Assembly (NCBI GenBank): GCA_024405895.1
Contig: JAKSNW010000014.1
Span: 1 to 46,900 of the forward strand
Source: Paludibacteraceae bacterium
GTDB lineage: Bacteria; Bacteroidota; Bacteroidia; Bacteroidales; Paludibacteraceae
Reading direction: 5' to 3'
Length of the DNA: 46,900 bases
Positions 1-46,900 of the stretch are shown here, piece after piece (position 1 is the stretch's first letter; every line of letters begins with the position of its first letter). The notes below the pieces were generated by a model. The model searched no databases, was not told where the DNA came from, and saw only the letters and a program-made list of their open reading frames with translations. The position numbers and the translations under genes are program-made.

Positions 1-160
1 CCGCATCGCAGACAGACTTCCAAATTTTGTGGAAACCAATTTCCGCATCGCAGACAGACTTCCAAATTTTGCGGAAACCAATTTCCGCATCGCAAACTGA
101 TTTCCAAATCTTGTGGAAACCATACCTGGATGCGCTTATCGTGTTCCTAATTTTGTGGAA
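1..160. repeat. 42-bp palindrome array, left end outside the window
   Basis: Four 17-nt imperfect palindromes of the form TTCCAAATTTTGTGGAA lie at 18-34, 60-76, 102-118 and 144-160, exactly 42 bp apart. The 25-nt linkers of the first copies contain CCGCATCGCAGACAGAC. The third copy has diverged in linker and core, and the fourth keeps the spacing although its linker is mostly rewritten (core TTCCTAATTTTGTGGAA). The array probably starts before base 1. It overlaps a small open frame made of the repeated peptide, which I do not regard as a gene. Confidence 0.85.
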
Positions 161-273
161 GTTGGAAATAGTGGGCATACTATTAAGGGAAGTTAATAGG
201 AGGTGGAACTTAAGCGATGGTTGTTAATATATGGAAATTTAGGCAATAGGGCTGTTCTGTTTATGCATAACAA
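161..273. other. Intergenic DNA after the first array
   Basis: No gene, RNA or clear promoter is seen between the last recognisable palindrome of the array and the hisS terminator. The stretch is AT-rich and contains only short fragments reminiscent of the array linker. Confidence 0.5.
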
Positions 274-303
274 AACCCCGGGAGTAGAAACACTCTCGGG
301 GTT
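274..303 (-). terminator. Intrinsic terminator of hisS
   Basis: A 12-bp stem (274-285 with 292-303, one G-U pair) has a 6-nt loop and is followed on the minus strand by TTTTGTT-like sequence. It lies 27 bp beyond the hisS stop codon and closes the long minus-strand cluster. Confidence 0.85.
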
Positions 304-330
304 GTTTGTCTTATCTAAACGGTGTGGCTC

Positions 331-1683
331 TTAGAATCTCTCCAAGAGTTGCTCGAGGGTGAGCGTCTCTTGTGTGCCTGTGGCCATCTCTTTCAAGGCG
401 ATGGTGTTTGATGCCATCTCGTTATCGCCAACGATAGCTACATACTTTGCACCTGTGGCGTTGGCATAAGCCATCTGCTTTTTCATCTTGGCAGGCTCTG
501 GATACATCTCTGCAGACACACCTTTACCGCGGAGGGCACGAAGCCAAGGTAAGCAGTATTTGATTCCTTCTGCATCGAAAGCTGCAAACATTACTGCAAC
601 GCCTTGATTCGTCTCGGCAGGGAAGAGGTTAAGTTGCTCCAGCACGTCGTAGATGCGGTCGGCACCGAATGAGAAGCCGACGCCAGAGACACCATCAAGT
701 CCGAAAATGCCAGTAAGGTTATCATAGCGTCCACCACCGGAGATGCTGCCGATGGCTACATCAAGTGCTTTGACCTCAAGGATAGCACCGGTGTAATAAT
801 TGAGTCCGCGTGCTAATGTAAGATCGATGGCAACATTGTTTTTCAAGTTCGCCATTTCAACATAGCCAAGCACTTCTTCCAATTCTTCGATGCCTTTCAA
901 TCCAACAGATGAGGCTGCCAACACTTCCTTCAATGTATTCAGTTGCTGGTGATTGTCGCCAGACATATTTAAGATAGGCTGAAGCTTCTTGATGGCTTCT
1001 TCTGAAATGCCTTTTGAGCGAAGCTCTGCAACAACACCATCAATGCCAATCTTGTCGAGTTTATCGATAGCAACGGTGATGTCGGTGATTTTGTCTGCTT
1101 CGCCGATAATTTCGGAGATACCGCTGAGAATCTTACGGTTGTTCAGTTTTATTTCAACACGGATACCAAACTTGGTAAATGCCTCATCAATCATCTCGAT
1201 GAGTTCTGCCTCATAAAGCAGTGAGTTGCTGCCCACGACGTCGGCGTCGCACTGATAGAACTCACGATAACGACCTTTCTGAGGACGGTCGGCACGCCAA
1301 ACTGGCTGCATCTGGAAACGCTTGAATGGGAATGCGATTTCTTCGCGATGCATTACAACAAAGCGTGCAAATGGCACGGTGAGGTCATAACGCAAACCCT
1401 TTTCACAAATCTTGTTTGTCAAGTGGATGCTGTTGCGTTCAAGCAATTGCTCATCGGTGAGGTTGGCAGCGAAATCGCCTGAATTCAAAATCTTGAACAA
1501 GAGTTTGTCGCCTTCTTCACCATATTTACCCATCAAAGTAGACAGTTGTTCGATTGATGGTGTTTCAATCTGCTTAAATCCGTATTTTTGAAACACACCG
1601 CGAATTACAGAGAAAATATAATTACGTTTCGCCATGATGGTTGGCGTGAAATCGCGTGTGCCTTTTGTTATGCTTGGTTTCAT
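331..1683 (-). CDS. hisS: Histidyl-tRNA synthetase
   Basis: Cytoplasmic class II enzyme that charges tRNA-His with histidine using ATP. The 450-residue protein shows motif 1 (about 35-42), motif 2 with the [17 protein letters not shown] stretch (about 130-146), the histidine-specific ARGLNYYTG (291-299), SGGGRYDNL (315-323) and motif 3 [11 protein letters not shown] (334-344). A C-terminal anticodon-binding domain follows from about 358. It starts at ATG 1683, 9 bp after the waaA stop, so it is probably co-transcribed with waaA, and it ends before a strong terminator. The length is slightly above the E. coli type (about 424) because of a longer insertion before the His-specific motif. No T-box or other leader is visible. 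Identification is secure. Confidence 0.97.
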
Positions 1684-1692
1684 TTGATTGTG

Positions 1693-2916
1693 TTATGATA
1701 TTACGGTGTTGAACACTTCTTTCATTATGAGAGCAGTAGCACCAGTATTTGATTTGACATATTCTTTTGCTTTCTTGCCAGCGTCGGCATCGAAGAACAA
1801 CTCGTTGGTAAGGTTTTCGAAGCGGCGGAATGTCTTGATGGTATATCCATCGCCGACAGCGAGGAGGTCGCGTGCTTCCTTGAATTTCTTGTAGTTTGGA
1901 CCAAAGATGACCGGCATGCCCCAGACGGCAGCCTCCAGGATATTGTGGATGCCGACGCCGAAACCACCGCCCACGTAGGCAATCCGTCCATATTGATAGA
2001 TGGAAGAGAGCAATCCGATAGTATCAACAATCATACAGTCGGCATTCATTGCCTCATCGTATGTTGTCTCGGTGTAAAGCACGAAACTGCGACGCAGACC
2101 ATTGCAGATCTGTTGGATATGTGCATCGTCTATTTCATGCGGCACAATCACCATCTTCTTCTCTTTGTTGGCGTTGATGTAGCGGATAAGAATCTCTTCG
2201 TCTTTTGGCCATGTGGAACCTGCTACAATGACATCGGCATCTTGCGCAAATGCTTCGATGATAGGCAACTCCTTGGCATCTTCGGCGATGTCGCAAACGC
2301 GGTCGAATCGTGTATCACCAGCTAATTTGCCGTTAAGGCCGATTCGTTGGAGCAGTTGCTGCGATTCCTCGTTCTGCACATAGATGCCGTTGAAACATTT
2401 CAACATCTTACGGAACATGCCGCCATACCATTTGAAGAAAGGCTGACTCTCACGGAAAATTCCTGAGATGAGATAGGTCTCTATGCCTTTGGCTTTGAGT
2501 GTCTCGAGCATGTTGCCCCAGAACTCGTATTTAATGAAAATTGCCTTGACCGGATTCAATATCTCCACAAACTTACGTGCATTACTTGGTGTGTCAAGTG
2601 GAAGATAGCAAATCAAGTCTGCCCCTTTGTAATCGCGTCGAATCTCGTAGCCGGAAGGAGAAAAGAAAGTCAACGCAATCTTATACTCAGGGTGATGTTG
2701 TTTCATCGCTTCAATGATAGGGCGACCTTGTTCAAATTCGCCTAATGAAGCGGCATGAAACCAGATATACTGTGCTTTAGGGTCACGTTTCTTTGACAGC
2801 ACCTTGAGCGCTTCTTTTGCTCCCGATTGGCGTTTCGAAGCCTTAGGAGAGAAGAGTGTAGCCACTGCTGTTGCCATTCCATAGAAACGGATACCTATGT
2901 TATAGAAAGGATTCAA
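1693..2916 (-). CDS. waaA: Kdo transferase (3-deoxy-D-manno-octulosonate transferase)
   Basis: GT30-family enzyme that moves Kdo from CMP-Kdo to lipid A precursor at the inner face of the cytoplasmic membrane. The protein has the family's N-terminal membrane-associated segment, the FHAASLGEFEQGRP block (about 53-66) containing the glutamate at the position of the catalytic base, and the C-terminal donor-site block VGGGFGVGIHNILEAAVWG. The only start that keeps the conserved N-terminus is TTG at 2916: an in-frame stop lies a few codons upstream and the next ATG (2877) would remove 13 residues. It follows trmB by 57 bp and precedes hisS by 9 bp. Function is well supported; the exact start is less certain. 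Confidence 0.93.
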   Translation of the reverse strand: MNPFYNIGIRFYGMATAVATLFSPKASKRQSGAKEALKVLSKKRDPKAQYIWFHAASLGEFEQGRPIIEAMKQHHPEYKIALTFFSPSGYEIRRDYKGADLICYLPLDTPSNARKFVEILNPVKAIFIKYEFWGNMLETLKAKGIETYLISGIFRESQPFFKWYGGMFRKMLKCFNGIYVQNEESQQLLQRIGLNGKLAGDTRFDRVCDIAEDAKELPIIEAFAQDADVIVAGSTWPKDEEILIRYINANKEKKMVIVPHEIDDAHIQQICNGLRRSFVLYTETTYDEAMNADCMIVDTIGLLSSIYQYGRIAYVGGGFGVGIHNILEAAVWGMPVIFGPNYKKFKEARDLLAVGDGYTIKTFRRFENLTNELFFDADAGKKAKEYVKSNTGATALIMKEVFNTVIS

Positions 2917-2973
2917 AATATCAATATTTTAGTTAGTACTGATGGTTTTGATAATCTGTCTTTTGTGATGTCG

Positions 2974-3735
2974 TTAGTTCAACTTCAGATTCGAGCGTCC
3001 TTCTCTGCCGAAGCTTCGATAGGTATCGTAAGGAATCTCAATGTCGGGCTCAACCAATGCCTTGACTTGAGGCAGATGGAACGCCAGGTATTTGATTGTA
3101 ATACCCCTTGCCAACCATTGCTGCTCATAATAAGTCTTGAGGTCGAGTGGAGACTTTGTTCCCCATTCTGAAACGTAGAGGTCATTGGTGTTGACGATGG
3201 TGTTGAGTTCGTTCAACTTAACCAATGCATCGGTGTATGTGTAAAGAAAATTACTGTCGGTTTTAAGATGTATGATGCCGTTGTCTCGCATTACCTGACG
3301 GTAGATATTGAGGAACAGTGTTGAAGTAAGGCGTTTGCGGCATTTCTTCATCTGTGGGTCTGGAAAAGTAATCCAAATCTCGTCTACCTCATTCTCTGCA
3401 AAGAAATGGGTAAGATGGTGAATGTCTGTGCGAACAAATGCTACATTGGTGAGATTCTTTTCCTGACTCATTTTAGCGCCAGTCCACATACGAGCACCTT
3501 TGATGTCGATGCCGATGAAGTTCTTGTTTGCGTCACGTTCGGCTTGACCCACGGTGTATTCTCCTTTACCGCAACCGAGTTCCAATACTATTGGATTGTT
3601 ATTGTGGAAGAACTCCTGCTTCCAGGAACCCTTGAGCGGAAATTGCTCGCCGGCAAGTACCTCTTTGGTCGTTACCTGAAACACATGGGAGAAGACCTCC
3701 ATGTCGGCAAATTTCTTCAGTTTATTCTTGCCCAT
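2974..3735 (-). CDS. trmB: tRNA (guanine-N7)-methyltransferase
   Basis: SAM-dependent enzyme expected to form m7G46 in the variable loop of tRNAs. The 253-residue protein has the SAM-binding motif LELGCGKGEY (51-60), the IGIDIKGARMW acidic-loop region and the family signature FPDPQMKKCRKR. It starts at ATG 3735, 3 bp after the gldH stop, so translation is probably coupled to the gldH/ricT/holB operon. It is somewhat longer at the C-terminus than short bacterial TrmB proteins. Identification is secure. Confidence 0.95.
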   Translation of the reverse strand: MGKNKLKKFADMEVFSHVFQVTTKEVLAGEQFPLKGSWKQEFFHNNNPIVLELGCGKGEYTVGQAERDANKNFIGIDIKGARMWTGAKMSQEKNLTNVAFVRTDIHHLTHFFAENEVDEIWITFPDPQMKKCRKRLTSTLFLNIYRQVMRDNGIIHLKTDSNFLYTYTDALVKLNELNTIVNTNDLYVSEWGTKSPLDLKTYYEQQWLARGITIKYLAFHLPQVKALVEPDIEIPYDTYRSFGREGRSNLKLN

Positions 3736-3738
3736 GGC

Positions 3739-4212
3739 TTATTTCTTTTTCATCAGTTGCATACCTATCTGCGTGAGACCTTGCACGTTCTCGTGGCGCA
3801 TCAGGTGTGTGACATTGTATTCGTAAGTACCGCTGTGGCGATAGCGCAACGAATCCTGATAGATGATTATGTTGTTGAAGTTTGAACCGATGCCACGACC
3901 ACGCCAACGTCCAAATTCATCTGCAAGGATGATGTTGAGGGTGTCGATATGTTGAACGGTGTCTTGAGGACCTTCCCAAGCAATTCTCAGCCAGAGGTTC
4001 TGGTCGGGGAAGTTGTTGTCGTTTCTCAAAACCATATCCAATTCGTAGAGAGATGTTGTATCTTCTACGTTGATAGAGTAGTGATAGACACTGTCTTTGT
4101 TCCAACCATCTGCAATGTTGTCTACCTCACAAAAAGGTACGCGTTTTGAACAGCTGGTTGTAGCAACTGTCAGCACAACGAGAAGGAGGATAAGCTGATA
4201 TAAGTGTTTCAT
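3739..4212 (-). CDS. gldH: GldH-family gliding motility/T9SS-associated lipoprotein
   Basis: Predicted 157-residue lipoprotein starting at ATG 4212 (MKHLYQ), with a hydrophobic signal and a lipobox cysteine at residue 21 (TVATTSC). The mature part, with the pattern IADGWNKDSVYHYSI, LRNDNNFPDQNLWLRI and GRGIGSNFNN, matches the GldH family. GldH is required for gliding in Flavobacterium, and homologues occur in non-gliding Bacteroidales, where the role is less clear. An open frame continues upstream on the same strand, but that extension is the ricT tail read in another frame. The gene begins 1 bp after the ricT stop and ends 3 bp before trmB. Confidence 0.85.
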   Translation of the reverse strand: MKHLYQLILLLVVLTVATTSCSKRVPFCEVDNIADGWNKDSVYHYSINVEDTTSLYELDMVLRNDNNFPDQNLWLRIAWEGPQDTVQHIDTLNIILADEFGRWRGRGIGSNFNNIIIYQDSLRYRHSGTYEYNVTHLMRHENVQGLTQIGMQLMKKK

Positions 4213-4213
4213 A

Positions 4214-5680
4214 TTAGTTCTGTTCGTTGTTGTTTGGTCGGTCGTTTCTGTTGTTGCGGTTGTTGAAACGGCGGTGGTCTCGGCGATTGCCTTGACGGTA
4301 GCGGTTGTCGCCTTGGCCTTGCATCTCGTTCTGTTGCTGACCATCTTGTTGCTCACGTTGTTCATTATTGAATCTACGGTTGTCGCGGCGGTCATTGCGG
4401 CGTTCGCCATTGTTCTGACCATGGTTGCGGCGATTGTCGCGATTGCGGTTGTTTCTGCGCTCAAACTCTGGTGCTGGGAGCGATTCCTGAACCATTTCGC
4501 CTTGCATCTCTTCTTGTCTCATCTCTCCCATATCCTCGCGACGATTGTCTCTGCGGTTGTCTCTTCGTTCGTCGTTGCGGTTGCCACGTCTACGGCTCTT
4601 ACCGCGTTTTTCCTTGTCGAAACGTGTGAGACTGTCTTGACCAACTACGTTTTCGTAGTCGATTGTTGCTGGCATTTCACCTTCTGTGCCGCTCTCCAGG
4701 TTGTCCACCTTGATGCCTTGGTTGTTCAGTGCGATGATTTCCTTGACACGGTCCACAGAAAGGGTTACCATGTTCGATGTCATGCCTGGGGCAGAGGTGT
4801 ATGTCATTGTGCGATTGAATACATCAGTCTTGAAGTGGTGGAAATCGCACTCCTTGGTTTGCAGAACGATGCGCTCGTCTGGCAAGTCGCGTTTTGCTTC
4901 GGTGTACGATTCCAGTTCGTAGTTGATGCAGCATTTGATTTTTGCGCATTGACCTGCCAATTTCAGAGGGTTGGTGGAGATGTCCTGCATGCGTGCTGCT
5001 GAAGTGGAAACGGACACGAAACTGCTCATCCATGTGGTGCAGCAGAGTTCGCGGCCACAAGGACCGATACCACCAATACGGCCAGCTTCCTGACGTGCAC
5101 CAATTTGCTTCATTTCGATACGGATACGGAACACTTCTGCCAGCACTTTGATGAGTTGACGGAAGTCGACACGGCCATCGGCAATGTAGTAGAAGATGGC
5201 TTTGTTGCCATCGCCTTGATATTCCACGTCGCCGATTTTCATGTTAAGGTTGAGGTCGGCAGCAATCTTACGAGCCTTGATCATCGTATCGTGCTCTTTG
5301 GCTTTGCTTTCCTCGTATTTCTCCAAATCTACGGGTTTGGCTTTACGGTATACGCGTTTAATCTCGTAGCGTTCGAGATTGATGTTCAGTTTCTTGATTT
5401 GAGCCAGAACCAAACGGCCCATCAGTGTAACGCGTCCGATATCATGTCCTGGGCTTGATTCAACGGCAACGATGTCGCCCTTTTGGAGCGGCAATTTTGC
5501 GCTGTTGAGATAGTAGCCTTTGCGCGTATTCTTGAATTGCACTTCCACAAGGTCGGTCTCCAGTTGTGTCTCTGGCAGATCGGCTAACCAGTCGGTTACA
5601 GGCAATTGCTGATTGGTGTTTTGGCGTGTGCCTCCCAATCCTGGATTGCTTTGGTGGTTGTCGAGTGTGAAATCTTTCAT
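4214..5680 (-). CDS. ricT: PSP1-domain protein, RicT/YaaT-like, with Arg/Asn/Gln-rich tail
   Basis: The 488-residue protein has a PSP1 domain over about residues 45-290. Its cysteine cluster GPCGRELCC (C208, C213, C214) and AKIKCCINY (C245, C250, C251) matches RicT/YaaT. In Bacillus, RicT belongs to the Ric (RicA/RicF/RicT) complex, which carries iron-sulfur clusters and influences RNA maturation. Residues about 355-488 form a low-complexity tail dominated by R, N, D, Q and G, including RRDNRRDNRRED and GDNRYRQGNRRDHRRFNN. Such tails suggest RNA binding, but this is inference. It begins 14 bp after holB and is followed immediately by gldH. The symbol is by homology. Confidence 0.85.
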   Translation of the reverse strand: MKDFTLDNHQSNPGLGGTRQNTNQQLPVTDWLADLPETQLETDLVEVQFKNTRKGYYLNSAKLPLQKGDIVAVESSPGHDIGRVTLMGRLVLAQIKKLNINLERYEIKRVYRKAKPVDLEKYEESKAKEHDTMIKARKIAADLNLNMKIGDVEYQGDGNKAIFYYIADGRVDFRQLIKVLAEVFRIRIEMKQIGARQEAGRIGGIGPCGRELCCTTWMSSFVSVSTSAARMQDISTNPLKLAGQCAKIKCCINYELESYTEAKRDLPDERIVLQTKECDFHHFKTDVFNRTMTYTSAPGMTSNMVTLSVDRVKEIIALNNQGIKVDNLESGTEGEMPATIDYENVVGQDSLTRFDKEKRGKSRRRGNRNDERRDNRRDNRREDMGEMRQEEMQGEMVQESLPAPEFERRNNRNRDNRRNHGQNNGERRNDRRDNRRFNNEQREQQDGQQQNEMQGQGDNRYRQGNRRDHRRFNNRNNRNDRPNNNEQN

Positions 5681-5694
5681 TGTGTCAAAAGTAA

Positions 5695-6837
5695 TTATTT
5701 TACAGGGGCTTGCCTATTCAGCAAGTTATATAGTTTAAGCACCACGTCGAACATGACGATTTTCATGCTGGCATTTTGCTCAATCTGGGCTTGAGCCAGG
5801 GCCAGTTCGTTTGTGATGCCTTCGATGTTGTTTTGGTGGATGAAACGGGCGAATCGTGATGAAAACTGCTCTTCGTTCGTATTCATATAGGTGATTTCTT
5901 TCATCTGCATGTTGTAGATGAAGTTCTCACGTACAAGGCGTTGCGCATTCTGTAGGAAGGTGACCACCCAAGTGCGTTTGCGACTGCCTATTGCTTCTGT
6001 CCAAGCCTTGACATCAAGTATGATAGGTCTGTAAGACATACGCATAAGGGTTTGAAATTCGGTGAAGAACTCATCTTCCTCATTGTCCTCGTTCAGCCCG
6101 TTTTGTATGGCACTCCAACTGCCGTGGGCATTGCGAATGAGATAGTTGCATTGGTCATCGTTCAGTTCCGGATTCTGCTCTTTGAGGGCTGTATAGAGGC
6201 TCTCATCGTCGATAGGAGGCACGTTGATATGCTGTAGGCGACTGAGTATGGTGCCGATGATTTTCTGTGGCACATCGGAAACCAGCAGAAAGACGGTGTC
6301 TGAAGGTGGCTCTTCTATGATTTTCAGCAAGTGGTTGGAAGAGGTCTCGTCCATGCGTTCAGGGCACCAAATGACAATGGTTTTGTATTTGGCAATGAAA
6401 CTCTTCATGTTCACTTGACGGATAATCTCGTCGCTTTCGCGGTCGTAGTAGCGGGCTACTTTGCCATCGGAAATCTGTGCCGACCATTCATCGATGCTGA
6501 TGTATGGGTTCTCAATCACCGTGTCGGCAAAGGTTTCAAGAAACTCGCTACACAGTGGTGAGTCTTTGGCTTTTTCCGGCTTCACAAGTGGAAATTCCAG
6601 ATGGAGGTCGGGGTGACGCAATTTGGCAAATCGTAGGCACGATGGGCAGACACCGCAAGAGTCGGACCCTGTTGGGTGTTCGCAGCAAAGTCGCTGTGCA
6701 TAAGCCAATGCCAACGCCAGTTTGCCGCGTCCTTCACCGCCGCAAAACAAGAGCGCATGGGGTGCTCTGCCGCTGTCCTGCATTTGAATCAGGCGCGATT
6801 TGAGGGTTTCTTGACCTATGATTTCAGAGAAGAGCAT
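5695..6837 (-). CDS. holB: DNA polymerase III delta' subunit
   Basis: Clamp-loader subunit acting with tau/gamma and delta to load the beta clamp. From ATG 6837 it has 380 residues starting MLFSEIIGQE. It shows a P-loop-like GGEGRGKL (about 33-40), the zinc-module cysteines C52, C61, C64, C67 and the LLKIIEEPPSDTVFLL block with the SRLQ sensor region. An upstream in-frame TTG (6855) would add six residues. ATG is preferred because it begins at the conserved N-terminus and because the -7 box at 6869-6876 predicts a transcript start near 6862. It heads the operon holB-ricT-gldH-trmB(-waaA-hisS). Confidence 0.92.
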   Translation of the reverse strand: MLFSEIIGQETLKSRLIQMQDSGRAPHALLFCGGEGRGKLALALAYAQRLCCEHPTGSDSCGVCPSCLRFAKLRHPDLHLEFPLVKPEKAKDSPLCSEFLETFADTVIENPYISIDEWSAQISDGKVARYYDRESDEIIRQVNMKSFIAKYKTIVIWCPERMDETSSNHLLKIIEEPPSDTVFLLVSDVPQKIIGTILSRLQHINVPPIDDESLYTALKEQNPELNDDQCNYLIRNAHGSWSAIQNGLNEDNEEDEFFTEFQTLMRMSYRPIILDVKAWTEAIGSRKRTWVVTFLQNAQRLVRENFIYNMQMKEITYMNTNEEQFSSRFARFIHQNNIEGITNELALAQAQIEQNASMKIVMFDVVLKLYNLLNRQAPVK

Positions 6838-6868
6838 AGTGCTACAATTTGTCAAAACTATTAGTGGG

Positions 6869-6876
6869 CAAAGTTA
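6869..6876 (-). promoter_or_regulatory. -7 box of the holB operon promoter
   Basis: Minus strand TAACTTTG matches the Bacteroidota -7 consensus TAnnTTTG exactly. No good -33 TTTG is seen at the usual distance. It lies 32 bp before the holB ATG and opposes the divergent promoter at 6980. Confidence 0.55.
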
Positions 6877-6979
6877 ATGATTTTTCTGCAGATAATGGGT
6901 GGTTTCGAGCCTAAATGTTACGATGATGAATTGCATGGATTATTGAGCGTTTCATATCAATAAAATTCGCTGTTTTTCT

Positions 6980-6987
6980 TACCTTTG
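6980..6987 (+). promoter_or_regulatory. -7 box for the DUF1653 gene
   Basis: TACCTTTG fits TAnnTTTG and is 28 bp upstream of the ATG at 7016. A -33 TTG at the right spacing is not evident. Confidence 0.55.
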
Positions 6988-7015
6988 TAAGCGTAAAAAC
7001 AAAACACTAAGAACG

Positions 7016-7273
7016 ATGGAAAAAACGATTAAATCGGAAGATATTCAGGGCTATTACCGTCATTTCAAGGGCAATTACTATTATGTTTTGGGTGTGGCTC
7101 TGCATAGTGAATCCTTGGAGCCTATGGTGGTGTATCAGGCATTGTCTGGTGAGAGGAAAATGTGGGTACGTCCGTTGGCAATGTTTTTTGAGCAAGTGGA
7201 TAAGCCGGAATATCATGGACCACGTTTTACCCGTGTCAATCCGGAAGAAGACGCCTGTTGCCCAACACGATAG
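7016..7273 (+). CDS. DUF1653-family small protein
   Basis: The 85-residue protein has the DUF1653 pattern: G-Y-Y-R-H-F-K-G-N-Y-Y near residue 12, then LEPMVVYQAL and the ERKMWVRPLAMFFEQV block. The family is small, cytoplasmic, of unknown biochemical role and roughly 65-90 residues long. It stands alone on the plus strand between the divergent holB operon and the convergent nspC unit, with its own -7 box. No convincing terminator follows. The C-terminal EEDACCPTR tail is not part of the usual domain. Confidence 0.8.
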   Translation: MEKTIKSEDIQGYYRHFKGNYYYVLGVALHSESLEPMVVYQALSGERKMWVRPLAMFFEQVDKPEYHGPRFTRVNPEEDACCPTR

Positions 7274-7607
7274 CATTTTCACAGTGTAAATAATGATTGA
7301 CGAAATCAGTCGAACCGATTGGTTTACCGTATTTTTATTGCGGAAATGTTGCGATAGTTTTTGACGGAAGTTTTGTCTGTTTCCGAAATCATCTGTTGCA
7401 TTGGCCGGAAGCAATTTCCGTTTTGAAAATATGAACTGCCGAATCGTTTTTCTGTAAAATCAGGTCGTGGAAGTTTCTGCAAAAAGGTATTTCCTGTTTT
7501 GTGATTTTGCAGTTGGAATGTCAAACGGATGTGTGCAAGTTTATCAAATGAATGATGAAAACGAAAAGTCTCTTTTCTCGAAATCACACGATGTTACGGA
7601 TAAAAAC
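7274..7607. other. Intergenic region without a supported gene
   Basis: About 330 bases between the DUF1653 gene and the nspC terminator. An inverted repeat CTGCAAAA (7477-7484) / TTTTGCAG (7505-7512) encloses 20 nt. Short open frames here lack homology signs, a promoter or normal codon use. Confidence 0.4.
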
Positions 7608-7636
7608 AAAGGTTGCCCGATGAAAGAGCAACCTTT
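7608..7636 (-). terminator. Intrinsic terminator of nspC
   Basis: A 9-bp perfect stem (AAAGGTTGC at 7608-7616 with GCAACCTTT at 7628-7636) is followed on the minus strand by a run of T residues. It is 36 bp past the nspC stop. Confidence 0.85.
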
Positions 7637-7672
7637 ATTTATGACTTGTTCTGAAGCGCTTTTGTCTCTGCC

Positions 7673-8824
7673 TTAGTCCATTCGACTGCGATAGTCGGCA
7701 TAGCCATATTCACGCAGCATCTCTACTTCGCCATTGAGGTGATAGATGGCAAGTGATGGGTGAGATACACCATTGAACATGGTGGTTTTCACTGTGGTAT
7801 AGTGGTTCATGTCTTCAAAGACAATGCGTTGGCCAACCTTCAGTGGTTCTTGGAAACACCATTCGCCATAGTAGTCGCCACTGAGGCAACTGTTGCCACC
7901 CATGCGGTAGCCACGTTCGCCTTCTTGAGGGTCGCGAGCACCTACGATAGCTGGTTTGTAGGGCATCTCAAGGCAGTCGGGCATGTGACAGGCAAACGAT
8001 ACATTCAACATGGCAGTGCGAACGCCATTGTTCTCTACGATATCTTCGATGGTGCTGACTAACACACCGGTACGCCAACCGAAGGCACTGCCTGGTTCCA
8101 GAATGACTTCCAAGCCAGGATGACGCTGTTTGAATGCTTTCAGCAAGGCAATGAGGTGGTCGGGTTCGTAGTCTTTGCGGGTCATGAGGTGACCGCCGCC
8201 AAGATTCAACCACTTGATATTGCCAAGGTGCTGACCGAAACGTTCTTCAATGACTTTAAGTGTACGTTCGAGATCGTAGGAGGTGGATTCGCAAAGGGTG
8301 TGGCAATGGAGTCCCTCAATGCCTTCCGGGAGTCCATCTTTCAGTTTCTCGGAGGTTACACCAAGTCGGGAACCTGGTGCACAAGGGTTGTAGAGCTCGG
8401 TTTCGACATCGGAAAACTCTGGATTGATACGCAGACCACATGATATGCCACGACGCAGAGCCTCGGCACGATAACGCTCAAAATGAGAGATGGAATTGAA
8501 GGTGATGTGGCTGCTGCAGTCGGCAATTCTGCTAAACTCATTCTCTGCATAGATAGGGGCGTATGTGTGAGCCAGACAATGCATCTCCTCCTTGGCAAGA
8601 CATGCCTCACTCAACGAACTGGCAGTACATTTGAAACCGTATTCCCTGAAAATTGGGAACAGTTTCCACATGGCAAAAGCCTTGAAGGCAAGGATAATTT
8701 CAATGCCTGCTTCCTTGCGAACGTGGTCAATGAGTTGAAGATTGCGACGGAGGTCTGCCTCATTCACCAGATAACATGGTGACGGAACGGCTTGACATGC
8801 ATCTTGAAAGTTGTTGTATATCAT
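7673..8824 (-). CDS. nspC: Carboxynorspermidine/carboxyspermidine decarboxylase
   Basis: PLP-dependent fold-III (alanine racemase-like) enzyme that decarboxylates carboxyspermidine or carboxynorspermidine, the last step of the aspartate-semialdehyde route to spermidine-type polyamines. The 383 residues include PSPCYLV at the start, ILAFKAFAMWK with the PLP lysine at about K48, the WLNLGGGHL block, EPGSAFGWRTGVL (the PLP phosphate region) and GNSCLSGDYYGEW near the C-terminus. The partner dehydrogenase is not in this window. It begins 15 bp after the deacetylase gene, so the two are probably co-transcribed, though a joint function is not established. Confidence 0.93.
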   Translation of the reverse strand: MIYNNFQDACQAVPSPCYLVNEADLRRNLQLIDHVRKEAGIEIILAFKAFAMWKLFPIFREYGFKCTASSLSEACLAKEEMHCLAHTYAPIYAENEFSRIADCSSHITFNSISHFERYRAEALRRGISCGLRINPEFSDVETELYNPCAPGSRLGVTSEKLKDGLPEGIEGLHCHTLCESTSYDLERTLKVIEERFGQHLGNIKWLNLGGGHLMTRKDYEPDHLIALLKAFKQRHPGLEVILEPGSAFGWRTGVLVSTIEDIVENNGVRTAMLNVSFACHMPDCLEMPYKPAIVGARDPQEGERGYRMGGNSCLSGDYYGEWCFQEPLKVGQRIVFEDMNHYTTVKTTMFNGVSHPSLAIYHLNGEVEMLREYGYADYRSRMD

Positions 8825-8839
8825 AGGTCTGTTGTTTGC

Positions 8840-9466
8840 TTATTTTGTGTTGAGCAACTCGTCGAGAGTGCCGAAGGTATAGCCTTGTGCAATGAGCCAC
8901 TGGATGGACGGTTCGAGTGCACCCAAGAGGTTGCGCTTGGCTTTGAGTGAGTCGTGGAACACGATGATAGAACCATTGCGGGTATAGTGCTTCACAATGC
9001 GAATTATACGCTCGGGCGGTAGCTTTGCGTTGTAGTCGCGTGTGATAACATCCCAGAAGACAATCTTGTATTGCTTGCGAAGTGCTCTAAGTTGATTCCA
9101 GTGGATGCGTCCATGTGGCGGACGGAACAACTCGCTATGAATGTAGCTGTTGGCTTCGGCAATATCGTCAAGATAGGTCTGCTTTGGGGTGGAGAAACCT
9201 CGAAGATGGTGCATGGTGTGGTTGCCTACGATATGACCGTTGGCACTCAGTTTGGCAAATTCTTCGGGATATTTCCTGACATTGTCGCCAACACAGAAGA
9301 ATGTTGCTTTGATGTGATAGCGATTCAGTATGTCAAGTACCTGTTGCGTGGTTTCCGGGTTAGGCCCGTCGTCGAAGGTAAGGTATACTTTGTGTTCTTG
9401 CGGATTCATCCGCCAGATACCTCGCCAAAGATAACGCAACAGTTGGTTGGATTGTTCTATTATCAT
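8840..9466 (-). CDS. Polysaccharide deacetylase (NodB domain, CE4)
   Basis: From ATG 9466 the protein has 208 residues and consists almost entirely of a NodB domain. Motif 1 TFDDGP (30-35, with D32/D33), motif 2 HTMHH (metal-binding H83 and H87), RPPHG (115-119), WDVITRDY and a late HDS are all present, so a metal-dependent deacetylase is expected. There is no signal peptide, so the cellular site is unclear. An upstream in-frame TTG at 9490 is less likely because ATG fits the usual family N-terminus. The substrate (chitin-like, peptidoglycan or another amide) cannot be read from sequence. It precedes nspC by 15 bp. Confidence 0.88.
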   Translation of the reverse strand: MIIEQSNQLLRYLWRGIWRMNPQEHKVYLTFDDGPNPETTQQVLDILNRYHIKATFFCVGDNVRKYPEEFAKLSANGHIVGNHTMHHLRGFSTPKQTYLDDIAEANSYIHSELFRPPHGRIHWNQLRALRKQYKIVFWDVITRDYNAKLPPERIIRIVKHYTRNGSIIVFHDSLKAKRNLLGALEPSIQWLIAQGYTFGTLDELLNTK

Positions 9467-9496
9467 AGTATTTCGGTGATACCGATACAATGATTA

Positions 9497-9563
9497 ACGC
9501 ATCCGCACTCACCTGACAAAGAGTTGGGTTGGGTGAACTCTTTCGATGAACATGCGGATGCGT
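9497..9563 (-). terminator. Nested stem-loop between DUF2723 and deacetylase genes
   Basis: The outer arms are perfect 11-bp inverted repeats (9497-9507 ACGCATCCGCA with 9553-9563). They enclose a second perfect 8-bp stem (9518-9525 AAAGAGTT with 9536-9543) with a 10-nt G-rich loop. There is no clear U-tract on the minus strand, so it could be a terminator, an attenuator or an mRNA 3'-end/processing structure. A smaller stem (9582-9587 with 9598-9603) lies between it and the DUF2723 stop codon. Confidence 0.55.
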
Positions 9564-9607
9564 GTTGGTTGTTTTATTGTGGTCTCAATAGTTAAACTGA
9601 GACTGGC

Positions 9608-12600
9608 TTATTGGAGCGTAGAGGCAAACTCTTTGTAGTATTGTTCAAAGAGTTGGTTACACTTGTCTTGCATATCCTGTGGTCCGAAGGCCATGCAGGT
9701 ACGGCTGATTTCTTGGAGAATACCGATGTTCTGACGTGGGCTCATCTCGCTTGAAACGTTGAGGCGTTTGCTGCGAGGCAAGCTCTTAACCCATTCCAGA
9801 CGAGTTACACATTCGTCGATGATGGTGTTCATGATATCGTTGGCATTCTCGGTCTCGCCGATACGGTAGTAAGACATGGCAATGCGGATTGCACTGTAAT
9901 CGTAAGGTACGTTTACATGAGGAATCTGCTTGATGGCAAAGTCGAGCACTTCTTTTGTGCGTACGGTATCGCCTCGGTTGATGAGGGCATTGCCAAGTTC
10001 GCCAAGGTAGAGACGGAGGGTTTTACATGTACGCATGGTGTTGTCGTCAATGTAAACCTTAGGGTCGTCCATGTTACCGTATTTGTATTTATGGATGAAG
10101 TTTTCGTAGCATTTGTCAACGTCCATGCCCTGATTCTTTTCTGCAGGTACGATACGATAGGCAAGGCCTTCCATTTGCATGTATTTGCCCAATGCAGGAT
10201 AGAACTCTTCACCTACTGTAGATGAGATGTAGAGTGGACGTTCCCAGTGACCAGAGTTGATCATCTCAAGAAGCATCATGTCGCTCTTGCGAATCATGCC
10301 GTTGAGTTTGACAACCATGGCATTGACCATGGAAGAATCGTTGTCGGCAAGTACTTTGTTCTTGACTACTTCATCACGGTTGACTGGGATAACGAGTGTC
10401 TGGGTTGGTACGGTACCAATGCCATTCTCAACACGATCGCCATGTTTCAGCATGTCAAGAGCATCGCTGAGAAGCATGTAGTCGCGTTCGTTGATAACAC
10501 GGGCTACGTCAAGACGGCCATCCATGTATTCCTCTTGTTTCCAATTGATAGGAAGAGGAGCAGACTCATAGTAACCACGCTTCATCTGGTCGATGTACCA
10601 GTCGGTCTGGATGTATGAGAGGTTACATGAACGAATGTCAGTGCGAGTGCCTTCAACTTCTTGGCTGTACCAAACAGGGAAGGTGTCGTTGTCGCCATTG
10701 CAGAACAGTACAGCATTCTCTTCACAAGTGTTCAGGTAGTCAGCACCGATGTCACGACAGATGAAACGATTTGAACGGTCGTGGTCGTCCCAGTTCTCAG
10801 CACCCATGATTGCAGGAACTGCCAATGAAGCAAGGGTGGCAATGAGTGCTGCTACTGTAGATGGCAGTTTAGCACTACGGAGAATCTGCCACAATGCCAT
10901 AACACCAAGACCTACCCAGATGCAGAATGCATAGAACGAACCTGCGTAAGCGTAGTCACGTTCACGTGGCTGATAAGGTGTTTGGTTCAAGTAGATGACG
11001 ATAGCCAAACCTGTCACGAAGAACAGGATGAAGGTAATGAGGCTGTGTTGCTTGCCGCGTTTGTTGACGGTAAGTTGCCAGCTGATACCGAGCAAACCGA
11101 GCAAAAGTGGCAAGAAGAAATATCTGTTGTGACCTTTGTTGTTCTTCAATGATTCTGGCAGTGCGTCTTGGTTGCCAAGACGGGCATTGTCGATGAATTT
11201 GATACCGGAAATCCAGTTGCCGTGGTCAAGTTCGCCATGGCTTTGGATATCGTTCTGTCTGCCGACAAAGTTCCACATGAAGTAACGCCAATACATGAAG
11301 TTGCATTGGTAACTGATGAAGAAACGGATGTTTTCGCCCATGGTTGGCTTAACGCGAACTTCTGGCTGACCGCAACGGTCAACAGTGATACGCTCACCTT
11401 GGATTCCTGCCCAAGCCTTGTAAGCATCTACGTGGCTTTGTTTTGAGCTGTACATACGAGGGAAGAGCATGTTGAAACGTGGGTCCATCTCATAACCGAC
11501 GGTCGCACGGCCACTGCTGATATATTGGTCTTTCTCGTTCTCGTTTTCTTTAATCTTGCGAACCCATTTCTCTTTGCCAAGTTTCTCAACAGGACGGCAA
11601 TATTTGCCTTGTACCTCAAGCACTTCTGGGGAACTGTAGACAGCACCGTAAAGCAATGGTCTGTCACCGTATTGTTCGCGGTTCAAGTAGCTTTGCAAAG
11701 CGAATACGTCCTCAGGAGAGTTTTGGTCCATTGGAGGGTTGGCAGCAGAACGAACCATGATCATGGCGTATGATGAGTAGCCGATAAGCATCACCATGGC
11801 GCAGAGCACGATAAGATTCAGAGCCTTGCTGCTCCATTGCTTGAAGAACATGCCTGCAATCAAGGCAACAGTCAAGAGTATGCCAAGGATGATTTTGTTG
11901 GCAAGGAATGGAACACCAAGCAGAATCATTGTGGCACAGAAGGAGATGTTCTGGCGGAGGTTGCTTTTATTGGTGTGAGTTTCCCAAAGTGTCCAGATAA
12001 TGCTTGCTGCTGTCAAGATGAGGTAGATGAACAGACCGCTGTTGAACGGCATGCCCAACTGATTGACAAGGAACAATTCGAATTTGCCTGCTACTTTGGT
12101 GAAGCCTGGAATCAAACCATACAATACGGCAAGTAGGATTACGCCAGATGCTACCAATGACAAGAGAACACCTTTTACGGTTGGTTTCTCGTTGTGTTTG
12201 TAGTAGTAAACCAAGACGATGGCTGGAATTGTCAGCAAGTTCAACAAGTGGACACCAATACTCAAGCCCATAAGATAGGCTATGAGGATAATCCAACGTG
12301 AAGCATCGCCATGATCGTCAGCGTCTTCCCATTTCAAGATACACCAGAAAACGATTGCAGTAAAGAATGATGAGTAGGCATAAACCTCGGCTTCAACGGC
12401 AGAGAACCAGAATGTGTCTGAGAATGTGTATGCCAACGCACCGACCATACCGGCACCAAGGGTAGCGATGATGTTACCGACGGTGTAGTCGCTTTCGTCT
12501 TTCATAATCACTTTCCTTGCCAGGTGCGTGATGGTCCAGAACAGGAACAAAATGGTAAATGCACTCATAAGAGCAGACATGGAGTTTACCATCATGGCTG

Positions 12601-12820
12601 CGTGTTCTGCATCAGAAGCAAGCAATGTGAAAAGTCTTGCTGTTAAAATGAAGAAAGGTGCTCCAGGTGGGTGGCCTACTTCCAAACGGAAGGCTGAGGC
12701 TGTAAATTCACCACAATCCCAGAAACTTGCAGATGGCTCAATGGTCATAAGATAGACCACTGCTGCGATAGCAAAGGTGAGCCAACCGACGAGGTTGTTG
12801 CAAATCTTGAATTTTTTCAT
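9608..12820 (-). CDS. DUF2723 multi-pass membrane protein, GT-C-like
   Basis: From ATG 12820 this is a 1,070-residue protein with many hydrophobic segments in roughly its first half and a soluble, partly TPR-like C-terminal part (repeated helix patterns after about 950). The N-terminus has the family block EPSASFWDCGEFTASAFRL, with D35 and E38 at the place of the acidic residues in the first outer loop of GT-C glycosyltransferases. It also has PPGAPFF. DUF2723 includes eukaryotic TMEM260, reported as a protein O-mannosyltransferase, so a role in periplasmic protein O-glycosylation is plausible but inferred. An in-frame ATG at 12868 would add 16 residues but lies within 10 nt of the predicted transcript start. 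Confidence 0.85.
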   Translation of the reverse strand: MKKFKICNNLVGWLTFAIAAVVYLMTIEPSASFWDCGEFTASAFRLEVGHPPGAPFFILTARLFTLLASDAEHAAMMVNSMSALMSAFTILFLFWTITHLARKVIMKDESDYTVGNIIATLGAGMVGALAYTFSDTFWFSAVEAEVYAYSSFFTAIVFWCILKWEDADDHGDASRWIILIAYLMGLSIGVHLLNLLTIPAIVLVYYYKHNEKPTVKGVLLSLVASGVILLAVLYGLIPGFTKVAGKFELFLVNQLGMPFNSGLFIYLILTAASIIWTLWETHTNKSNLRQNISFCATMILLGVPFLANKIILGILLTVALIAGMFFKQWSSKALNLIVLCAMVMLIGYSSYAMIMVRSAANPPMDQNSPEDVFALQSYLNREQYGDRPLLYGAVYSSPEVLEVQGKYCRPVEKLGKEKWVRKIKENENEKDQYISSGRATVGYEMDPRFNMLFPRMYSSKQSHVDAYKAWAGIQGERITVDRCGQPEVRVKPTMGENIRFFISYQCNFMYWRYFMWNFVGRQNDIQSHGELDHGNWISGIKFIDNARLGNQDALPESLKNNKGHNRYFFLPLLLGLLGISWQLTVNKRGKQHSLITFILFFVTGLAIVIYLNQTPYQPRERDYAYAGSFYAFCIWVGLGVMALWQILRSAKLPSTVAALIATLASLAVPAIMGAENWDDHDRSNRFICRDIGADYLNTCEENAVLFCNGDNDTFPVWYSQEVEGTRTDIRSCNLSYIQTDWYIDQMKRGYYESAPLPINWKQEEYMDGRLDVARVINERDYMLLSDALDMLKHGDRVENGIGTVPTQTLVIPVNRDEVVKNKVLADNDSSMVNAMVVKLNGMIRKSDMMLLEMINSGHWERPLYISSTVGEEFYPALGKYMQMEGLAYRIVPAEKNQGMDVDKCYENFIHKYKYGNMDDPKVYIDDNTMRTCKTLRLYLGELGNALINRGDTVRTKEVLDFAIKQIPHVNVPYDYSAIRIAMSYYRIGETENANDIMNTIIDECVTRLEWVKSLPRSKRLNVSSEMSPRQNIGILQEISRTCMAFGPQDMQDKCNQLFEQYYKEFASTLQ

Positions 12821-12850
12821 ATTCTGTATGTTGTTTTTGCGCTTAAAATC

Positions 12851-12871
12851 AGTATGCAAATAGGGCATACT
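12851..12871 (-). promoter_or_regulatory. Perfect 7-bp hairpin in the DUF2723 leader
   Basis: AGTATGC (12851-12857) and GCATACT (12865-12871) form a perfect stem with a 7-nt loop between the predicted transcript start and the ATG. It could affect translation or mRNA stability, or serve as an operator. Confidence 0.4.
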
Positions 12872-12882
12872 AAATCAAGATG

Positions 12883-12890
12883 CAAAGATA
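12883..12890 (-). promoter_or_regulatory. -7 box for the DUF2723 gene
   Basis: The minus strand reads TATCTTTG, a full TAnnTTTG match. The predicted start near 12876 gives a leader of about 55 nt before ATG 12820. A -33 element is not obvious. Confidence 0.5.
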
Positions 12891-12963
12891 AGTTTTTTTT
12901 GTGTGATACGTGGAGTTATAGTCTCACTTTTTGTTGTATGTTTTCAAGTGCCGAAAAAACAAA

Positions 12964-12994
12964 CATCCCCCTTCTCAAAGTGAGAAGAGGGATG
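12964..12994 (-). terminator. Intrinsic terminator of rpsO
   Basis: A 14-bp stem with one mismatch (12964-12977 with 12981-12994) and a 3-nt loop is followed on the minus strand by GTTTGTTTTTT. It lies 23 bp after the rpsO stop. Confidence 0.92.
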
Positions 12995-13017
12995 CGATTC
13001 TTTTTGCGTGTCCGTTA

Positions 13018-13287
13018 TTATTTACGGATGTTGAGAGCTTTGATGATAGCACGATAACGCTCGATGTCTTGTGACTTCAAGTAGTCCAACATACGACGAC
13101 GTTTACCAACAAGAGCTTTCAATGCACGCGCAGTGCTATAATCTTTGTGGTTCTTCTGAAGGTGTTCAGTAAGATGGTTGATACGGTATGAAAACAATGC
13201 CACTTGAGCCTCAGGTGAGCCGGTGTCAGTGTTAGACTTTCCGTATTGACCAAAGATTTCTTGCTTTTTCTCTGCGTCTAAGTACAT
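13018..13287 (-). CDS. rpsO: 30S ribosomal protein S15
   Basis: Binds 16S rRNA early in 30S assembly, in the platform. The 89 residues match the family length exactly and contain the signatures DTGSPEAQVALFSYRINHLTEHL and LVGKRRRMLDYL. It is a single-gene unit with a near-consensus promoter and a strong terminator. Autogenous control by its leader is known in some bacteria, but the short leader here shows no obvious pseudoknot. Identification is certain. Confidence 0.98.
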   Translation of the reverse strand: MYLDAEKKQEIFGQYGKSNTDTGSPEAQVALFSYRINHLTEHLQKNHKDYSTARALKALVGKRRRMLDYLKSQDIERYRAIIKALNIRK

Positions 13288-13335
13288 AGAAATGTTTGTT
13301 TAAGAGTGATTTGATATTGTTGTCTAAAGCGGCTG

Positions 13336-13367
13336 CAAAAGTAGTGCTTTTTTTGTTCACCACCAAA
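13336..13367 (-). promoter_or_regulatory. rpsO promoter
   Basis: On the minus strand, TTTG at 13367-13364 is the -33 element, then 20 bp, then TACTTTTG at 13343-13336 as the -7 element. Spacing and sequence match the Bacteroidota sigma consensus. Confidence 0.8.
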
Positions 13368-13407
13368 TGCTTTGCCTACTTTTTTATTTTCGTGTTGACG
13401 ATATGCT

Positions 13408-14106
13408 TTATTCGAAGTTGAATACAAGAGTGAACATTCTTGATGTCAACTTGTTGAGTGCATTGGTGAATCGGTGTTCGTCTGGTGTAAGTGCATCGCC
13501 GCTTCGTTGGTCTATTGGCGTGAGCAAATCGTTGAAACCGAACGAATACTTCAATTCAGGAGATATTCTAAAGTATTTAAGGTAGAAAGTGCATCCTACA
13601 CCGAAATCAACGAAATAGTCGGTTTGGTTCAGGAGAATCGGACGTTGGCGGTCGCGGGCAAGGTCGAAAGAGATGCCTCCACCAGCAAGCAGATAGAATC
13701 GGTAGTTGTTGAGTCGTGGTGCACTGTATTTAATATAGAGTGGCACGGTGATAAGAGCACTCTTGACGTTGGTTCGCAGTATCTCGTCGTTGGCATCGTT
13801 GCTGTAACTCAGTGTTCGGTCGCCGAGGTGAAGGCAAGGAACGAGTCGCAGATTGAAATATTCTGCCAAACGGAGATCACCGATAACGCCGACGGTAAAG
13901 CCAGGTGTGATGCCTGTTACATCGGCTTGATAGATTCTTCCGTTGATGCTCTGCAGGCTTGGCTTGATGCCGAAATCCATCATGTTGACACCGATGGTGA
14001 AGCCGAAGTGTGCAGTTTTAAGGTCGCTCATCGGCAGGTTTTGTGCAAAGACATAACCCGTGGTGATGATGGTAGCGATTATTGTGAGAATTGTCTTTTT
14101 CAACAT
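13408..14106 (-). CDS. porT: PorT-family outer-membrane beta-barrel protein
   Basis: The 232-residue protein has a signal peptide (cleavage likely after YVFA-Q) and alternating beta strands typical of a small barrel. Blocks HFGFTIGVNMMDFGI, YFNLRLVPCLHLGDRTLSY, ALITVPLYIKYSA and YLLAGGGISFDL match PorT, a type IX secretion protein first described in Porphyromonas gingivalis. It ends in a phenylalanine-containing strand (LVFNFE), as expected for BAM substrates. It is monocistronic; I see no clear -7 box upstream and no clear terminator downstream. An unspecific OmpA-like porin-family barrel is the alternative. Confidence 0.75.
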   Translation of the reverse strand: MLKKTILTIIATIITTGYVFAQNLPMSDLKTAHFGFTIGVNMMDFGIKPSLQSINGRIYQADVTGITPGFTVGVIGDLRLAEYFNLRLVPCLHLGDRTLSYSNDANDEILRTNVKSALITVPLYIKYSAPRLNNYRFYLLAGGGISFDLARDRQRPILLNQTDYFVDFGVGCTFYLKYFRISPELKYSFGFNDLLTPIDQRSGDALTPDEHRFTNALNKLTSRMFTLVFNFE

Positions 14107-14235
14107 TGTGATGTGCTGTGTTTTGTGTGTGAGGTGGTTCGTACACCATTCCTCAACTATATATAACGTAGAATAGGTGCTTTTATTGTGTTGTAAAAAC
14201 AGATTATTGCCTTGTGATAATTAGTTGAGAAATTA

Positions 14236-14267
14236 TTTGCGAAACTCCAAAGAAATGTCTACCTTTG
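14236..14267 (+). promoter_or_regulatory. Ferredoxin gene promoter
   Basis: TTTG at 14236-14239 (-33), 20 bp, then TACCTTTG at 14260-14267 (-7). This is one of the best promoter matches in the window and suggests high expression. Confidence 0.8.
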
Positions 14268-14310
14268 CACCATAATTTTTACAACAATTACAAACTAAAC
14301 AACAACAACA

Positions 14311-14481
14311 ATGGCTTACGTAATTTCAGACGATTGTGTAGCTTGCGGTACCTGCATCGGCGAGTGCCCATCAAGCGCTATTTCTGAGGGTGATATCTAC
14401 AAAATCGACCCAAATGCATGTGTAGACTGCGGTACTTGTGCCGACGTTTGCCCATCTGAGGCTATCCACCCAGCAGAATAA
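14311..14481 (+). CDS. 2[4Fe-4S] ferredoxin
   Basis: A 56-residue protein (MAYVISDDCVACGTCIGE...) with two classic CxxCxxCxxxCP motifs: C9, C12, C15, C19 and C37, C40, C43, C47. It is a clostridial-type low-potential electron carrier for enzymes such as pyruvate:ferredoxin oxidoreductase or hydrogenase. The size is typical. It has its own strong promoter and ends before a strong terminator, so it is monocistronic and probably abundant. Codon use is strongly biased, consistent with that. No partner enzyme is adjacent. Confidence 0.95.
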   Translation: MAYVISDDCVACGTCIGECPSSAISEGDIYKIDPNACVDCGTCADVCPSEAIHPAE

Positions 14482-14515
14482 TTACGCCTACCTTTTAGGT
14501 ATTCGTAAGAAAAGA

Positions 14516-14548
14516 AAAAGCATCATCTTGCAAGAGATGGTGCTTTTT
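14516..14548. terminator. Bidirectional terminator
   Basis: An 11-14 bp stem (from A14516 and GCATCATCTT at 14520-14529, paired with 14534-14547) with loop GCAA has T-runs on both strands. It serves the ferredoxin gene on plus and the convergent lipoprotein gene (stop at 14557) on minus. Confidence 0.85.
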
Positions 14549-14556
14549 TATTGCTG

Positions 14557-15315
14557 TTATTTGTAGAATGTGACCCAGTTTGTGGTGTATTTTGTCCGTT
14601 GGCTATGGATGAAATGCACCTTGCCTTTCTTGTCGCGATACCAGGAATAATTCCAACCGGCACCCATGTCGAGATAAATGGCGTGTTTCATGCCGTAGGT
14701 GTTGAGTGCTTCCCGGAATCTCTGAAACTCTATGGGCTTGCTGTCGGCAATGCAGATTCGTCCGTTACTGTCTTCGCAGAGACAGCGGTACTCATTGACG
14801 GCATTATCTCTGAATGGCTTGCAGTCGGTCAGTTTCCCGTTATATACAATCATATATTGTGTGAAAGCCATTCCGCTTGCTTCTTCAGTTTTCTTGAGCA
14901 GATTGGTGCGGGCTTCTTTGCTTAATCCTGAGTGAAACTCTGCCTTGCCGTTGGCGTAGGTGAACCAGGTAGAGTAGCCATGTCCGCAACCTTTATAATA
15001 ATGTCCGCTTGACACATGCGGACCAATAATATTTGTATGTTTGAACGAATCGAGAAGTTCTGCCGTGAAGGCGGCTTCGGCTACGAAGATTACGTCGGTG
15101 TTTTCTGCTGAAGGCATTGTGTCGCAGATATGGTCAATGCGACTGTATTGAGGATAGTACACCTTGAGATTGTCTGTCTCAACGATTTCCATTTCTGGAA
15201 ATCCGTCGTTTGATATTTCTGCCTTTCCTGTTGTGCCTTTCTTATCGGACGATTGGTTGCCGCATGCACAAATGCCTAATGCAATAAAAAGTGCTGCAAT
15301 GATGTGATGTCTCAT
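14557..15315 (-). CDS. Lipoprotein, phosphodiester glycosidase (NAGPA)-like
   Basis: From ATG 15315 the protein has 252 residues and a hydrophobic leader ending ALGICAC-GN, so a lipoprotein anchored at C18 is likely. A longer start (15360) would place 15 residues before the signal and overlap the preceding terminator. The middle and C-terminus (VIFVAEAAFTAELL, then NGRICIADSKPIEFQRFREAL, then AIYLDMGAGWNYSWY) resemble the NAGPA/DUF2233 fold, in which the last block is usually an LDGGGS-type loop. This relation is my reading of the motifs, and activity is unproven because the glycine-rich loop differs. It is isolated between two terminators. Confidence 0.6.
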   Translation of the reverse strand: MRHHIIAALFIALGICACGNQSSDKKGTTGKAEISNDGFPEMEIVETDNLKVYYPQYSRIDHICDTMPSAENTDVIFVAEAAFTAELLDSFKHTNIIGPHVSSGHYYKGCGHGYSTWFTYANGKAEFHSGLSKEARTNLLKKTEEASGMAFTQYMIVYNGKLTDCKPFRDNAVNEYRCLCEDSNGRICIADSKPIEFQRFREALNTYGMKHAIYLDMGAGWNYSWYRDKKGKVHFIHSQRTKYTTNWVTFYK

Positions 15316-15336
15316 AGTGGGTAGGGTATTGGTAAT

Positions 15337-15373
15337 AAAAAACGTACGGCTGCGTTCCAACCGTACGTTTTTT
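15337..15373 (-). terminator. Terminator of the FKBP pair
   Basis: A perfect 13-bp stem (15337-15349 with 15361-15373) with an 11-nt loop and flanking A/T runs. It lies 18 bp after the stop of the FKBP lipoprotein gene. Confidence 0.9.
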
Positions 15374-15390
15374 CTATTGTTGTAATGAAC

Positions 15391-16656
15391 TTATTTGATG
15401 ATGTTCATTGCGTCTTGTTTAGCGTCGCCAAGGATTTCGAGCAATTCGATGTCGAAGATCAATGTTGAGAATGGTTTGATTGTGCCCATGTCGCGGTCGC
15501 CGTAAGCGAGTTCTTGTGGAATGAACACTTTGAACTTAGAACCTACAGGCATCAATTGAAGCACTTCGGTCCAACCTGCAATAACTTGGGTAACGCCGAA
15601 CTCAGCTGGTTCGCCACGGTCAACAGAGCTGTCGAATACTGTGCCGTCGATCAAAGTACCGTGATAGTGTACTTTTACTCTGTCGGTAGTTTTAGGAGTT
15701 TCACCTTTACCCATTTTTACAACTTGATATTGCAAGCCGCTTTCGGTGGTGATTACGCCTGGTTTCTCTTTGTTCTCAGCGAGGAATTGCTCACCGGCAG
15801 TGCGGTTTTCTGCGAATTGGAACTCAAGTTTAGCCTTGCGTTTCTCTTCTGCATATGTGGTGTAGAAGCTTTGAGCGTCCTCAGCTTTCATGATTGACTC
15901 GTCGTTAACGAGGTAGTTGATGATACCGGCTTTAACCATGTCGATGTTGGCTGTGAAGTCTTCGATTTGGATGTTAGGCATTTGTTGCAACATACCGAAG
16001 AGTTGACCTGCAATAGCTTTACCTTGAAGCACAGCTTCGTAGTTGTTGTTGCTTGCTTTCTTCAAACCTTGGTTGAAGTTTTTCTCAGCCAAAGCTTTTG
16101 GGTCGAATGTGCAGCTGTCGTTAGCGATGAAGTCGATGTAGTTCTTCATGCTGTTGCCGTTGAGTGCACCGAAGGCAACGTTCATTGAATCGAGTTGCTC
16201 AGCAGAACGTGCAGATTGGTCCATCATCAAGCGTTGGAACTGTTGGTTGAATGCAGCAATCTCTTCTTCTGAGAATTCGCCGTTCATACCTTTGCGGATG
16301 TTATCAACAAGCACTTTCTTGTCGAGAGTGAAGGTTGAGTCGCCTGAGAAGAAACCTTTCTTCAGGTCTTGACCAACTTGATAACCGAATGTGAGCACTT
16401 GGTTTTCAAATTCTTCTTGTGGAGTTGCTTCTTTGAAGTTCTCGCGGAATGATTTGATGAAAGTGTTTTTGTAGTTGTCGTCTTTCTCTGAGAGGATGTA
16501 GTTCTGAATGAACTCACCTTGAGTCATACCGAAGGCGTAGCTGACAGAGTCAACTTCGTTGGCAAGAGTAACTTTCTCTGCCTTTTGTTTTGGTGTGCAA
16601 GCTGCCAATGCTACGATAGCGAGGGCGATGCATGCAAAGTTGAAAATCTTTTTCAT
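15391..16656 (-). CDS. FKBP-type peptidyl-prolyl isomerase lipoprotein
   Basis: A 421-residue envelope protein with signal peptide and lipobox cysteine C20 (IVALAAC). It has a long helical N-terminal region resembling the dimerisation domain of FkpA/Mip proteins (two segments beginning [13 protein letters not shown] and [13 protein letters not shown]) and a C-terminal FKBP domain from about 305. The FKBP block contains [35 protein letters not shown] and [14 protein letters not shown]. Expected role: proline isomerisation and chaperoning of exported proteins. It lies 23 bp after a soluble paralogue, so the pair is an operon made by duplication. The N-terminal part is longer than in E. coli FkpA, perhaps from a doubled FKBP_N unit. 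Confidence 0.9.
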
Positions 16657-16679
16657 TGTTTTCTATTGAGTTGAATGTT

Positions 16680-17273
16680 TTATTTTTCGATGCCAAGGAG
16701 TTCAACCTCGAAGATGAGGGTTGAGAATGGTTTGATTTCGCCTGCACCTTGTTCGCCGTATGCGAGTTCTGATGGGAGGTAGAGACGATATTTTGAACCT
16801 ACTTTCATGAGCTGAAGTGCCTCGGTCCAGCCTGAGATTACTTGTGTGAGACCGAATACTGCAGGCTCGCCACGGCGTACTGAACTGTCGAAAACAGTAC
16901 CGTCGATGAGTTTGCCTTCGTAGTGAACCTTGACGCGGTCTTTGGTTGTTGGTTTTTCGCCGTTGCCTTCGGTGATTACTTCGTATTGAAGACCGGAAGC
17001 TGTGGTGATGACGCCTTCGCGTTTTTTGTTCTCGACGAGGAAGTCCTCATTGACTTTTTTCACTTCTGCGAACTGTTTTTTCTGTTCTTCTTCTACTTTA
17101 TTGGCGTAGTCATTGAGCAAAGTGCGAGCTTCGTCCAAAGAAATCTCTGGTTGCTTGCCTTCGCACATTGCCTCGATACCAGCGGCAAAATCAGTGTAGT
17201 TGATACCTTTAACGCCTTGTTGGCGAAGCATTTGACCAAAGCTGAGGCCCAATGCGTAACTTGTTTTATCCAT
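16680..17273 (-). CDS. Cytoplasmic FKBP-type peptidyl-prolyl isomerase
   Basis: A 197-residue protein with an FKBP_N-like helical segment (MDKTSYALGLSFGQMLRQQG) and a C-terminal FKBP domain from about 95 with [35 protein letters not shown] and PFSTLIFEVELLGIEK. There is no signal peptide, so it should act in the cytoplasm, in contrast with the lipoprotein paralogue directly downstream. ATG 17273 is the first codon of the conserved N-terminus. A -7 box lies 38 bp upstream. Confidence 0.9.
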   Translation of the reverse strand: MDKTSYALGLSFGQMLRQQGVKGINYTDFAAGIEAMCEGKQPEISLDEARTLLNDYANKVEEEQKKQFAEVKKVNEDFLVENKKREGVITTASGLQYEVITEGNGEKPTTKDRVKVHYEGKLIDGTVFDSSVRRGEPAVFGLTQVISGWTEALQLMKVGSKYRLYLPSELAYGEQGAGEIKPFSTLIFEVELLGIEK

Positions 17274-17311
17274 GTTTATTTGTATAAAAATTGTGCTTGT
17301 AATTCAACTTA

Positions 17312-17319
17312 CAAAAGTA
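17312..17319 (-). promoter_or_regulatory. -7 box for the FKBP operon
   Basis: The minus strand reads TACTTTTG, a full TAnnTTTG match. The nearest upstream TTTG (17346-17349) is too far (26 bp) to be a good -33 element. Confidence 0.5.
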
Positions 17320-17361
17320 CGTAATCTTTTGTTATTACATATTCTCAAACGCGATGTTTTT

Positions 17362-18168
17362 CTAAAGAAAAAAATCGGCCTTTTTTTCGGAGGCATAATG
17401 TGTTTCCAACATCCTGACGTGGGAGCTAAAGTCTTCGTTGTCAAAATGCTTTGCTTGATTAGGGCAAACCCTGATGCAGCCGTGGCATTTGATGCAGACT
17501 CCGTCCTCCAGCGGTTTACCCTCCGGTGACAGTGTGCCCATTGGGCAAAGGCTGCTGCAAAGACCGCAATGTGTGCACAGTGCTTCGTCGGTTTGCGGTT
17601 TAGCCTTGAGAAAGTTCACGGGATTGCCGTCCATTCCCTTCGGTGTGTAGTATTTGCATGGCCATTCGCCTGGAATCTCTTGGCTTATAGCGTTGTAGTC
17701 TTTGGTGATGATGTCTTGTGCAAATCTTCTTACGGCTTCAAGGTCTTGGTTTGTTGGACGTCCTTTGGCAAGTTTTTCCGTGAAGGCATGTTCCGAAGGT
17801 ATGGCTGCTGCTCCCGTCAACCTAAATCCGCGAGCCGTCAGCACCTGCTCCAACTCTTTGAGTGCATTGTCGTAACTTCGGTTGCCGTAGGTGACGGTGA
17901 TAATCACAGGCGTGTTGTCTCCATGCAGATTATTCTCAACGAAAGGCAACAGTTTGTTTGGAATACGTCCAGCATAGACAGGCAGACTGACCACCACGAT
18001 GTCGTCCTTGCCAAACGAGTAGTCGGTTGTCCTTTTCTGGGGTGTTGTGATGTCAATCAACTGTTGTCTTGACGTTGAGGGCTTTAATGTCTGAAGTATG
18101 GCTTGACATACTTTCCGACTGTTGCCCGTAGGACTGAAACAAATGCCGTAGGATGAGGTTGTTGCCAT
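17362..18168 (-). CDS. EFR1-type flavodoxin-ferredoxin fusion
   Basis: From ATG 18168 the protein has 268 residues. The N-terminal half is flavodoxin-like: YGICFSPTGNSRKV as the FMN phosphate loop, then DIVVVSLPVYAGRIP and IITVTYGNRSYDNAL. The C-terminal part carries two 4Fe-4S motifs, CTHCGLCSSLCP and CIKCHGCIRVCP. Such EFR1 family ferrodoxins are predicted electron-transfer proteins in anaerobes; the partner is unknown. An in-frame TTG at 18198 is excluded because the promoter -7 box (18196-18203) overlaps it. No clear terminator follows before the FKBP promoter. Confidence 0.88.
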   Translation of the reverse strand: MATTSSYGICFSPTGNSRKVCQAILQTLKPSTSRQQLIDITTPQKRTTDYSFGKDDIVVVSLPVYAGRIPNKLLPFVENNLHGDNTPVIITVTYGNRSYDNALKELEQVLTARGFRLTGAAAIPSEHAFTEKLAKGRPTNQDLEAVRRFAQDIITKDYNAISQEIPGEWPCKYYTPKGMDGNPVNFLKAKPQTDEALCTHCGLCSSLCPMGTLSPEGKPLEDGVCIKCHGCIRVCPNQAKHFDNEDFSSHVRMLETHYASEKKADFFL

Positions 18169-18195
18169 TGGTGTAGCTTCGTTTATTTGGGGCTG

Positions 18196-18203
18196 CAAAT
18201 ATA
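18196..18203 (-). promoter_or_regulatory. -7 box for the EFR1 gene
   Basis: The minus strand reads TATATTTG (TAnnTTTG), 28 bp before ATG 18168. It fixes the start codon choice. No clear -33 TTTG at 20 bp. Confidence 0.5.
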
Positions 18204-18320
18204 CTGATTAGTTTCAGTATCGGCAGCTCGAAGGTCTGATTTTACACTTGTGTTAGGTTGAAAATCGCTCTTTATTATTGAGAACATCGTGCCAAATCGT
18301 GTTTTTCTCTCTTGATTTTG

Positions 18321-18603
18321 CAAATCTGCAAATGCCGGCGGTCAAAATCAAGTTGATTTTACGAGTCTAAAAATGCCGACAGCCAAAAACAAATTGATTT
18401 TACGAGTCTACAAATGCCGACAGCCAAAATCAAGTTGATTTTACGAGTCTACAAATGCCGACAGCCAAAATCAAGCTGATTTTACGAGTCTACAAATGCC
18501 GACAGCCAAAATCAAGTTGATTTTACGAGTCTACAAATGCCGACAACCAAAATCAAGCTGATTTTACGAGTCTATATTTGCAGATGTTAACGAACACTAA
18601 TTT
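18321..18603 (+). repeat. 41-bp palindrome array, six units, with conserved ends
   Basis: Six 41-bp units begin at 18330, 18371, 18412, 18453, 18494 and 18535. Each has a 14-nt lead (AAATGCCGACAGCC), a 17-nt palindrome (AAAATCAAGTTGATTTT or variants) and a 10-nt tail (ACGAGTCTAC). The left edge reads TTGCAAATCTGCAAATG. The right edge reads TATTTGCAGATGTTAACGAA followed by CACTAATTTTTTT. The edges are imperfect inverted repeats (ATCTGCAAAT / ATTTGCAGAT). It lies beyond the nqrF terminator and upstream of the EFR1 promoter. Related arrays are at 31721-31880 and, inverted, at 46720-46900. Confidence 0.92.
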
Positions 18604-18689
18604 TTTTGTCGTATTTCTTTTCAAAAACTCTGATTTTGGACTTGAAGACGGATGTTTGTGGTCGAATGAGACGGTAGGGCAAAAAAATA

Positions 18690-18714
18690 GTCCCCTCCAG
18701 AAATTGGAGAGGAC
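18690..18714 (-). terminator. Terminator of the nqr operon
   Basis: A 10-bp stem with one mismatch (18690-18699 with 18705-18714) is followed on the minus strand by TATTTTTTTGCC. It lies 27 bp past the nqrF stop. Confidence 0.9.
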
Positions 18715-18740
18715 CATTGTATGGATTGAAATCCTTTGGA

Positions 18741-20036
18741 TTATCCGCCGAAGTTGTCGAAACGAATCATATCGTCTTCAACGCCAAGGCTGTGCAAGAG
18801 GTCAAGCACGGTCTTTGCCATCATTGGAGGTCCGCAGAGATAGTATTCGCAATCCTCTGGTGCCTCGTGTGCCTTGAGGTAGGTGTCGCCCATAACAGGA
18901 GCTACGAAGCCAGCTGTATACTTGATACCTGCTGCATCTGCTTTTGGATCTGGACGGTCGAGGGCCAAGTGGAAGTGGAAGTTAGGGAAGTCCTTCTCAA
19001 GCTGCAGGAAGTCGTCGAGGAATGGGATTTCCTCAAGAGCACGTGCACCATAGAAGTAGTGCATTGGACGTTGACGATCTTCTGGTGCGATGCCATTGCC
19101 TTTGAGCATGTGCATGATTTGTGCACGGAGAGGAGCCATACCGGCACCACCACCTACCCAAATCATTTCGCGGCCTGAACCATAGACAGGACGGAACTCG
19201 CCGTAAGGACCTGACATGATTACTTTGTCGCCTGGTTTGAGGTTGAAGATGTATGAAGAAGCGATACCAGGATTTACGTCCATGAAGCCAGGACCCTGCT
19301 CTTTTGGTTTGAAAGGAGGGGTAGCGATACGAACGTTAAGGGTGATGATGTCGCCTTCGTCAGGATAGTTGGCCATTGAGTATGCACGGATGGTTGGCTC
19401 TGTGTTAGAGCAGTGCAAATCGAAGAGACCAAATTTCTCCCAAGCTGGAAGATAGGTGTCTCCGATGAGTGAACGGTCGTAATCCTTATAGTCAATCTCG
19501 AATGCAGGAATCTTGATCTGAGCGTAAGAACCAGGTTCGAAGTTCATGTGTTCGCCAGCAGGTAGAGCCACTTTGTACTCCTTGATGAAGGTAGCCACGT
19601 TCTTGTTGCCAATAACGGTGCATTCCCATTCTTTTACGCCGAGAACGCTTTCTGGAACCTGCATGTCGATGTTGTTCTTAACCTTAACCTGGCAACCGAG
19701 ACGCCAGTGGTCTTTCATCTGTTTGCGTGAGAAGTGAACGGTTTCTGTTGGGAGAATCTCGCCACCGCCGTCAAGCACTTGGCATTTGCATTGACCGCAA
19801 GAACCTTTACCACCGCAAGCTGATGGGAGGAATACACCTGCGTTAGAGAGTGAAGAGAGCAGTGAACCGCCAGCTGGGATGTTCAGGGTGGTGTCACCGT
19901 TGAGTCTTACTTCAACATCGCCTGAAGCTACGAGATAGCGTTTTGCTATCAAGAGCACAATCACAAGCAAGATGATAACTGCCAAGAATACCACCAAGCA
20001 TGTGAGTATTGAAAGTGAATTAATTGCTACTAACAT
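18741..20036 (-). CDS. nqrF: Na+-translocating NADH:quinone reductase subunit F
   Basis: Entry subunit: oxidises NADH and passes electrons through FAD and a 2Fe-2S centre. From ATG 20036 it has 431 residues: one N-terminal membrane helix (about 5-30), a 2Fe-2S domain with C74, C80, C83 and C115, the FAD motif RAYSMANYP, the NADH-site GGGAGMAPLRAQI and the C-terminal CGPPMM...FDNFGG. A TTG at 20048 would extend it by four residues into nqrE and is less likely. It is the last gene of the complete nqrABCDEF operon and is followed by a terminator. Confidence 0.97.
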   Translation of the reverse strand: MLVAINSLSILTCLVVFLAVIILLVIVLLIAKRYLVASGDVEVRLNGDTTLNIPAGGSLLSSLSNAGVFLPSACGGKGSCGQCKCQVLDGGGEILPTETVHFSRKQMKDHWRLGCQVKVKNNIDMQVPESVLGVKEWECTVIGNKNVATFIKEYKVALPAGEHMNFEPGSYAQIKIPAFEIDYKDYDRSLIGDTYLPAWEKFGLFDLHCSNTEPTIRAYSMANYPDEGDIITLNVRIATPPFKPKEQGPGFMDVNPGIASSYIFNLKPGDKVIMSGPYGEFRPVYGSGREMIWVGGGAGMAPLRAQIMHMLKGNGIAPEDRQRPMHYFYGARALEEIPFLDDFLQLEKDFPNFHFHLALDRPDPKADAAGIKYTAGFVAPVMGDTYLKAHEAPEDCEYYLCGPPMMAKTVLDLLHSLGVEDDMIRFDNFGG

Positions 20037-20040
20037 AAGA

Positions 20041-20688
20041 TTATCCAATTTTCAAGCCTGAGAAACAAAGGAATGCCATTGACATGAGGCCTACGGTGAT
20101 GAATGTGATGCCCAAGCCGCGGAGTGGTGCAGGAACCTGTGAGTACTCCATTTTCTCTCTGATAGCAGCAAGACCTACGATGGCAAGCATCCAACCAAGA
20201 CCAGAACCGAGAGCATAGAATACTGTGTCGAGGATACCGGTGATGGCTTTTGGGTCGGTTGGCTCGAGGCCGATACGTTGTTGCATGAAGAGTGAAGCAC
20301 CCATGATTGCGCAGTTTACAGCGATCAAAGGCAGGAAGATGCCCAATGAGGCATAGAGTGAAGGTGAGAATTTCTCAACAATCATTTCTACCAATTGCAC
20401 GATAGCAGCGATAACTGCAATGAACAAGATGAAGCTCAAGAAGCTGAGGTCGAGGGTTGCGAAACCTTCGCCCAACCATGCGAGAGCGCCTTTCTCCAAC
20501 ACTTTGGTCTGCAAGAGGTAGTTTACTGGCAATGTAACGAGCAGCACGAATGTTACTGCAACGCCCAAGCCCAATGAGGTTTTTACGTTCTTAGAAACAG
20601 CAAGGTAAGAACACATGCCCAAGAAGAACGCAAAAATCATATTGTCCACGAAGATGGAGCGTATGAATAAGTTAAGTGCGTGATCCAT
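20041..20688 (-). CDS. nqrE: Na+-translocating NADH:quinone reductase subunit E
   Basis: A 215-residue integral membrane subunit with about six helices, homologous to NqrD and to RnfA. It shows the paired half-motifs [19 protein letters not shown] and [12 protein letters not shown], whose conserved cysteines participate in the intramembrane iron-sulfur site between NqrD and NqrE. It starts at ATG 20688, 63 bp after nqrD, and its stop is 4 bp before nqrF. Identification is certain from sequence and gene order. Confidence 0.97.
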
Positions 20689-20751
20689 AATAATTTGTTA
20701 GCTTCCTTGAAAGGATAGCGTTTCTTTTTATTGGTTGAACTTTTCTTGGGT

Positions 20752-21378
20752 TTATTTCTCTTGTAAATCCTTGTCGATTGAACGGTGAGCCCAGATAACG
20801 CAAGCTACGAGAATCATAGCCATGGCAGGCATAACCATCAAACCGTTGTTTACATAGCCGTGTTCGTAGCACCATTTTGGAATTACGCGGAAGCCGAACA
20901 AGGTGCCAGCACCGAACAATTCACGGAAGAATGCAACGATGACCAAAATGATGGCATAACCAACGCCGTTGCCGATACCGTCGAGGAGGGAAGCACCTGG
21001 TTTGTTACCCATGGCGAATGCCTCAAGACGACCCATCAGGATACAGTTGGTGATGATAAGGCCGATGTAAACAGAGAGTTGTACGCTGATGTCATAAGCA
21101 AATGCTTTCAAAGCCTCACTTACGATAGTTACCAAGGCGGCAACTACTACCAATTGTACAATGATACGGATGTTACTTGGAATGGTGTTGCGGAGCAATG
21201 AGATAACCACGTTGGCCAAAGCCACGATGATGGTAACAGAGAGACCCATCACAATAGCTGGCTTCAACTCTACGGTTACAGCCAATGCAGAGCAAATACC
21301 CAGCACTTGCACAGCCACAGGGTTGTTTTTGCTCAATGGGCCGAGCAGTGTGTTTTTGATATTATCACTCAATTTCAT
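20752..21378 (-). CDS. nqrD: Na+-translocating NADH:quinone reductase subunit D
   Basis: A 208-residue membrane subunit with about six helices. It shows NNPVAVQVLGICSALAVT and LIITNCILMGRLEAFAMGN, the cysteine-containing motifs that pair with those of NqrE, and then GIGNGVGYAIILVIVAFFRELFGAG. Its ATG overlaps the nqrC stop (ATGA-type, 4 bp), indicating translational coupling. Confidence 0.97.
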   Translation of the reverse strand: MKLSDNIKNTLLGPLSKNNPVAVQVLGICSALAVTVELKPAIVMGLSVTIIVALANVVISLLRNTIPSNIRIIVQLVVVAALVTIVSEALKAFAYDISVQLSVYIGLIITNCILMGRLEAFAMGNKPGASLLDGIGNGVGYAIILVIVAFFRELFGAGTLFGFRVIPKWCYEHGYVNNGLMVMPAMAMILVACVIWAHRSIDKDLQEK

Positions 21379-22145
21379 AATGTTTCCTCCTCGTTAATTG
21401 TTTCTTCTTCCTCAACGACAGCTTCTTCAACTGGCTCTTCTGCAGGAGCAACGCCTTGGTTGAAGAAATTGCTGTATTGTGAGAGGCAGTCTTTCAACAT
21501 GGTCTCTACGCCTTTTGATGTGATGGTACCGCCTGAGATAGCGTCAACTTGGTCTTGACCTTCTGCAGTCTGACCTTTCTTCATCACTGCGATAGAAGCG
21601 AAGATACCTTCGTTCATGACATGTTTGCCTTCGAATTGTGTCTGGAACTTTTTGTCGGCGATTTTAGCACCGAGGCCAGGAGTTTCACCTGCGTGTGAGA
21701 AGTAAACGCCGTAAACGGTGTTTTTGTCTTCGTTCAAAGCGATGTAACCCCAGATGGCACCCCAAAGACCGGCACCGTTGAGAGGGATGATGTATTTGGT
21801 TTCGCCTTCGATGTTAGCTACATAGATAGGAAGGTCGCCTTCCTTGAGTTCGTAGTTGAAGTCGATGGTTTCGCCGAGAGTGCCGTCCTCGTTCAACAAG
21901 CAGTATTGTTGGATTGTCTGGTCGTAGAGTGCTGAAGCATCTGCGCCAACGAGGTTGATGGCTGGCATTGAACTGAGGATTTGTTTCTTCTTGTCGAGTT
22001 CAATGTTCTTATCTTGTCTTTCTTTCAAAACACCAGAGGTGATTGAAAGCAACAGAGCAACGATGGCTACGATTACAATAGTATATATAATAATGTAGAC
22101 ATTGCTATTCTTGTTGAATCCTTTCTTTTGTTCGTTTTCTGCCAT
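21375..22145 (-). CDS. nqrC: Na+-translocating NADH:quinone reductase subunit C
   Basis: A 256-residue subunit with one N-terminal helix (about 16-36) and a periplasmic FMN domain. The covalent FMN site is DAISGGTITS, with the acceptor threonine at T207. The usual Dxx(S/T)GAT has glycine instead of alanine here, a conservative variation. Residues about 233-256 form an acidic tail (AEEPVEEAVVEEEETINEEE) not needed for the fold. It starts at ATG 22145, 7 bp after nqrB, and overlaps nqrD. Confidence 0.97.
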   Translation of the reverse strand: MAENEQKKGFNKNSNVYIIIYTIVIVAIVALLLSITSGVLKERQDKNIELDKKKQILSSMPAINLVGADASALYDQTIQQYCLLNEDGTLGETIDFNYELKEGDLPIYVANIEGETKYIIPLNGAGLWGAIWGYIALNEDKNTVYGVYFSHAGETPGLGAKIADKKFQTQFEGKHVMNEGIFASIAVMKKGQTAEGQDQVDAISGGTITSKGVETMLKDCLSQYSNFFNQGVAPAEEPVEEAVVEEEETINEEETL

Positions 22146-22152
22146 GGCTCAA

Positions 22153-23349
22153 TTATTTTGAAATACGTTTCAAACGTTTGTTAATATTGCGTTGAACCAC
22201 GAAGTAGTCGATGAGGCAGCCGAAGATGTTCATCAACAAGATGGCGAGCATCATGCCCTCTGGGTAACCTGGGTTCAATACTCTGACTACGATGGCCATT
22301 ACACCGATGAGGAAGCCGTAGATCCATTTGCCACACTCTGTGCGAGCAGAGGTAACAGGGTCAGTAGCCATGAAGACAGCACCGAAAGCAAAGCCACCGA
22401 GTACGAGGTGTTCGTACCAAGGGAGGTGTGCGATGGCGGTGTCAGGACCCCATGTGTTGAATGCGAGAGCTGTGAGGGCACCACCTACGAATACTGAGAG
22501 CATTGTCTTCCAGCTTGCAACACCTGTGATAACCAACAAAGCACCACCGATGAGGATGGCAAGTGTGCTGGTCTCACCGATTGAACCAGGAATCATACCG
22601 AGGAATGCTTCCTTGAAACCGATGATGTTGCCGAGGATGTCGTGATAGGTAGCGGTTGCCTCAGCAGAGGTAGCGAGTTGGCCGAGAGGAGTAGCACCTG
22701 AGATGGTGTCGAGTTTGTCGCCTGCGCCCCACCAGAAAGCGTCGCGGGTGCGAACCCATACTTGGTCGCCGCTCATGAAGGTTGGGTAAGCGAAGAAAAG
22801 GAATGCACGGGTAACCAAAGCCACGTTGAAAATGTTGTAGCCAGTGCCACCGAATACTTCTTTTGCGAAGATTACTGAGAATGCGGTAGCGAGACCGAGC
22901 ATCCACAGTGGGGTGTCAACAGGAACAATCATTGGGATAAGGATACCAGAAACGAGGAAACCTTCTTGGATTTCTTCTTTCTTGATTTGTGCGCTGGTAA
23001 ACTCGATGCCGAGACCTACGATGTAGGAAACGAGGAGTTTTGGCAATACGGCGAGGAAGCCGAAGAAGAATTGTTGCCAGAAGCCAGCGTCTTGACCTAT
23101 GGCGATGAAGTGTTGATAGCCTACGTTCCACATACCGAAGAGGAGGGCAGGTATCAAGGCTATCACAACTGTGATCATGAGTCGCTTGGAGTCGATGGCA
23201 TCGTGGATGTTCACACCGCTTTTTGAGGTGGTGTTAGGAACAAACATGAATGTTTTGAAACCATCGAAAACCGAGTGAAGCTTCGATAGTTTGCCGCCTT
23301 CGGAGAAGGTTGGCTCGAGTCTATCTACAGTTTTCTTTAGAAAATTCAT
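22153..23349 (-). CDS. nqrB: Na+-translocating NADH:quinone reductase subunit B
   Basis: The largest membrane subunit and main sodium path; it also carries covalent FMN and riboflavin. From ATG 23349 (MNFLKKTVDRLEP) it has 398 residues with about ten helices. The FMN attachment motif is DTISGATPLGQ, with the acceptor at about T220. A GTG start at 23394 would add 15 polar residues absent from typical family members, so ATG is chosen. It follows nqrA by 79 bp, the longest gap in the operon together with nqrD-nqrE. Confidence 0.97.
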   Translation of the reverse strand: MNFLKKTVDRLEPTFSEGGKLSKLHSVFDGFKTFMFVPNTTSKSGVNIHDAIDSKRLMITVVIALIPALLFGMWNVGYQHFIAIGQDAGFWQQFFFGFLAVLPKLLVSYIVGLGIEFTSAQIKKEEIQEGFLVSGILIPMIVPVDTPLWMLGLATAFSVIFAKEVFGGTGYNIFNVALVTRAFLFFAYPTFMSGDQVWVRTRDAFWWGAGDKLDTISGATPLGQLATSAEATATYHDILGNIIGFKEAFLGMIPGSIGETSTLAILIGGALLVITGVASWKTMLSVFVGGALTALAFNTWGPDTAIAHLPWYEHLVLGGFAFGAVFMATDPVTSARTECGKWIYGFLIGVMAIVVRVLNPGYPEGMMLAILLMNIFGCLIDYFVVQRNINKRLKRISK

Positions 23350-23428
23350 ATTGTTAGATATTTTGTTTTTCTGTTTTGTGGCTCTGTTGTTCACAGAGGC
23401 CTAAAAGATTTACTGTAAAGTTGTATGC

Positions 23429-24784
23429 TTATTCGAGTTCTTGGCGCATGTAATCCAAAGCTTCGCGAACGATGCGTTGAATCTCGATTTTTGATGTGCA
23501 CACATATTCGCAGAGTGCGAAATCCTCAGGAACTACTTCGTAAGCACCAAGTTGTTCCATTTTGTCGAGGTTCTTGGCAATCATGGCCTTGATGAGTTGC
23601 TCTGGCATGATGTCCATTGGGAATACTCTCTCGATTTCGTTGCTTGCGATGAAGGCTCTCAAGCCACCGAGTACGCGGGCGTCAAATTTGAATGTTTTGT
23701 TTTTATTCAAACATTTAGCCAGTTTAGCGGTGAAGAGGCTGCTGTTACTGAACATGTTGAAACGTGGGGCAATCCAACCGAACATTTCGTCTTCGGTGTC
23801 GCCTTCTGCGATGACAGAGATTTCGTTGACAACTGGTGTTACGAAGCCGTTCTCCATGCATACTGGTTTGCCGGTGAGGACGTTGCCGTTGATTACGCGG
23901 AGTTTCTTGCTGTTGTCAAGTTGACCTTCAACGAGTTCAGCCATACGTGTACCAACTACTGCTGATACGTATTTTGGTGCTTTCACTTCTGGACCAACCA
24001 ATGCGTATGTCTTGGTGAAGTCTGCTTTTCCTGTGCGGAGGAAGCGGCCCATCATGGCTACGTCTTGGATGTTCATGGTCCAAACGGTCTCACCCTTGTT
24101 GATTGGGCAGAGGGCATTGATTTGTGTGCCCACGTTGCCTGCTGGGTGTGGTCCGTTCATCTCGTTGATCTCCACGCCGTTCATGTTGCGGAGAGCTGCG
24201 CTGGTTTCGCTGTTGACGGTGTAGAATACTTTACCGGCAGTCAGTTTTGCCAATGCAGAGAGACCAGCTTGAACGTCGGCCTCACGACCTGCCAATACGT
24301 AGTTGTAGTCGGCAGCAAGTGGGGCTGTGTCGAAAGCTGACACGAAAATGTTGTTTGGTGTAACCTCAGGGTTTGCAACTACGCCGTAAGGACGTTGTTG
24401 AATCAAAGCGCCGAAGCCACTGCCAAAAACCACGTTGCGGAGGTTTTCAGGTGTGAGTTTTGAGGTCTCGAATTGTTCGTAAGCTTCTTCGTTACCGCGT
24501 GTTACGGAAACGTAGAGCAGTTTGCGACGTTCACCGCGAGCTACCTCAGCCACAGTACCGCTGATTGGTGATGTGACTTTGAGTTCTGGGTGTTTTTTGT
24601 CGAAGAACAATACGCTACCAACCTTAACTGCATCACCCTCTTTCACTGCAACTTTTGGGGTCAAGCCATGGAAATCGTCTGGCACCAAAGCCACGGTCTG
24701 TGGTTGTTTGGCGGAAACGGTCTCCTGGGTTGCATTGCCTGAGATGGCAATGTTCAATCCTTTTTTTACTTTTAAGGTTTCCAT
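23429..24784 (-). CDS. nqrA: Na+-translocating NADH:quinone reductase subunit A
   Basis: A 451-residue peripheral cytoplasmic subunit linked to quinone binding. It starts METLKVKKGLNIAISGNA, then has the barrel-sandwich motif VKEGDAVKVGSVLFFDKKHPEL, the segment TSPISGTVAEVARGERRKLL typical of NqrA, and the C-terminal region VLGGLRAFIASNEIERVFP. It is the first gene of the operon, from ATG 24784. A leader of about 160 nt is predicted if the -7 box at 24951-24958 is used. Confidence 0.97.
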   Translation of the reverse strand: METLKVKKGLNIAISGNATQETVSAKQPQTVALVPDDFHGLTPKVAVKEGDAVKVGSVLFFDKKHPELKVTSPISGTVAEVARGERRKLLYVSVTRGNEEAYEQFETSKLTPENLRNVVFGSGFGALIQQRPYGVVANPEVTPNNIFVSAFDTAPLAADYNYVLAGREADVQAGLSALAKLTAGKVFYTVNSETSAALRNMNGVEINEMNGPHPAGNVGTQINALCPINKGETVWTMNIQDVAMMGRFLRTGKADFTKTYALVGPEVKAPKYVSAVVGTRMAELVEGQLDNSKKLRVINGNVLTGKPVCMENGFVTPVVNEISVIAEGDTEDEMFGWIAPRFNMFSNSSLFTAKLAKCLNKNKTFKFDARVLGGLRAFIASNEIERVFPMDIMPEQLIKAMIAKNLDKMEQLGAYEVVPEDFALCEYVCTSKIEIQRIVREALDYMRQELE

Positions 24785-24950
24785 ATAAATGAATTACGTT
24801 TTGTTTTTCTGCTATAGAATAGGTGCAAATAGTGAGCATAACCACGCACTCCGAATAAATCCGAAGTCTTGGCAATTCATACTAACCATTTGTACACTAG
24901 TATCTTGCAATGAATCGGGCGTGCCGAGTCCATCGCTGCTAAAGCAAATG

Positions 24951-24958
24951 CAAAGATA
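24951..24958 (-). promoter_or_regulatory. Candidate -7 box of the nqr operon
   Basis: The minus strand reads TATCTTTG (TAnnTTTG). It would give a leader of about 160 nt before nqrA. No good -33 TTTG is seen, so the assignment is tentative. The leader contains an ATACTA...TAGTAT inverted repeat. Confidence 0.4.
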
Positions 24959-25024
24959 TATCTTTTTTGAAATCTTGGAGATTATTTTAATTGTATTTTT
25001 GTTGCAGATTTGATTTTAATGCAA

Positions 25025-25057
25025 AAGAGGCTGCACGGTGTTGTCGTACAGCCTCTT
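25025..25057 (-). terminator. Terminator of the nitroreductase gene
   Basis: A perfect 9-bp stem (AAGAGGCTG 25025-25033 with CAGCCTCTT 25049-25057) and a following TTTTGCATTAAAA on the minus strand, 22 bp after the stop. Confidence 0.85.
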
Positions 25058-25078
25058 ATATGTATGATGGAAAAGTGT

Positions 25079-25819
25079 CTATTCTATGAATCCCTGACGG
25101 CGGAGTGCTTCCATCAATCCTTGACTCATGGCCTCGTTGTCACGGCGTGTGTAGCGGATGTCGGTGAAGATTTGTGCCAAGGTTTCCTTGTTGTTTATTT
25201 CCACAAAGTGCTTGTTTTCTTCAAGTGCTTCCTTTGCTGCATAATGACGGTCGATGTCGGCAGGAGTGTAGTCGTGATAGGTTTCTTCGTGAACAAAGGC
25301 TGGCACGTCGAGACGGTCGGAGAGTGCTGGCTCTTCGTCTGGCCAACCAACTGTAAGAGTGGCAACTGGCATAACCAGTTTAGGCAATTTGAGCGTGTCG
25401 ATAATCATCTGAGGCATATAGACCGTTGTGCCAAGGAAACAAAGTCCAAGTCCTTCTTCTTCAGCAAGATTGCAGAAAGTCTGCGTGAAAAGCAAGGCGT
25501 CTGTGGCAGCGTTCATGAACGAAAGGAAATTGTTGTAGCCAGGGTCTGCCTTGCGGTTCTCGCACCAGGTGGTAGTGCGGCGAAAATCGGCGCAGATGGT
25601 CAGTACTACGGAAGCTCCCTTCACCATTGGTTGGTTGAAATGGGCAGGAGCAAGGGCGGCTTTCTGAGCTTCGTCGCGTGTAACCACAACGGAATAAAGC
25701 TGGAGATTGCCCATGGTCTGTGTACGTGCAGCTTGTGCAAACAATTTGTTAAGCAGCTCGTTGCTGACTTCTTTCGAAGTATATTTGCGTATAGTTCGTC
25801 TTGTGTTGATTGTGTTCAT
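25079..25819 (-). CDS. Nitroreductase-family flavoprotein
   Basis: From ATG 25819 the protein has 246 residues. The N-terminal RRTIRKYTSKEV and the LQLYSVVVTRD segment are FMN-binding features of the nitroreductase superfamily. MNAATDALLFTQTFCNLAEEEGLGLCFLGTT matches the central helix and the NfsA-like part, and LPKLVMPVATLTVGWPDEEP is the C-terminal signature. It should be a cytosolic NAD(P)H-dependent FMN oxidoreductase with unknown natural substrate. An in-frame TTG at 25843 is excluded because it overlaps the -7 box at 25841-25848. It forms a single-gene unit. Confidence 0.9.
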   Translation of the reverse strand: MNTINTRRTIRKYTSKEVSNELLNKLFAQAARTQTMGNLQLYSVVVTRDEAQKAALAPAHFNQPMVKGASVVLTICADFRRTTTWCENRKADPGYNNFLSFMNAATDALLFTQTFCNLAEEEGLGLCFLGTTVYMPQMIIDTLKLPKLVMPVATLTVGWPDEEPALSDRLDVPAFVHEETYHDYTPADIDRHYAAKEALEENKHFVEINNKETLAQIFTDIRYTRRDNEAMSQGLMEALRRQGFIE

Positions 25820-25840
25820 GTCTGTTTTTGTTTTGTGGCG

Positions 25841-25848
25841 CAAAGGTA
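25841..25848 (-). promoter_or_regulatory. -7 box for the nitroreductase gene
   Basis: The minus strand reads TACCTTTG, a full match, 22 bp before ATG 25819. No clear -33 element. Confidence 0.55.
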
Positions 25849-25919
25849 ATGATTTTTCGGGAATTGCCCGATGTCTTGTGGTATGAACGTACGATGATTT
25901 GCTTTATGGCTCTCTATGG

Positions 25920-26211
25920 ATTGCTTTTTGCAAAATGGTGTGAGAGATTCTTCCTTGCAAAATTGTTGCTGCCATTTTGTTGACTGATACATTATATATA
26001 ATAATGTCGTTTCGTAATGTGATGCCGTGGTTATTATTCTGGTAATCATGGCTGCAAAATGGCATCGGGCAGTTTGCAAGGCAAATTGCTTGCTGTCAAT
26101 TTGTGGCTGAGGGAAACGGGTTGGTTTGTGGCTTCTGCAAAAATGGTGTGGACGATTTTAGGTCAGAAAATACCATTCGCAAAAATGAGATGAAGATTTT
26201 TTCTTCACAAG
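25920..26211. other. Intergenic region with degenerate repeats
   Basis: No gene is seen. GCAAAATGG-type words occur at 25930, 26054, 26137 and 26179, at spacings near multiples of 41-42 bp. Palindromes include CAAAATGG / CCATTTTG (25931-25938 with 25972-25979), ATTTTAGGTCAGAAAAT (26155-26171), TGAAGATTTTTTCTTCA (26191-26207) and ACATTAT / ATAATGT (25989-26007). This may be a decayed relative of the 41-bp arrays; the evidence is weak. Confidence 0.35.
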
Positions 26212-26243
26212 TTTGCGTAATCCAAAATAATGTACTAATTTTG
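26212..26243 (+). promoter_or_regulatory. rplS promoter
   Basis: TTTG at 26212-26215 (-33), 20 bp, TAATTTTG at 26236-26243 (-7). It matches the consensus fully and gives a leader of about 77 nt. Confidence 0.8.
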
Positions 26244-26326
26244 CCGCCCAAAAGTGTAACCGCTGATAGGAGCTCTTGGTAGCCTGTGAATGTTGCACTT
26301 AAACCAACTTAATAAATTATCATACA

Positions 26327-26677
26327 ATGGATTTCATTAAAGTTGCCGAACAGGCTTTCGCTGTTGAACACAGCTACCCAAAATTCAAAAGCGGTGACAC
26401 AATCACCATCGCTTACCGAATCAAAGAGGGTAACAAAGAGCGTATACAGATGTATCGCGGTGTAGTAATCAAAATTGTTGGTCACGGTGAAAAGAAACGC
26501 TTCACTGTTAGAAAAATCTCTGACAACGTGGGCGTTGAACGTATCTTCCCAATCGATTCTCCATTTATTGACAGCATCGAGTTGAACAAAGTGGGTAAAG
26601 TACGTCGTGCTAAACTCTATTACCTCCGCAACTTGACAGGTAAGAAAGCTCGCATCAGAGAAAAACGCATGAACTAA
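26327..26677 (+). CDS. rplS: 50S ribosomal protein L19
   Basis: A 116-residue protein of normal family length, located at the 30S-50S interface. Signatures are [47 protein letters not shown] and [20 protein letters not shown]. It has its own promoter and a strong terminator; it is not next to trmD or rimM here, unlike in many bacteria. Identification is certain. Confidence 0.98.
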
Positions 26678-26695
26678 TACGTTTTTCCGAACAAC

Positions 26696-26733
26696 AAAAA
26701 GGTCGTCTGGCATTTGCTATGACGACTTTTTTT
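26696..26733 (+). terminator. Terminator of rplS
   Basis: A stem of about 12 bp (26696-26707 with 26721-26732, one G-U) followed by a T run. It is 19 bp after the rplS stop. Confidence 0.9.
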
Positions 26734-26780
26734 GTCTCCATTCCAAAGGATACAATATATATAAATTAGAAAAAATATTG

Positions 26781-26788
26781 TATCTTTG
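26781..26788 (+). promoter_or_regulatory. -7 box for the mscS-amidase-pssA unit
   Basis: TATCTTTG matches TAnnTTTG, about 70 bp before the mscS ATG. A second candidate, TACCTTTG, is at 26826-26833. Neither has an ideal -33 element. A small ATGCG/CGCAT hairpin lies in the leader. Confidence 0.5.
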
Positions 26789-26859
26789 TGCCCTTACTTT
26801 GGATGCGTTGTAGGCGCATTCGCAATACCTTTGAATAATAATTTAAAACACAGATAAAA

Positions 26860-27837
26860 ATGATAAAAACAGATGTTGTAAAAGTTGTAACTGACTCTGT
26901 TACCGACATTGCTGGCGATAGCGCTAAAATTGCTGGTATGGGTAATACAATGAAAGATGGTCTTAACGACTTGGTAACTAACGTGGCTCAAGGTGACCTT
27001 CAAGGTGCTACCGCAGCAAGTGTAGATAAACTTGGCTTGTTGCTCCAACAACTCATTGAACTCGGCGTAAGCCTCGGTAAGAAAGTAATGATGGCCGTTA
27101 TCATCTATCTCGTCGGCCGTTATATCGTACGTTTCCTGAAACGTGTCGTTACTGGCTTCCTTGAGCGTCGTAACGTCGTTCCTGAGGTTAAGACATTTGT
27201 TAGCAGTATCGTTACCGTCAGCTTGAACGTCATCCTCATCATCTCAATCATTGGCGCTCTCGGTATCGAGACAACCTCATTTGCCGCCATCCTTGCTTCT
27301 GCCGGCGTTGCCATTGGTATGGCTATGAGCGGTCAGATGCAGAACCTCGCTGGTGGCGTGCTCATCCTCCTCCAGAAACCTTACAAAATTGGCGATTATG
27401 TCGAAACAAATGGTATCCAAGGCGTTGTAGAGAGCATCCAAATCTTTACAACAAAATTGAAAACCGTTGATAACAAAGTAATCACCATTCCTAACGGCTC
27501 AATCAGCGGCAGCGTGCTCACCAACTACAGCGACCAACCTCTCCGTCGTGTTGACTTCAGCTTCGGCGTAGAATATGGTCAGGACTTCGAGCAGGCTAAA
27601 CGTGTGTTGATGCAAGTTATCGATGCCGACGAACATATCCTCAAAGATCCAGCTCCTTTCGTTGAACTCGGCGAGTTGGCTGACAGCAGCGTGAATATCA
27701 CTGTTCGTGTATGGTGTAACGGTGCCGACTACTGGACTGTCTTCTTCGACATGAACCGCAAGGTCTACGAGACATTCAACAAGGAAGGCATCGGCTTCCC
27801 ATTCCCACAAATCACTGTTCATCAGGCTAACGACTAA
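26860..27837 (+). CDS. MscS-family mechanosensitive channel
   Basis: A 325-residue inner-membrane protein. Residues about 1-60 are polar and helical with no signal peptide. Then come TM segments (about 72-95 and 108-130) and the pore helix AAILASAGVAIGMAMSGQMQNLAGGVLILL (about 144-173), which carries the Gly/Ala pattern of MscS TM3. The cytoplasmic beta and C-terminal domains follow (KIGDYVETNGIQGVVESIQIFTT, VITIPNGSI). The longer N-terminus relative to E. coli MscS is notable. It starts an apparent three-gene envelope operon, 12 bp before the amidase gene. It should protect against hypo-osmotic shock. Confidence 0.93.
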   Translation: MIKTDVVKVVTDSVTDIAGDSAKIAGMGNTMKDGLNDLVTNVAQGDLQGATAASVDKLGLLLQQLIELGVSLGKKVMMAVIIYLVGRYIVRFLKRVVTGFLERRNVVPEVKTFVSSIVTVSLNVILIISIIGALGIETTSFAAILASAGVAIGMAMSGQMQNLAGGVLILLQKPYKIGDYVETNGIQGVVESIQIFTTKLKTVDNKVITIPNGSISGSVLTNYSDQPLRRVDFSFGVEYGQDFEQAKRVLMQVIDADEHILKDPAPFVELGELADSSVNITVRVWCNGADYWTVFFDMNRKVYETFNKEGIGFPFPQITVHQAND

Positions 27838-27849
27838 TCTCTTTAGACG

Positions 27850-30800
27850 ATGAAAATCAGACATCTTGCACTATTGACAATGTTGTTTTTGTTGCCGTCA
27901 CTTCACATGGCGGCACAAAGCGATGTTGTTTTGCTGAATAAATGGCTTGCTACCTACGACTCTGTTTTCTCCAAAGTGGGTCAGGTGCGTGTGACTTCGG
28001 TTCGTAAGAATGAAAGCACACTTCAGTGCGATGTCTTGATGAACTCAATCTTCTCGTATGTGCCATTCCGCGACGAGTTGATTGATAAAATGCAGCGAGA
28101 AGTACAACAGATTGTTGGTGAGCAGTATACTGTCAATTTTATTACCAATAATACTGATGTACGCCTCTTGGTGCCTAATTTTTACCGTAAGAAATCAAGC
28201 ATTGACCAGCAGCGACATTCTAAACAGGGCAATAAGGCTGCTTTGCCGCTGACGGTCAATAAATCAAAACCTTATAGTGTTCGTCGTGGTCTGCAAGGTC
28301 GTCATTTGGCTTTGTGGAACAGCCATGGACTCTATTATAACCAGACCACCAACGACTGGCGTTGGCAACGTGCCCGTCTGCTTTTGACGGTGGAAGATAA
28401 ACTGTCAACTTCGTATGTACTTGACTATCTTCTGCCAATGTTGGAGAATGCGGGTGCCAACGTGCTGCTTCCACGCGAACGTGATACACAGACCCACGAG
28501 GTGATTGTTGACAACAACGGTTCTTCTCATGGTTCCAAGTATGAGGAAATGGTGCGTGTAGGAAGAGCACTCGACCACAAGCCTGCGTTCGCTATGCCAG
28601 AAGAACAGTTGGAGGTTGGCGATAATCCGTTCCTTATGGGAACTTCTCGTAAGGTAACTACCTCTGCAGACGGACGTAATAAGTTCGTTTGGCAGCCGAA
28701 TATTCCTGAACAAGGCGATTATGCTGTTTATGTGACCTATAGCTCTTTCCCTAACTCTGCTATTGCTCATTATTCTGTCTATCATGCTGGCGGTGTTACC
28801 CATGTGGATGTGAACCAGGCAATAGGTGGCGGTACGTGGATTTATCTCGGCACGTTTACCTTTCATGCTGGATGTCATGAGTCGGGCAGAGTAGTGCTGA
28901 GCAATGCTGGTAAGGATGCTACACATATCATCTCTGCCGATGCCGTGAGATTTGGTGGCGGTATGGGTAATGTGGCTCGTAAACCAGCAGACCCTGAGGT
29001 GATTGCAGAACAAAAGAAACAATCGCCTAAGCTGAAATACACCACCAACAATCCGAATGCACCGTATGAGAAAAGTGGTGTTCCACGTTATCTCGAAGGT
29101 GCTCGTTATTGGATGCAATGGGCTGGTGTACCGCAGCGAATCTATGAATATTCTGCTGGTCTGAATGACTATAAAGATGACTACGCAGCCCGAGGCGGTT
29201 GGGTCAACTATCTCCTTGGTGGTTCGTCGTACGACCCTGATTCTACAGGTCTTAAGATTCCAATCGACTTGTCGCTTGCCTTCCATACCGATGCAGGAAA
29301 TACGCCTGACACCACCGTTGGCACTTTGACAATATGTACCGTTGAGGATGGAAATCTTCCAAAGAAAACCATCAATCCGAACGGACAGTCACGTTGGGCT
29401 TCACGCGACTTTGCCGACCTTGTCTCTACCTCTGTTGTCAGCGATGTTCGTGCGTTATACGACCCGGGATGGTCTTCTCGTGGTATCCGCAACACCAACT
29501 ATGCCGAATCGCGCATTCCTCACACACCTGCCATTATCCTTGAGACATTGTCACATCAGAACTACGAGGATATGGCACTTGGCTTAGACCCTCGTTTTCA
29601 GTTCACTGTAGCTCGTGCGGTCTACAAGGGAATCCTTCGTTTCGTTGCCTCGCAGAACAATATTGACTACGTTGTCCAACCTTTACCTGTCACACGCTTT
29701 GCCGTTCAGATGAAAGGAGATAGCGTGCGTTTGTCATGGCATCCCGTTGACGATCCTCTCGAACCAACTGCCAAAGCCAAATCCTACGTCATCTATACTC
29801 GTATGGAAAACGGCGGCTTCGACAACGGTATCTTGGTTAGAGATACCGTCAAGACCCTCTCGCTTCCTATTGGTAAGATAATGAGTTACAAAGTGACGGC
29901 TGTAAACGATGGCGGCGAGAGTTTTCCTTCGGAAGTCCTTTGTGCTTATCGTGCAAGGAAACATGACACGCCAGTGCTGATTGTCAATGGCTTTACGCGT
30001 ATTTCAGGCCCAGAAGGTAAGAAAGTGTCGAAGACCGTAGGTTTTCCTGATTATCTCGACCATGGTGTGGCTTACAAACGTAACCTCGCGTATGTTGGCC
30101 GACAGATTGAGTTCAACAGAAACAAGAAATGGGTGAGTGATGACGATCCTGGTTTTGGTGAGTCGCTGGATACCTATGAAACAGCCATCGTTCGTGGCAA
30201 CTCCTTCGATTTCTGCATTGTACATGGCAAGGCATTGAAGGAAGCTGGCTGCAGTTTCGTTTCTTCTTCTGCCGATGCCGTTGAGCATGGCATTGTGAAT
30301 ATGAACAACTATAAAATGGTTGACTATTACCTTGGCGAACAGAAAAGCTGCCGTTTCGGTAATGTTGACACCACCTATAGTTTCCAGACGTTCTCTCCGA
30401 AAATGAGACAGTTGCTTGCCGAATATGCCCAACACCGTGGCGCTCTCTTTGTCTCTGGTGCTCATATTGGTGAGGATGCCTATGTCACCAATCCTTCCGA
30501 CGACGCCAAGTTATTCCTCAACGAGGTATTGCGAGTTCGATATAAGAAATCGCATGCCTGCAGCACTGGTAAACTGGAAGGTGTTACATCTAAGGATGTC
30601 TTGATTGTGGGTAATTTCCACTATTGCACAAAGCCAGACGGCTTGACTTATGAAGTGGAAAGCGTTGACGCACTGTCGCCAGCACAGTCTGATGCCTGCT
30701 CTGTCATGCGATATGTAGACAGTGGACTTGTGGCTGCCGTTACAAGCAAAGCAAACCACTTCACCACTTTTGTCTGTGGTTTCCCATTCGAATCGATGGA

Positions 30801-30864
30801 GGATGAGGACCAACGCAACGGCTTGATGCATCAGATCGTTGAAATACTCTTGAAGAATAAGTAA
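27850..30864 (+). CDS. Secreted N-acetylmuramoyl-L-alanine amidase-like protein with inserted golvesin-type domain
   Basis: A 1,004-residue exported protein with a signal peptide (about 1-23). Residues 150-215 look like the first half of an Amidase_3 domain (ALWNSHG with H159, TVED with E182). About 255-370 resembles a golvesin/xanthan-lyase beta domain (YAVYVTYSSFPNSAIAHYSVYHAGG, GGGTWIYLGTFTF). The second amidase half follows (SLAFHTDAG with H479, ILETLSHQNYEDM with E565). An FN3-like module (about 610-700) and a C-terminal alpha/beta domain (705-1004) complete it. The four putative zinc/catalytic residues are kept, so peptidoglycan amidase activity is plausible. It lacks a recognisable T9SS C-terminal signal. 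Confidence 0.8.
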   Translation: MKIRHLALLTMLFLLPSLHMAAQSDVVLLNKWLATYDSVFSKVGQVRVTSVRKNESTLQCDVLMNSIFSYVPFRDELIDKMQREVQQIVGEQYTVNFITNNTDVRLLVPNFYRKKSSIDQQRHSKQGNKAALPLTVNKSKPYSVRRGLQGRHLALWNSHGLYYNQTTNDWRWQRARLLLTVEDKLSTSYVLDYLLPMLENAGANVLLPRERDTQTHEVIVDNNGSSHGSKYEEMVRVGRALDHKPAFAMPEEQLEVGDNPFLMGTSRKVTTSADGRNKFVWQPNIPEQGDYAVYVTYSSFPNSAIAHYSVYHAGGVTHVDVNQAIGGGTWIYLGTFTFHAGCHESGRVVLSNAGKDATHIISADAVRFGGGMGNVARKPADPEVIAEQKKQSPKLKYTTNNPNAPYEKSGVPRYLEGARYWMQWAGVPQRIYEYSAGLNDYKDDYAARGGWVNYLLGGSSYDPDSTGLKIPIDLSLAFHTDAGNTPDTTVGTLTICTVEDGNLPKKTINPNGQSRWASRDFADLVSTSVVSDVRALYDPGWSSRGIRNTNYAESRIPHTPAIILETLSHQNYEDMALGLDPRFQFTVARAVYKGILRFVASQNNIDYVVQPLPVTRFAVQMKGDSVRLSWHPVDDPLEPTAKAKSYVIYTRMENGGFDNGILVRDTVKTLSLPIGKIMSYKVTAVNDGGESFPSEVLCAYRARKHDTPVLIVNGFTRISGPEGKKVSKTVGFPDYLDHGVAYKRNLAYVGRQIEFNRNKKWVSDDDPGFGESLDTYETAIVRGNSFDFCIVHGKALKEAGCSFVSSSADAVEHGIVNMNNYKMVDYYLGEQKSCRFGNVDTTYSFQTFSPKMRQLLAEYAQHRGALFVSGAHIGEDAYVTNPSDDAKLFLNEVLRVRYKKSHACSTGKLEGVTSKDVLIVGNFHYCTKPDGLTYEVESVDALSPAQSDACSVMRYVDSGLVAAVTSKANHFTTFVCGFPFESMEDEDQRNGLMHQIVEILLKNK

Positions 30865-30875
30865 ATCAGATTTTT

Positions 30876-31622
30876 ATGCGAAAACATATACCTAACATAC
30901 TCACCTGCCTGAATCTCCTTTCTGGTGCTTTTGGCGTGTGCCTCTTGTTGTCGGTTGGCAACGGCAGCGAAAGTGCTCTGGTTCAATGTGTAGAGAATAG
31001 CAACGTTTGTTTGGAAACCTTGGTCTTCCTGTGTGTTGCCTGCTCTGCCGTCTTCGACTTCCTCGATGGCTTTGTTGCTCGTTTGTTGGGTGTGTCGTCG
31101 CCTATAGGTAAGGAGCTTGACTCTCTGGCCGACCTTATCAGCTTTGGTATGTTGCCTACTGCCATGGCTTTCACCATGGTTTCCACTCACTTAAGTACAC
31201 TGGAAATGAACTTTAATCTCAAAGTGCTGATTGAGTGTTTGTGTTGGATCATGTTGGCATTCTCGGCTTTGAGATTGGCTAAGTTCAATGTGGACACGCG
31301 ACAGACCACTTCCTTTATCGGATTGGCTACGCCAGCCAACGCACTGATGTGGTTAGGTTTGTTCTGCAGTGGTGTATGGATGTCATTGCCTTGGTGGGTG
31401 ATGTTTGTCTTGATTTTCGTTTGCAGTTTCCTGTTGGTCTGCGAGTTGCCTATGTTCTCGTTCAAGATTCACTCACTACGTTGGGCAGAAGCCAAGTATC
31501 AGATTCTTCTTGTTATGGGTGCAGTCTCGCTCTTGCTTTCCTGCGGCTTTGCTGGCTTGAGCCTGACCATCATCTGGTACATCTTCCTGTCACTGTTGAA
31601 ATTAGGTTTGGAAAAGAAATAA
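30876..31622 (+). CDS. pssA: CDP-diacylglycerol--serine O-phosphatidyltransferase
   Basis: An integral membrane enzyme making phosphatidylserine, the precursor of phosphatidylethanolamine. The 248-residue protein carries the complete CDP-alcohol phosphotransferase motif: D61, D64-G65, A68-R69, G78, D82, D86 within FDFLDGFVARLLGVSSPIGK and ELDSLAD. About seven hydrophobic segments are visible. It lies 11 bp after the amidase gene and ends in a terminator. Serine as acceptor is inferred from length and N-terminal similarity (IPNILTCLNLLSG). Confidence 0.93.
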   Translation: MRKHIPNILTCLNLLSGAFGVCLLLSVGNGSESALVQCVENSNVCLETLVFLCVACSAVFDFLDGFVARLLGVSSPIGKELDSLADLISFGMLPTAMAFTMVSTHLSTLEMNFNLKVLIECLCWIMLAFSALRLAKFNVDTRQTTSFIGLATPANALMWLGLFCSGVWMSLPWWVMFVLIFVCSFLLVCELPMFSFKIHSLRWAEAKYQILLVMGAVSLLLSCGFAGLSLTIIWYIFLSLLKLGLEKK

Positions 31623-31656
31623 TACAGGCCGTTGTCCCTTGCGACTTCTATCAGAT

Positions 31657-31690
31657 AAACACCGTCAGGCTTGGCGGTGTTTTTTTTGTT
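31657..31690 (+). terminator. Terminator of the mscS-pssA unit
   Basis: AAACACCG (31657-31664) pairs with CGGTGTTT (31675-31682), extended by two inner pairs, followed by eight or more T residues. It lies 35 bp past the pssA stop. Confidence 0.88.
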
Positions 31691-31720
31691 TTGAAGAAGC
31701 ATTTTTCCCGTTTGTTTTTG

Positions 31721-31880
31721 CAAATCTATAAATGTCGGCAGCCATTTCAAAAATTAAAATGGCAGTCGAGAAATGCCGACTCTCATTTCAAAAATTAAAA
31801 TGGCAGTCGAGAAATGCCGACTCCCATTTCAAAAATTGAAATACGAGTCTACATTTGTAGATGTTAACGACTATTAATTT
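31721..31880 (+). repeat. 41-bp palindrome array, three units, private core
   Basis: Units of 41 bp begin at 31730, 31771 and 31812, with 17-nt cores at 31744, 31785 and 31826 (ATTTCAAAAATTAAAAT twice, then ATTTCAAAAATTGAAAT). The leads (AAATGCCGAC...) and the edges (GCAAATCTATAAATG on the left; ATTTGTAGATGTTAACGACT on the right) match the array at 18321. The core and the tails of the first two units (GGCAGTCGAG) are different. The last tail reverts to ACGAGTCTAC. It lies between the convergent pssA and tdk genes. Confidence 0.9.
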
Positions 31881-32014
31881 CCGGATAGTCTTTTGTCTCC
31901 TGAGTTGTTGTCTGAGGGTGAGAAAATCGTTGTAGATGGTGTTGAAAATGGGTTGACTCTTGTAGATTGATGCTTTGTGAACATGGATTAGGGGGCTGAC
32001 TTTGAGCAAAAAAA

Positions 32015-32044
32015 GAAACGGCAAGGTGGTTGATCCTGCCGTTC
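32015..32044 (-). terminator. Terminator of tdk
   Basis: AACGGCA (32017-32023) pairs with TGCCGTT (32037-32043), with an extra GG/CC step, followed on the minus strand by TTTCTTTTTTTGC. It is 44 bp after the tdk stop. Confidence 0.85.
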
Positions 32045-32087
32045 CGATTATCTTGCAGTTTGAACAAACTGTTTGGTTGACTGTGTA

Positions 32088-32669
32088 TTATTTGTTGTGG
32101 AGCTTGTTGAAACAATCACGGCAGATTGGTTCGTACTTGTCGGTTTCTCCCAACAGCACCTGCTTATCTCCAGCCACGAGTCGGTGTGACACGTAGGCAG
32201 GCATGCCGCAATGCACGCAGATGGCATGAACCTTGCTCACGTCGTCAGCTATGGCCATCAGCTTAGGCATCGGACCGAATGGTCGGCAGAGATAGTCCAT
32301 GTCGAGGCCTGCTATGATGACACGGATGCCCATCTTGGTCAGTTCCTGGCAGACATCAACCAAGGTTTCGTCGAAAAATTGTGCCTCGTCGATACCTATC
32401 ACATCCACATCGCCACATAGCAACAGGATACTCTCGGCGGTTTCGACAGGTGTGGAAATCAGAGCGTTGTGGTCGTGACTCACTACCTCGTCCTCGGAAT
32501 AGCGGGTGTCGATGGCTGGTTTGAAAATCTCAACGCGTTGTTTTGCAATCTTGGCACGTTTCAGTCGGCGAAGCAATTCCTCCGTTTTTCCTGAGAACAT
32601 GGAGCCGCAGATTACCTCGATACTGCCGCGTCGTTGGGCTTGATTGACGTATGATTCAAAAAAATCCAT
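32088..32669 (-). CDS. tdk: Thymidine kinase (type II)
   Basis: Salvage enzyme that phosphorylates thymidine to dTMP with ATP. The 193-residue protein has the P-loop [18 protein letters not shown] (from G22), the DEAQFF block with the catalytic glutamate near 98, and a zinc ribbon made of CVHC and CRDC. The length is typical of the family. It is a single-gene unit with a clear terminator. A possible promoter lies about 150 bp upstream, within the start region of the divergent gene. Confidence 0.95.
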
Positions 32670-32779
32670 AAGTTTTGATTTGATGATTTATGATGTTAGA
32701 GTTGGATGAATATGTATTCTATAATAAATATTGTGTTGTTTTAGCGGCTGTCAGTGCGTGTAGAATCATGAAAAACATG

Positions 32780-32787
32780 TACTTTTG
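32780..32787 (+). promoter_or_regulatory. -7 box for the acidic protein/rsmI unit
   Basis: TACTTTTG matches TAnnTTTG, 56 bp before the ATG at 32844. No good -33 element at 20 bp. Confidence 0.5.
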
Positions 32788-32818
32788 TATCCATGTTATC
32801 TCGCACCGATTCGTGTGA

Positions 32819-32849
32819 CAAAGATAGCTCTTTCATCTGTTAAATGCAA
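32819..32849 (-). promoter_or_regulatory. Candidate tdk promoter
   Basis: On the minus strand, TTG at 32849-32847, 20 bp, then TATCTTTG at 32826-32819. If used, the tdk leader is about 143 nt and overlaps the 5' end of the divergent transcript. Confidence 0.45.
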
Positions 32850-33536
32850 CAATACGAAAAGAAAATGGAAAAAGAATATCTTACCTCGCTGATTTCCCGC
32901 GATCTAAATGACCTTCGTCAGTTGGTTGACGGGTTTCTGCAGATGTCGTCATACCCAGAACCATTGGTTCAAATGGCTGCTGAAAAAGCCAAAGAATTGT
33001 CGGACAATCTTCTGAAACTGAACGAACTGAACGCCGTTCAAGAAGAGAGTGCGCCTATGTCAACAACTCCTGCTGTAGACGGATCGTCCAATGAGCCAGA
33101 CGTGACGGTGGAGTTGGTGTTTGAAGACGATTTCGAGGAAGAAGAAGAGTTGGCTTCAAAGACAGAGGATGAAGTTGCAGTGTCTGAAGAGGTGGTGGTA
33201 GAGTCTGTGCCTGACAAGGTGGAAGAGGAACCTGTTCAAACGGAATCGGGGGAGACTTTGTTTGCCAAACTCTTGACCGACAACGTTGCCAACACCGTAG
33301 GACAGATGCCTATCGATGATTTGTCAAAAGCCATTTCATTGGTAGACCGTTTCCGTTTCATTCGCGAGTTGTTTGGTGGCAATGGCGAACTGATGAATAC
33401 CACTATTGATGATCTTAACTGCTGTGATACAGTGGCAAAAGCCAATGACTACCTCGTTGCTCACTTCCCGCATTGGGACACTGACAATGAGGCGGTGGCT
33501 GCATTCTTGAGTATTGTTTCACGAAAATATCTCTAA
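32844..33536 (+). CDS. Acidic protein of unknown function
   Basis: A 230-residue cytoplasmic protein without signal or membrane segment. Residues 1-65 are helical (MEKEYLTSLISRDLNDLRQLVDGFL). Residues about 75-140 are very acidic and probably disordered (FEDDFEEEEELASKTEDE). The C-terminal 90 residues form a conserved-looking helical domain (DDLSKAISLVDRFRFIRELFGGN, TIDDLNCCDTVAKANDYLVAHFPHW). I cannot name a family. It is 3 bp upstream of rsmI, so co-expression is likely. The start may be ATG 32844 or ATG 32865. Confidence 0.8.
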   Translation: MQQYEKKMEKEYLTSLISRDLNDLRQLVDGFLQMSSYPEPLVQMAAEKAKELSDNLLKLNELNAVQEESAPMSTTPAVDGSSNEPDVTVELVFEDDFEEEEELASKTEDEVAVSEEVVVESVPDKVEEEPVQTESGETLFAKLLTDNVANTVGQMPIDDLSKAISLVDRFRFIRELFGGNGELMNTTIDDLNCCDTVAKANDYLVAHFPHWDTDNEAVAAFLSIVSRKYL

Positions 33537-33539
33537 CAA

Positions 33540-34268
33540 GTGGCAAAATTGTATTTGGTACCTACACCAGTAGGCAATCTCGAAGATATCACGCTCCGTG
33601 CCTTGAACATCCTGAAAAGTGTGGACCTTCTTCTCGCAGAGGATACACGCACTACAGGCTTTCTGTTGAAACACTTCGACATCAACGTGCCGCTGATGTC
33701 TCATCATAAGTTCAATGAACATCAGACGGCTGAACGTATCGCCGAGAAAATTGAGGCAGGTCGCGATGTCGCTCTTGTCTCAGATGCTGGAACACCAGGC
33801 ATTTCCGACCCAGGCTTTCTCCTGGTTCGCACCTGTGTGGAACATGGCATTGAAGTGGAGTGCCTTCCTGGTGCAACGGCTTGTATTCCTGCCATCGTCG
33901 ACTCAGGTCTGCCTTGCGATCGGTTTGTCTTTGAAGGCTTTCTGCCACAAAAGAAAGGACGTGCAAGTCGCCTTGAAGCCTTGGTCGATGAGCCTCGCAC
34001 AATGATATTCTACGAATCGCCTTACCGACTGGTGAAAACGCTCCAGCAATTTGCAGAGGTCTTTGGTGCTGAACGTGAAGCCTCGGTCTCACGTGAGATT
34101 TCCAAAAAGTTTGAGGAGACTCAACGTGGCACACTCACCGAGCTGGTGGCCCATTTCACAGAGACGGCTCCAAAGGGGGAAATCGTCATCGTGGTTGCGG
34201 GCAAGGAAAAACCACAACGTAAAGAAAAGAAATCGTATAAAAACGCCGAGTCGGAAGATGAGGATTAG
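33540..34268 (+). CDS. rsmI: 16S rRNA (cytidine1402-2'-O)-methyltransferase
   Basis: SAM-dependent tetrapyrrole-methylase-fold enzyme that 2'-O-methylates C1402 in the 30S decoding centre. The 242-residue protein begins with GTG at 33540 and shows LYLVPTPVGNLEDITLRAL, LLAEDTRTT, VALVSDAGTPGISDPG and FYESPYRLVKTL. It lies 3 bp after the acidic unknown gene. The lysine-rich C-terminal tail (RKEKKSYKN) is unremarkable. Identification is secure. Confidence 0.95.
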   Translation: MAKLYLVPTPVGNLEDITLRALNILKSVDLLLAEDTRTTGFLLKHFDINVPLMSHHKFNEHQTAERIAEKIEAGRDVALVSDAGTPGISDPGFLLVRTCVEHGIEVECLPGATACIPAIVDSGLPCDRFVFEGFLPQKKGRASRLEALVDEPRTMIFYESPYRLVKTLQQFAEVFGAEREASVSREISKKFEETQRGTLTELVAHFTETAPKGEIVIVVAGKEKPQRKEKKSYKNAESEDED

Positions 34269-34360
34269 CAGTGGCAAACTGCAGCACATATTTCCAATCT
34301 GCGAAAACATGCAACAGACCCTGAATTGAGGATTCTCAAAATATGGATGATGGCAAACGA

Positions 34361-34407
34361 TTCCGTTGCATACAATATTATATATGTATACGGCAAACAA
34401 AACGGAA
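34361..34407. repeat. Inverted repeat around an AT-rich core
   Basis: TTCCGTT (34361-34367) and AACGGAA (34401-34407) flank an inner ATAC/GTAT pair (34370-34373 with 34386-34389). There is no T-run, so it is not a typical terminator. It lies between rsmI and the phosphatase gene. Confidence 0.4.
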
Positions 34408-34483
34408 CCTTGTCTGTCTGTAAAATGAAACATTGTCTGCGTTCCCGTTTTCCCGAATTCTCAAAACCGAATTGCTTGTTTCA

Positions 34484-35203
34484 ATGAGTAAACTGCCAGT
34501 GACACCCCGACATATCCTGTTTGACCTTGATGGCACATTGTGGGATTTTCGCACCAATGCCATCGCTTCGCTGAAGGAATTGTTTGAAACTCATAATCTT
34601 AAACGATTCTATAATGAGTTCATCGATTTCCATCGTCTCTATGCTCCATGCAATCATGCCCTTTGGGATGCCTATGCGAAAGGTGAGGTTACGAAAGATT
34701 TTCTCATCGTGGAACGATTTGCCAATCCGTTGCGTGCCGTTGGGGTAGAGGACCGCTCCATAGCCGAGGCGCTCAGCCGCGATTTCTTTGTCTGCCTCTC
34801 GAAGAAAAACCAGCTCATGCCCGATGCCCTTGAAGTAGTGCAGCAGCTTTCTCAACACTATCCGATGTCTATCGTTTCAAACGGATTCCCTGAAATACAG
34901 TTTCAGAAAATCGGTAATTCGGGACTTGAACCCTACTTTCAGCACGTCATCCTATCAGAAGAAGTGGGTGTGCCAAAGCCACAGAAAGGCTACTTCGACG
35001 CAGCACTCAAAATCTGTGGCTGCAAATCTTCAGAAGTCTTGCTCATAGGCGACGAATATGCCACCGATATCGTGGGTGCTCATAATGCAGGAATCGCTTC
35101 TGTCTGGTACAATCCGCAGAAAACAGAAGCCCCAGACAATCTCCATTCCGTTGAAATCAACGCCCTCGCCCAACTCTTGCCGATGCTTCTTAGCCGAAAA
35201 TAA
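34484..35203 (+). CDS. HAD-family phosphatase, YjjG-like
   Basis: From ATG 34484 the protein has 239 residues. HAD motif I is FDLDGTLWDF (D14 nucleophile, D16), motif II is SIVSNGF, motif III has the lysine in VGVPKPQKGYF, and motif IV is LLIGDEYATDIVGA. The pattern and length match the YjjG (pyrimidine nucleotidase) group, which may clean up non-canonical nucleotides. An in-frame TTG at 34433 is unlikely because the HAD fold starts right after the ATG. No clear promoter is visible upstream. Confidence 0.85.
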   Translation: MSKLPVTPRHILFDLDGTLWDFRTNAIASLKELFETHNLKRFYNEFIDFHRLYAPCNHALWDAYAKGEVTKDFLIVERFANPLRAVGVEDRSIAEALSRDFFVCLSKKNQLMPDALEVVQQLSQHYPMSIVSNGFPEIQFQKIGNSGLEPYFQHVILSEEVGVPKPQKGYFDAALKICGCKSSEVLLIGDEYATDIVGAHNAGIASVWYNPQKTEAPDNLHSVEINALAQLLPMLLSRK

Positions 35204-35399
35204 ACGGCCTGACGCCCTACTTGATATATATTATATATTGTATAAAACGGCGAAAAAACGAAGGTTTGACCCTCTCTTTGAGGCTCAAAAATAGCGAATA
35301 GCAAATCTTTCTCTTCCTTTCTGAGGCTCATCTACTGATAATTGCATTTGCAGTAAACAAGAAAAAAAAGATTTTTCTTCATTTTCTTCCCCAAAATTG
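35204..35399. other. Intergenic region before the RagA-like gene
   Basis: No gene is seen. It holds an AT palindrome near 35223-35243 (ATATATATTATATAT core) and two direct copies of TGAGGCTCA (35279-35287 and 35322-35330), 43 bp apart, which could be operator sites. Confidence 0.4.
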
Positions 35400-35400
35400 C

Positions 35401-35431
35401 TTGCATAGTCCAAAGAAAAACACTATCTTTG
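35401..35431 (+). promoter_or_regulatory. Promoter of the ragA-ragB-like operon
   Basis: TTG at 35401-35403 (-33), 20 bp, TATCTTTG at 35424-35431 (-7). The predicted leader is about 80 nt. Confidence 0.75.
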
Positions 35432-35520
35432 CGGCTGATTATTTTCGTAAAGTGTATACTTGCGAGAATATCCCTAAGTTGATAATAATTAGTAATAACA
35501 AAACTATCTATCCAAACTCT

Positions 35521-38500
35521 ATGAAAAAGCTAATGCTATTAGTCACCTGCTTGTTGCTCGCTTGCACAAGCATGGTGTATGGACAATCTCAGTCCATCAG
35601 TGGCACCATAGTGGACGGTGAAACAAACGAACCCATTATCGGAGCTACAGTGCAGGTAGAAGGTAATCTTGAAAACGGTGCAGTGACTGACCTCGATGGT
35701 CACTTTACCATCCAAGTTCCTTCTGCTAAGTCAAAGCTTGTCGTAAAGTATCTTGGTTACAAAGACCAAGTTGTTGCAGCCCAAAACGGTATCCGTATCG
35801 TTATGGAGTCTGATGCAAAACAACTTACTGAAGTAATCGTAGAAACTGGTTACGGCGCTCAAACCAAAGTGTCATCAGTAGGTTCTGCTGCTGTTGTTGA
35901 TGGCGAAACCATCGAGAACAAGAACCCTAGTGATGTTACAAAGGCACTTGCCGGTGAGTTCGCTGGTGTGCAAGTTACAAACTCAAGCGGCCAACCTGGT
36001 CAAACTGGTTCTATCCAAATCCGTGGTGTCGCTTCTGTGAACGCAAGCACAAGCCCTCTCTACGTTGTCGATGGTATCCCTTACATGGGCGACATCGCAT
36101 CAATCAACCCTAACGATATCGCTTCAACCACCGTGTTGAAAGACGCTACAGCTACCTCACTTTATGGTGCTCGTGGTGCAAACGGCGTTGTCGTTATCAC
36201 AACAAAGAAAGGTTCTACTGGTACTCAAGGTAAAATCGACGTAGACGTTAAATATGGTGGCAACATGCGCCTCCTCCCACTCTACGACGTAATCTCAAGC
36301 CCAGAAGAATACACCGAAATGGGTTGGCAGAGCATCTTCAACTACTTGTATTACATCGCTGGCAACAACAGAGAGACAGCTGCTACACGTGCAGGCTATC
36401 AACTCTTTGGTGGTGCAGAAGGTGTTGCTCGTCGTTACAACATGTGGCAAGCCAATGGCGCTGACCTCATCAACCCAGAAACAGGTAAATTCTACGAAGG
36501 TACAGACCGTAAATACGATCCAGAAGATTGGAAAAAATTCATCTTCCGTACTGGTAACAAATTCGAAGCTACCGTTAAATTCAGCGGTGGCTCAGACAAA
36601 ACCACATACTACACATCTTTCGGCTACTTGAAAGATCAAGGTTACTACATCGCTTCTGACTACAACCGTTTGACAACTCGTTCAAACCTCAACTTCCAAC
36701 CTAAAAAATGGTTGCGTGGTGACTTGAACGTATCATACGCTTACTCAGAAATGAACAACCCAGGTCAGGGTTCTAACATGAACAACGGTTTCGCTTATGT
36801 AAACGAAACTCCTCCTATCTACCCAGTTCTCCAACACGATCCTATCACTGGTGAAGTGCTCCAAGACGAACGCGTAGGTGGCGATGCATTCGACTACGGT
36901 TCATACACTGACGCTTATGGCTCACGTGGCTACGGTCTCGGTATCAACCCTGCAGGTGCTCTCCGTCTCGACAAACAACACTACTCAATGCACCAATTGG
37001 TAATGAGCGGTGACCTCGAGGCTCAACTCTACAAAGGCAACAGCGCCAACGCTACACACGACTTGAAATTGACCGCTAACGTTGGTTACCAATACTACGG
37101 TCAATCAGCTTACTCACTCACCAACATGTTCTACGGTGACGCAGAAGGCGTAGGTCGTATCTCTAAGAACTACTACAACTACATGACCCTTACAGCTAAC
37201 CAGATGTTGAAATATGGTACTGTAATTGCCGATGACCACACTCTTGACGTATTCCTCGCTCACGAGGCAGTTATCGACTATGCAGAATCAGGTTCTGGTT
37301 CAGTTTCACAACTCCTCTTGCCTGACGGCGTTGAATGGTCAAACGGTGCTATCTACGATGGTCTTTCATCATCAACAGGTCGCGAACGTCTCGAATCATA
37401 CTTCGGCCAACTCCGTTACAACTACGCTGACAAATACTCACTCCACGCTACACTCCGTGGCGACGGTAGCTCTGTATTCGCAAAAGGTCACCGTTGGGGT
37501 GTCTTCGGTTCTGTAGGTGCTGCTTGGATGATGTCACAAGAAAACTTCATCCGCGACAACGCTAAATGGATCAAAGAATTGAAACTCAAAGCCAGCTGGG
37601 GTACCGCTGGTAACAAAGATATCGGCTCATACGCTTGGACCGATCGCTATGCAATCGAAATCGTTGACCAAAAACCAGGCCTCGTTTGGGCTGCTCGCGG
37701 TAACCGCAACCTCACATGGGAGAAAACAGCACAAACCAACGTAGGTGTTGAATTCGCATTCTTCAAAAACGGCATGTTCAACGGTGAAATCGAGTACTAC
37801 CACAAATCAGTAACCAACCTCTTGTTCCCACGTTCAGTGGCTTCATCACAAGGTTACTCTTCATACTACGTAAACGATGCTGCTCTTGCCCTCAACGGTG
37901 TTGAATTCCAATTCGGCGTTAAAGCTGTTGACCGCAACAACTTCAAATTGAACTTCCGTTTGACAGGTGCATTCGAGCGCGATAAGATGACTCAAATGCC
38001 TATCGACCACGACGGTTCAGAAGAGCGCATGCTCATGAACGGTGCTATGTCACTCGGTCACTCTAACTTCGAATGGTTCTTGCCTGAGTACATGGGCGTT
38101 GATCCAGAAACTGGTGAAGCTATGTATGCTACATACTCAGATCCTGAGAACTCAGAAGAAGTTATCACCAACGTATATCTCTACGAACTCCAACACCCAG
38201 GTTGCAAACTCGAAAAGAGCACAACCAAGAACCCATCTTCATCTGATGGTTATGCCGCTTCTAACTACGTTTACAACTCAAAAGGCAAATGCCTCCGCGC
38301 TCGTCCTGACTTGTATGGTGGTTTCGGTATCGACATGAAACTCTACGGTGTTGACATCTCTGCATTCTTCAACTACCAACTTGGTGGCTACGGCTTCGAT
38401 AGCTCTTATGCTATGTTGATGGAATCAGGCAAATTCGGTGCTCGCAACTGGCACGTTGACATGCGCAACGCTTGGACAGAAAACAACACAAACACCGACG

Positions 38501-38793
38501 TTCCACGTCTCTCAAACGGTTATGACTTGTATTCTAACTACTCATCAACCCGTTTCTTGACTTCACTAAATGCTCTCCAATTGGCTAACGTACGTATCGG
38601 CTACAGCTTGCCAAGCAAAGTGGTTTCAAAAATGAAACTCAACAGCTTGAACCTCTGGGTATCTGGCGAAAACCTCTTCGTTCTTTCAGCTCGTCGTGGT
38701 TACAACCCATTCGCTTCTTACACTGGCGGCAGCAGCACCTACAGCTACTCACCACTTAGCACAATCATGGGCGGTATCAAATTCCAATTCTAA
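35521..38793 (+). CDS. SusC/RagA-family TonB-dependent outer-membrane transporter
   Basis: From ATG 35521 (MKKLMLLVTCLLL) this is a 1,090-residue protein with a signal peptide ending near VYGQ. A CarboxypepD_reg-like domain (about 23-105, SISGTIVDGETNEPIIGATV) precedes the plug (VSSVGSAAVVDGETIENK, QIRGVASVNASTSPLYVVDG, TSLYGARGANGVVVITTKKG) and a long barrel ending GGIKFQF. It imports a substrate with its SusD partner just downstream. Synonymous codons are strongly biased (CTC, ATC, AAC, GCT), which suggests very high expression. No glycoside hydrolase, peptidase or sensor lies nearby, so the substrate is unknown. The upstream in-frame extension precedes the predicted transcript start. Confidence 0.93.
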   Translation: MKKLMLLVTCLLLACTSMVYGQSQSISGTIVDGETNEPIIGATVQVEGNLENGAVTDLDGHFTIQVPSAKSKLVVKYLGYKDQVVAAQNGIRIVMESDAKQLTEVIVETGYGAQTKVSSVGSAAVVDGETIENKNPSDVTKALAGEFAGVQVTNSSGQPGQTGSIQIRGVASVNASTSPLYVVDGIPYMGDIASINPNDIASTTVLKDATATSLYGARGANGVVVITTKKGSTGTQGKIDVDVKYGGNMRLLPLYDVISSPEEYTEMGWQSIFNYLYYIAGNNRETAATRAGYQLFGGAEGVARRYNMWQANGADLINPETGKFYEGTDRKYDPEDWKKFIFRTGNKFEATVKFSGGSDKTTYYTSFGYLKDQGYYIASDYNRLTTRSNLNFQPKKWLRGDLNVSYAYSEMNNPGQGSNMNNGFAYVNETPPIYPVLQHDPITGEVLQDERVGGDAFDYGSYTDAYGSRGYGLGINPAGALRLDKQHYSMHQLVMSGDLEAQLYKGNSANATHDLKLTANVGYQYYGQSAYSLTNMFYGDAEGVGRISKNYYNYMTLTANQMLKYGTVIADDHTLDVFLAHEAVIDYAESGSGSVSQLLLPDGVEWSNGAIYDGLSSSTGRERLESYFGQLRYNYADKYSLHATLRGDGSSVFAKGHRWGVFGSVGAAWMMSQENFIRDNAKWIKELKLKASWGTAGNKDIGSYAWTDRYAIEIVDQKPGLVWAARGNRNLTWEKTAQTNVGVEFAFFKNGMFNGEIEYYHKSVTNLLFPRSVASSQGYSSYYVNDAALALNGVEFQFGVKAVDRNNFKLNFRLTGAFERDKMTQMPIDHDGSEERMLMNGAMSLGHSNFEWFLPEYMGVDPETGEAMYATYSDPENSEEVITNVYLYELQHPGCKLEKSTTKNPSSSDGYAASNYVYNSKGKCLRARPDLYGGFGIDMKLYGVDISAFFNYQLGGYGFDSSYAMLMESGKFGARNWHVDMRNAWTENNTNTDVPRLSNGYDLYSNYSSTRFLTSLNALQLANVRIGYSLPSKVVSKMKLNSLNLWVSGENLFVLSARRGYNPFASYTGGSSTYSYSPLSTIMGGIKFQF

Positions 38794-38822
38794 TAATCAA
38801 CAATCTAAAGATATAGAAAGAT

Positions 38823-40352
38823 ATGAAAAAGCAATTATTGACATTGGTCGTTGCTGCTGCTATGCTCTTTAGCTCTTGCTCATCAAACTTCTTGGAACTC
38901 AACCCATCTGGTGGTACTGTTATTCAAGAACAATATGATGAAGCATACACTGCCTTCGACGCAAACGTGCTTGGTATCTATAGCTTGATGATACTTTATG
39001 GCAACCACGACTTGTTCGGCCAGAAATGTATCGACCTCCACACCGACCTCGGTGTTGGTGATGTTGCCCTCCGTGGCCGTAACTACGGTTGGTTTGAAAC
39101 TGCTGCCTTTATGTCTGAGTTCGGTTACTCTTCATTCGGTAGCTACATGTGGACATCATACTACTACAAAATCATCAAGAACTGTAACGTTATCCTCGCT
39201 CACCGCACTGACGAAGCTTACGCTAACGTAGACTTCACAGACCACGATAACCTCACAGACGTTGAAGAAAATGCTGCATTCGCATTTGGTCAAGCTTTGG
39301 CTATGCGCGGCTTCTGCTACTTCTGGTTGGCTAACTACTTCGGTGAACAATGGGGCAAGGGTCAAACCTCTGCTAACGACCTCAACGCAATCTGTGTTCC
39401 TATCTACACAGAGGAAACCGAGATCGGCGTTCCACAACCACCATCATCAGCTGAGCAAGTTTATCAACAGGCCGAAAACGACCTCTTGCTTGCTGTTGAC
39501 TACCTCAAAGGCTTTGGCCGCACTTCAAAAACTTATGTTGACGAAACTGTTGCTAAATGCTGGTTGGCTTACCTCTACCTCACACGCGGTTATTTCCACA
39601 ACGAAGACTTCGAAAACGCATACAACTATGCTAAAGAAGTTATCGACGGTGGTGAATATCGTCTCCTCCCTTACTCAGAAGTTCTCTCAAACGGTTTCAA
39701 TAGCGTTTCTTCAAAGAACTGGATCTGGGCTGTTGACGTAACCAACGAAACAGCTACTGGTCTTGGCTCATTCTTCGGTCAAGTTGACGTATTCACCTAT
39801 AGCTATGCTATGGCTGGTGACTACAAAGCTTGCGACGATGCTCTCTATGCTTTGATTCCAGAATCTGATATCCGTAAACAATGGTTCCAGGACACTGACA
39901 CCAACAGCCAATACAACAGAGTATTTGCTTTGGCTCCAATGCAGAAGTTCTACGACTCAAAACGTATCATCGGTGGTGACCGCGTTTGGACAAACGATAT
40001 CGTGTTCATGCGCTTAGAGGAAATGTACCTCGTAGCTGCTGAAGCTGCCAACGAAATGGGCAATGCTGACGAAGCTGCAAACCTCCTTAACGAACTCGTT
40101 GCTGAGCGTGATCCTGAAACAACTGTTTCTGCAGAAAACTTCGTTGATCAGTTGATTTACAACTGGCGTGTTGAACTTTGGGGTGAAGGTCGTTCTTACC
40201 TCACACGTAAACGCATGGGCTTGACAATCGCTCGTGGTACAAACCACTTCCAAGGCGCTGGTCAAGGCACTGCTTACACCATGTTCTATTACAACATCCC
40301 AGCTGCTGAGTCTGAGTACAACTACAACTTCAACACTGGCGACGAACAGTAA
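38823..40352 (+). CDS. SusD/RagB-family surface lipoprotein
   Basis: A 509-residue lipoprotein with lipobox cysteine C19 (MLFSSC). SusD-like features are FLELNPSGGTVIQEQYDEAYTAFDANVLGIY at the start, the TPR-like helices QALAMRGFCYFWLANYFG and DETVAKCWLAYLYLTRG, and a C-terminal LRLEEMYLVAAEAANEMG and WRVELWGEGRSYLTRKRMG. It forms the lid over the SusC-type barrel and binds the substrate. It lies 29 bp after the transporter and shares its codon bias. Confidence 0.93.
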   Translation: MKKQLLTLVVAAAMLFSSCSSNFLELNPSGGTVIQEQYDEAYTAFDANVLGIYSLMILYGNHDLFGQKCIDLHTDLGVGDVALRGRNYGWFETAAFMSEFGYSSFGSYMWTSYYYKIIKNCNVILAHRTDEAYANVDFTDHDNLTDVEENAAFAFGQALAMRGFCYFWLANYFGEQWGKGQTSANDLNAICVPIYTEETEIGVPQPPSSAEQVYQQAENDLLLAVDYLKGFGRTSKTYVDETVAKCWLAYLYLTRGYFHNEDFENAYNYAKEVIDGGEYRLLPYSEVLSNGFNSVSSKNWIWAVDVTNETATGLGSFFGQVDVFTYSYAMAGDYKACDDALYALIPESDIRKQWFQDTDTNSQYNRVFALAPMQKFYDSKRIIGGDRVWTNDIVFMRLEEMYLVAAEAANEMGNADEAANLLNELVAERDPETTVSAENFVDQLIYNWRVELWGEGRSYLTRKRMGLTIARGTNHFQGAGQGTAYTMFYYNIPAAESEYNYNFNTGDEQ

Positions 40353-40363
40353 TAAGTGATAAT

Positions 40364-40412
40364 GAAGGTTGGGCTTGCTGAGCAAGTCTTGGCAATCCCA
40401 CCTTCTTTTCTC
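40364..40412 (+). terminator. Stem-loop after the SusD-like gene, possible attenuator
   Basis: GAAGGT-GGG arms (40364-40373 with 40397-40405, one bulge) enclose a small CTTGC/GCAAG hairpin (40374-40386), then a T-rich tract with interruptions (CTTTTCTC). Because a lipoprotein gene follows in the same direction without a visible promoter, this may reduce rather than stop transcription. Confidence 0.6.
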
Positions 40413-40467
40413 TTGACTTTAGTTCAATTAACTACTTATACAAACAAATTAAAACAAAACAAGCATT

Positions 40468-41418
40468 ATGAAAAAATTAATGTTCTTTGCTGTTGCTTTG
40501 TTGACTTTGGCTTTCGCTTCTTGCGGTAAAACTCCTGGTCCTAACAACCCAACAGGTGATGTTAAAGGTATTACCCTTAACAAAACATCTATCATCTTGT
40601 CAGAAATCGGTTCAGAGCGTCTCACCGCTACAACTGATCCTGCTGGTGCTCAAGTAACATGGAAATCATCTAACACAGAAGTTGCTACTGTTGCTGCTAA
40701 CGGTTTGGTAACAGCTGCTGGTATTGGTACATGTACTATCACCGCTACTGCTGGTGACAAAACTGCTACTTGCGAAGTAGAAGTTGCTGGTTACTTCGAC
40801 CCACGCGTTGTTGATATCCAATCATTCTTGACAATGGAAGCTGAGAAAACTGGTGAGACATTCACATCAGAAACCTCAGGTAACACTTACGAGTGGACAA
40901 ACTACACCATCCTCCTCATGACCAACGGTATGGCTTATGACCGCGAGGCTGATGACTTTATCGGTCCAGACCAATGCCCAGCATTCCTCACAATGGGTCT
41001 CGGCGCATCTGACGACCAATACATCTACATCCTCGGCGACTGGGAGGCTGTTGACACAGAACTCACAGAGGCTTCAACATTCCGTGCTGGTTATGTTGCT
41101 AACGACACTCTCTACGGTTCATACTTCACAGAGTGCGTAATGGGCGCAGAAGGTTATCAATTCGGTAGCATCTACGGCTTCATCAACGCAGGTAGCACAT
41201 ACTGCCTCGACCAGAACAGCGTAGTTCCACGTTACAACATGAACGTTACCCTCGGTGACGAAGCTGCTACAACTATCGTTTACACAAAACAAGGTTCAGC
41301 TTCTTTCGACGGTGAAGGCGTTCAAGCTTACAACCTCGACGGTCACAAATGCGTTCGCATTCCTTTGACTTTGGTTAAAGAGCAAATCGCTGCTTCAAAG
41401 AAATTGACACGCAAATAA
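40468..41418 (+). CDS. Surface lipoprotein with BIG2 domain in the SusCD operon
   Basis: A 316-residue protein with lipobox cysteine C19 (LAFASC). Residues about 33-107 form a bacterial Ig-like (BIG2) domain: GITLNKTSIILSEIGSERLTA, VTWKSSNTEVATVAANGLVTA, GTCTITATAGDKTATCEVEV. The remaining 200 residues (PRVVDIQSFLTMEAEKTGETF to VKEQIAASKKLTRK) match nothing I recognise. Position and codon bias suggest a third component of the SusCD complex, comparable to SusE/SusF-type proteins, but homology to those is not evident. Confidence 0.85.
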   Translation: MKKLMFFAVALLTLAFASCGKTPGPNNPTGDVKGITLNKTSIILSEIGSERLTATTDPAGAQVTWKSSNTEVATVAANGLVTAAGIGTCTITATAGDKTATCEVEVAGYFDPRVVDIQSFLTMEAEKTGETFTSETSGNTYEWTNYTILLMTNGMAYDREADDFIGPDQCPAFLTMGLGASDDQYIYILGDWEAVDTELTEASTFRAGYVANDTLYGSYFTECVMGAEGYQFGSIYGFINAGSTYCLDQNSVVPRYNMNVTLGDEAATTIVYTKQGSASFDGEGVQAYNLDGHKCVRIPLTLVKEQIAASKKLTRK

Positions 41419-41444
41419 TCTAACTCACGTTTGATTATACAACG

Positions 41445-41480
41445 GGATGCCTCCAGAAATGGGGGCATCCTTTTGTTTTT
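41445..41480 (+). terminator. Terminator of the SusCD operon
   Basis: A 10-bp stem (41445-41454 with 41461-41470, one G-U) is followed by a T-rich stretch, 26 bp after the stop. Confidence 0.9.
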
Positions 41481-41498
41481 GTATTTATGTCGCATTTT

Positions 41499-41530
41499 GT
41501 TGGCGGTTCGCAGATTTTTCGCTACATTTG
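41499..41530 (+). promoter_or_regulatory. Promoter of the WecA-like gene
   Basis: GTTG at 41499-41502 (-33), 20 bp, TACATTTG at 41523-41530 (-7). The predicted transcript start lies after the in-frame ATG at 41487, so translation should start at ATG 41568. Confidence 0.7.
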
Positions 41531-41567
41531 CACGTTAGAATATCAATGGCTCACGAGCCAGAAAACG

Positions 41568-42671
41568 ATGGAACATAGCTTGATTCTCATAGTCTTTCTG
41601 CTTTGTGCATTCCTTACCAGCGCCACGTTGTCGGGAATGCTCATTCCTCGTATTCTATCCCGTAGCCTCAAGAAAGGACATCTGGACAAACCGAACTATC
41701 GAAAGATGCACAGCGGCTATGCTTCGCGTCTCGGTGGCCTCTCTTTCTTGCCTGAGATGCTGTTCTCTGTTGCTTTAGTCATTGGCATCTATATCTTTAC
41801 TGATGCTTCCGACTTCTTCTGCTTCCAGGGCTTTTCTTTGTTTAGTGGCGGCTTTCTGTTCTTGAGTGCTGCTTTTGTCTATTTTACTGGCGTTGTCGAC
41901 GACCTCAAAGGACTAAATTACCGCATTAAGCTCATTGCCCTCTCTCTGACAGGTATCAGTTGCTATTGCAGTGGTTTGCGTATGCCTTCTTTGGCAGGCT
42001 TGTTGGGCATCGGGCAGCTGCCTCAAATGGTCAATGCACTTGCCGTTGTCTTCCTTGTCGTTGCTGTCATCGTGGCCATCAACCTTATCGACGGAATTGA
42101 CGGACTTGCCTCTGGATTATCATCTCTTGCCTTCATTTACTATGGCACACTCTTTATAAAATATGGCGCCTATTCCTATGCTCTTGGCGTCTTTGCCTTG
42201 TTGGGTGTAATCGTGCCGTTCTTCTTCTATAACACCTACAACAAAAGCACCAAACACCGTATCTTCATGGGCGATACTGGTAGTATGACCTTAGGCTTGT
42301 CGCTTGTGGTGTGTGCTTTGTTGGTGAATAGCCTGAATCCTCAGAGTGAAGACTTAAACCTCGTCAAAGCATTCGTGCCTTTGATGGTGCCATGTCTCGA
42401 TGCTTTCCGTGTCTTTGTCTATCGGTTTGCCCATCATCTCTCACCATTTCATCCCGACAAGAATCACCTTCATCATAAGCTCTGTGCAATGTACAACTCG
42501 CAAAACACGGCACGTCGAATCATACTCCTCGTAGCCATCGTTTATGCTGCAGCCAATATCTTGCTGATGACTTATACGGGCATCAATATCAATATCTTGC
42601 TTGCTATTGATGTGCTCTTGTATTTCGCTTGGAATATCATACTTTCCAAACGTCTCAAAAGAAAAAAATAA
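41568..42671 (+). CDS. WecA/MraY-type polyprenyl-phosphate sugar-1-phosphate transferase
   Basis: From ATG 41568 the protein has 367 residues and about ten membrane helices. Motifs of the family are DKPNYRKMHSGYASRLGGL at the N-terminus, the aspartate pair in GVVDDLKGLNYRIKL, NLIDGIDGLASGLSS, the FMGDTGSMTLG loop and the histidine-rich HPDKNHLHHKL. It should transfer a sugar phosphate from a UDP-sugar to undecaprenyl phosphate, starting a surface glycan. The sugar (GlcNAc or another) is not readable. It stands alone with its own promoter, not in a glycan cluster. Confidence 0.9.
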   Translation: MEHSLILIVFLLCAFLTSATLSGMLIPRILSRSLKKGHLDKPNYRKMHSGYASRLGGLSFLPEMLFSVALVIGIYIFTDASDFFCFQGFSLFSGGFLFLSAAFVYFTGVVDDLKGLNYRIKLIALSLTGISCYCSGLRMPSLAGLLGIGQLPQMVNALAVVFLVVAVIVAINLIDGIDGLASGLSSLAFIYYGTLFIKYGAYSYALGVFALLGVIVPFFFYNTYNKSTKHRIFMGDTGSMTLGLSLVVCALLVNSLNPQSEDLNLVKAFVPLMVPCLDAFRVFVYRFAHHLSPFHPDKNHLHHKLCAMYNSQNTARRIILLVAIVYAAANILLMTYTGININILLAIDVLLYFAWNIILSKRLKRKK

Positions 42672-42672
42672 T

Positions 42673-42689
42673 GACGTTTTTGTAACGTC
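42673..42689 (+). promoter_or_regulatory. Dyad upstream of recA
   Basis: GACGTT (42673-42678) and AACGTC (42684-42689) form a perfect 6-bp inverted repeat with a 5-nt centre. It ends 18 bp before the recA -7 box, so it overlaps where the -33 element would be. An operator or a weak terminator of the preceding gene are both possible. Confidence 0.45.
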
Positions 42690-42707
42690 CCTTCCACGAA
42701 AAATTAG

Positions 42708-42715
42708 TATATTTG
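42708..42715 (+). promoter_or_regulatory. -7 box of recA
   Basis: TATATTTG matches TAnnTTTG, 76 bp before the recA ATG. A -33 TTTG at the normal spacing is missing; the closest (42679-42682) is 25 bp away. Confidence 0.5.
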
Positions 42716-42791
42716 CAACGATACAGCGGACATCTCCGTGTTGCATCAATCGTTTATAATACAATCAATAACTCCTTTACCCCATACAATT

Positions 42792-43814
42792 ATGGAAGAA
42801 ACCAAACAACCCTCAGAAGAAAAACTCAAGGCACTGAGACTTGCTATGGACAAAATTGAAAAAGACCATGGCAAAGGTACCATCATGAAACTTGGCGACG
42901 ACCACATCGAAGCTATCGAAGTTATCCCAACAGGTTCCATCTCTCTCAACCTCGCCCTTGGTGTCGGCGGCTATCCAAAAGGCCGTATCATCGAAATCTA
43001 TGGCCCTGAGTCAAGTGGTAAAACCACCCTTGCCATCCACGCCATCGCAGAAGTACAACGTCAAGGCGGTATTGCAGCTATCATCGATGCTGAGCATGCC
43101 TTCGACCGTTTCTATGCAGAGAAACTTGGCGTAGACACCAACAATCTTCTTATCTCTCAACCTGACAATGGCGAGCAGGCACTTGAAATCGTTGACCAAC
43201 TCGTTCGCTCTTCAGCGCTCGACCTCGTAGTCGTCGACTCTGTAGCTGCTCTTACTCCTAAAGCCGAAATCGACGGCGAAATGGGTGATAACAAAGTAGG
43301 TCTTCAGGCGCGTCTGATGTCTCAGGCTTTGCGTAAACTCACAGCAAGCATCAGCAAGACCAAAACCACCTGTATCTTCATCAACCAATTGCGTGAGAAA
43401 ATAGGCGTACTTTTCGGCAACCCTGAGACCACCACTGGCGGTAACGCACTGAAGTTCTACTCTTCAGTTCGTTTGGATATACGTCGTATCGGACAAATCA
43501 AAGATGGCGACAATATCCTTGGCAGCCAGACCCGTGTTAAAGTGGTCAAGAACAAAGTGGCACCTCCATTCCGCAAGGCAGAGTTTGATATCATGTACGG
43601 TGAGGGTATCTCTCGTTCTGGCGAACTCGTTGACCTCGCTGTAGAAGCTGGTGTCATCAAGAAAAGTGGCTCTTGGTACAGCTACGGTGAAACTCGTCTT
43701 GGCCAAGGTCGTGAATCCACAAAGAGTTGCATGATTGACAACCCAGAATTGGCTGCAGAAATCGAAGCCAAGGTAGTGGAAAAGTTCACCGCCACTTCTT
43801 TTGAGTTGATTTAA
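42792..43814 (+). CDS. recA: Recombinase RecA
   Basis: DNA-dependent ATPase for homologous recombination and repair. From ATG 42792 ([13 protein letters not shown]) it has 340 residues: Walker A GPESSGKT (71-78), Walker [11 protein letters not shown], the L1/L2 DNA loops ([24 protein letters not shown] and [18 protein letters not shown]) and the C-terminal domain to FTATSFELI. The upstream in-frame TTG-type extension is not conserved. It is monocistronic, with a -7 box upstream and a strong terminator. Identification is certain. Confidence 0.98.
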
Positions 43815-43858
43815 TAATACTCATCGAATCAGTAGGACATTAGAATAGATTCAATATG

Positions 43859-43897
43859 GTCGTAGGCGTTCTTCCCGGAGAACTCCTACGACTTTTT
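43859..43897 (+). terminator. Terminator of recA
   Basis: GTCGTAGG (43859-43866) pairs with CCTACGAC (43885-43892). After one mismatch, an inner 5-bp stem (43868-43872 with 43879-43883) continues, and TTTTTAT follows. It lies 44 bp past the recA stop. Confidence 0.92.
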
Positions 43898-43916
43898 ATC
43901 CCCACATAGAACATCA

Positions 43917-46271
43917 GTGTCAACCGACTACAAACAACTCCTTAATCAGCCTCAGTATGAAGCCGTCACCTATAATGATGGCCCTTCTCTCATTGTAGCA
44001 GGTGCAGGTTCTGGCAAGACGCGTGTCTTGACCTACAAAATCTCCTATCTCATAGAGAGCGGGTTTCCTGCGTCCTCTATTTTGGCACTTACCTTTACCA
44101 ACAAGGCTGCACGCGAGATGAAGGAACGTATTGCCAAGGTTGTGGGTGAGAAGTTCTCCCGATACCTTTGGATGGGCACTTTTCACTCCATTTTCTCGCG
44201 TATACTCCGAGCCGAGGCTGAGAAGATTGGCTTTACACGCGACTTCACAATCTACGACGCCGCCGACTCCAAGGGACTTATACGCGATATCATCAAGGAA
44301 ATGGAACTTGACGAGAAGAAATACAAGGTCAAGGATGTTGTAAATCGCATCTCCTATGCAAAGAATAATATTATTACAGCGGAGATGTATGAAAATAATT
44401 CAGATTATAGAAGCGACGATTGTAACCGTGGAGTTGCTCGGATCTTTGAGGTTTATAAGAACTATAGCGAGAGATGTAGAATCTCCAATGCTATGGATTT
44501 TGATGATTTGCTAATGTATGTCTTCTTGTTGTTTAAAGAGCATCCAGAAGTATTGGAGTATTATCAACAACGTTTTGAACATATCTTAGTTGATGAGTAT
44601 CAAGATACAAATGTATTACAACACCGAATTGTTACGATGTTAGCCCAAAAATATCAACATATTAGTGTTGTTGGCGATGATGCTCAAAGCATCTATTCTT
44701 TTAGAGGGGCTGAAATTGATAATATGTTGAAGTTTCAGCGAACGTTTCCTACATGTAAACTTTTCAAACTTGAGCAGAACTATCGTTCGACCCAGACCAT
44801 TGTTAATGCTGCGAATTCTTTGATAAGTAATAACAATCACCAGATTCCGAAAACCTTGTTCTCTAATTTGGAATTGGGCGATAAAATTACGGTTCATTGT
44901 GAAGACAATGAGTATTTAGAGGCTTTAAGTGTTGTTGAACAAATAAAAAGAATAGTTCGTCGGAATAGGGAAAGATTCATAGACCTCTGTCCTTATTCAA
45001 AAATCGCCATTTTATATCGTAAAAACTCCCAGTCTAGATTATATGAAGAGAGGCTACGTAAGGAATCAATCCCGTTTAAAATTTTCGGTGGTGTCTCTTT
45101 TTATCAGCGCAAGGAAATAAAAGACGCATTGGCTTACATGCGTCTTGTGATTAATTCAGAAGATGAGGAAGCCTTCAAGCGTATCATTAACTATCCAGCC
45201 CGTAAGATTGGTGCTGTCACCCAGAAAAAAATATTGGATGTGGCTCATCGTAATCGTGTGAGTCCAATGTATATTATCAATCATATAGATACATTGTGTG
45301 TTGAAATAAAGGGCTCAGCTGCGCAAAAGATAGTTGATTTTGGTAATATGATATCTGAATTTACTAGTCTTTGTCAAGAAATGGACGCTTTCGAATTATC
45401 TAATTATATTTTAGAGCGTTCTGGTATTTATGCTGATATTGCTGGAAATGATGACGAAGAGAATAAGGAGCGTAGAGAAAATATAGAAGAACTTCAAAAT
45501 GAGATAAAGGCTTTTTGTGAAAAAACGGAAAATATAGAATCGGAGAGTTGCTCTTTGCGCAACTTTTTGTCGGAAGTCTCTTTGCTAACAGATCAGGATG
45601 TAAATGCTGGAGATTCGGAAGACTATGTGTCTTTAATGACGATTCATGCTGCCAAAGGTTTGGAGTTTCCTTATGTTTTCATTGTAGGAATGAATGAAGA
45701 GGTATTGCCTTGTTGCAATAGTCAAACCGCCAAGATTTATAATCCTAAGGAATTGGAGGAAGAAAGACGCTTGTGTTACGTGGCATTAACACGTGCCCAA
45801 CAGGCATGCTATCTTGTCTATTCTAATCGCCGTCGAACATTTGTTGATTCGAATGGTAAAAGTTGTTCTGAGGAATCTGATACAGCTCCAAGTTGTTTCA
45901 TTGAAGAGATGGGAACACAATTCTTGAAGTTACCTAATTCATATTTCAAATCATTCAATAGAAACAATAGTACTATGTTTGATTTTCGTCAACTATCAAA
46001 GAAAGACAATTTTCCTCCTCGTGAGCATGCGTCTAATATTCACCGCTTAAAGCCTATTGCAGCCGTAACTTCTCAGCAAACTCTCAACAATATTGCTGAT
46101 GCCTCGAAAATCCAGGCAGGCATCAAGGTTCGTCACGCCAACTTTGGCGAGGGCGTTGTCTTGTCTGTTGAAGGCACAGATGCAAGTTCGCGTAAGGCTG
46201 TGATTAGATTCCAGACGGCTGGCGAACGTACCCTTTTGCTCAAATATGCTAAACTCGAAATTATACAATGA
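43917..46271 (+). CDS. UvrD/PcrA-type superfamily 1 DNA helicase
   Basis: A 784-residue 3'-5' helicase starting at GTG 43917. It shows Walker A AGAGSGKTR (28-36), LTFTNKAAREMKERI (Ia), DEYQDTN (II), GDDAQSIYSFRGA (III), EQNYRST (IV), MTIHAAKGLEFPYVFIVGM (V) and RLCYVALTRAQ (VI). A C-terminal tudor-like domain (IKVRHANFGEGVVL) is typical of PcrA. Base composition shifts inside the gene: hand counts of single 60-base rows give 32/60 G+C at 44101-44160, 18/60 at 45361-45420 and 32/60 at 46141-46200. The reading frame is intact. It is followed by a small membrane-protein gene overlapping by 4 bp. Confidence 0.95.
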   Translation: MSTDYKQLLNQPQYEAVTYNDGPSLIVAGAGSGKTRVLTYKISYLIESGFPASSILALTFTNKAAREMKERIAKVVGEKFSRYLWMGTFHSIFSRILRAEAEKIGFTRDFTIYDAADSKGLIRDIIKEMELDEKKYKVKDVVNRISYAKNNIITAEMYENNSDYRSDDCNRGVARIFEVYKNYSERCRISNAMDFDDLLMYVFLLFKEHPEVLEYYQQRFEHILVDEYQDTNVLQHRIVTMLAQKYQHISVVGDDAQSIYSFRGAEIDNMLKFQRTFPTCKLFKLEQNYRSTQTIVNAANSLISNNNHQIPKTLFSNLELGDKITVHCEDNEYLEALSVVEQIKRIVRRNRERFIDLCPYSKIAILYRKNSQSRLYEERLRKESIPFKIFGGVSFYQRKEIKDALAYMRLVINSEDEEAFKRIINYPARKIGAVTQKKILDVAHRNRVSPMYIINHIDTLCVEIKGSAAQKIVDFGNMISEFTSLCQEMDAFELSNYILERSGIYADIAGNDDEENKERRENIEELQNEIKAFCEKTENIESESCSLRNFLSEVSLLTDQDVNAGDSEDYVSLMTIHAAKGLEFPYVFIVGMNEEVLPCCNSQTAKIYNPKELEEERRLCYVALTRAQQACYLVYSNRRRTFVDSNGKSCSEESDTAPSCFIEEMGTQFLKLPNSYFKSFNRNNSTMFDFRQLSKKDNFPPREHASNIHRLKPIAAVTSQQTLNNIADASKIQAGIKVRHANFGEGVVLSVEGTDASSRKAVIRFQTAGERTLLLKYAKLEIIQ

Positions 46272-46597
46272 AGAACTATAAGTTTATACTCTTTGCAGTA
46301 GGTTATCTGCTTGTCATTGCAGGTGTTGCACTCCGTGTGTTTGATGTTGCGTGGTGTAAGTACGTGGTTGTTGCAGGTGTGGCACTTGCCACCGTCTTCC
46401 GTTTGTTGAACCTTCCGAAGAGTGACCATCGTGCTGTTCGTCACCTTAACGTTCAGCAGCTCTTCTGTGCCGCATTCCAGTGCCTCGGTGCCTATATGAT
46501 TTGGGTCGGCATGACCTCGTGGGTGCTCCCATTCCTTATCTCGGCATTAGCAGATATTTGGTTGTCAACGGCTTATTCTCGTTATTTGGATAAATAA
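46268..46597 (+). CDS. Small multi-pass membrane protein of unknown function
   Basis: A 109-residue protein with about four hydrophobic segments (FILFAVGYLLVIAGVALRVF, YVVVAGVALATVF, LFCAAFQCLGAYMIWVGM, SWVLPFLISALADIWL). No family is recognised. Its ATG overlaps the helicase stop (ATGA), so translation is coupled. It resumes the normal, less AT-rich codon use of this genome. A strong terminator follows. Confidence 0.8.
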   Translation: MKNYKFILFAVGYLLVIAGVALRVFDVAWCKYVVVAGVALATVFRLLNLPKSDHRAVRHLNVQQLFCAAFQCLGAYMIWVGMTSWVLPFLISALADIWLSTAYSRYLDK

Positions 46598-46622
46598 TAA
46601 TATAATTCAACGTATATTTTCC

Positions 46623-46655
46623 AGGCAGTCTCTTGCAAAGAGACTGCCTTTTTCT
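46623..46655 (+). terminator. Terminator after the helicase unit
   Basis: A perfect 12-bp stem (46623-46634 with 46638-46649), a 3-nt loop and a following T run, 25 bp past the stop. Confidence 0.93.
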
Positions 46656-46719
46656 TTGTTCTTGACCTACTGTTTATTTGGCAGAAGTCATCCTTTAGGG
46701 TGATAATATGACCGAAAAA

Positions 46720-46900
46720 ATTAGTGTTCGTTAACATCTACAAATATAGACTCGTAAAATCAGCTTGATTTTGGCAGTCGGCATTTGTAGACTCGTAAAA
46801 TCAATTTGTTTTTGGCAGTCGGCATTTGTAGATTCGTAAAATCAGCTTGATTTTGGCAGTCGGCATTTGTAGATTCGTAAAATCAACTTGATTTTGGTTG
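46720..46900 (-). repeat. 41-bp palindrome array in inverse orientation, cut by window end
   Basis: Reverse complement of the array type at 18321. The edge TTAGTGTTCGTTAACATCTA is at 46721-46740. Units of 41 bp begin at 46749, 46790, 46831 and 46872 (partial). The 17-nt cores are at 46756, 46797, 46838 and 46879. The second core, read in array direction as AAAAACAAATTGATTTT, is identical to a variant core in the 18321 array. The lead reads GCCGACTGCC instead of GCCGACAGCC. It lies beyond a terminator and continues outside the window. Confidence 0.9.

Follow-up and report, generated by a model that had tools for sequence, protein, structure and literature searches.

The four tandem arrays of the 46,900-nucleotide window, which is the entire contig C6 of a draft Paludibacteraceae genome (G000; 39 contigs totaling 1,722,264 bases, completeness 78%; its EFR1-type ferredoxin and a SusC/RagA protein fit Bacteroidota), are best explained, with a probability of about one half, as the repeat-filled middles of short, dispersed, non-coding MITE-like intergenic elements with an inner minisatellite. 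This reading is preferred because recognizable ends recur at differing intergenic sites, because the sister sites are free of arrays and because many clusters have nearly the same period. Most likely the elements are for the most part selfish or neutral and owe their 41-43-bp unit length to something that acts on the repeat, not to a host requirement for one particular site; what keeps the length may be inheritance, a size-setting process or selection for spacing.

Four arrays with periods of 42, 41, 41 and 41 bp had been described by a sequence-only reading, and all are where it placed them. TRF gives them as 1-122 (period 42, 2.9 copies), 18312-18574 (period 41, 6.4 copies), 31742-31842 (period 41, 2.5 copies) and 46747-46897 (period 41, 3.7 copies), each with 0% indels and far above chance level, and a query of two units from the 18-kb array has 24 genome matches, with E 3.2e-33 for the best one outside this contig. 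The single design attributed to the four arrays resolves, however, into two families, with arrays 2, 3 and 4 belonging to family A (41 bp) and array 1 to family C (42 bp), for which there are four further array sites elsewhere in the genome. The 17-nt dyad that was said to mark every unit is, by eye, good in arrays 2 and 4 (AAAATCAAGTTGATTTT), whereas array 3 has only part of it (ATTTCAAAAATTRAAAT) and array 1 an imperfect version (TTCCAAATTTTGTGGAA). The features of the window are as follows.

1..122, + strand: family-C array, period 42, unit CCGCATCGCAGACAGACTTCCAAATTTTGTGGAAACCAATTT, truncated by the contig start.
123..240, + strand: tail of the family-C element, similar in a second copy (the C6 and C8 copies, extent judged by eye).
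18302..18604, + strand: complete family-A element with a T-rich left end, a 41-bp array, an inverted last linker and the right end GATGTTAACGAACACTAATTTT, its limits set from the alignment of 15 left and 15 right ends; it lies between two - strand genes, that for the EFR1 ferredoxin (17362-18198) and nqrF (18741-20048).
18330..18574, + strand: the 41-bp array within that element, about six units of AAATGCCGACAGCCAAAATCAAGTTGATTTTACGAGTCTAC (TRF and extracted units).
31702..31880, + strand: complete family-A element with a B-type core, ATTTCAAAAATTRAAAT (TRF and aligned ends); the convergent neighbors are a pssA-like gene (30876-31622, + strand; the model behind the name scores under its cut-off) and tdk (32088-32669, - strand).
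46716..46900, - strand: family-A element truncated by the contig end, its right end at 46716 and its array reaching the contig end.

Family A has 8 complete copies in G000 and a further 14 truncated by contig ends, the complete ones ranging from about 2 to about 7 units, each 41 bp long. Half of the unit is filled by a near-palindrome, the variable core, and the other half is the constant linker, which at one mismatch or fewer is found in G000 only within array copies. A strict pattern extracted 64 units (53 distinct) from 15 of the 22 copies and none from 7 short ones, and as it required a neighbor at 41 bp the set is no evidence on spacing. The core had been thought to vary freely; judged by eye, these 64 units fall mainly into three core types. 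When 15 left ends and 15 right ends are aligned, both kinds recur within otherwise unlike surroundings. The left end, TTTTTC...TTGATTTTGCAAATC, is by eye near consensus in 11 of 15 cases, with C14_end, C30_end, C3_39k and C3_14k departing from it, and the right end has GTTAAC in all 15, as the search required, continuing by eye to TAATTT in 13. The final linker runs opposite to the others, so that the right end starts with an inverted linker, and the first and last linkers are mutual inverted copies (ATCTACAAATGTAGAC) located inside the recurring ends. Neither a terminal inverted repeat nor a target-site duplication is demonstrable from these aligned ends, and the T runs that flank several copies on both sides prove nothing about target-site duplication. 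Recurrence of ends was examined in family A, in family C and, by eye, in a few other clusters. Family A thus has the look of a dispersed repeat with recurring ends, something that the sequence-only reading did not perceive.

Compared with gene ends, as the sequence-only reading had proposed, family A lies mostly behind genes: of its 30 flanking genes, 25 turn their 3′ end toward it (P 1.5e-4, background 0.49), and 5 of the 8 complete copies are in convergent spacers, an arrangement seen in 24 of 128 spacers of the background (P 0.011). Both statistics use simple ORF-based gene calls, with the background taken from an analysis with cruder calls, which placed 6 of the 8 in convergent spacers. 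In being non-coding, short, multicopy and intergenic, family A is like MITEs in general. The non-A clusters have no 3′-end preference (22 of 42 sides), and several of their 42-bp arrays overlap long ORFs, as a period divisible by 3 easily gives ORFs. In the sister species, genome G017, TRF of C123:20001-40000 revealed no array in the nqrF-ferredoxin spacer and none in the tdk-pssA spacer, so that both of the two window loci tested are array-free there, while the adjacent proteins are 84-88% identical. The distribution of arrays coincides with assembly breaks: 32 of the 75 contig ends examined in G000 lie in arrays of the 41-43-bp kind, which is expected for dispersed repeats in a draft assembly; contig ends are array-enriched through assembly itself.

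Beyond families A and C, about 620 kb of G000 (75 of the 78 contig ends, all but the distal ones of C37, C38 and C39, together with the window, regions around arrays and internal stretches adding up to 400 kb) yielded 50 TRF arrays of base period 41-43 or 84. They fall into 14 clusters, defined as having no linking BLAST match of at least 30 bases at 1e-4, and 14 is the upper limit on independent origins within the part examined. With lags of 25-60 bp allowed, all 196 unit spacings in these arrays, which were preselected for period 41-43 or 84, are 41 (79), 42 (110) or 43 bp (7), and five arrays have mixed spacings. Because the 50 arrays were selected by period, a fairer figure comes from the 400-kb internal sample, chosen blind to arrays, where 10 of the 17 arrays with a TRF score of at least 80 have period 42 or 84. 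Among the 13 of them with periods of 30-100 bp, the same 10 (two of which are neighbors in L166) are joined by one of period 33, one of 51 and one of 83, the last lying next to a Y1 transposase gene. All 3 arrays of period 30 or more in 446 kb of the sister genome have a period of 41 or 82 bp and a different sequence, and a thin sample of 19 other genomes of the family (253 kb, 1.7 to 20 kb per genome) has 4 arrays of period 30-100 bp, none of them at 41-43. The sequence-only reading had considered that a neutral tandem-duplication origin would suffice if the genome held only a few arrays and their spacing was lost in relatives; what was found is 50 arrays in 14 clusters and a sister that also has 41 bp, and the claim withstood this check. 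Since 14 clusters are at 41-43 bp and the 41-bp arrays of the sister differ from them in sequence, unit length is kept beyond sequence. Short low-complexity repeats, for instance ATCGCCTC and AACGTTAACG, are also present (L070:2032-2179, L155:3871-4081, L173:2786-2865, L144:1386-1444 and L138:1464-1500), some of them near 42-bp arrays.

Several clusters probably share descent through module exchange, to judge from the resemblance of their units. Among 19 unit consensuses, 23 of the 171 pairs exceed the best of 20 shuffles where about 8 would be expected; four of these are within clusters as linked by BLAST (E-F, H-L165a, D-L163 and C-L163), and between clusters the figure is 19 of 166, with F-G, L169-L166b, H-L166b, F-L163 and G-L169 the strongest. 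Modules also appear flipped in place. L165:2977-3209 has, by eye, GCATTTTGCAATT and its near reverse complement at almost the same register, and in G017 TTTCGTGA and TCACGAAA, from L193 and L225, are by eye one module in both orientations at near-equal register; such flips preserve unit length without any selection. Both the excess sharing and the flips of L165 and G017 L225 would suit neutral descent of most clusters from a single ancestral array with a unit near 42 bp, whose sequence was changed by module exchange while its register was simply inherited, with no constraint on length. That account is nevertheless rather unlikely, as A, I, J, K, M, L155, L165b, L166a and the arrays of the sister have no pair at z of at least 5, as the 196 spacings differ by single base pairs only in the face of no fewer than 366 substitutions among 35 arrays (picked as in-register, so that the ratio to length changes is not clean), and as the published Porphyromonas gingivalis unit is, according to PMC4596501, likewise 41 nt. 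Selection on geometry, with the units being putative sites, spaced at four turns of the helix, to which a regulatory protein or one associated with the nucleoid would bind, is unlikely too, though the sequence-only reading was right to the extent that length is kept beyond sequence. The 42-bp spacing, 110 of the 196, is exactly 4 x 10.5 and puts successive dyads on the same face of the helix as that reading had it, but the 79 spacings of 41 bp, family A included, are by arithmetic 3.9 turns at 10.5 bp per turn with a drift of about -34 degrees per unit, and the notion of one helix side for all dyads has to be discarded. In L165:8566-8869 a 16-nt palindrome, ATCGAACTTGTTCGAT, is mostly kept every 42 bp despite strongly diverged linkers and with little length change, as a site for a protein might be. 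(This array sits between divergent ORFs, one of which encodes a DUF6261 protein.) Across 24 representatives, several of them from one cluster, the P value of the dyad against shuffles ranges from 0.002 to 0.99: it is 0.05 or less in A (0.05), A/C35, E and F (0.045), G (0.035) and M (0.002) and 0.067 in L165b, but at least 0.78 in H (0.93), I (0.81), L166b (0.99), L163 and both G017 arrays. A palindrome in every array is thus rejected, dyads beating shuffles in some clusters only, and curvature predicted from wedge angles is ordinary, with a mean P of 0.52 in 17 representatives. The idea of helical phasing thus has partial support, and units so unlike in sequence would demand many proteins or one reader of structure only.

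For family A in particular, REP/BIME-like arrays generated by Y1 (IS200-like/RAYT) transposases acting on single-strand GTAG hairpins have to be considered, and it is here that this origin, improbable as it is overall, is most plausible. Of the 64 family-A units, 54 carry GTAG at the base of the hairpin (+ strand, 27; - strand, 31; both strands, 4), and the genome has two Y1_Tnp genes, L214:1396-1854 (C5) and L215:1402-1857 (C1), the former adjoined by GTAG-tagged palindromes, GTAGCCAGCCATTCATATGGCTGG. According to PMC3733652, REPs are 20-40 bp long with spacers mostly of 20-100 bp, and GTAG REPs favor tandem and convergent spacers, so that the family-A palindromic units, intergenic and often behind genes, are similar to them in placement as well as in tag; the strict 41-43-bp register of the arrays here is different from that description. 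Over the 14 clusters, however, the GTAG tag is at chance level (3 of 14 against 4.1 expected), on account of which RAYT as builder of all the clusters is rejected and is a rival for family A only. At both Y1 loci, moreover, the gene is among palindromic repeats of its own and is not flanked by the array repeats, and the sister genome carries 41-bp arrays with no Y1_Tnp match and with GTAG only once in 727 bases of arrays and their edges. With tandem repeats of 344 bp and 83 bp nearby, the two Y1 loci are REPtron-like; the Y1 cluster L214:2002-3309 adjoins an hsdM-like gene, judged from translation alone, and the 42-bp array L169:8752-9134 is 179 bp from another hsdM-like gene. The location of family A behind genes would also suit structured transcripts that serve as sponges, stabilizers or terminators, as would the folding of its reverse strand, which in three representatives is better than that of shuffles (z -2.75, -3.59 and -4.46, with -1.71, -2.71 and -2.93 for the forward strand). 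Such a role, one of the possibilities in the sequence-only reading, is very unlikely: over 23 representatives folding is modestly better than that of shuffles and equal on the two strands (mean z -1.22 and -1.19), and an Rfam search of the window gave no match.

The MITE-like reading has its closest published counterparts in P. gingivalis, papers on which were the only relevant ones among the literature matches listed. As described in PMC4596501, MITE464/PgRS is dispersed in some 10-20 copies with an inner 41-nt tandem repeat and repetitive flanks, and BrickBuilt, also of some 10-20 copies, is intergenic, linked to assembly gaps and composed of a leader, a 23-nt minisatellite and a tail. The likeness of family A to MITE464/PgRS as so described is in the length of the inner tandem repeat, about 41 nt, the dispersal and the repetitive flanking parts. 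The differences are that the MITE464/PgRS terminus GAGACTGTTGCA is absent from the 8 complete A elements (4-5 mismatches of 12 at best, on either strand), that here many clusters share the period, and that no IS5-type partner was found in G000 or G017. To BrickBuilt the arrays here are similar in copy number, in intergenic placement and in their link to assembly gaps, and families A and C also, as far as the leader and tail design goes, in having recurring ends; in contrast the 23-nt repeat AGAYCATARTATCCTCTCRTRTG is absent (across 8 sequences the closest match has 5 mismatches of 23), as is the terminus (at best 4-5 mismatches of 12), the right end of family A being an inverted linker instead.

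Regarding a DDE transposase partner, there is no match to PF01609 or PF05598 in G000, at 78% completeness, or in G017, these two families and Y1 being the ones searched. Insertion sequences are often missing from draft assemblies. A CRISPR origin of the arrays is rejected, as the entire 41-bp unit repeats and the CRISPR-like arrays of G000 look different: L141:20-640 (C18 start) and L150:1006-1500 (C32 end) have a 36-nt repeat, GTTGTGGTTTGATGTAGATTAGATATAAAACCCAAC, with spacers of about 30 nt. Outside this genome a search for family A alone among 150 genomes of the family found one, G000 itself, and an insensitive composite search of 300, scoring two candidates per genome, found G000 and G017 only, the G017 matches being to its own units included in the query. 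Family A has no match in viral contigs (exact pattern) or in phages and plasmids (blastn). Scanning named genomes with a pattern turned up 21 stretches, 7 of which were inspected; 4 of these, streptococcal or lactobacillar, are pairs of TACATTTGTA-like sites near genes, presumably CopY/BlaI-type operators, and a different thing. The one Bacteroidales hit, L079:4883-5012 (JAKSLD010000012.1, a MAG, Horse_feces90), has a 41-bp array of about three units with a 22-nt near-palindrome, excluded from the counts as its spacing was imposed by the search pattern.

If the MITE-like reading is correct, a candidate recombinase would spread family-A copies, slippage or unequal recombination would multiply and lose units, and template switching at hairpins would sometimes flip near-palindromic modules in place with their length unchanged, while length changes of more than 1 bp would be removed or never made. 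It is possible, though this is put forward tentatively, that a cellular process of this genus, perhaps shared with further Bacteroidota, makes or keeps 41-43-bp arrays of any sequence, so that it is length that is the conserved property. Were that so, the partly unlinked clusters, the 41-bp arrays of the sister and the published 41-nt element of P. gingivalis would be products of one machine or constraint.

Bacterial minisatellites are usually regarded as chance products with scattered unit lengths. The arrays of this genome appear by analogy to resemble a little-studied class of mobile repeats of the P. gingivalis type, and the comparison suggests that the 41-nt elements there are one case of a wider class. 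With a unit length shared over differing sequences, and nearly equal in the sister, the question of what sets the length of bacterial repeats becomes testable.
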